From contig CM026428.1 of NCBI GenBank assembly GCA_014871385.1, forward strand, positions 3,234,776 to 3,298,775: a DNA stretch of 64,000 nt, read 5' to 3'. Shown here one piece after another: positions 1-64,000 of this stretch. The translations under genes were made by a program, and so were the position numbers. The stretch's first letter is position 1; the number at the start of each line of letters is the position of its first letter. A model generated the notes under the pieces. It was given only the letters and a program-made list of their open reading frames with translations, was not told the DNA's origin and did not search any database. Origin of the DNA: Ceratodon purpureus. Taxonomy: Eukaryota; Streptophyta; Bryopsida; Pseudoditrichales; Ditrichaceae.

Positions 1-659
1 AGAAAAACAAGTTTTTTTTCCCTGCATAAAATGGGGACAACAGAGTTTTGAAGGCCCAAAAAACCATTTTTTTGCATTATGAATTTTGGAGGTTTTGATG
101 CACGTCAAAGAAGACTGAGTTAGTTAATTGAACTAAGAAAATTATATTCAAAAAAATTGTGGAAAGTTGCCAAAAAAATCATTTTCCGCTAGGGGGTATA
201 CTGAAATTCACAAACAAAGGCCGTTTTTGGACAATAAAAATAGCATATGAAAGAAATTTGGATTAAAAATCCGAACAGTGGGAACATGCTCTACTGCCTT
301 CTCTATACATAGAAATTTTTATTTTTGAAAAATATCAAAATCTCAATTTTTGGTGGAATTTCAAAGTTTCGTCTTCGGGCAGATTTTGGCAGTTTTGGGC
401 AGTTTTGGGCAGAATTTGCTACATTCACAATGGCTTAGAAAAATTCAGCAGCTGCCCAACGAGCAGCGTTTGACACTTAAACCTTCATAACTTTTGATCC
501 TAATGTCGGATTTGAAAAATAAAAAATACCCGCACGAAGATCTCCAAACGGCCCACCTTCAATAAAAATTTCAGAAAATCCTGATATAAATTGCATTCAT
601 AGGTACATGCCCAAATTCCAAAAAAGCCCAAATGTGGCAAATTGTCCTTTAGGGGTTAA
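1..659. mobile_element. Right part of a TTAA-flanked TIR element (left end outside window)
   Basis: AT-rich non-coding DNA ending at 642-659 in a terminal motif whose reverse complement is TTAACCCCTAAAGGACAA. This closely matches the ends of the elements at 26,099-27,033 and 49,601-49,843. The internal stretch near 310-370 (a run resembling TTTTTGAAAAATATCAAAATC) resembles 26,600-26,650 of the second element, so they look like members of one family. No transposase is visible. A TTAA target site followed by a CC-starting TIR is the arrangement known from piggyBac-type elements; that assignment is inference. Confidence 0.45.
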
Positions 660-3600
660 ATATACCGTGTTTCTTTTATAATTTTTGGAGTTTTGTAAAA
701 TATGTTGATTTTTGACACGTGGGTTTAGCTCAGTCTAAACATGTTGGATATGTCCCATCTGGTTTGTGTGGATTGTTTTGGTTTGGTATATGTATGTGTG
801 TTTTGGCTGTGATGTATGCCAATGCCAGCACATTACTTATGAGGATCACAATAGTCAGTGATCAATTTGTGTGAGGGTATTGTGGTTTCTAGTGCTTCAA
901 TCTCGTAGACTTGTCTTCACACATGGATACATGGGAGTGGGATATGTGTTAGTATTTGGCACTTTTTGTTTGAATTTTTATTTTATTTTTTTATTTTTAT
1001 TTTTATTTTCTTTCTTTGTTTGTTGGAGTTTGATGGGTGTTTAGGTTTTGCTTTGACAGTGGGCTTTGTGTTTGGTGTATTTGTTTGTGTTTGGTTTTTG
1101 TGGTTTTGTTGTTTATGTGTTTTTATTTGTTTTATGTGTCTGTAACGAATATGTCAAAGTTCGGGGTGCCTAGTATTCAGGGAGTTGGTGTTTCTGAAAC
1201 TACGGATGTTTCAGAGGAACAGACGGAGGGTACAAAGGAGGATTTCCCAATCATAGAGGAAATGGATGGCCATGCACAAATGTTTGTTTTTTTTGTTTTA
1301 TGAGGAGCTCGTGGCTAGGGAGGCGGGAGTTCGGATATATGGAGGATATTTCACTGCAGGAGAAGTGATTGTGTGTGCTATGGAGCAACATCCTTCTACT
1401 TTGGGTTTTATGCGGACTACACTAGATATAGTTGGGCATTGGGGTTTTGCTTGGGTTTCTCTAGTGCCGATGCTACAATTTTTTGTGGCATATGTTCGCT
1501 AATGTTTTGGACATTAAAGGGTGCCGTTTTTGGTACAAAGTTTTGTGAGTCTTCTATGATTATATGTATTTGTGCGGCATTTATTTTAGTATAGTTTATT
1601 TACTTATATATATTTGTTTAGTATGTGTGGATGTATACATAGTTTTTGGTGTGAATTTGATTGTGTGTGTTGATTTTGGAGCTGTGAGTATTTTGTCTGT
1701 CTTTCTTTGGTTGGAGGTGATTTATGTTTTGAGAAGTGTGTTTTGACAATGGGCTTTGGTTTGGGTTAGATTTATTAGAGTGGTGGGGTGTTTTATTGAG
1801 GAAATTGGATGCTCTTCCTTTATGGACAAATTTGCATATATGAGTAGTTTAAAGGGCTGTACATGTTTGGACATGACTGAATTGTGACCAGTCTTTGTAG
1901 GATATGGTAGGAGCAGCTAAAATCACCACAGCCCTCAAAATCACCACCCGCAGTATGATCCCACCACCCTCCAAAATCTCTAAAAGCAAATTGTCAGTCC
2001 TCATTTCGGGGACTAATTTGCTTATTGATCACCTTGTTAGTGGTCACCTTGCCTAGAACTCTCACAATCAAAGAATACGGTTTTGGGTTCAATGGTGAGC
2101 AAAGTTGAGGACCACTATTATTGCTAATAGGAAATTCTAAGTTAGTAATTGGTCACAAAATACTTTGCACTTTGAGATTTTCTATAAAATTGAGAACTGC
2201 AAATTTTATGATGCAAATTTTTGCATTCCTCATGAAATCCTATTTTGAAGATTAGAATATTTTTTAAAGGATTTTGGAATTTCTAAATATAGGACAGATT
2301 GCTTAAGTTGATGATTTTAGGTGCTCCTACCATTATATCATAGTGGCTGGGCTGGGCTAGGCTGGATAATTGTATTTCCGGATTAGTTGGCCGAGCCATG
2401 AGCCTAGTTGTTGTTTGCTCAATTCTTTGCTAGGAAATATATTGTTTTTTGTATTTAGAGTGCTTTTTGAGGTTGATTGGTTTGACTTTGAAATGATGTT
2501 GATTATGTTGTTTGGGTATTTGGGATGATGTTGATTAGATTTATTGAGGTTAGTATAATTATGATAGTGGGGTGGTGGAGTGTACACACTATGTGTTTTG
2601 TTTTTTGGAGTTTGTGTATAGTGGTACTGGCAGACGTTTGTTTTGGTGCAATGGTGATACCAATCCGTTCACTCTGGTCTCGGAGGTTGAGAGATTGGTA
2701 TTCGGGGCGAGGAGATTGGATAATCTCCATGCGGGGTTTCGGCAGCGTCTATGGTGGTGGCCAGAACTTCCACTGTGGGGTATGCCTCTCGCAAACTTCG
2801 AGATTATTATCCGAGTGTGATGGAGGTGCCATTGAGCCGGGTCTCTTTATTTTCCCCCATCAAGAGGTGCTACCGAACCACAACCGCTAGTTCGGTAGCT
2901 AGGCTCGGTGGGTTCCATTTTGCTGCCCCTCCCCATTTTGGGGTCCTGGGGTCTTTATTTGGTTTTTTTTTTTTTTTTATAAATTTTGGGCCGTAGGCCC
3001 CAAATTACCCTAGAGAGGTCCTCATGAGATCACTAGGACCCCCACTCAAGGCAAATAATAGGGGTAGAGATTTGCCCCTCCCCTCCCCACCCCCGAGCCT
3101 GGCATCCGACCCATCCCCCAAGCACCGCTTGATGGGGGTAAATAGACAGATCCCATTGAGCCGGGAGGATTTGGATTTTTCCACTAATAATGGCCCGGAG
3201 AGCAGACCCCATTGTTGCTCTCATATGTTGCTTGTCACGCTCTCTGGAACTGCTCCGTGAAAACCAAACCATGTCACCTTCTGTGGTAGTGTGCTTTGAT
3301 CAACCCGCCTCTCTACCAAACTTGCTCCGGAAGAGCTGGTGCTCCACCAACTCAATAAGGTGAGCGACATTCCAAAAGTAAGCATTCCTCACACCTATTG
3401 AGTTTGCTCTCACAAAGTCGCTCTGGATCAGAAAGCCATACATGACCTTCGAATTGAATGACACAAGATCGATCTAGCCCTAGTTGGGACCCACAACAAG
3501 GATTCTGGGCAATTATAAAACAAAAACCAAGTACTGTAATGTTCGACATGTTCATTATCTGCTAGAAAGCTAAAGTTAGAATCTGATCTATTTGAAGGTA

Positions 3601-3929
3601 CGGAATGAATGTAGAGATTCCAAGCTCGTACCATCGGATCCGTCCTCAACTCCGTTGCCGAGTCCGTGAGAAGCTACCAACAGTAGCTCCAATCCAGAAC
3701 TGTACAGTGAACGCCCATCACTATTTTCTATTATATTCCATGATTCCCCGTTTCAATTGAAAGCAGGAGCGAATCATGCCAACTTGGGGCACTGCAAGCA
3801 AGCAACAAGCAAGCAAGCACCGCATCCCACTGCCGCAATCCATCACAGCACGCATCATGGCAAGCATATGATGGTTCCAAGCTAAGTTAGCTGGCTAAGG
3901 TCAAATATTGCTGGAGCGTGCTCGTGAGG
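660..3929. other. Degenerate intergenic/repeat DNA upstream of the P450 gene
   Basis: No gene recognised. 700-1,750 is a T/G-rich low-complexity tract with short overlapping open frames. A stretch at about 1,150-1,500 has more balanced composition and could be an old coding remnant, but no family is recognisable. 2,600-3,320 is more GC-rich and repeat-like, with a diverged inverted repeat (listed separately). A CAAG-type microsatellite lies at about 3,795-3,822, shortly before the P450 start. No promoter element could be assigned with confidence. Confidence 0.4.
2839..3153. repeat. Imperfect inverted repeat, ~33-bp arms
   Basis: The segment 2,839-2,871 (core CCCCCATCAAGAGGTGCT) is repeated in inverted orientation at 3,121-3,153 (core AGCACCGCTTGATGGGGG), with a few mismatches and one indel. 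A short direct motif CATTGAGCCGGG also occurs in both places (about 2,829 and 3,153). The roughly 250-bp interior has a poly-T run. It may be a small foldback or the edge of an unrecognised retroelement; no target-site duplication was identified. Confidence 0.4.
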
Positions 3930-5809
3930 ATGAAGCTGGGTGAGTGTGTCGAGGATGTTGGGAGGCGAGCGATGGAGCAGTTGCGGGCGTTGCGATCGCA
4001 GCCTGGGAGCGTGCTCGTGGCCAGCTTGTCCACGCTGCTGGTGACGCTCATCATCGTGTATGTGGTGCAAGCGCGGCAGCAAAGGAAGCGCCTTCCGCCC
4101 GGCCCGCGGCCATGGCCCCTTCTGGGCAATCTGCCGCATCTCGGCACCCAGCCGCATCAAGCTCTCAGCTCGCTTGCGGCCGAATACGGTGGCCTCATGT
4201 TCATCCGGATGGGTACGTACTAGCTTTCTCTCGATCTATCCCGTCCGAAAATCCGAACAGTTGATTGATTGATCACGCAGGCTCGTTTAATTTCTTGTTG
4301 TTCGTTGATCAGGCTCGCGACCGTGCATCGTCGTTTCGAATACGGCGGTGGCGAAGGAACTGTTCCGCACGAACGACACCGTATTCGCGTCGCGACCGCT
4401 GCGACTGGCAGGCAAAATCTACTCCGGGGGTAAGAACGTGGCGACCACTCCCTACGGTCCTTACTGGCGGGAGCTTCGGAAAGTGTTCGCCACGGAGCTT
4501 TTCTCGAACCGGCGTCACGCGTCGCACCAGAAGGGCCGCACCGAGGAGATTCATTACATGATGAAGCTTCTCCTTCAATCTTCGAAACAAGACGCCGACG
4601 TGAACCTGAAGACCTGGTTGTATGGTGTGGCCTCTAACAACATGACGCGAATGCTTGTCAACAAAAGGTATTGCTCAGAATTCATTGGAGATCGAATTCC
4701 GCTTGAGAGATTCGATCGGCTGAAACCTCTGGATCCATCGTTGCAGGTATTATGGCGATGGAGTGACTTCAAATGAGCAAGGTCGGAAAGACATTGAAGA
4801 GATGGTCACGCGGATCTTCTTAATGTTCAGTCAGCCGGTGATCAGTGACTTCGTACCCTGGCTGAGCTTCGTCCCGAAGTTGCAAGGCACTGAAGCCCAG
4901 TTTCAGGACGTTCGCGCCTTCACATACACTGTCACCGACAAACTGATTGACAAGCAGAAGCACCGCAGTCGCGCTGAAGAACGGGAACAGCAGCCGGAGC
5001 CTGACTATGTACCAGATTTCATAGACGTCTTGATGGAAACCAAGCTGGAAAACGGGCAACACATCCCCGACCAGGACCTGAATGTGCTCTTGATGGTGAG
5101 CATCGATCGCACTGGTACCAGCACCACGATCTTTTAGGTTGATTCTCAATTCTGCTGTTACGATTGATGTGTGATTCAACAGGACATAATGAGTGGAGGC
5201 ACGGAAACGACGTCGACGAGCTTGGAGTGGGCGATGGCGGAGCTCATGAATCATCCGGAGGTGATGAAGCAAGCGCAGGAGGAGATAGACGCAGTGGTGG
5301 GAAGCGATCGGGTGGTGGAAGAAGCGGACATCACGAATCTGCCGTTTCTGCAAGCGATCGTGAAAGAGGTGTTCCGATTGCATCCGGCAATTCCACTGTC
5401 GTTGCCACGAGTGTCGACGCAAGCTACGGAGCTCCTCGGGTACCAGCTCCCTAATGAGACGGAGCTCATCATCAACATCTTCGCCATCCATCGCGACCCG
5501 GCGGTGTACGAGGCGCCGGAAAGTTTCAATCCCGCGAGGTTCATGGGCAAGCACGCGGACGTGACCCCCACCTCCGGATTCGATCACTACGAGCTCATCC
5601 CCTTCAGTGCCGGGCGCCGCATGTGCCCCGCTTACAATCTTGGCACCGTCATGATCAACCTCGTCTTGGCTCACCTCCTTCACAGCTTCGATTGGTCGTT
5701 GCCTGCTGGGGAATCTCTGGATATGGCCGAGACCTTCGGCATGTCCATGCAGAAGACTATCCCGCTTCGCCTTGTCGCACACCCCAAAGCCCCCGCGTTC
5801 TTGTACTGA
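3930..5809 (+). CDS. Cytochrome P450, A-type (CYP71-clan-like), 4 exons
   Basis: Haem-thiolate monooxygenase, expected to be anchored in the ER by an N-terminal helix and to take electrons from NADPH-P450 reductase; the substrate cannot be read from sequence. Exons 3930-4212, 4313-4667, 4747-5095 and 5183-5809 join through GT-AG introns into about 537 aa, normal for plant P450s. Visible in order: hydrophobic anchor (VASLSTLLVTLIIVYVV), proline hinge PPGPRPWPLLGN, C-helix WREL, I-helix oxygen-binding motif SGGTETTS, K-helix ExxR (KEVFRLHP), PESFNPARF, and haem loop FSAGRRMCPAYNLG with the ligand Cys. In the haem loop the position two after Cys is Ala where Gly is usual, a variation that some families tolerate. 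The first ATG of the frame is at 3930; the frame is open slightly further upstream only through GTG. The CYP family was not assigned. Confidence 0.93.
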
Positions 5810-6649
5810 AAGCTTCTCACCAACTCTGGCTCCTTTGTACATTTGTTGCTTCCCAAACCCAATTGTACTCGTCTGTTGTGAAATAGGTTCTTGTCGTGTT
5901 GGGACAAAGTTTGAGTGTCTCCATGAACAGAATGGCTTACTGGAGAAACTTGGATACAGAAGGTGGAAATTGGATTCAATCAATGTTCATCGCATCGGTT
6001 TGATTTCATTACAGTTTTGACATACTCTGTTCTTAGAAGCATGTGAAGACTTGGAATAAGGAGTACAAGGTGTGTTCCGACGTTGAAGGGCGGGATAAAT
6101 TGTTGGTTGCTTAGCTCGACTCCTTGTGGAAGCATGCGGGGAGAATTCGGGAAGGTGAAGAAGGAGCAACACTATTTTCTGTTAACGTGCCAGCATGTGA
6201 ACAAGAATGAACGGATCTATATCGCGAGGAGTGGCAGCGAGGCCGTGGTGCAGCAAGTCCTCGAATGTGACCCCTGAATCTTTCACAACTAATTGTTTCA
6301 TTTGTGAAACAGAGATTTATATTAAAAAAGGAACAAGCGGTCACTTAGTAATTGTGATAAAGTCTGCAAGTTTCTGGATCTATAACATGTAGCGGCACTG
6401 TAAAATCAACTTCTCTAATTTAAAAAAAGTATCACCATCTATTGTATGAATGACAAATAAATACCAAGAGATATTGTAGCCCCGAAGTAGCAGTGTTTCA
6501 GTGTCAATAAGTTGTTAAGGCAACTAATAATATACAAGCTGCAAGATGAAAATCGAAGCATGACAGAACCTAAATATGAGTATTTTAGAAACAGACAAGC
6601 TATCAGATGCAGAGAACTATGGCTTCAAGTGGTAATTATGATCACCAAC
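5810..6649. other. Intergenic region between convergent genes
   Basis: The P450 (+) and the RLP4-like gene (-) converge here, so this stretch should hold both 3' untranslated regions. Composition turns AT-rich after about 6,290. Only short open frames are present and none resembles a known family. Confidence 0.5.
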
Positions 6650-9600
6650 TCATGAAGATCCTAATAAAGTACTGCTTTGGCTTGGAACATACGGTCCAGG
6701 GTCTCTGTGAACAGGTCTAAAATGGTCTGTCAATACTGTCCTCGCCATTTGGACATCCCTCACAAATGTTGTCCTTGCTTTAGCATATGGTGCACCTCGG
6801 GCTGCAAAAAATGATGCAAAAAGGACGACTATGTGAGCATACAAGCATCCTACCCGTATACTCGCAGGGACACTAAGGTAGAGAACTACGACAACATTTG
6901 GATAGAGTCTCCTAAGATTCATCTAGAAATGCAGTCTGATGCACTTCAAATGAATATAATACACACACGCTATTGGTCTAGAGTGTATTTTAATTGTTGG
7001 ATGCCATAACCTTCCTTTGCAGAGACGTATGTTCACCTTCACTACAGTAATTGCCTAAGCACAGAAATAAAATGTATGTAATTGTAAAAGAATGCTGCAA
7101 CTTACCAAGCTTTTGTGCCCGAGCCATGTTCGACCTCCTCTTCCAGATGATGAAACCGCATCCAGCCATAAGTGCAATTACCAAAACTACAACAAACGCT
7201 GTAACGCGCAGTGCAGCGCTCTTCCTATTGCTCGTTGAGACACATGGCCTCAGTCCCACTCCACACAGCTCGTCGTTGTTGGCAAAGCTGCAGTGACGAT
7301 GGCAGACAGCACACGACAGATAAATAGTTGGGATTATGACGTGCGCATCCAATACAAGAGCTGAACCGAGTCAAATACTGGAAATAGGTGAATTTCAAAT
7401 AGCTATTTCTGCGAAGCGTATTATCTGCCTCAACATCAACTAGGAAAAAAATTTCGTACTTGAGATTGGCACCCCGAAGAGCACTAGCACCAAGAGTAGA
7501 TGGCACCTCCCCACTTAGCTGGTTGTCATTCAATAACCTGACAAATGACGGCGTTGTGAGATGATTTTAGAAACGAAATTGAACTTGAAGGTGATGAAAA
7601 CATTAAGATCAACTTTGAAAATTAGATGCCTTACAGTTTCTTCAGGTTCGGAAGGGTGCCAAGGGTTTCCGGTACTGAACCATTTAGTTGGTTGTGAGAA
7701 AGATCCCTGTGCAGATTGACAACCAGTTGATACAAAATCGCAATAATCAAATGAAAGTGATCAAGAGTTGAAGCAGCAATTCTACCCAAAACATCCACTT
7801 TCACTCGGTATTCACGCTCTTATTCTGTCTGGAATTCAACTTGAGGATTAGCTAGTTAGTGACGTACAATATTACAAGGGATGAGAGGTTTCCAATAGAC
7901 ACAGGAATGGATCCTTGTAGCGTGTTGTGACTTATATTCCTGTAACAGATGCCAGAGGAATTCATCAACAGATAAGTAACATCATTTCCAGATGCCCATC
8001 ACACACCACACCACTATACATGTCTAAAGAATAAAAACCAACGTCATAAGGGATGCTGCTCCGAAGACGTACAGGACTTGGATGCCAGAAAATGATCCAA
8101 TCTCCTCACCCAGAACACCCCGCACTCCTTGAACATCCAAATACCTGCACGACAAGCAGAGCATGTCTTCAATCAGGGCAAAAAAGTTGTAGATTCGGGA
8201 ACTCCCACCCATAAAAAACCTGCAAGACAATATTCTTACATGTCGGACGTAGTGAGAATCGGATGTAAAATTACTCGACGTTTTCATTACATACGACGTT
8301 ACGAGCATGAAATATTAATGATTTTGCAGGTAAAAGAAACGTACAAGCCGTGAATGCACCAGGAATTTTTAGTAGCATTGAACTGGCAGTTCACTCCAAA
8401 CCAGGTGTGTCCTTGAGGTACACAGGGGTCTCCATTCCAACCATGGCTAGCGGGTAGGCTAAGAGACTGCTTTAGTAACTGCATTGCCCATACTACAAAA
8501 CAACAATTCACGACTTCAGAAGTCAAGAAGTACCTGAAAGCAGATTTGCAACCCCTATTTAAACCAGGATTTGCACTAGGAGTTTCAGCAAACTAAGCGA
8601 ACAAGAAAAACCAAAAGTTCTCGTTAAAATCTGATCAATTCAATTAAACTATTTCTCTTCTCTAATAATTGGAAAAAACACGAAACACTGTAACTATGTC
8701 CGAAAGCTCTACCATAGAAGTAGAACTGTAACAATTGCTATCATGAAGTAGAAGCTTCAAGTTAGGAGCATGGTCTTACAGTCAGTCTTCACAGTAGTTG
8801 CATCAGTAGGTACCAGCTGATAGATTTCAAATGCATTCACAGCGATGGGTCCGAAAATCGGACTGAACGTCAACGCAAGCGAGGGAACATCAACCGTTAC
8901 GGTAACATTCAAAATGAGTGCATTAAATGCCCCAGGAGCCTGTGCTACAATATCCACTCCCGTGAATACTTTCTTCTTGTTGACCAAGATATCGAACACC
9001 CGGTCCTGTGGACGAACTACAAAGGGCGAAATCTCTGCTAAGTAGATCCAAATTGAGTACCTCATGTTGGTATCCACTGGTAATGTATACGACAGGCTCT
9101 GCATATCGTCTGTGGTAATTGTTGCGGACTGAAAAATATCCATGGGATAAAGATTGGGCAAGACAGAAAATTTACCAATATTTTGTGTTGTGCTAATGGA
9201 ATTCACTCTTGACCCCGGAAGAAAGAGACTGCTATCAGTTTGCCAGTACCGATCACCGGCCCACGGGTCTGCTCGAAAATCTGACCCAAAGCCGGATTTT
9301 CGTGCCCCTGCACTTACTCTCTTCATAGTCTTCATTATGATGTTTCGGTCTCTGCTGACGCCTCGGTTGTATGCATCATCTAGGATTTGTAAAATTTCAA
9401 TAGAGGCTACAGCTGGGTTACCGTGGTCTGAACTGTGAAAGCATATCGTAGCAGCTCCATCGTCTACAAAGACTAATGAGTCTTGGTAACTATCTTCTGG
9501 ATCTTCACTCCATCCTGTGTCCATTCTATACACAAGCGTCCCTTCGATCGAGACATCAAACTGTGGCTCGCGGCCAGCATTATCTGCTTCTCCAAACGCA

Positions 9601-10611
9601 AAGAAAAGTCTGCACTTCCAGCGGAATATCGCATAAGCGCCAAGATGAAGTGAATCTTTGGGATAAACTTTCTTTACAGGCCAAAAACAAGTTGCAAGTG
9701 ATAAAAACAGAAGAAGTACCACTAGAATCCTGATTGATTTTAGAAGGGACCAAGGCTATGCAAGGGGCCAAGGCTATGCACTGATTATTTGCCACATAAC
9801 ATTCCGAACGTGGGTATTATTTTGAACGAAGACCTGCAGAAGGACAGAGATGAGTGACTCTACCTGATCAAATAACGTCCAACTGGAGCTGTGATGTTGT
9901 AACAGTTCTCTAGGCCATCAGACTTCTGGAAGTACCGGAGAGTGTTTAGCTGCGGTGCTTTGGGGTTGTGGACAGCTAAAATGGCAGAACTCCCTCCTGT
10001 GTAGCCCTGATCCTTCTCCCACACATATCCATTTGAGCTGTACTTTTCGGTTGGCGAACCGCAAGCAATACGCTTAGCATAAGGACCTGCATTGTCTGCA
10101 AATGTCAACTCTGGTGTTAGGTCTGTTTTCGAAGCCTCCGAATTAAAACCCTGAATGTCAACATCTACGGATTATTCCGCCAGTTCAAAACTCTTAGTCC
10201 TTGACATTACTAAAGAGGACTTAGCAAACCAGGGATACAGTGTGTGTGCACCCGGGATCATTAAACTCCTATCAAGGAAACGGATGTTCCATAACTTAAG
10301 AAGAAATTATTCAACAGATGTCAGAGGAAGTTCCTTAGTAGTTCGTACATAATCGCCACATCCCTAAGTAAGCGGTTGAGTCTCCATAGCAAAAAACATT
10401 ACGTTCTCTATCGTTTCATCATTCCATGTCACGTACAACGAAGACCACTCTGCAACGCGAAAGCATTCCTCACTCATCTAGAGAACCACACATAAGGGCA
10501 GAGTACCTCACCTTGTGCAGATGTCGGATGAGAGGCAGACAAGAGTAAGCTCAACACCACCATCACCAAGAGCGCAAGTAGCTTCATCTTCGCATGCGTT
10601 TCAAATCTCAT
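6650..10611 (-). CDS. RLP4-like: Receptor-like protein with malectin-like and LRR domains, no kinase (RLP4-type), 10 exons
   Basis: Predicted single-pass cell-surface protein; Arabidopsis RLP4 relatives have this architecture and are linked to cell-wall/cell-edge growth control. Exons on the minus strand: 10611-10507, 10150-9864, 9609-8780, 8492-8345, 8144-8073, 7939-7868, 7706-7635, 7537-7460, 7287-7106 and 6801-6650; together 1,998 nt, 665 aa. Order: signal peptide (MKLLALLVMVVLSLLLSAS), di-glucose-binding malectin-like domain (FADNAGPYAKRIACGS through QLVPTDATT), the linker WNGDPCVP typical of malectin-LRR receptors, about four LRRs (for example LNISHNTLQGSIPVSIGNLS), paired-Cys cap, transmembrane helix (VTAFVVVLVIALMAGCGFII), then a short tail with ARGAPYAKARTTFVRDVQMAR and no kinase. 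Three consecutive LRR exons are exactly 72 nt in the same phase. The start could also be the in-frame ATG at 10,587. Confidence 0.9.
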
Positions 10612-12638
10612 CCTACAGCAAGCTTGCCAGCTGCGTCCCGTGCAACTAAAACTCTGAATGATATAAGAAGCAGACGCTGAAAGAGGAATTACTGCAAGAA
10701 ACCTTTCCTGAGAGTCGACATGCTATAAAGTCCACAAAACTAGTCCATAGCCATTCCTACAGCTGAAAACCGAGCTACAGTAGATGGGGTTTCGAAGATG
10801 AGCACTACCCAAGTGTGAGCTCTCAACACCTGATCAAACAAAGCAGGAATTCGGCCTCCGATCAACGTAACCCCTGCGACGCCCTGCAAGTACATTCGAG
10901 GAAAGAAAGTCTCCACAATGATCACAAAAACATGGCTTGCCGGTCTAGTGGTCGGCTACGAATTAGACGTTGGATGTGTGGTCGGTAAGGTGGCCGGCCA
11001 TCTCACTCGTACCGATTTCAGTACATTGCACGGCAGGCCTCAACTCTGCCCAGCTCCCATGAACCTGGAGGCTTCACGACATGAGTGCACTGCCGCGACG
11101 TACACATGGGCGACTGCTGAGCTCTGCCACACTGTACAACGTCACTTCGCTAATTCTTTCAGCATTAACCCCAGCTTACAAACCGTGGAGTAGACTCGGT
11201 ACTACTCCAGCTCTCTCTCACACAGACACATTGCCAAGCATCTGCAAAGAATTGGCTATAATCTGTGTTGCACAACATACCCTCAAGATATTTAGAAGCA
11301 TATGGAAACACTCACAAGAGACGTTGCACAACCCCACGCATCCAAAGCACTCCAACTACATAAACCTGTGGCGACATGCGAGATAATCTCGTAATGTGAG
11401 CTGATCAAATCGTTGAGACTGAAGCTCATAGCCAACGTTTTGCTCTCAGTCTGAGAGTACTTGACAAGAGAGTGACAACTGCGAAAGGTGCCGCTGCAGG
11501 TTCCACTTGATCGTTGCAACTGAACACTAGAGATGACAAAGTACGGCGGCTGACACTCGGACCCACCCGGCCCAGGCCCACATCTGGGTTGCTAAATTAT
11601 CAAGTGCGACAACGGAACCGCGACAGAGCCAGAACACAGGCACCGTAGATTGTACAAAAGTGCAGCCTCGAAAAATGAGATTACGGTGTCATCTAAGCTT
11701 CGAGGCATTGTTTCCCACCAGAGACAGAAAAATTGCACATGCACTGGATAGAGCTCAAAGTCCCACAGTCATGAGAGCAAACTTGCTAACTTGCACCTGA
11801 GTGGGTAAGGATTCGGGAAGGTGGCAGCGCCATTACCCTCACAACAATCAACCTCACCCAACCATAAATGCAGTGCAACTAATGATGGGAGTTTACTACC
11901 CTGCGGCTCTAATAACCAGAGATGAGCAAGATAATCGTGGTTATGGCCATGATTTAGGTGAGCATCCTCTGCTCTGACGCTCACCTATCCTACATGTAGG
12001 TGAACACTCTCTTCTCCCAGAAGTTCTCCACATGGCTAAGAAATCTCTAATCTACAACCTCTAAGTTATGCCCTTCAGTAGCAGCTTAAGAATCACGAAC
12101 GGAACATAAAATTTCGCCACAAGCTCTCTTGATTCGAATCAGAATGCTCTCATTAATCCTCAATCTGGTCATCGCAAGTTCGTTCAGTTTGTTGCCAAAA
12201 GAAGGGGAATACAAAAATCTGTAAATAGAAAAAGGGGGTGCTTGCTGCATTTATTTGTTTGCGTTGGAATGCTCTGCCATGAATGCTTGGGACATCAAAA
12301 CGACATCTGATGAGTCATGAGCAGATGCTGCGAGAGAAGTGAGGCGATGAAATATGGCCCACTATGATGTGCTCCACACCGAGCAGACCCATCTACAAAG
12401 CACATCGTCATCTGGAGATGGCCCAAATGTTGCGAAGATTTCTGATCAACGCCATCGCCTTCGAAGATTGCTAGAGACGAATACCCGGTGTGGGAGGAAC
12501 AGCCGGTTGTCGCAACGGATCTCAACCGGCGCAGGGGAGTGTGTTTGCAGGAGACGAAGAGCGACGCACCAGCAACTGAGTTTGGGATTTGTCCTTCGCG
12601 GTGGGATTTACGGAGCAGCGATCATTTGGGTGATCGAG
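10612..12638. other. Shared upstream region of two divergent genes
   Basis: About 2 kb between the RLP4-like gene (-) and the LYRM gene (+), which are transcribed away from each other, so both promoters and 5' UTRs should lie here. Composition is balanced, unlike the AT-rich repeat tracts elsewhere. Only short, unconvincing open frames are present. The frame leading into the LYRM ATG is open from 12,354, but the homologous protein starts at 12,639. Confidence 0.4.
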
Positions 12639-13561
12639 ATGGCGGGTGCACGGAGCGAAGCGGTGGCAGTGTTTCGGACTCTGATGCGGACGCGGAGGCA
12701 ATGCTTTGCGGGCGACCCTGACCTGCTCGCTGCGTCGGCGAAGGAGATCCGGAAGGAGTTTGAGGCGAACAGGAATGTGGGTCCTGGCGAGGAGTTGGAA
12801 AGTCTCATCAGCAAGGCTCGTGAAGGTGTTGAATTCATGAGAGTGAACATTGTGCAGGCGAAGCTTAACGAACGAGGGAACTACGGTGAGTTTCTGCTAC
12901 TCAGAGGAAGATTTAGGGTTAGGGTTCTTGGGTTATTTGCGGTGGACTCACTTGAATCCGGTGCTCTTCGGTAGTGATCTTTCGATTTTGGAGTTCCTAA
13001 CCGTTTTTTTCGCTCATGATCCTGCTCGGTAACTGGAATTCACGTCTACTTGTACTTATTTTGGGCATGAGGAGTCGCGTTATGAAGCATTTCGGTTTGC
13101 AGTTGATTGTTGTTGAAGACTATTCCTTCACGAAAATTTATAATAAGTAGGTCGTTGCTCGTTAATTTTTGAAGTTTCTTCTTAGGAAGCGGACTCACTG
13201 TTTGGGAATCTGCAATTTTGATGGCTTCGTGATGTTCAGCTAGTGAGCATAATTGGCTTACGATGCTAAAATGTTTGTCAGACCATGATGGAAATTAGCC
13301 CTTATGCTCACTCTGGTCAATCTACTGACCCAAGTATGGGGCCCTGATTGGCAAATGTACATATTTTTTGCACTGATTGAAACTGGGACCAGTTTTAAAA
13401 CAAAGGAACGGAAGGCAGTCTATTCTCACGCACGGCATTGAGTAGTCTGATTGATAATTCACGGTGCTGGCCAGTCAAGACTGATTGTTATTCTACTCTT
13501 GGACGATGCAGAAATGAAGGTGAAACCAGAGCACCAGGGTGGTGAATTGGAGCCTGTGTAA
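12639..13561 (+). CDS. LYR-motif protein, complex III assembly factor LYRM7/MZM1-like, 2 exons
   Basis: Small mitochondrial-matrix protein of the Complex1_LYR family; MZM1/LYRM7 stabilises the Rieske iron-sulfur protein before its insertion into respiratory complex III. Exon 1 (12639-12885) reads MAGARSEAVAVFRTLMRTRR and continues to NERGNY. A GTGAGT donor then joins exon 2 (13512-13561, EMKVKPEHQGGELEPV, stop), keeping the frame and giving 98 aa, the usual size. The LYR tripeptide is not literal: the equivalent site is VFRTLMR, with the following Phe (QCFAGD) conserved. The intron (626 bp) carries a telomere-like GGGTTAGGG motif near 12,911. Start chosen because MAGARSEA matches the family N-terminus and no upstream sequence resembles the family. 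Confidence 0.82.
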
Positions 13562-14813
13562 GATGCGTTGAGCATCTCATGAGGAGAGAAAGTATCATTT
13601 CATGGGACACTGACAGTGGATCAGCGGAAGGTGATGAAGTTCTTCAGTGACTGTTATTCTTATGTCGTCCAGAACAGATGGTCAGGTCTTGGTCTGAACT
13701 CAAAAACGGGAGATTTCGAACTTCCAAATTGGAATGGAGGTTTGGATTTGTAGTTAGATGAGGTAGAGAGCTGTTTCAAAACGGATATTTCCGAATCAGA
13801 ATGGTAGTCGTGTGCTGTAATTGAGGTGCTTCCACTCAAGATTTCTTAATATACATGGATTGCACAGGAAATTTTGCTTTTCATTTTTTGTGAGTATCAG
13901 CTTGTTGGCTATCTTATATGGGGGTACGAACATTTCTCATTCCTTTCAAGTGCAAGAGGCATATCCAGATTTTGTACCATCTGTAGAGTTTCTGTAGAGT
14001 TTTGTACCTTGCGAACTTTAGTGTGAATAGTTCTCTGCATAGTTTCTGCAATTGCCTTGGATGTATTGGATTCACTAAAAACTAACTCAAAGGTGCGTAG
14101 ACATTTTATCAAATGCGTAAAGCTTTAGACCATGATCACTTTTCTCTGTATCACGGTAAAGCTCCGCGAGAAGAAAGTTTCACTTCACAGACACCGACAC
14201 CATTTTGAAGCGCAGCTCTCTGGATGCAGCAACATGCAAAATTGGTAGAGTTAAATATCGTAGTCAATTCTGACATCATGTCTCAAGTCCTTGACAAAAT
14301 TAAATCGCAGGAATACTTCGGCAAGCCACTTAAGGCTCTCGAAGTAACGTCCACATTCTCTATCTTCTAATACTGTAATGGAGCAGCACTATCTCTTACA
14401 CTGGAAACACAACATTAGCAAGCTCCTTGCCCACTGGATGCTGGAAGCATTCTAGCATCGGGTATTTTGCTGTTGCAACCTGGCACCACGAACTCTCTTG
14501 CCCGTATGTTCACCACCTACCAGGTCTTCCGAATCTTCAATCACAAGCTCTACCAATCTAGCACAAATCTACCTCACAAGCAGGCATCCTTCTGTCAATC
14601 AGAAACATAATCGTTTGCAGCGCATAGTCATGCTAATTTACTCAGATGCACAAAAAAAACCATCTGCTAGAATTTGTATACGGTGCCAGTTGAGCAAAAA
14701 AGAAAACTTCAATGCCCCTACAGCACCATCTAAGAATGCTACGGGAAGGTACAGTCTGACGGAGGCCGCAGCCTCCATGATCTTCAAAATTATACACTAT
14801 CTAAGAGCCTACA
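13562..14813. other. Intergenic region between convergent genes
   Basis: 3' flanks of the LYRM gene (+) and the phytol kinase gene (-). A 107-codon plus-strand frame at 14,498-14,821 runs into the antisense of the phytol kinase stop codon and shows no family resemblance; it is probably non-coding. No repeats were recognised. Confidence 0.4.
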
Positions 14814-15887
14814 TTACATGAGGTTTGGGAGTCCAAAAACATTCGCATCGGAAGGAAAGAGCAGCATTCCCACGATGACAGTAGTCAACGGCACAGTAAC
14901 ATTGTCGTCAAGCTTCGTCGAAATGGGAAGAGACTCCACAACTGTAGCAGCAAGCGAAACCACCGCCAGTCGAAGAAGAGTCCCCTTCGTGTCGAGCTCG
15001 TAGAATCCCATAAGAGAGAAGTACCACAAGCACCCATACGACACAAGGAAACCAAACAAGAACATGGCGATGCTCCCCGCCCAGCTCTTCCCTGAATTAT
15101 ACGGCAGCTTACTTGACCCAAACCTCCTCCCAACGATATCAGCAATGCCATCACCCCCACACATCATAGCCAACGCCATGACACCAACCGGTGAATCCCG
15201 CCAGAACAAAACCGTACTAAACACCAACACCACAACATAATACAACGGTCCCCGAAGCAGCTCCCGAGGATCACCCTCCCGCGACACTGACTTCACCAAA
15301 CCCTCATCCTTGAGCAACCCTAACCCATACACCAGCAACCGGATGCCATTACTCACAGGCACCAAAGCTGCCAAATACTGCGCCCATGGAAACGAACTGT
15401 AAAACGGCCAACAAGCCGCAAACAGCAACCCTGACGTTATGTGCACCATCTTCCGGCTCAGCTTCTGCCCCAAATACTTCCGCTTCGTGAGAAAATCAAA
15501 TATCCGAACCCACACCCATCCCCCAACCAGCACAATTAGGGTTACCCCCACATCATGCTGAACGGGTGGCACTGTCCACACTCCTCCATCGCCACCATCA
15601 ATTCCAACATGCGCTTGATGTTGTTCACCTGCTTCATGAGCCCCTCCTACGCTCGCGTGCACATGCCTCGGAGATGGAAAATCTACCAGTAAGCTCTGCT
15701 GTGAAGTCGCATGCACATGGTTGCGAGATGGGAAATTCACCTGTTGCGACGTGGCTCCTGGTCGATGTGAGCGAACCCAATTGCGACCAAGTGTTGAGCA
15801 GCTACGTGAAACCTCTCGGTGCTTGGTGAGAAGCAGGGATTGCGCTCCGCTTCCCAGCGCTGCAGCTCCCAGATTGGCGGTGCCCAT
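14814..15887 (-). CDS. VTE5: Phytol kinase (VTE5/FOLK family), plastid inner-membrane enzyme
   Basis: CTP-dependent kinase that phosphorylates phytol released from chlorophyll, feeding phytyl diphosphate into tocopherol synthesis. Single uninterrupted frame of 357 aa. The first ~100 residues are Ser/Arg/His-rich and variable, consistent with a chloroplast transit peptide. The rest is the multi-helix catalytic region, with family blocks RKMVHITSGLLFAACWPF, LVPVSNGIRLLVYGLGL, DEGLVKSVSREGDPRELLRG, LFWRDSPVGVMALAMMCGGD, RRFGSSKLPYNSGKSWAGS and VVESLPISTKLDDNVTVPL. The transit region contains an internal imperfect repeat (ATSQQ..DFPS.RHVHA). The lack of introns is notable. A farnesol-kinase role is possible, but the block set fits phytol kinase well. 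A G-box-type CACGTG lies at about 15,962, some 75 bp upstream of the ATG. Confidence 0.9.
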   Translation of the reverse strand: MGTANLGAAALGSGAQSLLLTKHREVSRSCSTLGRNWVRSHRPGATSQQVNFPSRNHVHATSQQSLLVDFPSPRHVHASVGGAHEAGEQHQAHVGIDGGDGGVWTVPPVQHDVGVTLIVLVGGWVWVRIFDFLTKRKYLGQKLSRKMVHITSGLLFAACWPFYSSFPWAQYLAALVPVSNGIRLLVYGLGLLKDEGLVKSVSREGDPRELLRGPLYYVVVLVFSTVLFWRDSPVGVMALAMMCGGDGIADIVGRRFGSSKLPYNSGKSWAGSIAMFLFGFLVSYGCLWYFSLMGFYELDTKGTLLRLAVVSLAATVVESLPISTKLDDNVTVPLTTVIVGMLLFPSDANVFGLPNLM

Positions 15888-18873
15888 GGCTGCTCTTCCC
15901 CGCTCTCATGCGCCCTCTCCTCCGCTTCATCTTACAAATCGCCGCAACCCATCTCTGCAACCACGTGAAGAAAGCGACCAAGGTTACGAGATTGGTCACA
16001 ACTTAACCATATAATTCTCAGCAAGTTGCAAGCTGATTGTGCGAATCCATGTGACGGATTGTTGCGTGAGTGGCGACCGAAAATGCGAGTGGATTGTGTG
16101 TGCGCGTCGTCGATCGTCATGGCTTCGCCTCCACATGAACTCGAGAGCTTTTGCAACGCAGTGCTCCACAAGATGAGCGCCTGAGTATCAGCAAGGTATT
16201 ATACGAGTATCATAAGGGTACGACAGGGTATTTAAGTGGTATTGGAGTGGTATTGAATTAGTATTACCTGTGTATTGGCCATATACCGATCGGAAACATG
16301 TAAGGAGAATGAGAGCTTTCCAACACCGTGTTGCCTCCACTGTGGAATTGATGGCGGTGGGCTTCTCAATTGATACCCGCGGGGTCTACTCGAGTGATAC
16401 TGGTCTGATGCACGCTTGATACCTGCCAGATATCAGGCAGTCATGGTAGGAAGTGAACACACAAATCCGTCATTGTACCCGAAACCGATATTCTCTGTAG
16501 GATAGAATAACAGTTTTGGGTATGGTGGCAGTTAAGGATTTTGGATTCACATGCCTTGTACCTAGCATTTGGGATTGAATGGAGAAAAGGAGGAGTACAT
16601 GAAGTTTGGTAGTTGGAAACCAATAAATTTAGCCTTGAACCAAAGGTGACCTTCAGAAGAAGCGTAAAGGCATTTAGTATTTGATTTTGATGTCATGGTT
16701 TTTTATTAAACACAATCTTATTTGTTCATTTTAAATAGGAATAGATATGAAAGAGCATGGTGGATTTTTCATATTGGATGTGTAAGAATTCGATGGCCTT
16801 TAAATTCAAGAAAAACTATTTTTTCAAAAACAAAATGACGACATAACTAGTTTACTTTGAGTTTAAAAACCACTAATATCTTCCAAGCCTTCAATTCTTT
16901 GGAATAATTGATGATATTATAATAAAACAAAACTTATAGTATATTTTTAGAACTCAATGTGACTTTAAAGATAGCTCAAATGAATAAATCCAAGTTTTGT
17001 ATGATGCCACTTTGAGATGTTGAAAGTCCATAATTAAATTATTGGGGTTATGACTTACCTCTCCAGATCCACTTCCTTTCTTCATTTGTGATGAGTCCTA
17101 TTTATAGGTCAATATAGAATATAAAGACACTATCTTTAACTTATTATACAATTTAGAATTAAGAAATAACATATCTTATTAGAACCCAAAAAATGGAGAG
17201 AATATTCTAGATGAAAAAACAAAAATAGAAGAATATGTGGACAAAGAAGCATGGAAAGGGGCAACCTTCTTCTTCATATTTCTTTTTTTATAAAATTTGT
17301 CCCTTTCAAAATTATCATAATTGTTGAGAATCTCAAACTTGTATTTTTTTTCCTATATAAACCTTCTATTGTAAATGAAGAATGACATCAAAACAAGTTC
17401 ACAAGATAATAGTATGAATGGAAAAAACAATTGGTATAAAAGAGTTGAGAATGATATAATTAAGACCAAAAAAAGAAGTAAATTCTATAAATACTAATTC
17501 ATTTTCTTCTGAATTTTTTTATAATTGTGTAAGATTTTTTAGCACTGCCTTGTTCATTTTTAACAATGCACATGTTTTTGATTGATTAGCCTTAAATTTT
17601 TTTATTGTGATAAATAATCATGATTTTGAAATCAATCATTAATTTAGAATCATATTATAAGTTCCTCTAATTTAGATGTAATAAATAAATTAAAGTTAAT
17701 TTGATTTTATATTTTGATTAACATGCTTAGAAGTCTATTGCAAAAATTTATACCACTAGAAAATCTTAATGATGTGGCTCAAGTACACTTAGTTTTGTAG
17801 AAAAACGAACTACCCATTTAATTTGTAAGTTTGTAGAAAACATTTGAGATGCAATAAATTCATACTTTTGGAAATCCTTATTTCCAAATAAATAAAAATT
17901 CAAACAAAAATTAATCCAGAACTTAGTTTTTAAACCATTGATTATTTGTGCTTGCTCATTTTGTTCAAAAGTAAATTCCAAATTGCTTGAGGGAGGCCAT
18001 GGACAACTGAGAGTTCAGTTACAAATTTAAAACGTTGTATACATAATCAGTAGCAGTTAGATAAAATTTATACAACACAGGTTCCATGCTCTCTACAAGA
18101 GATTTCATTTCTACTACAGGTACTTCCACTTTCCAATTTCAGGGATTAAGTTTACAGGAAGAGATGTCACTCTGTAAAACCATACAAGTGAAGCTCCATG
18201 TCCTGGACATTCCAACAGAAACAATAACGTTTGAAAGACGAAGGTAGAGCATAGATTCCCACTCATGACACTGAATACACTCCCTTTCAATACAAAGCAA
18301 CACAATCATCAACCACCAACACCCTCTCGCACAACCAACATCACCATGCATCCACCTCAACCATATCCTCATTCCCTTTCCTCAACAACACAACACACCC
18401 GTGCCACCATCCTCATTCCTCACCACACATCCAAACCAAACCAAACCTTCACAAAACTAATTTACACCGGTGGTTCACTACCCTATGGTTGTGGAGTGGG
18501 GAAAACCACTCCATCTAGTAGGTCCATATAGTTTGACTCACAATCTGATAAGAAAGAGATCATGTGAAAAAGCAAAGAGAGGTGAAGAGGATTCACGAAG
18601 TCAAGATTTCAAATGAAAAAAGCCATATCTGCTTTATATGCTTGCTTCCACATCAAGTCTAATTCCAGATAAGGCATGACATTCTCTTGCTTCACTAGGA
18701 GTTGGCAACCCCATACTATTTCCTTCTCCATTGAAATGAATAGACATTTTATTCATCCGAGTTTCCTTCCGAAATCGGAGTTTCTCATCTTCTATTTCCT
18801 TCTCACTATAAATCTCTTCGTGTAAGGACTAGGAAGAAGCTACACTATTCCTAGATACCCAAGTGCCCCAGCG
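15888..18873. other. Upstream region of phytol kinase, then AT-rich repeat DNA
   Basis: The first ~300 bp should include the phytol kinase promoter. A periodic GGTAT tract follows (separate entry). From about 16,640 to 18,000 the DNA is strongly AT-rich with no recognisable gene. 18,290-18,440 is a C/A-rich low-complexity stretch (CCAACAC, CACCAT and CAAAC words) whose reverse complement is GT-rich. No coding feature is supported. Confidence 0.4.
16187..16290. repeat. Cluster of degenerate GGTAT(T) motifs
   Basis: Around ten copies of GTATT/GGTAT/GTATC occur in about 100 bp (for example AAGGTATTATACGAGTATC, GGGTATTTAAGTGGTATT), spaced by roughly 10-12 bases. Further related words (GATACC, GATACT) appear in inverted orientation at 16,370-16,425. 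The block lies upstream of the phytol kinase gene. It could be a decayed short-period satellite or a protein-binding array. Confidence 0.35.
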
Positions 18874-19199
18874 ATAAACCTCTTTTTCACCTTAATTGCA
18901 AGGGCCCCCAACTAGGGCAACCATTGGAGGGGACAAAATTAAAATATTGTAAATATTTTGTTGATGAAAAAAAATTAAAAAAAAAAAAAAAAAAAAAAAA
19001 ATTAAAAAATTTAAATTAAAAAAACAACTTTAGATTAACTGTGTGGGTCCCTTAGACTAATTTTGGCGTCTCTGATTTCATTAAATTATCAAAATTACTA
19101 AAAGGTTTCCAATCCTTCTAAAATTAGAATCAAGGAGGAGGGGCAAGAGGAGGAAATGAGGAGGCCCCACCTTCTCATTAAAAAGAGGGCAAGGTTTAT
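18874..19199. mobile_element. MITE, family M1 copy A (~326 bp)
   Basis: Begins ATAAACCTCT and ends AGGGCAAGGTTTAT, an imperfect terminal inverted repeat. The interior matches copy B at 49,255-49,551 along its length: both contain GGCAACCATTGGAGGG, TTGTTGATG/TTAGTTGATGAAAAA, a homopolymer A/T run, CCTTAGACTAATT/CCCTAGACTAATT, TTACTAAAAG and AATCAAGGAGG in the same order. No coding capacity. The target-site duplication could not be fixed. Confidence 0.7.
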
Positions 19200-19322
19200 T
19201 GTTCGGGCCTAAGGTACCAAAGAAGTAAAAGTAATTGCTCAAAAAATAAAAATAAAAATAAAAATAAAAACTACATCAACATAGGAGCTATTCCAACCCA
19301 AGTCAAGGAGTGGCAATAGGGT

Positions 19323-19371
19323 CCAAAGTTCGAGACGCTAGGTATGCCAAGTCGCAAGTGACGCCGCACTG
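19323..19371. repeat. Dispersed ~49-bp repeat, copy 1
   Basis: Nearly identical to 27,425-27,474; both contain GTTCGAGACGCT followed by ATGCCAAGTCGCAAGTGACG and CCGCACTG. Flanking DNA differs. The block is far more GC-rich than its AT-rich surroundings. Its origin is unknown. Confidence 0.6.
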
Positions 19372-20011
19372 GGATTGTTCACGCTTTTGCCAGCTAGGCT
19401 CGTAGAGTGTCGAGAATAGATACAAATAGCCCCCCGCATGACTCTCCATGCAGTCAAGGATCACTTTTCCCATAGCCATCTCAACTTGGCAGGTTCTCAA
19501 GTTTTATAGGCAGGGAAGCTAGATTCATGTAGGTTGATGCGTTGGCCAAGCTAGTGGGATAAGTGCAAGTGAAAACCGTATTGAATGAAGTTCGTAGCTT
19601 CTTTTAGTGAATAGCTTTGGAAAGGCTCTAATTTTTAAATTAGTTGTAATACACAATCTGGTAATGCTGTAAATAAAATGCTTTAACTATTTTGTGGTGC
19701 AACTAGATACTAGAAAGCAAAGGTGCAATATTGCTAGCTATAAGATTTTTCATGCACACAACTATAATTCCAAGCTACTTGTGTGTCTGAAACAAAGCAT
19801 CTAGATGACATACTTAGAGAGGTACTACTAAAATGAGTATGTTTGATCATAAGATCCACAGGCCTCTCTTTTACCGTTTGTCATAGAGCAGAAGTCCTTT
19901 GGAATTTGATATTAGAAATCGGTCGCATGTTTTTGCAATTGCAAATGTAAAGAAACTCAAGAATCCTATAACTCGGTTGTAAATGAGGTTGATAATTTAC
20001 TTGTATATTAG

Positions 20012-20706
20012 TATAGTTTGAAAGTGTCCTTTTGATATCAACTTAACATTAAAATGACAAGTTATTAACACCTCTATTCTTCACATATTTAACTAATATT
20101 AATTCAATGTTATTCTTGCACATGTGATGATGATATTAACTTGGTATATGTGTGTTCAAATAACATGAAAACTAAATTAAATGACAATAGTCAAAATGAT
20201 ATAAAAGTAATATCAATACGATATCAAGATAAGATCATGATGACTTGGAAATGACATTTGATATAATAAAGATAATATGGCACAAAAATGATATGAAAAT
20301 AATTATAATAAAATTGAAATTAAGTTTAGATCAAAATGATACTAAATGAAATGTAACAAAATTATATTAAAATGATATTTTATTGACATTGCATTGACAT
20401 AAAAAAGAAATTGGAATAACATAAGTTAAAATGATATCAAGAAGACACCAATGTGACATGAAATGACAATAGTTAGATTGACATAAAAATGATATCAAAA
20501 TAACATAAAAAATAACATGTACTAAATGAAATCAAGATAACATAAAATGAATATTATGTTGGCATTTTACAAACTTAATATCATTGTAATATGTGTGAAG
20601 ATAATATAAAGTTAATTAATAATAGTTGAATATGTGAAGAATAGATGGACTGACAACTTGTCATTTTAATGTTAAGTTGATATCAAAAGGACACTTTCAA
20701 ACTGTA
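20012..20706. mobile_element. Foldback/MITE-type element with ~50-bp or longer inverted ends
   Basis: The left end (AGTTTGAAAGTGTCC..., continuing through the block TTTTGATATCAACTTAACAT and the block TTAAAATGACAAGTT) recurs in inverted orientation at the right end, closing with GGACACTTTCAAACT. Weaker inverted similarity continues inward through TCTATTCTTCACATATT. The interior is built of degenerate ATGATAT/ATGACAT words. There is no open frame of note and no transposase. Confidence 0.7.
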
Positions 20707-21247
20707 GTGATATGGTTGCACAATATGCAAAATCACAACCATCCAAGGTAAATGTGTTAAGATATGCAGTATAGAGAGGAGGCAGGTGATGGATGTATTT
20801 CAGAATGAATTTATTTTATTCCTTTAAAATGGGAAATATGAATTGAAATTCAAAAAAATCATTTAAAATTGACTTCTAGCAATCAAACTAAAAAACTTAT
20901 TTGGATATATAATGGTTTCTTGTCCACTCTCAAAATAATGTCTCCATTTGAATTTTACCCATCCTTTTAGATTGTTCATCCGCTGCTATTGAAACAACTT
21001 TAGCTTATTTTAAACTATTACGTTCATCATCAATTTTGTCAATCCTTCATGTCTTTATTACTAATACATAAATTGTATATTATACAACAAGCTGTAATGA
21101 TAGGTGGAGCATATTTTAAATCACAATTCAAATTTTAAAGCATTGACTGTTCTTTTTAAGTATATCAAAACCATTTTCAATCCTTGCTCTTCAAGTTGAA
21201 ATCAAATTTGTTTCGTTGGTTTGTGATGGTATCTTTGGCTGTGTAAT

Positions 21248-21321
21248 ACTTCAATAATCCTACGCGAATAGGATATGCGGAGTCACTTCAATAATCCTAC
21301 GCAAATAGGATATGCGGAGTC
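21248..21321. repeat. 37-bp tandem duplication
   Basis: Two adjacent copies of a 37-bp unit starting ACTTCAATAATCCTACGC and ending ATATGCGGAGTC, differing at one base (GCGAATAGG versus GCAAATAGG). It sits at the downstream side of the decayed Harbinger transposase. Confidence 0.8.
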
Positions 21322-22130
21322 ACTGAATTAGTAGAGTTGTACAACTGTTTTTTGCTTATCATCAAGTTGAAATTGAAGTTTGTTAAATAGTTCATCATTT
21401 TGCATCTTTTTCCAAATAAAGACATCTTTAGATGTTTTCCATCATAACAGCAGCTAGAAGAATATAATGCACACATATATCCAGAATCCGCCGTTAATGA
21501 ACAAAAATTCAATGCAAAAGCATAAAGTGAGAATGGTGCCGATTAGAGTAATCATTGAGAACTTGTTGAAGTGTTGGTTTTTTGCTCAATACAACATGAG
21601 AGTCGTCAATTGCCCACATATATGGTATGTTTGTCATTTCTTCAAAGCCATCGAGAATGGTTTATAATTCTTGTTTTTTGGGGATTTTAATATATTTATT
21701 ATATTAATTATCCACTAATACTTCACAAATCATATGGGTTTACTTAAAAGAAGTAGATGCAACAATTCCGAGAAATGATCTTGTTCTATAGAAAACTTCA
21801 CCAAAAGCAAGTCTATGAACTACTACACCAAGTACTTTTGCTGCTAGGATTGCACCTCTCCAATGTGTATTCTTTTTTGAAAAAAAGGTTTCAACATTTC
21901 CAACAGACCATATACTGCAAGTGTGACAACTTCAAATCCCTCTTGTAATGGTTCTGCAAGAATTCAGGTTGGTATTAGATATCAACCTTTGATAGATGTC
22001 ATTCCATTGTGTTTCTGATTGAGACTCCATTCGTATAACTCGACTTGGATTCCAATATTGTTGAGGTGGAAAAACACTTATTATGGCCAGTAATATACTA
22101 AATATGAGACAAAAAAAAAACGTAATCAAT
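21300..22130 (-). pseudogene. Decayed Harbinger-type (DDE_Tnp_4) transposase
   Basis: Reading the minus strand, about 21,555-21,680 translates to pieces GFEEMTNIPYMWAIDD, SHVVLSKKPT and DYSNRHHSHFMLLH. This matches the block around the first catalytic Asp in PIF/Harbinger nucleases (IDGTH...YYNRHxxHS). Further along, FFCSLTADSGY and DGKHLKMSLFGK fall in other frames, where the family has its second conserved region (HDxxHLRxS). Several in-frame stops and frame shifts break it, so it is inactive. Adjacent minus-strand text upstream (LLEMLKPFFQKRIHIGEVQ) fits the pre-catalytic helical region. Terminal repeats were not located. Confidence 0.55.
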
Positions 22131-22680
22131 ATGTACTTTCCATTGCTGGATTTTTATCAATATAAAAAGTAATATCAAAAGGTTTCTACACACTAGTTTT
22201 TTAGATTGTCTTACCATGATTACAGTTTATCAAGAGTCATAATTTTTAAATAAATATATTTAAATTCAAACAGATAGTATCAAAATGTTAAATAATTAAG
22301 ACTAATAACTCTATAAATTAAGATTGATACCTTTATTTTTATTTCAATTTTACAGAGGAAATCATTATAGTTTATGGTTTAAATAAAGAACTAAAGCAAA
22401 CTAAAGTATGAGCAGCACATTTATTACATGAAGTAAAAGTTATATTTTAGATCAATTTTATTTTGTACTCTAATTTTATTTTAAAAATTAATTAAATTCT
22501 ATATAAAATCATACTTTAGTTTAGAAGCCAATTTTATTTTGTTAAAATATTCATAAAATAAAAATTTAAGTTTGCTTTAGATATTTTTTTATTAGTATCG
22601 ACAACTTTGTTTTTAGAAACCACTTTCTTTTGGTACTACAAACTTATTACAATCTTGATCCATTAGTCAAACCATGGCCT

Positions 22681-22935
22681 AGATCCGACCGTTCTATTGA
22701 AGCTCCGATCCAACCTTTGGATCAAGGCTTTCATCCAACAGTTGAATTGAGACGTAGATCCGATAGTTGAATTGAAGTTTCAGCTCAACCGCTGGATAAA
22801 ATCTTTGATCCAACCGTTGGATCCAAACTTTGATCTAACCGTTGGATTGAAGATTCAATTCAACGGTTGAATTTGGATTGGATCCAACCAATTGATCATA
22901 ATTTTACTTTTAAGAATCCGATCGTTGGATTTAAT
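22681..22935. repeat. Minisatellite of palindromic GATCCAACCGTTGGATC-like units
   Basis: About nine degenerate units of 24-26 bp in tandem, each centred on a self-complementary motif close to GATCCAACCGTTGGATC (variants include CCGACCGTTCTATTGA, CCAACCTTTGGATC, CTAACCGTTGGATTG, TTCAACGGTTGAATT). Units are separated by AAGCTTT/AAACTTT-like spacers. The dyad symmetry of each unit is clearer than the unit identity. Confidence 0.75.
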
Positions 22936-23039
22936 TTAGTTTTTAATATATATCTTTTATTTCTAAAAAGATAATGCTACTTAGTATTTAAATATAGACA
23001 TATCTTCATATATATATATATATACATATATATTGGTTT

Positions 23040-24546
23040 GGTTTTGAATGATATAATAATATATATTATTATTTGTAAGTGGAATTTAAGTTTTTTAAAT
23101 AGATTGAGGTGTAGGAATGTGAAGAGTGATGGAGTGAGAACTCGTAGTAAAGTTGAGAACATTCGGGTGAGGAGTAAAAGTAGGTTACTAAAAGGTGGTT
23201 TAGAAGATAGTATAGTAGAAAATAAGAATGGGAAATCTTCATCTCATGGAGAGAAGTGGATTATAGGGAAAAATTGAAGCATTGTTTGATGGATATGAAT
23301 ACAATTATGTCAAATCAGAGAAACCTAACCATGGCAAATTGTAGTGGAAGTATTGTACAAATAAAATAAATAACAGACCTAAAAGACCTAAAAATGTATT
23401 TTTTCAAGATGCTAAACAATGCAAAACCAAGATGGATACACTGCGAGAGCAATATTAGAGTTTGAAAATCAAAGAGGAGAGGAGTGGTTCAAGTTCTACA
23501 CAGTGGCCTAATACTTTGCAGCAATTGGATAGGATTTAGGAGACCAATTCTAAGTCTGCGGTTCTTGATGAAGTTTGTGATAAAGGCAAGAAAGTTTCAC
23601 AATTAGGCCAAGATCTAAATGAGGATCCTCCTGAATTGGTGGATGAAAAAAAAAAAAAAAAAAAGACAAATAAAAATATGGAGTTCAAATCAATCAAACC
23701 AAAATAGATTTCAATGATGGTAAGCTTAGACTTTTAGAAAAGCTTATTTTGAGCAAAATCAAAAAGTTTTTGATAATTTATCAAAATTAGAAAATGATAG
23801 AATAGAATTGGATAAAGCAAGATAGAAGATGTAGGAGGTTTTAGTAGCTGCCATTTTGAAAAATTAATGGGAAAAAGAAAAAACCAAAAAATGAAGACAA
23901 TAATGGAAGTGGGGAATTAAAATGCGAAAGGAACTAGAAGATGAAGATTATAATGGAAGTGAGGGTCAAGACCCCGATGAATCTAATGTAATATGATAAA
24001 TAAGAAAATATCTATTGCAATAGAAGCATAGAGATGAATTGAAACAACTAAGTGAATGGTTGAGAGATGAACATATTAATGCGGCCATGGACATTTTGTA
24101 GTACTCTCAAATCGAGCCACAAAAGATTTCAGTGTACAGTTAATTTTACCGAGCAAAATAAATGTGTCACACTTCCATGTTTACATCAATTATATGTGAG
24201 AGGAAATCATTGGACTCTTGCTCAAATAAACTCTTAGATACATTGTTGTACGTTATATGATTAAGCAAGCTATATAAGTACTTTATGGAATTGAAGATCA
24301 TAAAGTGCTATTACGCCATAGAGTCATGGATGTAGCAGCAACTCGCATGGAATGGGCTAATGTACAACAACAATCAGATGGTTTATCTTCTGGTTTATAT
24401 GTTGTTGCGTATGTTGTTGATATTGCTAATGATATAGATCCTAAAAGAGTTAATTATATTGAACAACAAATGAGGACAAATTGCTTGTTTTGTATAGATA
24501 GAGACATGTTAAAACCCTTTCCAAGATATGCTAAAATAGATATTTA
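23040..24546 (+). pseudogene. Transposon remnant with Ulp1-like (C48) cysteine protease
   Basis: From about 24,035 the plus strand reads, with stops and shifts, DELKQLSEWLRDEHINAAMD (the Ulp1 N-terminal block W-L-x-D-x-H-I), then VRGNHWTLAQI (His-box). The 80-codon frame at 24,305-24,544 contains QQQSDGLSSGLYVVAYV and later YIEQQMRTNCLFC. In the family the box is Q-x6-DCG; here the Cys is replaced by Ser (DGLSSGL). Together with the interruptions this indicates an inactive copy of a protease commonly carried by DNA transposons. The upstream part (23,040-24,000) has short coding-like frames without a clear domain and contains an A18 run at 23,645. Confidence 0.5.
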
Positions 24547-24859
24547 AGTGTAAATGAAGGTTTTATTTATCTATATATTAGTACTAAAATTTTAACTTCT
24601 ATTTAGTATTATATGTCTTACTTTGATTAAGTAGCAAAGTTTTTTTAGTGTTATTTTAAATTTCAAATTAAAACTAAAAAAAAAAGGATAAATATTGCTT
24701 TTGGTTGTGAACATTTCTTAATGGTGCATTGAAAATGATTGAAACGGATCATGATGTATGTCCAAGTTCTAACCATACTCCAACTTCTAGCCACACTTCA
24801 AATCATAACCACACTATTGTCAATATGCAATGTAGATGAATGACAACTCTTGAATTTAC

Positions 24860-25473
24860 TATTCAAGTAAATCCAAAATTTTCAAAGGGGGAGGGGCTTT
24901 TACTTCCCTACGACCAGGATGTGGGAACCAAATCCATAGCTTGCCAAAGGTAATTGCAGGGTACCTACTCATGTTAGCAAAAGTATGAATGATCCCACTG
25001 ACCCATTAGAAGCTCTTTGCACTCTACAACAATCCACTATTTTCACAGGAATCGTTCACACTTTCTGCATGCAGCAACAAACACCTTGCAACTGCCACGT
25101 GGCAAACAATGGATTTGGTTCCTACATCTTGCGGAGCACACTAACTAATAGCCATTGAACTCCTCGGAGTACAGTTTTTTAGCATATAAAACATTATTCA
25201 TGTTCTACCTGTAGAACCCTGAAATCACAAATGCAAGGTAGTAAAGTCTTTTTTTTAGATTTTTTTCTTTCAAATTTGGGTTCTACAACCCAAATTTAGT
25301 CATAGAACCCATCCCACTAGAAGTGGGACCAATATCCTGCAAGTTGGAAGGTTCTGCGAGGGTCCATCCAAGGTTCTTCGGGGAGTTCAATGGGTATTAG
25401 TTAATGTACCGCATACCTTGCTAGCAGGAAAGTAAAAGCCCCTTCTCCTTGGAATATTGGATTTACTTGAATA
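24860..25473. mobile_element. Nested inverted-repeat element (multi-stem foldback)
   Basis: The outer arms pair TATTCAAGTAAATCC...GGGGCTTTTACTT (24,860-24,904) with AAGTAAAAGCCCC...GGATTTACTTGAATA (about 25,430-25,473). Inside, two further stem pairs sit side by side: 24,918-24,937 (GATGTGGGAACCAAATCCAT) with 25,109-25,128, and 25,141-25,166 (CTAACTAATAGCCATTGAAC) with 25,381-25,402. The whole unit can fold as a closed stem with two internal hairpins. No open frame. Confidence 0.7.
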
Positions 25474-26098
25474 CGGTTTTCAGGTTGCACTTACTTGAAC
25501 AACCAACACGGTTTTCACCTACAGTAACCCAAATGCATCAATTTATGCAAACATAGCTTCTTTGCCTACAAAACTTGAGACTCTGCCAAATTGAGATGGC
25601 TTTTAAAAAACTAATCCTACCTATATGGAGAGTCCTCCGGGGACCTGTTCCTATCTATTTCCGGCACTCCCTGCGCTTACTGGCAGGAAGTATGAACAAC
25701 TCAACAGTATAGTCAGACCTCAATAAGTGTTAAAACTTTATATGTATTATGGAGATTTCTGCTCCCTTAAAATTAAGACTAATAAATGTTATGTGTTATG
25801 CAGTGTCGCACTCCCAACTTTGTTAATTTTACCTCAGTATGTGATAAGTTTCCAAGAAAAAGCTTTTCGTAAGAGCCATCGATTGGAGGAAGTAATTTTG
25901 AGGTAGAGTAATAGTTTCTAATATGAATATTCAAGAGTATTTAAACTATGACCTCAAGTTTGATTTGAATAACCTTTATTAGCCCAATGATGAAGAAATT
26001 ATTGAAATGCTTCGATCTCAACAACAAGATAGTGTAAACAAAGTTAGTGATCATTGATGAAACTAATCCTCACTATATAGTAAAAGAGGTTGTAGGCT

Positions 26099-27033
26099 TT
26101 AACCCCTAAGTGCCCAAGGATATTTTGGGTCTTAAAACCTCCAAAATAGTGATTTTTGACCACCTTGTAGAAACGACGATTTGAACCAAACAATTTTTCT
26201 TTTCTGAGACATCGAGCCGTAAGATCTTGTACTAAACCTTCTTTAGAAATACTGATAAACTTTTCAGCCGTTGGATGTTTACCATCTTAGAGATTTTAAT
26301 ATTCAAAGTTGCAGCAAAACTTTTTTTGGGCATTGGCTGAATGACATAGTCAAAATGGTGCAAAGGGGAGTTGAAGATTATTACCCCAAACATTTTTCCC
26401 ATATTTTTTTCCATGTGGGTAATCAAGTTGAGTACCTCCATGGAAAATTTGAGAGACTCATTCCTTTTTTTGGCTCTCATAAAAATTGTTTTCTAGAAGC
26501 AGGTCTGAAAACGTTGATATAGTAAAACATGCATGACGTTACGTATACTTGGTTTTAGAAAAATCTAAACGATGGTTAGGTGCCTTTATAAGTTTTTATT
26601 TTTGAGCGAAATTATTTTTGAAAAATTCCAAAATCTCAAATTTTGACGAATTTTGAAAGAAGTAATTCAAAAATTACTGAAAATATTGAAGCTTGTCTTT
26701 GTAATTTTTAGAGGCTGCCCTTGTAGAATTGGTATATTTTTTGACTTGGGTCTCTTTGGAATTTGAGTGGTGGTTTGAATATGAACATATTCCAAGATTT
26801 AAAAAAAAAAAAAAACCTAATTTTAAGCTGCCCGTTTTGGACTTGAAACCTAAAATTTCTATATGAACGTCTTAAAATTGGAATTTGGCTTTGCAAATTT
26901 TACCACATACACTTTGTAGTACAGGTAGCATCCAATAAAAATCTTAGGCAAAAATATCAATTTTAACCCCTTCATCTAGGTTGCCCGAAACAGCAAAAAG
27001 CCATTTTGGCTTTCCTGGGCACTTAGGGGTTAA
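26099..27033. mobile_element. TTAA-flanked TIR element, 935 bp, non-autonomous
   Basis: Starts TTAACCCCTAAGTGCCCA and ends with the exact reverse complement TGGGCACTTAGGGGTTAA, giving perfect 18-base ends that include a possible TTAA target duplication. The interior is non-coding, shares a TTTTTGAAAAATNNCAAAATCTCAA-type stretch with the element at 1-659, and contains a poly-A run near 26,800. A second TTAACCCC occurs internally at about 26,963. The ends fit the piggyBac pattern, but no transposase is present to confirm it. Confidence 0.7.
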
Positions 27034-27424
27034 AGATATAGGTAGTGCTCTTCAAAACTTGAAGAATTATTTTGGAGCAAAGACATAATAACACCATGTT
27101 ATCTATTACAAATATTGAAGCATTAGAAAAAAAAAAGTAGAATCTTGGCGTATAACATAAATTTGCCAAAATAATATTGACTCATTCTTTCAACAAACTC
27201 AGACGAACAATGAATGAATATTTTTTAATTTCATCCATTTTTTCTATAAAATGTTATGTATTTACCTTTTTAATTCTTTTAAGTGTTATTTTTATAAGTG
27301 TTATAAATCATTGGCATCACCCTCTATAAGTGTTCTATGTTACTACTATGGAAGTATTACCTGAAAATATGCTCCCAACCCCTAACCCCTAACACTTATC
27401 GAGGTCTGACTGTATTCACAGTGG

Positions 27425-27474
27425 CCAAAAGTTCGAGACGCTGGGCATGCCAAGTCGCAAGTGACGCCGCACTG
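27425..27474. repeat. Dispersed ~49-bp repeat, copy 2
   Basis: Second copy of the GC-rich block at 19,323-19,371, with about three differences. It lies just downstream of a short interstitial telomere-like stretch AACCCCTAACCCCTAACAC (about 27,376-27,394). Confidence 0.6.
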
Positions 27475-27811
27475 ACTCATCCGAGGCTCCTTCAAGCACT
27501 CTGCAGCTCTGTCAAAGCACCACTGTTGCAAATTTGCAATCCACTCTTTTCACAGTACTTCCATCCCATCATTCCCTCTGCGAGTTATTCCAGATTCCTG
27601 CTCCAATGTTGTCGTGTCCATTTGACCTCGTCGCCACCAAGTTGCCAGTCACAACACACCACGATGGCCCAAGTTTCCTCATCTCGGTGCATGTGCCGTG
27701 CCATCAGGAAGCTCATAACCACCATGGCACGTACTCACACAGCCAAAAGTACTGTTGTACACATGTACATACACTGAGACTCTAACTTGGCGGTGGATCT
27801 AGTCGAAAAAC

Positions 27812-28045
27812 AATGATAAGCATTGACATGAATTCTACATGTATTGCTCACACACTAAAAAGGATAAAATAATGTCATGAACCATTCAGTATCATTCTAG
27901 GTGACACTATTATAAACATAAAGTAGCAATCTTTTTTATTCTCCAGAAAATATCTTACAAAACCAATCGATAACTTGTTGATATTTCGTGTTGGCCATAT
28001 ATCATTGAGCAAGACATGTAGAATTCATGACAATGTTTATCCTTT
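27812..28045. mobile_element. MITE with ~38-bp terminal inverted repeats (234 bp)
   Basis: The left arm AATGATAAGCATTGACATG continuing AATTCTACATGTATTGCTCA is mirrored by the right arm TGAGCAAGACATGTAGAATT continuing CATGACAATGTTTATCCTT, with about four mismatches. The interior is AT-rich and non-coding. Flanking DNA shows no certain target-site duplication. Confidence 0.72.
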
Positions 28046-29684
28046 TCAGTGCTGTGTCAATCGATGGTTATATTCTATTCATGTGGAGACTGGGATGATA
28101 AGCTGATCTATTCGAGGTTTGTTTTTGTTTGGAACTCCATTCAGTCGGCGACGACAACTCACGTGAAGGAGTTTTTTCCGGTGTTTTCGTGTTGGTGCGC
28201 TTCTAGTGCGGAGCCATTATTGACTTGATGACAAGGAGAAGAGAGTGAGGCGTCTGGTTTTGTCTTTGGTGGCGAGATTTCGTTGCAGGAAGGGTGGGGT
28301 TGGGGTATTGGGAAGGTGTGTATCATGAAGGTGTGATCTTTGAGTTGGTAGAAGTGCTGGAGAGGTGATTGATCACTTGGTGTTGGGGCATGTGTGCGAC
28401 TGGAGGGTAATGTTGGTCGATGGGAGTAACTGCGGTGGGAGTGGGGTCATTGGGATGTGACTGACGCCGGTGCAATCAGTTGCGGTGTATTGGACTTGTG
28501 GGAAGGTTAGGTGGGTACAAGGATCGGTCGTTGCGGACAGGTTGATGTGATTTCGGTGCAGTTGGTGGAGAGATTTGGTTGTCGTCATTTCTTGCTTGGT
28601 CGTGACGACCAGTTCTGGAGGGAAACAATTATGCTCTGAAAGTGTCTACTTTGTGATGCATATGGTTTGCGAGATCTCTGGTTTGGCCTCCTGGTCACCT
28701 CGCAATTGGTGCTCTGTTTTTGCCACCATGTAGCCGGGACCCTTCTCGCTATGAATCCGCTTCCAGTGAATTCGAGGTTTTGAGCTCGTTCCAGACCATT
28801 TTGGTTGCAACTAGTTTGTTTTGGAAAACAACTTGGGGAGTTCTGCGTCTGAATCGATTGCGCTGAGTACTGTTCATATGCGTTTACTTCTTCACCGGCA
28901 TGGTCTATCCAATGCGTGGGTCATAGCCTTTATCCTCTGGGGTTCGTTTTGCATCACCGTGAGGAGCTTAGTTTGAGAGAGGGACGTAGTCGAGAGGGGC
29001 AAGCGATGGAGAGCATAAGAGTGTGCATAGGCAACTTGTGGGCTCTTCAGGAGCGTCGTTACGAAGTGGTATACGTGGCGGTTACCAAGTTTGTTCGCAC
29101 CATGCTGCGGCTCATTCTTCTCACCACTCCAAGATATTTCTGGTACATAATCCCACTCTTTTCTTCTAGAGTAGCTTCAGTCCTTCCTTCTGCGTCTTCT
29201 CTCTCTGTCCTTCCACTACCACCTATGGTTGCTCACCTATTCATGGCATCTAAGCCTCGTAGTTTTAATAGATCTGCGTTGCAGATAAGAGTTTTTCTTG
29301 GTAGTCTCTATGGAGGATCCACCAAACCCTACAAACTTGTAAGTGGGTTCTATCCCTCGTTTCAGTACATAACGCTCAAGCGCGGAGGCACACGGATATA
29401 TTCCTTTTAGAGTTGTTGAGCCTTCATTTCTGCAGAGTGTTCATGTGATTGAACCACCTAAGGACATCGTTCTGGATGTGTGTAGAGTGTTCAAAGGACC
29501 TTGCTGATCATACTTTTTTTCTTTTCTTGGAGCACAGGCACCACAGGCGGCCAGAATATCGTACTTCCTTCTACCCTCGTTTCGGCGCTCATGGATTTAT
29601 AGGGATCTGACATCAGTTCCAGCTCCAAATTTCTGGTTTTAACGTTGAGCTTTCGATCGCGGCAAACATCTTAGTTACTTGGTC
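28046..29684. other. Upstream region of the GT4 gene
   Basis: Mixed-composition DNA, G/T-rich at 28,200-28,560, presumably holding the promoter and 5' UTR of the glycosyltransferase gene. A 164-codon frame at 28,916-29,410 has no recognisable domain and skewed composition; it is not called as a gene. Any 5' UTR intron could not be placed. Confidence 0.35.
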
Positions 29685-32485
29685 ATGAGGCATCTTCGAG
29701 CATCTTCTGTGGTGCAGCTTTCGTGCGAAAACGAGGTGATAAATAAGCCTTCTTATCAAGGCTACCCTTCAAGAATAAGCCTCAAAAATGGCATTGGGTT
29801 GGTTTGTCTCCTCCTCCTTGCATCTTATTTCGTTAGTGTTACGTTGAACCCGATGTATAAAATGCGAGGCCTGGACAGCGCAGTACAAGAACCCTTGAGC
29901 CAGCTCAATGCCTCTGTGAAACCTCCTAGCCTGAACTTCATGGACGGAAAGAACGTGGTTCTGGTCTCTCATGAGCTCTCTTTATCTGGTGAGACCCTGA
30001 AGCTACACTGTGTTGTGATTTCAAACAACATATTACTTATCTGCAAATTATCCAATAGGGCTTATGATTGTATGATGTACGGCATTTCGAACTTGATCTT
30101 GGAGGTTTGCTAGAGCAGTGTTGAGGATCACCAGATTTGTCTGTTAAGATTTGGAGTTTGTTGTACAAGCTTTGTTATAATCGATTATTATTCATTGTCT
30201 GCAGGAGGGCCGTTGTTGTTGATGGAGCTTGGGAGTATTTTGCGAAGAAGTGGAGCTCATGTTTTCTGGGTGACAGGAAATAAGAAAGAAACCACTTCTG
30301 ATCCAACAGTTGTCTCTTTGGAGAAGAAGTTACTGAATCATGGACTACAGGTGTTTATCCTCAACGGTTTTTTTTCATGTTACAAGATGGTATAATTCCC
30401 GCTAGTTCTCCCACTTCCTGTGGTTGAGAAGAAAATAGAACCTCAGTGTAATGCTTAGTGTGTATATTCAGATAATGCCAGCGAGAGGGATGAGGACTGT
30501 TACAGCATTGACGTCGTCAGATCTGGTGATCCTCAACACTGCTGTGGCTGGAAAATGGATTGATGCCATTCTGAAAGGTGAAGTGAAGAAGGTGTTGGCC
30601 AAGACGTTGTGGTGGATACATGAAATGCGGGGCCACTATTTTTCTATGGAGTATGTGAGGCACCTTCCGGAAGTAGCAGGCGTGATGATCGATTCTCACG
30701 CCACTGCCGAGTACTGGCGGACACGCACCAGGGATCGCTTAAGGTTCGCACTAGGTGTCTCTTTGGACACAACTAGGTAGTCACATTAAGCATTTATTTT
30801 TTAGCCGGCCAGAGATTCTTAGAGGATTTAGTTCTGTGATTTTCAACACTTTGAGTTGAAAAAGCATATAAAGCTGAGTGCATCAGAAAGCATTTTATAC
30901 CACCTTATGTACCATGATAAATTTTTCGTCTTCTGTCTTTGCATGGCAACTTCTTGTTCAGGCTAACATTGCTGGTTGAATCAATTCGCTTTATCAAATG
31001 GTCAGCATTCTCAGCTCCTTAGATAAAAGCAGACAAGTAGTTTGGATAGGTGTAGGAAGTTTCAGCTATAATCAGGAAGTTAATTGATCTCACGGCATGA
31101 TATGGGTTTCAGGATTATTATGCCCAAGATACACGTAGTGCACTTGGGCAACAGCCAACAGCTGATGCTTGCTGCTGAGGATGCTGTTGGAAGAGCATTG
31201 ATGAGGCAACGTGTGCGTCGAATGTTTGAAATTCGTGATACTGATGTTGTTTTTTCGATGATAAACAGTGTGTTCTCAACACTTGCATATATCTACCCAT
31301 TACATCTTATGGACAGGCACACGAGTGGCATAACCTCATATTAATGTAAAAAATCTAGTTTCCAATTTAGTTCCATGTGCTAAAAGACTGAAAACATTTA
31401 CAAGTGTGGGATTGATGTAGACTTGTGTTGCAGGTGTCTCACGCGGCAAAGGACAAGATTTGTTTCTAAGATCATTTGTTGAAGGAGTGAATATGGTGAA
31501 CAAGATCAACATGGTGCAACAGACGGTGTTCACGGTGCATGCTTTACTCGTAGGGAGTGACTGGGCTGCGCCATCATACGAATCCACGTTACGCAGATTT
31601 GTGAAGGAAAATGATTTGGAAAGGACGGTACATTTTGTGAACAAATCATTGGACGTTGTTCCTTATTTAGCTGCCTCTGATGTCCTTGTGCAAAATGCCC
31701 AGGTACTCTACAAACCATATGACAAGAGTCTCGTGGAGAATAAAGTTCCATGTTTAGGTTCTTTGTGTTACATTTTTTGTAATTGAAAAACGTGCGGTTT
31801 GGTCCAAAAAGAAGAATACAAAAGCTTGGTGGAGATTCCAGGTTTCTGTAATCATTCTTTCTTTGAAAAGGCAAACATAATTCATTGCTTTCATTCCTTG
31901 GACTGAAGATTCGAGGTTCACATGCAGGGTCGAGGGGAGTGTTTTGGACGAATCACAATTGAGGCCATGGCTTTCCAATTGCCAATACTGGTGAGTCTTC
32001 ATCATCATGCTTAGAAAACGTGCTCTTCGGTCACTACATTAGGGGTACTGACGCATTCCATGTATTTATTTAATTTTATATCATTTGTTGAAAACTGTTT
32101 ACTTATGTTGAGATACGACCGTGGAAATGTCGGTACTTAGGTCAGATGCTGGAAAGGGCTACTTCTTGGTACTGTAGCAAGGATCCAGAAGGCGTGAGCT
32201 TCGATTTAATTTCTATGCTTGTGCTTTCTATGCTACATGTAGGGCACAGCCGCTGGAGGGACGCTGGAGATTGTGGTTAATGGAAGTACTGGGAGATTAC
32301 ATCCTGTGGGAAAGGAAGGAGTTCACTTATTAGCACAAAACATCAGGGATCTCACTTTTGATAAGTCATTGAGGGTCAAAATGGGCATGAGAGGATATGC
32401 TAGAGTAAAACAGAAATTTATGGAGCATCATATGTGCGAGAGACTGGGCCCTGTGTTGCAAACCGTTTTGACTCAGACCGCCTAA
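29685..32485 (+). CDS. Family 4 glycosyltransferase, type II membrane protein, 7 exons
   Basis: Similar to the plant GT4 'UDP-glycosyltransferase superfamily' proteins represented by Arabidopsis At1g75420 and At1g19710; donor and acceptor are not known to me. Exons 29685-29988, 30205-30350, 30472-30743, 31113-31267, 31434-31702, 31928-31990 and 32243-32485 give 483 aa in one frame. Features: short cytosolic N-terminus, one transmembrane anchor (GIGLVCLLLLASYFVSVTL, residues ~37-55) as in Golgi enzymes, then a GT-B fold. Family blocks are VSHELSLSGGPLLLMELGSI, LWWIHEMRGHYFSMEYVRHL, GVMIDSHATAEYW, VSRGKGQDLFLRSF, VPYLAASDVLVQN, the donor-site block GRGECFGRITIEAMAFQLPI, and GTAAGGTLEIVVNG. The last two contain the EX7E-type motif of retaining GT4 enzymes. 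The ATG at 29,685 is the first in frame. Confidence 0.9.
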
Positions 32486-32989
32486 CTTCCATTCCCTGTA
32501 GATGATTATTTGTAAAATGCTAAGTGATAATAAGTGGCGGCAGAACAAGGAGCTGATGAGAGACCATCATACACCAGGGCGTTCAGGTGAAGGTTAGGTC
32601 TGCTTTCTGAACATGCTCAAATTTTGGTACGGTTATCTACACCACCTAGAGTTCTAGAAAAAGTTGCATGACGAGGGCAGAAACGAGCCAGTTGGTCCGG
32701 GACCTTCCATTGGGAAGGAGGAGGCTCATAGAGGAGGGCCGCTAAAAGCATGGACCAAGATATATGAATTCACCAAGGTGCTCACTCCACTGATGAAAAG
32801 CTGCTACTGAATAGATCTATCATGGAAGGTTACGGTTGTACCAACTCCTATGTGGCAAGATTTCTACCATTCCGACACATCTTTGTCACACTTATAGGTG
32901 ACAAATCAATGATAATATTATGCATCTAAAATTTACCAGCAACTCCGTACCGTTCTCTTCAGGTAAACACCCAAAAACATGCACTTCGT
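32486..32989. other. Intergenic region between convergent genes
   Basis: 3' flanks of the GT4 gene (+) and the enolase gene (-). Only short frames; nothing recognised. Confidence 0.4.
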
Positions 32990-35593
<2,604 letters not shown>

Positions 35594-36812
35594 TCACACA
35601 ACAAATCTATTCCCTGAGACTACTGCGCCAGAAATGATCAAACTGGTTTCTGTATAATTTTGTCTAGATTGAGTACCTGATAAGCTCCTCAAGTACTGAT
35701 ATCTCTCCGACGGAATTGCCAATATTCAAAAAACCGAACATAGATTGCATCGAAATGATTCATGAGTTTTCACGATGGCTATAAACCATCTTCACCAGAA
35801 TGAATCCTCACGTCCAGCCGCCGTACATGTGCAACTCTATTGACTGGCTTTTCGCTACCAACAGAAAGTTGATCTAATCAGACGGGCATAAAAAATTCAA
35901 GGACTTGGTGATTTCGGATTAACTGTAGCCTGTGAGTTGAGATGAGATTGATACATATTGATTACAAATTATCGTAGTTGACGACTTAGTTGAACGTTGT
36001 TGACTCGAGGCCGAGAAGCTCGGTGCTCTCCAACCACCTTTAATGAGGATGATTTGGTGTGAAAACATGAACAGGGAGGTGGGTCAGGTCATTGATGAGA
36101 ATTGTACTAAGTTATCTCAAGTACTGGGGTGGGTCTCAAATTTCAATAATTATAAGAACTGTTCCTCTCACTGGGATGTCAACTGAAGAATGCGTGTCAA
36201 CAAGTGTCTACTGCTTACACTTTAGTGCGCAGCTTTTCAGACTTCGGGTGTCGACTCGTCGTTTTTTCGTGCTGTGATGTTACAATGCAAGACTCTGAGG
36301 TGAGTCTTTTAGTCGTGAGTCGACGATCTGTTTGGAATTGGAAAGGGGCATGAAAGTATATAGAGAGTAGATGTCACTTGACACGGGATGCATAAACGGT
36401 GCTGGATTTGTCAACGACAAGGTGCTATAGATAAATTGTCACAGGTTTCCAACTGTCTTGCGTTGAAGTAATAGGCATCTTTTAAAGCAAAAACTATGTT
36501 CCATAACGTATCACGAGTGGTCATAAAGCCAGAAGTGGACACTACACAAAGTATCCAGTAAACCAAGTCTCATTTCTAGTAACAAAAATTAGCAACCGTT
36601 GTCCTCGATACAATTAAAGGGTATGAATCAACTTGTCGTTTGATCGATCAAAATAGTGGAAATGAAGACCTTGGCATCACTGGGAAGACAGCGAGAATCT
36701 ATACGTATGTAATTCAAAAATGATACGATCCGTCAACTGAACGAAAATGTATGCACAAAACGATTTCTACAACTCAAAAGAATTGATATGCACGCTTCTC
36801 TGAGTGTTCCGT
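35594..36812. other. Enolase upstream region and KAB1-like downstream region
   Basis: About 1.2 kb between two minus-strand genes, so the enolase promoter and the reductase 3' UTR should both lie here. No repeats or coding frames of note. Confidence 0.4.
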
Positions 36813-38898
36813 TCATTTGTGCGCTACTGGCCTTGACTGAACCACTTGCTCAATCTTCTCCATCACCTCTGGTGTTAGCTTGGGAATAACTTCCAGGGCT
36901 TTCATATTCTCAACCACCTGTAGAGTCACCCAAACGCACACGACTGAGAAAAAGCTGTCAAATGCAAAGGTTGCCTATTTCTTTTCCTTCACAATACAAT
37001 CGTAGGATGGCAAAACGTCCACAAGGACAAACACCTACTTTATCCCAAATAAACAAATTCGCATTCAAATATTCAAACTCGCATGTTCCAAGATCTCAAA
37101 AGTCTCATCTCGCGCCGTGACAGTGGCATTTACCTGATGCTCTTTCGTGGCTCCGGTAATAACAGAGCTCACGTGAGGATTCTTAGCAACCCAAGCAAGA
37201 GCCATTTGTGCCAAAGGAACATCGAGTTCCTTAGCAATTGCTTTAAGCCCCTCCACTTTCTTCAACGTCGCTTCTACTAGAGACTTCTCTTTCAGGCCCT
37301 GCGTACGTACAATGTGGATATAAATTCGGAGAAATTCATCAAATTCAGAGAGGTCGCACAATATTAAATGCATTTAAAGACGCGATAACACACATTCAAA
37401 CTTCACAAACTGGACTCACAAAATATCATAGAGACCACAAACCTTGTAGTTTGCCAAGGCCATACGACTGCCTTCAGGAATATTGTCTATCGAGTATTTC
37501 CCAGTCAGAACACCAGATGCAAGAGGACTCCAGGTAGTAAGACCCAGTCCATACTTCTCGTAAAGTGGGGCGTACTCGGATTCCACCTGATACAAACACA
37601 AAACCGCTGAATCAATCCCTTGGCGTCCTACAACGGCATCACTAAATCCACCACGATACATGCCAGGATTCCCAATACCAAACATACAGATTCTGAGTTA
37701 CGGAAGTTCATCAATAGTGCATGCTCACCTTGTTGCGCGAGAACATGTTGTATTCCGGTTGCTCCATTGCGGGGCCGACCATGTCTAGCCGGTTGGCAAT
37801 TTCCCAAGCCTCTGTAATTTGCTGGCCAGACCACTCACTGGTTCCCCAGTAAAATGCATAACCATGGTCTATCACCCAATTCATAGCTCTTACAGTCTCT
37901 TCGATCGGAGTGTTGGGATCTGGGCGGTGGCAATATAACAGATCCACATAGTCCATGTCCAAGCGCTTCAGAGAAGCCTGAATTCATCAGAGAAGCAAGA
38001 ATACGCGTAAATTATATGAATGATCATAGGCAAGCACTCTTTCCAGAAGACAAGCACTCTTTCCAGAAGCTAAAAACTCCACGTTCTGATAATAGAGAAT
38101 CTCCCGGTTAGAATGGCAGTTCAGTAACAGAATTGCAAACTACTGCCAGTACATGTATTACACTACTCGTCTTCCCTCTTCATTATAAATCAGATTTCGC
38201 AATACTCGAGAAAAAGACAACAAATACCCATGTTTCACTTCATACTTTTTTCATCTGAGTTAAAACATTTTCGACATTCTATCTCCAATTAACTTGTCAG
38301 ACACAGGTTTCTAAGCTTCGACAAGCATTGAGGTTATCACTTAAAATTCCCACAAACGTCATACCATATTCTTTTCTCTATTCAATACAGAGAGTACAAC
38401 TTCAAATCTGCGAAAGAAAACTCAACCGCAACTTCGGCGCAAAAAACTCAAAAGTGCTAGATCCCCGTACATTGTACGATCAAACGAGAGCGGCTCCCAA
38501 AGGTGACGAAAGAAACGCAATCGAAAGTATAACACCAAACACCGAACTGGGCAAACTACTTAACTCAAAGAGATCAAACTCACCTTGGTCCCTTCAATGA
38601 TGTGCTTGCGAGAGAGCCCTTTGTCATTCGGACCACTCCCACCCCAGAAAATCTTAGTAGAAATCACGAGGTCCGAGCGCTTCCACCCAGCCTGCTTAAT
38701 AGCAGCACCCATGATCTCCTCCGCCTTCCCATCAGCATAAACCTCCGCATTATCAAAGAAGTTCACCCCCGCCTCCCGACACCGCGATAGAATGCCCACC
38801 GCATCCTTCACATCCAGCTGATTGCCGAAAGTCACCCAGGCGCCATAGCTCAACGTGCTCACCCTCAACCCCGTCCTCCCCAAGTTCCTGTACTCCAT
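36813..38898 (-). CDS. KAB1: Aldo/keto reductase, voltage-gated K+ channel beta-subunit type (KAB1), 5 exons
   Basis: NADPH-binding aldo/keto reductase fold; plant KAB1 proteins associate with potassium channel alpha subunits. Minus-strand exons: 38898-38584, 37977-37729, 37586-37443, 37298-37134 and 36917-36813; 325 aa, matching the family's usual ~328. Landmarks: N-terminus [31 protein letters not shown] (catalytic Asp and Tyr), [10 protein letters not shown] (catalytic Lys), [20 protein letters not shown] (catalytic His), [40 protein letters not shown], and [12 protein letters not shown] of the cofactor site. The frame is open back to an ATG at 38,946, but the homologous start is 38,898. 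A CAC/ATC-rich microsatellite lies shortly upstream, probably in the 5' UTR or promoter. Confidence 0.93.
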
Positions 38899-38954
38899 CG
38901 CTGCAACACCACTCAAACACCCACCTGCAGCCACAACCCAAACCAAATTCAGAC

Positions 38955-39022
38955 ATCACCAAACACCACCAACATCATCATCACCATCACCACCACCATC
39001 ACCACCACCACCACCATCATCG
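38955..39022. repeat. CAC/CAT trinucleotide microsatellite
   Basis: A run of CACCAC, CATCAC and CATCATC units about 60-125 bp upstream of the KAB1-like start codon; on the gene's own strand it reads GTG/GAT. Confidence 0.8.
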
Positions 39023-40360
39023 CAACAAAACTCTTCCACCATCTAGCATTGATTAACATTCTGATGAGTGCTTGCATGTGCCATGATGGTGGTGGTCCAT
39101 GTCCTGGGCTTTGTTCTAGACAAATGCATGTCTCCGAAACAAGAAGAGATCTAACTCAACTCACCAGCAAGGTTGTCACTCTCAAAAAATGGTCGACAAT
39201 GCGAGCTTTGGAGAGACAAGAATAATCTGATGATGGGTTCACAAGATCTGTGATGAAGGTGACAAGTCGGAAATTCTGAAGACACATGCGCGCTCAACCC
39301 TAGAAGAACCTCGTTGATGTCGGATCGTCGATGAATGCAATCCATATTGGATGAAGTACTGCATAATCTAAGAGAAGTGAAGAGTAGAGGATTTGTAATC
39401 TAAGAAAATGGTAGATGATGTTGTTGTGAAGTGGTGTTAAATTGTGATTGGATGATTTTTGTCAGTTTGTAGATGAAAGTGGGGTGGAAGGAATAAGCAG
39501 ATGGCGGTTCGTGGGGGGATGATGTGGCGTCGGGCAGGCTGAGGTGGCGTGATGAGGTGGCGTGCTGAGGTGGATGTAAGGAGGATGGCCACTTGGGGGG
39601 TGGGGTGAATGGTTTTGCGAGGGGGTGGTGGGTATGGCAGATAGCGGGCTGCGGAGGGAGTCAGTGAGTCACCGTTTGGCAACGTGGGGCGGGGAGTATG
39701 AGGCGCATGGTATGGAATGCTATGGTGCGGGAGAGGGCGGGGCTCGGGAGGTGCACAACTGCGCGCGGGCCTCCAGAGAGCTTCGCCATCCGAAGTGGAA
39801 GTGGAAGTGCGTGCGGAAGGTTCGGTGTTGGCTTTGAGTCTGCAGCTCGTGAGGTGCAGCCTTGGAAGTGCAGTGCGGTGGGTTCCAAGTTTGGAAGTGG
39901 GTTTCCGAAGGATCGCTGCCTCAGGGATTCGAAATGCTAGAGAGAAATGTTCTTCTTTAGAACAGAGATCAGATGTACAATCTCTGAGATTCTTCTCAAC
40001 TAATTCTCAACAACATATCAATGTATTGTACTCCCAGATAGATAGATAGAAACTCCGGTCCAAAATAGGGCCAGCGTGAATCGAGTGTCTGTACGTATGG
40101 TTAATGAACCAATGCTCACCAGACAAAGGGCCACTAATACCGAACTACTCACCCCTTTTGGGAATAGACACTACAGTAACTTATTAGTAACACTCACTGA
40201 ACCAAGTAGAAGAAAAAACGGAATGGTACTTCCATATAGGGCTTTTGTCCATGGCACACACCAAAACAAAAGATGTTTACGTTTGGTCTTTGTGCTTTCT
40301 ATTCCAAACTTATATCTAGCTCAAAGATTATTCTATTTGTAACCCCCTTAAGAAAAAAAT
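39023..40360. other. Intergenic region, partly GC-rich
   Basis: 39,470-39,900 is G-rich (GGTGGCGTG..GAGGTGG words at 39,520-39,570) and supports several overlapping short frames, none with a family match. 39,950-40,050 ends in an A/C-rich stretch with a GATA microsatellite (about 40,036-40,050). It might be the edge of an unrecognised retroelement LTR; no paired LTR was found. Confidence 0.35.
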
Positions 40361-40645
40361 TCTATAATCCTCAAAGCACCCCCCGCGAGGGAATCGCTCG
40401 TGGCACTTCGCCTCCCAAGCTTTTGGATGGAATGCCCGCCACAGCCAAAAGCCTGCGGGGCCAAAATATCCAGGCAGGGGGGCATAATTTTGGGAGGCTT
40501 CCGGACAGCCTAAACTGAAAGTTACCACAAGGATTCAAACCCAGCACCTCTGGCCCCAATCCTAGGCACTCATCATGCATTCAAATCAGCATGTCGACCA
40601 TGCTCGACCGTGCTACCTCGGTTGTACATCAATGAAGTTGCCATG
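40361..40645 (-). mobile_element. tRNA-derived SINE-like unit
   Basis: On the minus strand a head with GAGGTAGCACGGTCGAGCA and GGTCGACATGC resembles a tRNA-like A-box. About 60 bases on, GCTGGGTTTGAATCC matches a pol III B-box (GGTTCGAATCC). A GC-rich body follows. The A-box match is imperfect, and neither a 3' tail nor a target-site duplication was proven. Confidence 0.4.
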
Positions 40646-40849
40646 AATATAATGTTCTCCACGGGGGTTACGCAGGGTGAGCCCCTGCCGGGAGGGGCTC
40701 ACCCTACACTTTACTTCTATATCACGAGTAAACTTAATTCTTTACCATCAAAATACCCATATTCCAATGCATATCGGCTTCTTCGCTCTCAAAAACGGGC
40801 TATCAACATCGAACATATAAACATATTAATTTATAAACAAATAACTAGG

Positions 40850-41000
40850 CACCACAACTTTGGTGTAGTCGTTTGAGTCATGGCACACTGGTGTGGTTGT
40901 TGTGAGTTCAAATCTCCATGCTGACGTGGGACTTACTACCATAGGCCACCCAACTATGGTAAGGGGTCTTTAGACCTCGTTGTATGGCTATCCAAAATGC
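40850..41000 (+). mobile_element. Second SINE-like unit
   Basis: Contains GGTGTAGTCGTTTGAG (A-box-like) and, about 40 bases later, GAGTTCAAATCTCC (B-box), the spacing of tRNA-derived promoters. Downstream GTGGGACTTACTACC and CTTTAGACCTCG could be the SINE body. The 3' end is uncertain. Orientation is opposite to the unit at 40,361-40,645. Confidence 0.42.
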
Positions 41001-41194
41001 CCTTGGGGAGATAATATGTCGATTGTCTTTAAGGCATTAAGAAAAGAAAAGTGTTTACCTTTAAGAGGAGGAAGTAGCTCTAGATTCACTATCTTTTGTC
41101 AAGTGGGCATTAGATCGGTGAATAGAATGAACAAAGACTATATTCACACCGCCTTTTTGAAGTCGGAGTTCTTCTTTTTCTAAACAAATATTCA

Positions 41195-43037
41195 TAGGAA
41201 CATATGAATATATATATATATATAAATAAACAAACAAATGATCCTATGACTCAATGACCATATGAACATATGACCCAATAAACATAATATGAACATATGA
41301 CCCAATAAACATATGAATATACTTTGCACCCTTTATTGTCACATTCTGGATTATCACATACTCTCTAATATCACTAAACCCTAGCGAATAGATGTGCATT
41401 GTGCAAAACTCCTCCCCAATTGTCACTATCACTTCCCATAATGTCACACGCACCTCCTTTCAAATGCGCATTTGTTCCCTAGGGTTGCTAAAAGTCATCT
41501 TCATTCCATTTCTAAAGACTTCCATAATATCACATTTTCAACTAATTCTTTACAATCACATATCGAAATTAACACGAGAGACCTCTTCATTATCACATGC
41601 ATTTTGGTCATCCAAGGTGTGACAATAAAGGGTGCAGAGTGTATAGAGACCCAAGAATCTATCACCCTATGACCTTATGAACATATACACCTATGGCTCT
41701 ATGTATCAATAACCCTAGAATCCAATCAACCTATGTCCCTATGAACCCATGCACATATGACACTACACATATATGAAACTATAAACATATGACCTTATGA
41801 TCATATCTACACATCAACACATTATCAAATGAAGATATAACATATGAGCATTTGCACATATGAATATATGAACCCATTAATATATAAGAATAGAACATAT
41901 GAGAATCTAATATAAGACCTATGGACTTATGAATCTATGAACATATAAACATATGAACAAATGAAAATATAACCGTGCAAACCCGTGAAGCTATAAACAT
42001 ATGAACTTGTGAATCTATATACCTTATGAACCTATGAATATATAAATATATGGACATATGAACATAAAAAAATAATACCATATAAACATATGAATATAAA
42101 AACATCTGAATCTAGGAACATATGAACTTATGAATCTGAGAACCTATGACCATATGAACATATAAACCTGAGAATCTATGAAGAAATGAACATAATAAAT
42201 TAAAAAAAATATGAACATAAGAACATATGTGCACATGAACTCATAAATCCACAAATTCATCTATCTTATGAATATATAAACATATGAATCTATATGCCTA
42301 CAAATTAATTAATGAACACATGAACAAATAAATATATGAACATAAAAAACTATTAACCTCTACACACTTGAACACATCAGCATATCAACGTGCAAACATA
42401 TGACCCTACGCACGTCCCAACATATGAACATACGCACGTTTCAACATAATATGACCATATGCACGTATAAACATATGAACATATCGACTTGTTAACATGT
42501 GAGCATAAGATTATCTCAACATATGAACCTAAAAACATATCCACACATAAAAACATGAATCTATGAACATATTAAAATAAAAACATATTAATATATGAAC
42601 ATATTAATATATGAACATATTAATATATGAACATATTAATATATGAACATATTAATATATAACATATTACTATATAACATATTAATACATAACATATTAA
42701 TATATGAACATATTAATACATGAACATATTAATATATGAACATATTAATAAATGAACATATTAATATATGAACACACGAACATATTAACATATGAACATA
42801 TTAATATATGAACATACAAATATATTAACATATGAACATACAAACATATTAACATATGAACATATGAATATATGAACATCCTTATAGATTGATATGTTTC
42901 TATGTTAATATGTTCACATGGTCAAATCTAAAATATAATCACATAGTCATAAGTAAGATATGTTACCATGGTCAAATGTTCGCATGCTTATATGTTTTTT
43001 ATGTTCACATGTTTATATATCCATATGTTTATAGATT
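41195..43037. repeat. CATATGAACATA-type degenerate satellite
   Basis: Degenerate short-period array of ATATGAACAT words with embedded CATATG palindromes. 42,590-42,760 is a more regular 16-18-bp repeat (GAACATATTAATATAT units). Up to about 42,880 the GAACAT orientation dominates; after about 42,890 the complementary GTTCATATG orientation takes over and continues into the left arm of the large inverted repeat. A MITE interrupts the array at 41,322-41,639. Confidence 0.85.
41322..41639. mobile_element. MITE with 22-bp TIRs and repeated TCAC motifs, inside the satellite
   Basis: The left end (CTTTGCACCC then TTTATTGTCACA) is mirrored at the right end (TGTGACAATAAA then GGGTGCAGAG) with one mismatch. 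The interior carries at least eight copies of an A(A/T)T(A/G)TCAC(A)-like word (near 41,337, 41,353, 41,370, 41,420, 41,438, 41,527, 41,552 and 41,590). There is no coding frame. Flanks are satellite sequence; the target duplication is unclear. Confidence 0.7.
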
Positions 43038-44794
43038 CATATGGTCATATGTTTGTACGTGCATATGTTTATATGTTCACACGTTCATATGTTCGTATAT
43101 TCTTAGGTTCACATAATCACATGGTCATATATTCACATGGTTAAGTGTTCATATGGACATAGGTTTAGATGGTCATATGATTACATGGTCATATGTTTAG
43201 ATGTTCATATATTCATATAGACATATGTTCACATCTTAATATGTTCATATGTTTATATATTCATTTGTTCATATGTTGATAGGTTCATATATTTATATGT
43301 TTACATGCTGATAGCTTCAGATGGTCGTTTGTTCACATAGTCATAGGTTCATATGTTCATATCTTCATACCTTCATAGGTATATATGTTCACATGCTCAT
43401 AGATGCACATATTTAGATGATCCTCTGCTCATATATTATCATATTTATATGTTCATATGTTCGCATATATTATAGTCATAGATTCGCTCGTGCATATGTT
43501 CATATGGGCTTGAGTTCTTATATTTTGAATTTATTGCGATAAAAGAAACTAAAATAAAAAAAATGTTTTTATCATCTCAAGTGCACATTTATATCAAATA
43601 AAATTTAACATATATTAAAATCATATAAAATACACACATATATTAAACATAAAATATAAAATATAGTTAAAAAAGAATTTTCTTCAATTTTCTTCAATAT
43701 TCATTTATATCAATGAATTAGTTTTAAGTTTTTAGAAAAAAAAAAAAAAAAATCAAAAAATAAACATGAGATGCTAATTGATTTAAAAAATGTGAATTGA
43801 ATTAAAAAATATTGATTGATTTAAAAAATATTAATTGAATTAAAAAATGTTGATTGATTTTAAAAATGTAAAAAATGGCTTGGAATGTAAAGTGAATAAG
43901 TAAATCAGTGCAAATTTGAATTAGTATGGATTTAGAAATGACGTACAAGATTGTCATTGTTACCAATGTTAACAAGAAAGCACAGATCATTCTCATTGAG
44001 AGGTAGCAGGTGACTCCAACATTGCAACCCAGCTCGGAATTTCAACAATCCCAACCTTTTGGTCCGACATGTTGTTCCAACTTGTAGTAAAAGATTTTGA
44101 CGTATTAAAATAGTTTTGACAATTCAGCTAAAATTTCATAGTTTTTGCAAATCTGTACCAAAGTATAGTGAATTAAAGGTATTATATCAATACTAACAAT
44201 GTACATATACATTGAAGCAAATATGGATTCAATGTCAAGTGTTTATTTGGAAAAAAGGTTTTTAAATTTAGAATAAACTCATTTATCAAAGAGAATGAAT
44301 AAACTTGGAAAGGAGAGAATTTCAGATAGTAATTGAATGTTGTCATGAATTTTTGGACTTTAAAACTTAATAGATTGGAAGATTATGCTTGTTTTATTGT
44401 GACAAACTATAATTTTTTTATATTTTAAATATGTGTTTTTAAAAAATGTTAAAAACCTACATAGCCAATAAAATAAAATTTATTAATACATTTTTTTCAT
44501 TTTAACTGAGTGTGTAAATACTTTGACTTGATTTGAATTTGTAGAAGCATTTATATTTTTTTACATAAAAAATAAATAAACCAAATATGAATAATTAAAT
44601 TTTATGGTATAAAATGGTGTTATATATTTAGAAATGTTAAAATTAAGCAAATATATATTACGGACATTATGTGATTGTATCTCCTACATTATATAATATC
44701 TTACAGCTTCTGATATAGGGATCAAGACCTCACTTGTGTGGTGGTTCGAGATTCTCAGAGTACCATACCACGGAACAAACCGTTGGGGCTGCGA
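43038..44794. repeat. Large inverted repeat, left arm (1,757 bp)
   Basis: Pairs base for base with 45,864-47,620; every pair of matching positions I checked sums to 90,658, so there are no indels. The outer ~470 bp is CATATG satellite in the GTTCAT orientation and the rest is AT-rich non-coding DNA. The inner boundary is after CCGTTGGGGCTGCGA. An identical 64-codon frame occurs in both arms (43,802-43,996 minus and 46,662-46,856 plus) but looks non-coding. Confidence 0.93.
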
Positions 44795-45863
44795 TAAACT
44801 CATTTTTGCTGTGTTCTTGTGGCTTGTGGTTTTTGAAGTTATTTCAACTTTTCATAATGAGTATCAAACCTTTTTCAAAAGACGCAACATGAGTTAGATA
44901 ACGTTTAATATGAATAATGTTGCATGTAATTACTTAAGTCAAAATTAAAGGAGAAGGTTTTACTTGTCTTCATGCTGGTCTTCCATCCCAATGCCGTGGC
45001 AACCCGAACAACACATTGCGCAGCAAGGCGGTCGAGCCGATATGGGCTGATAAAGCAATGTAGGATGGGATCGAGACTTTTGACACATTAAATCACCTCC
45101 GTACTACACTTCACCAACATATCTTCATTTTTCCGGATGAAGTTTCGCAACCGCTTCACGCACGTCTCCGGGTCGCTGAAATGTGTCCCTGCATTCCGTT
45201 GCTTCGTGACTATTGTGAAGAGGCTTCCGGTCCCTCCAAAGGTGACGGAGCAGCAACGTCGAGGAATGTTTGACAATTTGCCTCAAAGTCTACTTGCTCG
45301 ATAAGCTTTATGAACTTGTCAGGTACACAATTAGGATCGTACCTTAGCAGTGTAGGAGTTCTGTGAATTTGAGAAATGAAACCCACCAACTCGTTCAGAA
45401 GGAATATTTCCTGCTCGCGCTCAGCCTTCTTCCTTAGGTGCTGCATGGCACAAAAATGGTTTAGATTTACTTAAATATATATTAATCTTCAATTATGATT
45501 CCAAACTTTATTATATATTGATGTTGATAACTTTAAATAAAATTCTTTAAATTTAAAATATTAAAATATTAAATTTCAACACGAGTCATAAATATTCGCA
45601 AATCAATCATACACAATAAGTAAAAAAAACAAAAAAAAATCTATCTTTAATACTGATTTTTCCAATAAGGAAAATACCATGAATTCCTAATAATGACAAC
45701 AACTTCGTCCATGAGTAATTTTGTTGCATATGTTGAATAAAAATAAATTAAAAATTATGAAACAAAGTATGAAAAAATTAATGTAAAAACTTACTTACCA
45801 TGCCGAGAGACTCCGCACCATCATACTATTACTTCACGCTATGTTGTCATTTAAATTGGCACT
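44795..45863. other. Spacer (loop) of the large inverted repeat
   Basis: About 1.07 kb of single-copy DNA between the arms. The part 44,970-45,460 is less AT-rich and coding-like on the minus strand (separate entry); the remainder is AT-rich. Confidence 0.8.
45088..45446 (-). pseudogene. Gene-like fragment of unknown family in the palindrome spacer
   Basis: Two overlapping minus-strand frames, 45,446-45,210 (MQHLRKKAEREQEIFLLNEL...) and 45,276-45,088 (...TCVKRLRNFIRKNEDMLVKC...), have the composition of real protein sequence and overlap as if separated by a frameshift or an intron. The first part is Lys/Glu-rich and helical in appearance. No family recognised. It could be a captured host exon, because the surrounding sequence is non-coding. 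Confidence 0.3.
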
Positions 45864-47620
45864 TCGCAGCCCCAACGGTTTGTTCCGTGGTATGGTACTC
45901 TGAGAATCTCGAACCACCACACAAGTGAGGTCTTGATCCCTATATCAGAAGCTGTAAGATATTATATAATGTAGGAGATACAATCACATAATGTCCGTAA
46001 TATATATTTGCTTAATTTTAACATTTCTAAATATATAACACCATTTTATACCATAAAATTTAATTATTCATATTTGGTTTATTTATTTTTTATGTAAAAA
46101 AATATAAATGCTTCTACAAATTCAAATCAAGTCAAAGTATTTACACACTCAGTTAAAATGAAAAAAATGTATTAATAAATTTTATTTTATTGGCTATGTA
46201 GGTTTTTAACATTTTTTAAAAACACATATTTAAAATATAAAAAAATTATAGTTTGTCACAATAAAACAAGCATAATCTTCCAATCTATTAAGTTTTAAAG
46301 TCCAAAAATTCATGACAACATTCAATTACTATCTGAAATTCTCTCCTTTCCAAGTTTATTCATTCTCTTTGATAAATGAGTTTATTCTAAATTTAAAAAC
46401 CTTTTTTCCAAATAAACACTTGACATTGAATCCATATTTGCTTCAATGTATATGTACATTGTTAGTATTGATATAATACCTTTAATTCACTATACTTTGG
46501 TACAGATTTGCAAAAACTATGAAATTTTAGCTGAATTGTCAAAACTATTTTAATACGTCAAAATCTTTTACTACAAGTTGGAACAACATGTCGGACCAAA
46601 AGGTTGGGATTGTTGAAATTCCGAGCTGGGTTGCAATGTTGGAGTCACCTGCTACCTCTCAATGAGAATGATCTGTGCTTTCTTGTTAACATTGGTAACA
46701 ATGACAATCTTGTACGTCATTTCTAAATCCATACTAATTCAAATTTGCACTGATTTACTTATTCACTTTACATTCCAAGCCATTTTTTACATTTTTAAAA
46801 TCAATCAACATTTTTTAATTCAATTAATATTTTTTAAATCAATCAATATTTTTTAATTCAATTCACATTTTTTAAATCAATTAGCATCTCATGTTTATTT
46901 TTTGATTTTTTTTTTTTTTTTTCTAAAAACTTAAAACTAATTCATTGATATAAATGAATATTGAAGAAAATTGAAGAAAATTCTTTTTTAACTATATTTT
47001 ATATTTTATGTTTAATATATGTGTGTATTTTATATGATTTTAATATATGTTAAATTTTATTTGATATAAATGTGCACTTGAGATGATAAAAACATTTTTT
47101 TTATTTTAGTTTCTTTTATCGCAATAAATTCAAAATATAAGAACTCAAGCCCATATGAACATATGCACGAGCGAATCTATGACTATAATATATGCGAACA
47201 TATGAACATATAAATATGATAATATATGAGCAGAGGATCATCTAAATATGTGCATCTATGAGCATGTGAACATATATACCTATGAAGGTATGAAGATATG
47301 AACATATGAACCTATGACTATGTGAACAAACGACCATCTGAAGCTATCAGCATGTAAACATATAAATATATGAACCTATCAACATATGAACAAATGAATA
47401 TATAAACATATGAACATATTAAGATGTGAACATATGTCTATATGAATATATGAACATCTAAACATATGACCATGTAATCATATGACCATCTAAACCTATG
47501 TCCATATGAACACTTAACCATGTGAATATATGACCATGTGATTATGTGAACCTAAGAATATACGAACATATGAACGTGTGAACATATAAACATATGCACG
47601 TACAAACATATGACCATATG
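45864..47620. repeat. Large inverted repeat, right arm (1,757 bp)
   Basis: Reverse complement of 43,038-44,794. The outer ~475 bp (about 47,145-47,620) is satellite in the GAACATATG orientation. Just beyond 47,620 the match stops and ordinary AT-rich sequence follows from about 47,640. Confidence 0.93.
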
Positions 47621-49254
47621 CACGTGTGATCATATGAAGTATGGAATAAGCTCACAAAATTTTGAGCCTCATAGGGGCTTGAAATTTAGAAAATGTCTTT
47701 GAATTTGTGAAAGGGATGTGCTGAAATTGCCTTACATTTTCCGAAAGTAAATCTACTTAAGGGGTAATCTTAAAATGTTGAATTGGAAATCCAAATAGTA
47801 GATATGTTGAAGTCAATGAGGAGAAGAACCACAAAAGAATTCAAGGCATTGTAGGTAGATTTCAAATTCGTAGAATTTTGGAAGTGTTAATTGTATATTT
47901 TATATTTATTTCGAAAGGCAGATTTGTTAAAAGGCAGTCTTGTGGATGGACCCTGCCACGTCACACATATTGGATAAAATTTACTAAGTTTAGATGAAAA
48001 ATGAGAATTGAATGAAATATTTTATGTTGATGAGAAATGGATTTTTGATGAGAACTAAGTTCTGAATGATAATTGTCATTTGAATGAAAAAATCAGCAAC
48101 CTTTTTAGTTGGAAACTAAGATGGAAACGCTTAGTTGGATGAAAATATTATATTGGATGAAAACTTTTAGAAATGTGTATGGATGAAAAAATATTGGGCT
48201 CATCATTTTACAAGCGCCTACCCTTTGAAATTTCGTCTTGTTACTTTTGTGAATGATGGGCAAATTGGCCAAAAAATGGGAGATTTTGATTGGTTATTGA
48301 TGCCCGGATTTAAACTAGATTCTTCTAAAATTCATAACTTTTGCATCGTTACTTCAAATGCTTTGAAATTTGCGCCATCGGAAAACTACTGGTAGAAGGT
48401 ATGTGCAACACAAAGTTTAGAAAATAATTAAATTCTAAAAACCTTAGAATAGCCTGCGTAGAAGTGCTCCGACTATAATATAGTTTCTGAGGCCTTTCGG
48501 GGTAAATGACATCAAGTTATATAAGGACTATATTTAGATACTAACATTACCTTTTAATAAATATTATGTCACATATGATAGTTAGTTTATACAAAATACC
48601 ATCATTTTTGAAGACGATTCGTCAAACATGACTTGTAATAGCATTGCTATTGAGTTTGCCATACAAAAAGACCATAGCTATCCAACATACCATGTCTAAT
48701 CTTCTCCGCAGAAAGGTCTGAAAATAACCAATCCCTTCTTTAAGTACATGACCCACCATGTACAACTAAAATAAAAAATTAGTAGTTAAGACTACTAAAT
48801 TATGTACTGATAATATAAGCACTTGTCTTTTAATCCATAGTAGGCTCGTTACTTTGCAGAATTCTTCTATTGCCTTGCAATTGTTTACTTAGTAGTGCTA
48901 AGTAAATATATACAATACACACATTGAAATGATTCGAATGAAGGTTTGACTAAAAACTCATTATATGATATAATTAGTCTCTACAACCAACAATTGAGCT
49001 CATGACTTAATAAACACCACATGCAATCATCAACAATTATACCTCAAAACCAAATACAAAGCTTCACTTGGACTTTGACCATTTGTGGTTAATGATTATT
49101 GATTACTTGTTCTTAGAATGTCTATTCTAAAAAGAAGAAATTAGTTCTATACCACTAACCTATGTTCCATAAATACAAGCTTAATGGTGGAATGAAAAGA
49201 TATTTTCTTCACTCCAATTTTTTTTCTTTGTGTACACAATATATATCCTTTGCA
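47621..49254. other. AT-rich intergenic DNA
   Basis: No gene recognised. 47,990-48,190 contains repeated GATGAAAA/GATGAGAA words. 48,230-48,410 (AATTCATAACTTTTGCATCG) faintly resembles 480-530 of the window's first element (ATAACTTTTGATCCTAATG), so it may be another decayed relative. Confidence 0.35.
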
Positions 49255-49551
49255 ATAAACCTCACCCTTGTCTAAATGACAAAGGCCTCCCAAGCAAGGC
49301 AACCATTGGAGGGATAAAAATGCCTTCTATAAATATTTAGTTGATGAAAAAATTAACATTTAATTTTTTTTTTTAATTTTAAAAATTGATTATTTAATCT
49401 AAAATGAATTAAGTGGGTTCCCCTAGACTAATTGGAGGTTCTTAGCACTAATAATTTTTTTAAACTTACTAAAAGAGGGGTGCAAATCTTCTAAAATCAA
49501 AATCAAGGAGGGGAAGGGCCAATCCGTCATCAAGACAAGGGCAAGGTTTAC
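49255..49551. mobile_element. MITE, family M1 copy B (~297 bp)
   Basis: Begins ATAAACCTCACCCTTGTC and ends GACAAGGGCAAGGTTTA, a better-preserved terminal inverted repeat than in copy A (18,874-19,199). The internal word order is shared with copy A (GGCAACCATTGGAGGG, TTAGTTGATGAAAAA, CCCTAGACTAATT, TTACTAAAAG, AATCAAGGAGG). Non-coding. Confidence 0.75.
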
Positions 49552-49600
49552 TATAAGAGTATATATATATACTCTTCATTAACAAAACTTAGCATCCATA

Positions 49601-49843
49601 TTAATCCTTAAAGGTCAACCCTAGCCCCTCGGGCTTCGTTTTATTTTGCAAGAATCTTGCTCATATTTTATACTCCATTGCATCAAATGGGGTTTTTAGA
49701 ATGCCAAACTGAGCATCTTAAAGAGATCTATATTTCTTCAGAAGAGAACCAAAGCAAATTGAAAAGAGAATTATACTTAAAATGGAGTTTAAAAGAGATT
49801 TTGGAGTGCCGTATCAAACAAGGAATTGTCCTTTAAGGGTTAA
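49601..49843. mobile_element. Small TTAA-flanked MITE (243 bp)
   Basis: Starts TTAATCCTTAAAGGTCAA and ends TTGTCCTTTAAGGGTTAA; the ends are inverted repeats with two mismatches in 18, each bordered by TTAA. The right end closely resembles the end of the element at 1-659. Non-coding, AT-rich. Confidence 0.6.
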
Positions 49844-51322
49844 TAAAGTCATGAGTCATTTACCTTATGTAATAATGAACAACTAACGTTGAATCTCATC
49901 CACAGTGATTGCAATTTGCAACGAAGCAGAACTTCTAGGGCTTGGAGTTCGGATCTAATGCAATCAAATTTGTGCCAACTTCAGACTGACTTGTCAACAA
50001 CCTCACATGGATGCCAAGAGCCTGATTTTGTTGTTGATTCCTTCATATTCCGGTACCCTCAACTGGCATCTCTCTGGTGAAGTTTTGTGCATAATTTCCT
50101 CCTGCTTTCACATTCACTGCCATCTCCAAGGATCCTGTTCCTGACAGCTTGCTGTGTAATTTCCATAATGCCAATTTCAGTTTTTGAGAATGTACTCCAG
50201 TGTTTTGGTAAGTGGGTGAGAGGGGGATTATGACCCATAATGCTAAGTATGATTATATGTTGCTACACATGCACAGTTCGAACATGTTATTGTATTCATG
50301 TGTTACAGAGATTGCTGTTTCTCGACAGTACTTTGTGTGCAATCCATAACGCCAAGTTAAGTTTTTGAGAGTGTACATAAGTGTTTTGGTTGGTGGGTTA
50401 GAGGAGGATTACATGACTCATAATGCTTATATGGGTAATCGTATATTGTCGTGTGTGTGTATAATCAGAACGCATTTTTATATTTGTGTGTTACGGAGAT
50501 TGCTGTATCTTGACAGGAGTTTGTGTGCAATCTGTGTTTGAGAATCAAGTGGTTGTGGAAATGATCTTACGTCTACTTTGAGGTTTCTACAATGCTGCTG
50601 CTGATGCAGTTAATGCAATTGCGGGGAGAAACACAGTGAAGCTAATTTGCTGGAAGGGTCGAAGCAGTGTGGTTGTGGTTTGGGTTTAGATTCTCAATGC
50701 ATAGAATTTTAGCTTACTTTCGAATTGAAGATCATATTATATGAGAGTTGATTCTTCTCCCCAGGTAGCGACCAGCTCAGAGTTAACAGAATTCAGTAGC
50801 ACAGGGCTACAAATTACTATGTTCCTTTGTTGGAGAGATTTTGGAAGGTTTTCTGAGGATCACTGCTAAGTAGACGGAGAGGTCAATAACGTTCATGTAT
50901 TGAATGTGTCTTTGTGTCTTCTAGGAAACAGGTTGAGACAGAAAGAAGCAATGGCGAATGAGGGCTTTGAGTTGAGCAAGGGAAGTAGCTCCCATGCGAG
51001 TACAGTGGTTGTCTTCAAGTCCAGAGATGAACATCCACAAGCATCCAATTCTGAACGGTCATTTGAAGAAGGCTACGTTTGGGATAAATGCTTGAGTGAC
51101 TGGATTATTGCATAGAAATTAGAATTTGAAATATAGAACTTGGATTACATGGTATGCTTTGATTAGCGAGTCTAGGACTCAGACGATTTACTTTCTTGTA
51201 GCTCAGACCTTGTCCTATACATGATTCTCCTTGAAGAAAGAGATCTTTCGGTCTGCAGCTTAGTAAACTAATCCAGAATTCTTTGGCTGGATTCTGGAGA
51301 CTGATATTATTTCGCATATCTT
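49844..51322. other. Intergenic region with a diverged tandem duplication
   Basis: Contains the ~189-bp tandem repeat listed separately. A 71-codon frame (50,900-51,115, plus) includes MANEGFELSKGSSSHASTVV and ends DKCLSDWIIA; its composition is protein-like but no family is recognised and no splice partners were found, so it is not called. The 3' UTR of the root-cap-domain gene should lie at the right edge. Confidence 0.35.
50140..50517. repeat. Diverged ~189-bp tandem duplication
   Basis: Copies at about 50,140-50,328 and 50,329-50,517 share GTTTTTGAGA(A/G)TGTAC, AGTGTTTTGGT, GGGTGAGAGG/GGGTTAGAGG, ACTCATAATGCT/ACCCATAATGCT, and the closing GTGTTAC(A/G)GAGATTGCTGT...GACAG. A third partial copy starts at 50,518 (AGTTTGTGTGCAATC). 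Confidence 0.65.
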
Positions 51323-53514
51323 CTACCTATGGCAGGTGATACCACCTGGAACATCAGAAGGGAAACCGCTGCTTCTGCATTCGGTGTGGAAGGTGGTCGT
51401 TTCTGATCCCGCAGGAACGGCGCTAGTAGTGTACTGGCTCGACTTGCAATCCGTTGCTAGTAGGGAAGAGCTTTCGAACTTTGCAGCTCCGTCCATGATG
51501 GGCATGGGGACGCTTGTGTTCACCGGGTTTGTGAACCCAGGCTGATAGGTCCGGCCAAGCACACCATTTACGGAAGATGAAAGGTTATAGAATTTGAACT
51601 GCATGTCGAAGTGCGCGAAGCAGTCGACATTCTCAGGAATGTCGTATTTGTGAACCAGGTTGGCTCTCTTCGAGACGGGGACCACGGTTAGCGACACTTC
51701 CATCTTCCCCTTGATTGCCATAAGTACCGAGTTTGCGGCTCCAATGCGGGTCAGGGTCATGGCTGCGTCGGGAGATGCCCATGACATGGTGGTGAGGTTG
51801 AGAGGCTCCCTGTTGTAGGAGAATTCGAGATGGTCCTCTTGGTTGTGCCATTGTGGAACGAAGCGCTTGGCAGCGATGATGAGAGTGTGGGGCCCAAAGA
51901 CGAACCCGAGAGCCTGCACCCATGTGTTGTCATGGGTGTGTCCCGCCGGGCGCGTGCCGATGAAGTGGGCGTTGATGTGAAGGTCGCTGTCCGAGACGAG
52001 GCAGAAGTCGTGGTTCTTGCGTCCGTAGAAGTAGAAGATGACTCCGTCGCCGCCCACGACCTGGGGATCGCCGCAAACGCCACCTTCCTTCTTGCAGTCG
52101 GCTGCGGAATAATCAATCAATTTCAAACACGGTAACGATCAGTTAATCTCCAATTATTCCATATGAAGTACAATGACAGTTCAGCATAGTTTTGCCATGT
52201 TGAATTCCTACCTGGCGCGGCGCAACAATGTTATCAATTGCGGCTGTTACATTTGCCAAGTATTATCGTAAAATATCTTATCATTTAATCTGTTCGTTAT
52301 GATCTTCATCTGAAATCATTCGGTAAACAATGTGAATCACGCAAATGAATAGATGATCAAATGGACACCACTAAGGAATGTCGAGGTTTAGGTTTTAGGA
52401 GAAACAGACGTCCTGTTGCGTTGCCGGCTGATCGGCTTGGCTCTTGACCGTCATGACTGCTGTTGTTGCCACTGTGGTTGCCTTGATTGTTATCACCAGG
52501 ATTGCCAACGTTGCTACCTCCCACACCAGGAGCTTTGCCACCAGGAGCACTGCCTCCACTGCCTCCGATGGGAGTTTGGTGAGCACCATTGCCTCTCGTC
52601 TTGTTCAAACGACCGTGATTAATTCTCGTATGGTTATAACCTCGATTGCTTCCTCCAGATGTATGACCGCCATTGCCTTTTTTGGTACCATCACGATTGC
52701 TTCCATGTCCACCTTTGTTGCGTACTTCGAAGTGTGTCTGATTACCTTTGCCTGTTCCTTCGTTGCGACGGTTGTGAACGAGTCCAGGATGAATATTTGG
52801 TACTTGATGATCAATTGTTCCGTTTTTATCAACATGACCAATATGAGCTTTTGTTCCGTTTTTACCAACATGAACATTCGTTCCGTTTTTACCGACATGA
52901 CCAACATGAGCATTTGTTCCGTTTTTACCGACATGACCAACATGAGCATTTGTTCCGTTTTTTCCAGTATGACCAATATGAGCATTTGTTCCGTTTTTTC
53001 CAATATGAACATTTGTTCCGTTTTTACCAGTATGACCATTGCCACTAACAGGTATGTGCCCACCATTACCAACATTTCCTTTGCGTCTGATGTTAGTACT
53101 CTGGCTACCTTTGCCTCCTATGGAACCACTAGGATTACCGAGTCCAGGCTTGCTACCAGGATGAGTATTGTTAGTGCTCTTGTTGTGGTCTTTATTATAA
53201 ACTCCTCCTTTGTTGGGCGTTGGCTTTGGCAGGTTTTTACCAACAGGCACATTGCCTCCGACATGATTGCTACCTCCATTTCCAGATCCTTTGCCTGCAT
53301 CTCCGCTATGTATACTGCCACTGGCTGTAGCGTTCGATGATCTGTTGCGATGTTCTTCGTTGATACCATCATTGTGCCGGCCAGGTCCATACTCATCCTT
53401 ACCAAGGAAACTTGGGGTGGCTGCAGCCAAGTGTGGCTCCATCACGAGCATGGCCACCATAGCTACAAGAAGCACCGTCATTGTGGGCAGACTCTGCATC
53501 AACCGAAAAACCAT
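51323..53514 (-). CDS. Secreted root-cap-domain protein with an NGT/His repeat region, at least 2 exons
   Basis: The C-terminal exon (52101-51323, ~259 aa) matches the plant Root_cap family (late-embryogenesis-related extracellular proteins such as Arabidopsis At5g54370): CKKEGGVCGDPQVVGGDGVI, FCLVSDSDLHINAHFIGTRP, TWVQALGFVFG, NVDCFAHFDMQFKFYNLSSS, VNGVLGRTYQPGF, VPMPIMDGAAKF. Exon 1 starts at 53,514 with a signal peptide (SLPTMTVLLVAMVAMLVMEP, Ala-rich cleavage region) followed by >300 residues of Gly/Asn/His-rich sequence. That region includes a tandem block around 53,030-52,820 built from GKNGTNAHIGHV-like units, each with an N-G-T glycosylation sequon. The frame of exon 1 stays open to 52,357, so the donor is not certain; phase-1 GT sites such as CCTG|GTGATA (near 52,495) would join the frame to CCGACTGC. 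The Cys-rich segment that precedes the domain in many relatives is not seen. It could be two genes, but exon 2 has no ATG of its own. Confidence 0.75.
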
Positions 53515-55548
53515 GAGTTACTGAGCTGCAAGGTGAGTGCCGACTCCAAGGCAGGTTAGAAGACTACAATTGTGATATAATTCTGCTGAGGCTAACATGA
53601 TTTATACCATTTTTCTTCCACATTTGATTGCAGGTGTAGATGACAACAGAACAGTAGATAAAATCAAGTGGCGTGATCAATGTAGCGAGTCATGCAGCAC
53701 ATGTTCTGTCCACATGTTGCAATATCTTGTGACAGGTAAAGTGGGGATCAAAATTTGGGTCAACCTGCCAAAGCTATTTAAGATTCCTTATCTTCTATGC
53801 TAGTTCTAAAACATAGGTTATGTTATGCTTGACAGTCCGATACAATCAATTGGAAGGCTTTTGGAATCGATTCTTAGAACCCTAGATATATTCTCCACTG
53901 TACTAGTACGTTTGGCAGAAGATTTAGACACCGCCTCTTGTGTTCATCATGTGTTGCCTTTTGAACTCGTGAGTCGTTGATTTGTTTTTCTAGAGTACTA
54001 GACATCTTCTTAGACCTAGGATTGGGGTTGTTTTTTTCTAGTTACTTGATAGGTTCATGCGGTGCCATGAGTAATACAGCTGTAACAAGTGGGTTGAGCT
54101 GGATCATAGTTGTCACCGGCGTCAGAATTTATCTCCGGGCGTACTTCTGGTGAGTATTTTCATGCTTTGTGCATTGGCGTGGATGGTATGTTCATATCAT
54201 ATTTGACGAGCCAGCGATGCATGAAAGTAGATCGGAGAATGTAGCGGAGCTCAGACAGCACCTCTTTGCAGGCCAACAGTATCACAGCTTTTGCCGAGGT
54301 ATTGGCGCGGATTCAGCAAGCCAAAATGGAGATGCGTAAGGACTTGAAGCGACAACGGACGGAAGCCGATCTGAAGCGAACTCAGACAGTTTTGGATAAT
54401 CAACTAGAGATTGCAAAGCTGGTTATGAAGACACGGAAGCGGAAAGGACGGTCTGCATCGTCATCCTCAGAATCGGATTGACATGGTCAGTCTACTTTAA
54501 GACAATATTAAACAGAGTGTCTGAAACTTTGACACGAATGGTCATAGATTGAACTCAAATGAGGAGCGTGTGAATGTCCAGGTTTATGCAAGTTCGGATT
54601 TGACGATATATTTTGAAGTTTTTCTAGAGAGCCGCATGTTTCAGGGTATCCCATACGGAGAAAAAATTTCTTGGTGATTTGTCCTTTCCCATTAGGGCGT
54701 GCTCAAATTATTTCTGGACCCTACTTTGATTTTTGCCGTAAATGTAACCTGCAGATATCAAGCCCTTCTGTTCCTTTCTCTTGTTAAACGAAGTAGTTTG
54801 AAGGGTGGAGAATTTGATGGGATGAGTTTGTCAGCCTCTGTTCGGTTCATGAGCAATGTGCATGTGCCTCGTCAACGATTGGGTCACCGAAGTAACAATC
54901 AAATTTGTCGTGTGACTTCGCTCGACTCTCCTCATCATCATCTCTCCATTTTCTTGCAAGCACCAAGTCTCTCGAATCCAACATGTAAGCAAAAAGATAA
55001 CCTCAAGTTTTTGTATCATAGCCACTTTCGATGGGAAAGGTGCTTGTCAGACTTGTATAACAGCCTTGTCTGAATTGATAGACAGACATTGCGTGCATAA
55101 ATGTGATTCTAGCACTATTGAGGTTTAGACATGGAATCGAAAGCTTTGTATTAGGACATTCTGTGTGCGTTACCGGACAGAGATTAGTCAGATAGTCAGA
55201 ATGTGGTGCTACCACCAAAGCCTGAATTGATAATTCAAGTTGCCATGATTATAGGATTATGGATTAGTTTCCACGATCTTGCGTCTTAAGCAGTGTATGA
55301 TAGTTGTCTCTGTTGAGTACATCTCATATTTGTATGATGGATAGTAAGAATCTTTACTCTTAGAGCTGAGTACTTAGTAGCAATGGCAACGGCAAGTGCG
55401 TTTACTGCGCGGGTTTAGAATGATTCTCACTCTGAATTGAAGCTTTACTTTTGCTGCTCTTTGGGTCCGTTAAATTCTGCGATTCTGTGTTGTTTCTATC
55501 TTTGAATCCATTTTTAGCTAGTATTTGACACGGTATCATTTGTGCTTT
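53515..55548. other. Intergenic region left of the CACTA element
   Basis: The first few hundred bases should contain the root-cap gene promoter. A possible trihelix-like exon lies at 54,250-54,481 (separate entry). The rest has short frames only, including a 124-codon frame at 54,699-55,073 without recognisable domains. Confidence 0.35.
54274..54481 (+). pseudogene. Terminal-exon fragment resembling a trihelix-type transcription factor C-terminus
   Basis: After an AG acceptor (CTCTTTGCAG) the frame reads ANSITAFAEVLARIQQAKME and later LKRTQTVLDNQLEIAKLVMK, then KRKGRSASSSSESD and a stop. The heptad-like pattern and the ARIQQAKMEM and LEIAKL words resemble the C-terminal coiled coil of plant trihelix (GT/ASIL-type) proteins. 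A candidate upstream piece (CNKWVELDHSCHRRQNLSPG, ending at a GTGAGT near 54,154) would join in frame, but no Myb-like DNA-binding domain is present in the window. Treated as a gene fragment or the end of an incompletely visible gene. Confidence 0.3.
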
Positions 55549-56544
55549 CACTACTACAATACCTGGCGTTTCCTCTCCAGCGCGGGGGTCATTTTCCAGT
55601 TTCTTTCCACTCGCGGTATGGAATGACCACTTCAGTCCAAGTATGCTCTAAAGCCGGAGTCTTGGAGACGTCGTCGACCTCGGGACCCCACAGAATTTCG
55701 TCTTTCTCGAAGTTCAAATGTTCCTCCGAAGTGGATGCAAAGACGAGGTTCCCAAATGTACCTAGCTTGGAATTCAAATCTTCCTACGGCATCGGTTGAT
55801 CCTGTTTTTTTCCTGCCGAGGTGAATGGTAACTTTTTTTTTGGAATCTGAGATGGGTATTTCCGTGTTCGACAAGCCCGTGAAATGTGATGAGGGGTTCG
55901 GAAACATACTTTACCCCGGCGTTGATTTTTTTTACAGTAATTCTTCTCCGTTTTTGTTTTTTACATTTCTTTTCTTCTCCTTAATTTGCCTAACTACAAC
56001 GTGTGACTCTGGCTCTCTCGACGGTTATCATCTCTGCCTTCCCGTTCACTTGGGGCTGGTCCCCGTTTTTTTGTACGTATGGTTTCCAACAGGACATAGA
56101 CAGGTCTAGCGCTGGGTATTGGCTCGTTAGCACTTACTCAACCAATGACTCGAACAGGGCAATACAAGTGACAAGACCGACTGTTGTCCAGAGATGTTTA
56201 ACTCCTTGTACTCTTCAACATTGCATTGCTTAAGGCCGTGGCTAACTCAGAAAATAGACAGAGTGAAGTCGGTGAATGTCATCCTGATTATGCTCTATAG
56301 TCGAAGTAAATCAAAAAATTGTGAAGCAATTTACTTTGAACACCACTACTTCACTCTGAATACAAACTACATTATGGTCCTAGGTTATGTGCAGCCCAAT
56401 AGGAAAGGCAAAAAAAAAAATATGAACAGGTCCGTTTCCTCGTTGAGTTTGTATGTCCTGCAAAAAAGTGCGTAAACTGGGAGAAGGTGCTCTCCTCAGT
56501 CGCTGCTACGTTCACTTTCGCTGACTTCGATTGGGACGAAGCTC

Positions 56545-59049
56545 TCACACGTTTTTGTGCTTCTCGTCCACCTCGAAAGGGTAGTCGCAGTCCACGTTGT
56601 CGCATGGGCACTCCAGTCCTGCGTTTTTGAAGGCCTCCTCTTCCGAGATGTCCCTTCGCATTAGCTCCTGGAACAAGGATGCCGCATTTCGTTCCATCTG
56701 GTTTTCCCATGCAGCAGTTATGTTCACAAGACACATCATCTTCTCCTTCGCATCGGACAATTTTTTCCCCAAGGCCCTTGTATCACTCCACGCATAGTAG
56801 CAAGCATCCTCAGCCTCGACCTTCTTCACTAACGCCTGGAGCTCATTTGTTTCTAGATCTACCTCGGTACCTGCTAACTTGTCACGGCCTCCTTTTCTCT
56901 CTACCAGCGCTAGCAGATCTAGCTCGTACTGCCTCCGAAGAAACTCTGCCCTTGTGCTCCAGTACTCTCAGGACCCCGGTTTCCCTCTTAAAGTCCTCGA
57001 GCAGACCTTCCGTTTCCTCTTTCCTCTTTGCTAGGACTGCCCTGGCCCTCTGTATTTTGAGCTGCACGAACTCCCTACAGGCTTCCATTGTCAATGCGTT
57101 GTCTTCACCGTCGCCAGGGTTTCCTGCGAAATTTCCAACGATTATGCCTCAGAAAATACCGTACGAATTATGCCCGGTTATGTCTATGCCATCATGCAAG
57201 ATGGCAGTATGGATAATCATGCCCATGAAGAGTCGGAACACGAGCAAGTTACTCTATTGACTTGTAATCATCGACGGCAGACTGCACACTTAGGTTACCT
57301 TTGATTTCCTTACCTCGGTTCGTAGAATCTTCAAATTCCCTCTTCAGCACACCGTCAGCTTTTCCAGTTGCCAGTTTTTTTTTCGCATGTACCTCAGCGG
57401 AAATGGCCTCTTCAATGTTGACGCCCACTTCGTGAAGAGATGCTGTGACAGATAGTCATGTCCAGCAATGTCAATGCTTAAAAAAACAATCATGTACTGC
57501 ATGTTTAACAACGACCACCACACTAGGGCAGAATAGGCAATGTTCACCATGACACACCCTCCACCCAAGCAAAGTCTCCCAATATTTATATGCCCACATA
57601 CGAATATCTCCTGTAATCACGAAGCATTACCCTCTGTAGTTTAGGGTGACGACAACATTTAGCTGAGGGGAATTCCATCGTTACCTAAAACTGTCCGGTA
57701 GTTTGCTTTGCCAATGCTCCCGTCGGCCTCGTCCAGTCGTGGTTTCTCCTCTACATCCTCTGCCTCTACTTTCACAAGTATCCATGAGTGTGACATCCAT
57801 CACAACATCCAATACCAGTTAATTTCGCCCAAAATGTGGTGCTGGGCAGTGCTGAAGAACCGTATGGCCCGTGGGTTATACCCAGCGTACCGAGTACTTA
57901 CACACAAACAGTATGTAATGTAAGTTGTAAAATAATACATGAACAATTAATTCGCGATTTACGTCGTTTTTTTCTCACCATGAAGCCACGGTTGCCTAGG
58001 GCGTGGGAAGCTCCTCTCAAACATAAACTCCCGTGTTCCGTCGTCAACTTTGCCGCATCCTTCGCAACATTTCTTCCCTTTCACAACCCTCACTCCCTGG
58101 AGGGCACTTGTTTCATGCCTTAGAGCAGGCGGGACATCGTCACATGCCCTCTTCCCCAGCACTACTGCACTGTTTCGAGAGGGGACACCTACTCACATCC
58201 CACGTCGTTGCTTCGATTGTCAATCACCGAAGTCCGAGGAGTATGCGAATTTACGGCGCCCTCTAAAGAACCAATACATTAAGGAGAACGTAATAAACTA
58301 TGCACCGACTCTGGAAATTACATACCTGTAGGGGCACTCGGTCGAATGGATTCAAACCTCCGCAGAGGAGGTGGTGGCATTGCATACTTCGGTGCCGGCT
58401 TGAATTTGACCATGTCGATAACATCTTCAGTGAACTGGACATTCACTTCCCAGTCGTCGTCCCGTCCTTCCTCTTCATCGGATTCTTGGGCGGCCTCGTT
58501 CTTTGGCCACATTCCGATTGGAGTTTTTTTTCTAAGGTCCTCGAGGGAGATGAATTCGAAGGCCTGGCCCATTTTCGACAGCTGCTGCGGTTGGCGAGAT
58601 GATTCACCCATGTGGACCTTGTCACCTGTTCCTCTGTGTGTCATTTTGCGACCATAAGCAGCCCAGTTGATGGGGTAGCCGTTCCTTTCCGCCAGTAGCC
58701 CGCGTGCGAAATGGAACGGGAGTGCATCGGCGGATCCTATCGGTCTCTGAAAAACACGCTGGTATAAGTGGCGAATTCTCCTCACCATACCCGGGGAGAC
58801 ATATCTCTTGTACCGTGTGCCGTTGTTATATCCCTTTCGCCCCCAGAAATCTTCGTATTCCTGTTTCGAGCAGACGTTGTTCCCGAGATTAGTTCCTGGA
58901 ATCAACCCGACCGCATTGAGCCCCTGTTCCATCTTGAACCACCATATCGTCCCCGGCGATCTGTCCTCGGCGTCGTTTCCTGAAGGTGGCGGAACCTTCG
59001 GCTTCGTCGCCGCCATTCCCCTCGTGGTTACCATCTTCCTTGACGTCAA
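56545..59049 (-). CDS. CACTA accessory protein, multi-exon, probably frameshifted
   Basis: Unknown function; its position downstream of TNP2 suggests a second element-encoded protein. Exon A 59,049-58,326 starts MTSRKMVTTRGMAATKPKVP and contains TIWWFKMEQGLNAVGLIPGT, YKRYVSPGMVRRIRHLYQRV and NGYPINWAAYGRKMTHRG, then an acidic stretch. Exon B (about 58,175-57,980) has a Cys cluster (KGKKCCEGCGKVDDGTREF). Exon C (about 57,775-57,686) is acidic (VEAEDVEEKPRLDEADGS). Exon D (about 57,440-57,319) ends KREFEDSTNRG and joins in frame to exon E (from about 57,122, NPGDGEDNALTMEACREFVQ). Exon E is a coiled coil that shifts frame near 56,965, after which YWSTRAEFLRRQYELDLLAL continues to CPCDNVDCDYPFEVDEKH and a stop at 56,545. 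Exon limits B-D are approximate. Confidence 0.55.
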
Positions 59050-61452
59050 ACCTGTACAATGGTGGAGTGGGTTCCGAGTGATGTCAGTACGGAATCAGAC
59101 CTTAAGTATTAACCCATACCGAAGACTGTAAACTAACGACCGCCTTCAACAACAACTTCTACTCCTTGTTACAACTTCCATGTAGAAGAGACAGTGCTCA
59201 GATGACGGCGCTCATATGGATTGCGTGTTAATTCTGTTGCCCCATCTACGACGCGATGCAGCAAAAACAAAGCATTTCCAGAGTAATCTCATGAGAAAGG
59301 TTCAGAAAAATACCAGACAGTTTGGCTTCGGAAGCCCCGCTTCTCCCCTCCCGTTGCGCCCTCTACAATACTTCTCGCTCGCCGATTACGAACCACCACA
59401 GGCGTAAGTCGCATGAATTGCTCCAGGCTCGACCGCAAGCGCACTGTCAACAAGTTGTCACGAAGTCCGAGTTAGTTTCGGACGGACGCCATTCAAAGCC
59501 ACATCGGGTACCCTCCGCAAACACTTCCCAAAGCTTCCGCGAAGACAGCAGCCCCCTCTCTAAAGTGATATTGAAGATCCAGCGTATACGTCGCGTGTGG
59601 CCACTAAGACCTTCCGCATCCGAAGGAAGGGGACGCTCGGAGACAGCCCATACCAACCACGGAATGTTACTAAGGACATACACGGCGATGGAAGACGGAC
59701 ATGTGTTCACTTCCGAAATATGCGAGGATTCTCACCAATAAACATGCACCTACATGCTAAGACAAAATTGCAGTGGACAGACAGAGTAGGGCCGAGTGAG
59801 TACTCACCAGGTGAAGTGCAGAACTCCCACCTCGGCAACGCCGAACTCTCCGATACCATCCTGAACACTGAGTGAACGTCTGGTTACTGCAGAAAACAAT
59901 GAGGCATCTCCCAATATGTAGGGGCGCAGCCTTGCTCTCCACGGTGTTCCTTGGAGTATACGATTCGACAACCGTAGGTATACGCCCACCATGTCTTGTC
60001 GCCGTCATCCCACGTCCGGAAAAAAGCTCATGGCAAAACCAATGTGTCACACTCCTTCACAGTCCAAAGAGTTAATCCAAGTTGTCCACTGTCCACTATG
60101 CGGCCATGTCAAATCCCAGTGACCCATGACTGTATACCATCATGTACATGTATCATGTCGACGAGGACAGGATGGCCATGGACTTGACAGGTATTCATCA
60201 GCATTGCAAACCATGGATTAGACCCAATGACTGACCTTCAGCTGACATGACGGCCGTTGCAAGAGAAAATGATGATAACATTGACAACCACGGTTTCACC
60301 CTCGCCTACTCTACAGTACCTAATACCATGTGGGTCACGGAGCCCATAACCGTGGCCTTTTTTACTTATTGGAAATCCGACTTGCAATCGGCCGGAAATC
60401 TGTTGGATCCTGCTCCCACCTCTCTTCGGAACCGCAAAACAATTCAAAAAACCAAATGTATGCTTGCAAAGAGACTATGAAGCTCTGTGAAGTGCATACC
60501 TGCTAAGTTACAGCCGCTTTTACCTTTTCCACTTCATCCACCATATAAGATGTCTTGAACAGACGAGCAGGAGTAGTGAATGCCACCCACCCCCCACCCC
60601 CCCCCCCCACCCACAAACCTCGAGACCGCTCTCCAAATAACGCATCACAAAACCCCCCCCCCCCCTTCCCAAAAACCCACCGTCTCTCGAAAATCTAATT
60701 GATATGTAAAATCTACTACTGCCCTGCACTCCTCTATCAATATTCACATCCAAAACATTGGGCCAGAACCAAGAGCACCTAGGAAGACTTTCAATGTAGG
60801 GCGACATTGACTTCCACTATCTGCCTGTGAAAGGTGGTTACACCATGCAATATCCTCCGACATTGTTGTTCTTAAATTGAAATCACGAACTCCACTTACG
60901 GAAAAAGCATTCCTAACTAGCGTCGAAAATAAAATCACGGGACCTGACTCCAGTCATATAAGTTAACGTAACGTCATACCGGTGGATACCAAATGACACA
61001 TCCAGTGCTTCATCAAGTGCAGTATTGAGGCATGGTGGGAAGGTAGTCACTAACATAATGACATTCGAATTCATGCACCCCTCTAACGTACTGATATTAC
61101 TGTAGCAACTCAAACACATGCACCAACTACTGAAATGCAATGACAAATACAAGGATACCGTCAGAGTTTGAGCCAGTAATGTATAAGCCAACACTCTTGA
61201 GTCTTATAGTATATTATATCTTAAACCAGGAGTGGTGCGCTCTTAGTGTGTAGCAGTAGAGGACATGGTAAGTAGCAAACCCCTATGCAGGACGTAACTA
61301 CAGGCTATATCTGGGAAGACCTTCCGTATAGGAGTAGAAAAAAAAAATGCACTGTAATTGTTGATTGAGATTAGTACCTCGAAAGGTACCTAGCGGAATT
61401 CGAGCCTTGCACTCAGGAACGCCCTCGTAATTCTTCCTCATGCAAAACATTT
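59050..61452. other. Non-coding interior of the CACTA element
   Basis: About 2.4 kb between the accessory gene and the transposase 3' end; the accessory gene's promoter and the transposase 3' UTR should be here. Two long C-homopolymer-rich tracts occur at 60,590-60,612 and 60,652-60,667. Short frames only. Confidence 0.45.
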
Positions 61453-63503
61453 TTAAAGGACGTCGTCAACGTTATCTCCAGTCTCCTCTACGGGTTCATC
61501 CTGCGCAAGAGCAATGTCCTCGTACTCGTCGTCGTCCTCGTGGTCTACGTCTTCAAATGCCTGGGCCGCGTCCACTGGTTCCATGTCTTCGAAAAGAGTT
61601 GCAACAGCCCGAACTGGAATGTTAACGCCAATGTGGTCTCCAATGTCGCCATTTCTTTCAACACCAACCTCCTCGTTCTCGTTAGTAACAGGAGTAGGTA
61701 ATCCGCTTGCCCCAATAAATCCCTCATCCAAATCTTCTTCAACTCGCCGTGACCTCGGCTCCTTCTGTATTACCACCTGCCACCCTGGATTTGAGTGGTC
61801 TGTAGCGAAAAACACCTGCACGTAAGGCGCGACATACATTGTCCTCAGATACTATTTAGGTCTACACAATATACATATTAGACTTAACCAGATACCATGA
61901 ATGACTAACGGAGTCGCGATGAATCCCAAGCAAAGTCATACCTGCGATGCGTGTGCGGGAAGAATGTAGGGCTCTGACCGAGGTCCCTGAAATGCCCCCT
62001 TCTTGATAAGCCAGAATCCGTGAGGATCTTGTCTCATTGTAGGGTTTCCAGAGACATTTGGCTTTATCCACGAACATTCCATGACGTTCCACTTCCGGTA
62101 GACGTAGTTCACCTGTATAATTTTACGCAGGACCCCAACGTACTTCAAGTCCGCCTGGACTGGTCTCGTGTCCGCAGGTGATGCGAGGCACAGAGTGGAG
62201 GCAACGCAGGCGACCCCAGAGTCGTACGTGAGAAACGTATTTCCCACTTCCGCATCTTCGGTACGGTAGTGGTTCCCATACGCCCAGAGTTTTTTGTGCT
62301 CAGTGACGGAGGATAGCGGCAGCTGCGAGAGGTGTCGTATAAATTCAGGGGAGACCTCCTCTCCAGCGGACATCATACAGTCCACTTTTCTCTCTAACCA
62401 AGTAGAGAATGGTTCCACTCTTCGATGTCGTTGCCTTGCTCTTTGCCTTCTAACCAGCCTGTCGTACATCCTGCATGACTTGCCAGGAGTGATATATTAG
62501 TGCCGCTGTTTTTTTCAAAAGGTACCATGCACATGCCGTTTTTTATATTCAATAGTAAAAGCAAACACTTCAGCTAAGACAGAGCATGGTGGAGGGTTTG
62601 TAGTAACATACTCTCGCAACGGCTCTGTAGCTTTCAAGTTACAAATGACAAATTCGTGAATTGCTCTAAGTTCGTTCTCCTGCATCAGTCGAGTTTCGAA
62701 GGCACCCTCTAATACTTCACTGTTGTTGTTCTCTGATTCATCGGGATCCCACATCTTCTGGTGGCCAGGGTAGGTGGACAGGTGTTCGCTGACGAAGCCT
62801 AACGCCTCTGCGTACAGATACCCAGTGGCAATTGAAGCCTCAGGCTTTGCCCGGTTACGAACATACTTTTTCAGTATGTACAGGTAACGTTCTGCACCAT
62901 AACACCACCGCGAGTGGACTGGGCCCAGCCAATCTAACTCGTCCACCAAGTGGAGTACAAGATGCGGCATGATGTCGAAAAATGATGGAGGAAACCATAC
63001 CTCCAGTATGCACATTACTCGGCCACGTACTGTTGCAGAGACTTTATGTTATTCGGGTCCACCGCCTTAGCACAAATTTTTTTGAAACAGTTCCCTAATC
63101 TGATAATGCCATCGCAAACGCCTGGGTGGAGTAGTCCGCGAATACAGGCGGGAATGATATCCTGTAAGAGAACGTGGTGGTCATGGCTTTTTAAGCCCTG
63201 GAGATACCTGTCTGCAACGTGTTTTGTCATGTTTGAGCTATAGCATGTGGGAACCTTGATAGCCCGAACAAAATTCAGGAACTGAGCAGACTCGATGGGG
63301 TTGAGGACATAAGGGGCTTGAGGCTTGAAGAAGCCACCACCGCCAGGTCGAGCTTGAAGATGCAGTGGTCTTCTGATGTCTACGGCCTCCATGTCTTTCC
63401 TCACGGCGACGGTGTCTTTCTCACCAAGAAGGAAACCCAAAATGCTCGCTGCCACGTTTTTTTCAACATGCATCACGTCAATCGTATGACGGATGTGTAG
63501 TCC
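61453..63503 (-). pseudogene. TNP2-like CACTA transposase, C-terminal part (DUF4218 and DUF4216), frameshifted
   Basis: Minus strand, 5' to 3'. An exon opens at 63,503 after GCAG with GLHIRHTIDVMHVEKNVAAS, the block that follows the TNP2 catalytic core. It continues to KSLQQYVAE and hits a stop at 63,015, where the next frame takes over at an overlapping TAATG and reads MCILEVWFPPSFFDIMPHLV, then LHLVDELDWLGPVHSRWCYG: DUF4218 continued across a one-base frame change. The next piece, 62,469-61,942, is the DUF4216 region (LKYVGVLRKIIQVNYVYRKW, SEPYILPAHASQ). It joins in frame, across a GT-AG intron, to 61,815-61,453 (VFFATDHSNPGWQVVIQKEP), whose end is very acidic. The catalytic Transposase_21 domain must lie beyond 64,000. 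The frameshift suggests an inactive copy unless it is a sequencing error. Confidence 0.8.
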
Positions 63504-64000
63504 CTGCGTTAACCATACTCAGTCAGAAATTGAGGACACATACTGGAAATGAAGATTCATGCAATGAGTAATGCTGGTCAAATGTACACATTGTAATATG
63601 TGACCCTGTTATTCCGAAGTAATCCTTTCCTTTGTAGAATGATAACTTCATAAATCAGGACGACTCCTATAGGAATATAGTACGACTGAACAAGAGGGGG
63701 TCAAGTCTCCAGAAGTACATAGCATGTACTATATGAGGTTCGTATAATCGCTTTCTCCAGACTGTACTACACGGACCTCAAGCAGACGTGTGACTTGTGA
63801 TATACTTAGTGGGCATAAGAACAGCATGTCCCTGCGTCACTCAAGAAAGAGCTTTAACATTTCGAAGACATCCCTCACGGACCTCCAGTTATTGCATTAC
63901 GTATATTTACGAAGCCTCAGAATTGGCTTCATGTCTCTAATTGAAGCATATTCTAAACCAAAGCGTGAAAGACGAGCATTACAGTGACAGAACTTCTCAC
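63504..64000. other. Probable intron of the CACTA transposase at the window edge
   Basis: About 500 bp of AT-richer DNA upstream of the exon that opens at 63,503. No homologous coding block of the transposase core is visible on the minus strand, so it is most likely an intron. Confidence 0.4.

What the first reader, a model, noticed from the sequence alone, without database searches (positions are those of the whole stretch)
43038..47620. 4.6-kb palindrome with 1,757-bp arms and no visible divergence
The arms match without indels wherever compared (matching positions always sum to 90,658) and even share an identical 64-codon frame. Such arms could form a cruciform or give a long hairpin RNA feeding siRNAs, or represent a foldback/Mutator-like element with very long TIRs carrying a captured gene fragment in its spacer. 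Lack of divergence means either a very recent event, gene conversion, or an assembly error.
Basis: partly seen in the sequence, partly recalled or inferred. Interest (0 to 1): 0.8.

Follow-up and report, generated by a model that had tools for sequence, protein, structure and literature searches.

The report
Young exact palindrome in moss-like DNA
A 4.6-kb stretch of what is probably a moss chromosome carries two exactly matching mirror-image arms, most likely made by a recent local copying accident in old non-coding repeat DNA and not by a jumping gene.

Summary
The palindrome is in the sequence as described: two 1,757-bp arms (43038-44794, 45864-47620), no mismatch, 1,069-bp spacer. Each arm has an outer ~470 bp of degenerate 8-bp array (ATATGAAC)n and an inner ~1,285-bp low-copy, apparently non-coding core ("U"). 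U has long matches at three other loci, 73-87% alike, all in inverted arrangement or remnants of it, so the inverted layout is older than the identity of the arms. The spacer is a mixture: a decayed fragment of a multi-exon gene family, a piece of U's internal region, and filler. The left arm joins the gene fragment through 2 shared bases, while the right arm carries about 12 more bases of U. No target-site duplication was found, nor any transposase in the frames searched. Best reading: a recent inverted duplication by fold-back or template switching at an old palindromic repeat (0.5); arm-to-arm gene conversion is the main rival (0.33). A foldback or Mutator element is not supported, though the core does begin at a common point in several copies. 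The hairpin-RNA idea is untested, and assembly error cannot be excluded without reads. Known kind of event; modest interest.

The parts
43038..44794 (+). left arm, exact (1,757 bp)
45864..47620 (-). right arm, exact (1,757 bp)
44795..45863 (.). spacer, 1,069 bp, mosaic
43510..44794 (+). core U, left copy; homology to L009, L010 and L011 begins at 43510
45852..47148 (-). core U, right copy, with about 12 bp (45852-45863) more of U than the left copy
41771..42879 (+). left 8-bp array, unit ATATGAAC, outside the palindrome
42880..43037 (-). 8-bp array in flipped orientation, outside the exact arm, no equal counterpart on the right
43038..43509 (-). 8-bp array within the left arm, unit TATGTTCA on the + strand
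47149..47620 (+). 8-bp array within the right arm; array-like sequence ends near 47640
44793..45467 (-). fragment of gene family X (87% to L013; first 328 bp 89% to L014), with stops
45466..45749 (+). piece of the internal region of U (73-75% to L009, L010 and L011)
45750..45851 (.). filler without a match in the genome search
44793..44794 (.). 2 bp (GA) shared by U and X at the left inner junction

Best explanation
The locus is a recent local inverted duplication laid over an old, low-copy palindromic repeat. A broken or stalled end running leftward through gene fragment X switched, through 2 shared bases (GA), onto the opposite-strand U copy about 1 kb away, copied outward through U and the adjoining 8-bp array, and rejoined the left-hand array through its repeated units. 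One such event would give exact arms, a truncated X, a left arm shorter on the inside, and an array that flips orientation left of the arm. Identity, boundaries and junction sequences are shown; the copying path and its direction (right arm as template) are inferred. The product looks like inert by-product DNA that should be prone to further rearrangement; no molecular function is proposed.
For: Arms are identical over 1,757 bp, while the same core is only 73-87% alike between loci, so the identity is local and recent. The arms include ~470 bp of array: a 26-base array pattern (up to 2 mismatches) has 3 hits in the assembly, all in the left array of this locus. Inner left junction: U reads GCTGCGA|AGTGCC, X reads ATTGATAAAC, the window reads GCTGCGATAAAC, so GA is shared. 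The right arm alone continues in U for about 12 bp. Spacer length and 2-bp microhomology lie within what is reported for human fold-back duplications: spacers of 766-70,466 bp, with 724 bp in one table row, and 2 bp at 7 of 13 microhomology junctions (PMC3907307, passages). At C8:5.20 Mb, another U locus, flank DNA found almost nowhere else is present as inverted copies, 514 bp at 99.8% and 591 bp at 93.2%.
Against: Two bases of microhomology is weak: simulated junctions in the same paper had 0-4 bp, with none at 55%. The flipped array runs 158 bp beyond the identity (42880-43037) without a counterpart on the right, so a later loss or a further switch must be added. The inverted layout pre-dates the identity at related loci, so conversion between existing arms explains the identity without a new duplication. 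The array pattern does not hit the arrays inside the arms themselves; arm-array DNA has several short weaker similarities elsewhere, and that search skips simple repeats. No second strain was available.
Confidence: 0.5

Rival explanations
1. Gene conversion: both arms are old, inherited from the ancestral U palindrome, and were recently made identical by arm-to-arm conversion over the whole stretch where they could align.
For: L010, L011 and L012 share, at about 80% identity, the junction between U's internal region and an inverted arm, so the inverted layout is old. In the window the internal piece 45466-45749 keeps its ancestral orientation relative to the left arm and lies next to the right arm. 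Inverted U arms at C8:4.18 Mb are 99.0% identical over 1,199 bp. Conversion tracts averaging 2,068 bp are known in a human Y palindrome (PMC3723533, abstract).
Against: The right arm has an inner end (44580-44806) that the equivalent arm lacks in L010, L011 and L012, and the left arm is cut by X; conversion needs extra steps for both. L011 arms overlap by 123 bp and are only 80% alike.
Confidence: 0.33
2. Assembly artefact: the second arm, or its perfect identity, was created by the assembler or by polishing.
For: Perfect identity. The assembly holds at least one other perfect long duplication, 5,811 bp or more identical between C3 and C9.
Against: Outer flanks and inner junctions differ between the arms, a 4.6-kb structure is short for long reads (general knowledge), and related loci also carry inverted arms. 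Read data were not available.
Confidence: 0.1
3. A foldback or Mutator-like DNA transposon with long terminal inverted repeats, carrying a captured gene fragment.
For: Long inverted arms with tandem short units outside and a gene fragment inside; core homology begins at 43510 against L009, L010 and L011.
Against: No target-site duplication. The outer sequence differs: array here, one flank type in L010 and L011, another in L009 and L012. Only four strong loci. No transposase in ten typed frames.
Confidence: 0.07

Closest known systems
Fold-back inverted duplications with a spacer (human, PMC3907307)
   Same: Inverted copies flank a short spacer; 2-bp microhomology at the inner junction; spacer size within the reported range
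   Different: Small and interstitial, not large and tied to terminal deletions; sits at an older palindromic repeat
Gene-converted palindromes (human Y P6, PMC3723533)
   Same: Near-perfect arms around a unique spacer; inverted layout older than the arm identity
   Different: Not on the very large contig I take to be the sex chromosome; no recognised gene in the arms; conversion not observed directly
Foldback / Tm1 elements (PMC3169594)
   Same: Long inverted arms with short tandem units
   Different: No target-site duplication; four strong loci only; array not seen next to the other copies
Mutator-like elements with long TIRs (PMC3310237)
   Same: Long inverted repeats with a gene fragment between them
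   Different: MULE TIRs are typically 100-500 bp with 9-11 bp target duplications (passage); none found here

Membership tests
Foldback (FB/Tm1) transposon | target-site duplication, most often 9 bp | tested here: not met
   No direct repeat of 5-11 bp at exact ends 43038/47620 or 43510/47148; within 12 bp either way the best is 7 bp, reached at 97 of 200 random array positions
Foldback (FB/Tm1) transposon | inverted arms containing tandem short units | tested here: met
   8-bp array in the outer ~470 bp of both arms
Foldback (FB/Tm1) transposon | dispersed copies sharing the same ends | tested here: inconclusive
   Core homology starts at 43510 against L009, L010 and L011, at 43558 against L012; flanks beyond differ and the array is not shared
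Mutator-like element | 9-11 bp target-site duplication | tested here: not met
   same ends
Mutator-like element | MULE transposase in the element or an autonomous relative | tested here: inconclusive
   Ten typed frames gave no transposase match in Pfam; the ~8.4-kb insert at C8:4.18 Mb was searched with one frame only
Gene-converting palindrome | inverted arrangement older than the arm identity | tested here: met
   Shared junction in L010, L011 and L012 at about 80% identity
Gene-converting palindrome | conversion events observed among individuals | not testable with these tools
   No second strain held
Fold-back inverted duplication | spacer plus microhomology at the inner junction | tested here: met
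   2 bp at 44793-44794, spacer 1,069 bp; weak, as 2 bp can occur by chance
Fold-back inverted duplication | pre-event allele without the second arm | not testable with these tools
   No second assembly held
Long-hairpin siRNA locus | transcription across the arms and small RNAs from them | not testable with these tools
   No RNA data; none of 11 Rfam matches in 40000-50000 reached its gathering score

The most novel reading that the evidence does not exclude
U is a recurrent palindrome-forming hotspot: the four strong U loci all carry inverted structure or its remnants, three of four have a near-identical inverted repeat (99.0-100%), and at two of them the repeat includes neighbouring non-U DNA. 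The old inverted core would keep seeding new fold-backs and be renewed by conversion on an ordinary chromosome.
Probability: 0.3. Interest if true: 0.45.

Novelty: new member of a known kind. Interest (0 to 1): 0.3.

Why it matters
It is a readable example of the birth or renewal of a palindrome outside the contig taken to be the sex chromosome, in what is probably a moss, with the inner junction, the likely template and older relatives all in view. If the hotspot reading held, this small repeat family could be used to study how inverted repeats seed further inverted duplication and how arm identity is kept. It also cautions against reading exact inverted arms plus a gene fragment as a transposon.

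Tried and rejected
Transposon reading: target-site duplications tested at two candidate boundaries with a random-position control, outer ends compared, Pfam on ten typed frames. Not preferred; the common start of core homology at 43510 is the point in its favour, and its odds were raised slightly for it.

Coding reading of the shared 64-codon frame: a homologous open frame exists in L009 and L010, but there is no codon-position signal. Rejected.

RNA gene reading: no tRNA or tmRNA found by a bacterial-mode scan of the window; 11 Rfam matches in 40000-50000, all below gathering score, most of them miRNA models in the arrays. Rejected as evidence.

Exon-like stretch at the inner arm end (about 44700-44806): 7 matches in the genome, 4 of them with stops; apart from U loci, one at C8:6392234 and one weak at C10 (E 1.08); no Pfam match. 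Left unexplained.

Gene family X: no Pfam match above cut-off for its typed frames.

Full report
Observation. The palindrome is real in the assembled sequence. The repeat finder gives arms of 1,773 bp; the six mismatches all fall in the outermost 16 bp (43028-43037), so the exact arms are 1,757 bp, 43038-44794 and 45864-47620, with a 1,069-bp spacer. Zero differences in 1,757 bp puts the divergence below about 0.17% (rule of three). In 15 sequences totalling 185,012 bases (the window and 14 other loci of the same genome) no other inverted repeat of at least 150 bp and 85% identity was found. The 14 loci are not random: nine were fetched for matches to the spacer or to gene family X (L013, L014, L017-L023) and five for short matches to the arms (L024-L028).

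Setting. The window is C8:3234776-3298775 of an assembly of 362,488,568 bases in 151 contigs. One contig (C6) reaches at least 90.4 Mb and C1 at least 29 Mb (match positions); the seven contig lengths shown run from 16.7 to 26.6 Mb. I infer, without a named match, a moss such as Ceratodon purpureus: a review table lists 358 and 349.5 Mb for two isolates and the text gives its sex chromosomes as about 30% of the genome (PMC13120521, passages). That C6 is the sex chromosome is part of the same inference.

Anatomy. Outer layer: about 470 bp of a degenerate 8-bp array. It reads ATATGAAC at 41771-42879, flips to TATGTTCA at 42880, and reads ATATGAAC again in the right arm until about 47640. A 26-base array pattern with up to 2 mismatches has 3 hits in the assembly, all in the left array outside the palindrome; it does not hit the arrays inside the arms, and short weaker similarities to arm-array DNA exist on other contigs, so 'private to this locus' holds for the regular part of the array only. 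Inner layer: core U, 43510-44794 and its mirror. Long matches to U lie at C8:4.18 Mb (two half-copies, L009 and L010), C8:5.20 Mb (L012) and C3:21.48 Mb (L011), between 73 and 87% alike in the aligned pieces. Weaker or shorter fragments exist too, for example 283 bp at 68% at C8:5117134.

Old inverted layout. L010, L011 and L012 share the junction between U's internal region and an inverted arm (L011/L012 427 bp at 80%; L010/L012 607 bp at 80%), so the inverted arrangement is older than these divergences. Inverted repeats within loci can nevertheless be nearly identical: 99.0% over 1,199 bp at C8:4.18 Mb, with about 11.5 kb between the arms, and at C8:5.20 Mb 99.8% over 514 bp and 93.2% over 591 bp. 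At C8:5.20 Mb these repeats are flank, not the U core. Of nine matches to that flank query, three are the locus itself and its inverted copies, one is the L009 flank at C8:4.18 Mb, and five touch only the short U end of the query. L011 is the exception: its arms overlap by 123 bp at 80%. So three of the four loci have a near-identical inverted repeat.

A mixed arm. In the alignment of arms the window copy holds both a stretch of about 60 bp that L009, the internal copy of L010 and the inner copy of L011 lack, and the inner end that the inverted arms of L010, L011 and L012 lack. Either the window keeps an ancestral form or its arm is a recombinant of the two types; I cannot tell which.

Spacer. 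44793-45467 matches L013 at 87%, and its first 328 bp match L014 at 89%. It is a fragment of a multi-exon gene family: 20 matches at E up to 10, 12 of them below 0.001 at nine loci including the window. No Pfam family was found for its typed frames, and the window copy has stops. 45466-45749 is a piece of U's internal region. 45750-45851 has no match. About 12 bases (45852-45863) continue the right arm into U.

Junctions. The left arm meets X at 44794/44795. L013 and L014 read ATT|GATAAAC there, U reads GCTGCGA|AGTGCC, and the window reads GCTGCGATAAAC, so GA belongs to both. The outer ends lie within the array, where repeated units give ready homology.

Mechanism. A fold-back or template switch from X onto the right U copy, copying outward into the array and rejoining the left array, accounts for the exact arms, the truncated X, the shorter left arm and the flipped array in one event. 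Human fold-back duplications show comparable spacers and 2-bp microhomology (PMC3907307, passages); simulated junctions in that paper had 0-4 bp, so 2 bp is weak support. Gene conversion between pre-existing arms explains the identity equally well and fits the age of the inverted layout and the orientation of the internal piece 45466-45749; conversion tracts of about 2 kb are known (PMC3723533, abstract). I prefer the fold-back because of the inner junction, at about 0.5 against 0.33. The extra 158 bp of flipped array (42880-43037) is not explained by a single copying step.

Transposon reading. No target-site duplication was found at either candidate boundary; the best nearby match, 7 bp, is reached or exceeded at 97 of 200 random array positions. 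For the reading: core homology begins at 43510 against L009, L010 and L011 alike (43558 against L012), as a unit end would. Against it: the flanks beyond differ by type. L011 has a high-copy repeat of about 927 bp (2,219 first-look candidates, 40 scored), of which the last ~340 bp are present at L010; L009 and L012 share another flank; here there is the array. The core may descend from an old element, but the present exact palindrome is not bounded like one. The definitions used are those of PMC3169594 and PMC3310237 (passages).

Literature. A search of the held library for Ceratodon purpureus with palindrome gave two papers (listing only), and one for long inverted repeats, siRNA, Physcomitrella and hairpin gave one paper on virus-infected Arabidopsis (listing only). 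No description of this locus was seen; only open-licence papers were searched.

Verdict. Observation confirmed. The object is an exact young palindrome in apparently non-coding DNA, of a known kind. The most interesting reading is that this small repeat family keeps forming or renewing palindromes; four loci and a non-random control cannot establish that.

Noticed in passing
L017 583-6393 and L018 4190-10000 (C3:5.03 Mb, C9:14.23 Mb): At least 5,811 bp are 100% identical between two chromosomes, running off the end of L018 and starting there beside a long low-complexity tract; a very young duplication or an assembly duplicate.
   Followed up: partly
L009 3819-5351 and L010 4705-6237 (C8:4.18 Mb): A 1,533-bp direct repeat, 99.7% identical, flanks about 8.4 kb of DNA with a 414-aa open frame, inside the internal region of a U locus.
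   Followed up: partly
L011 2258-3185: A repeat of about 927 bp with sharp ends and very high copy number abuts the outer end of the U arm; its type was not determined.
   Followed up: partly
window 41320-41645 (approximate): A short element with inverted ends around TGCACCCTTTATTGTCACA appears inserted in the 8-bp array; looks like a MITE (by eye).
   Followed up: no
C8:3.28, 4.18 and 5.20 Mb: Three of the four strong U loci lie on one chromosome, about 1 Mb apart.
   Followed up: no
window 44197-44214 and its mirror: A small dyad (CAATGTACATATACATTG) in a well-conserved block of U: unchanged in L009 and L010, one or two changes in L012 and L011 (alignment).
   Followed up: no
window 52807-53040: Tandem array of 27-, 36- and 63-bp units around GAACATTTGTTCCGTTTTTACCAA; not examined.
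   Followed up: no
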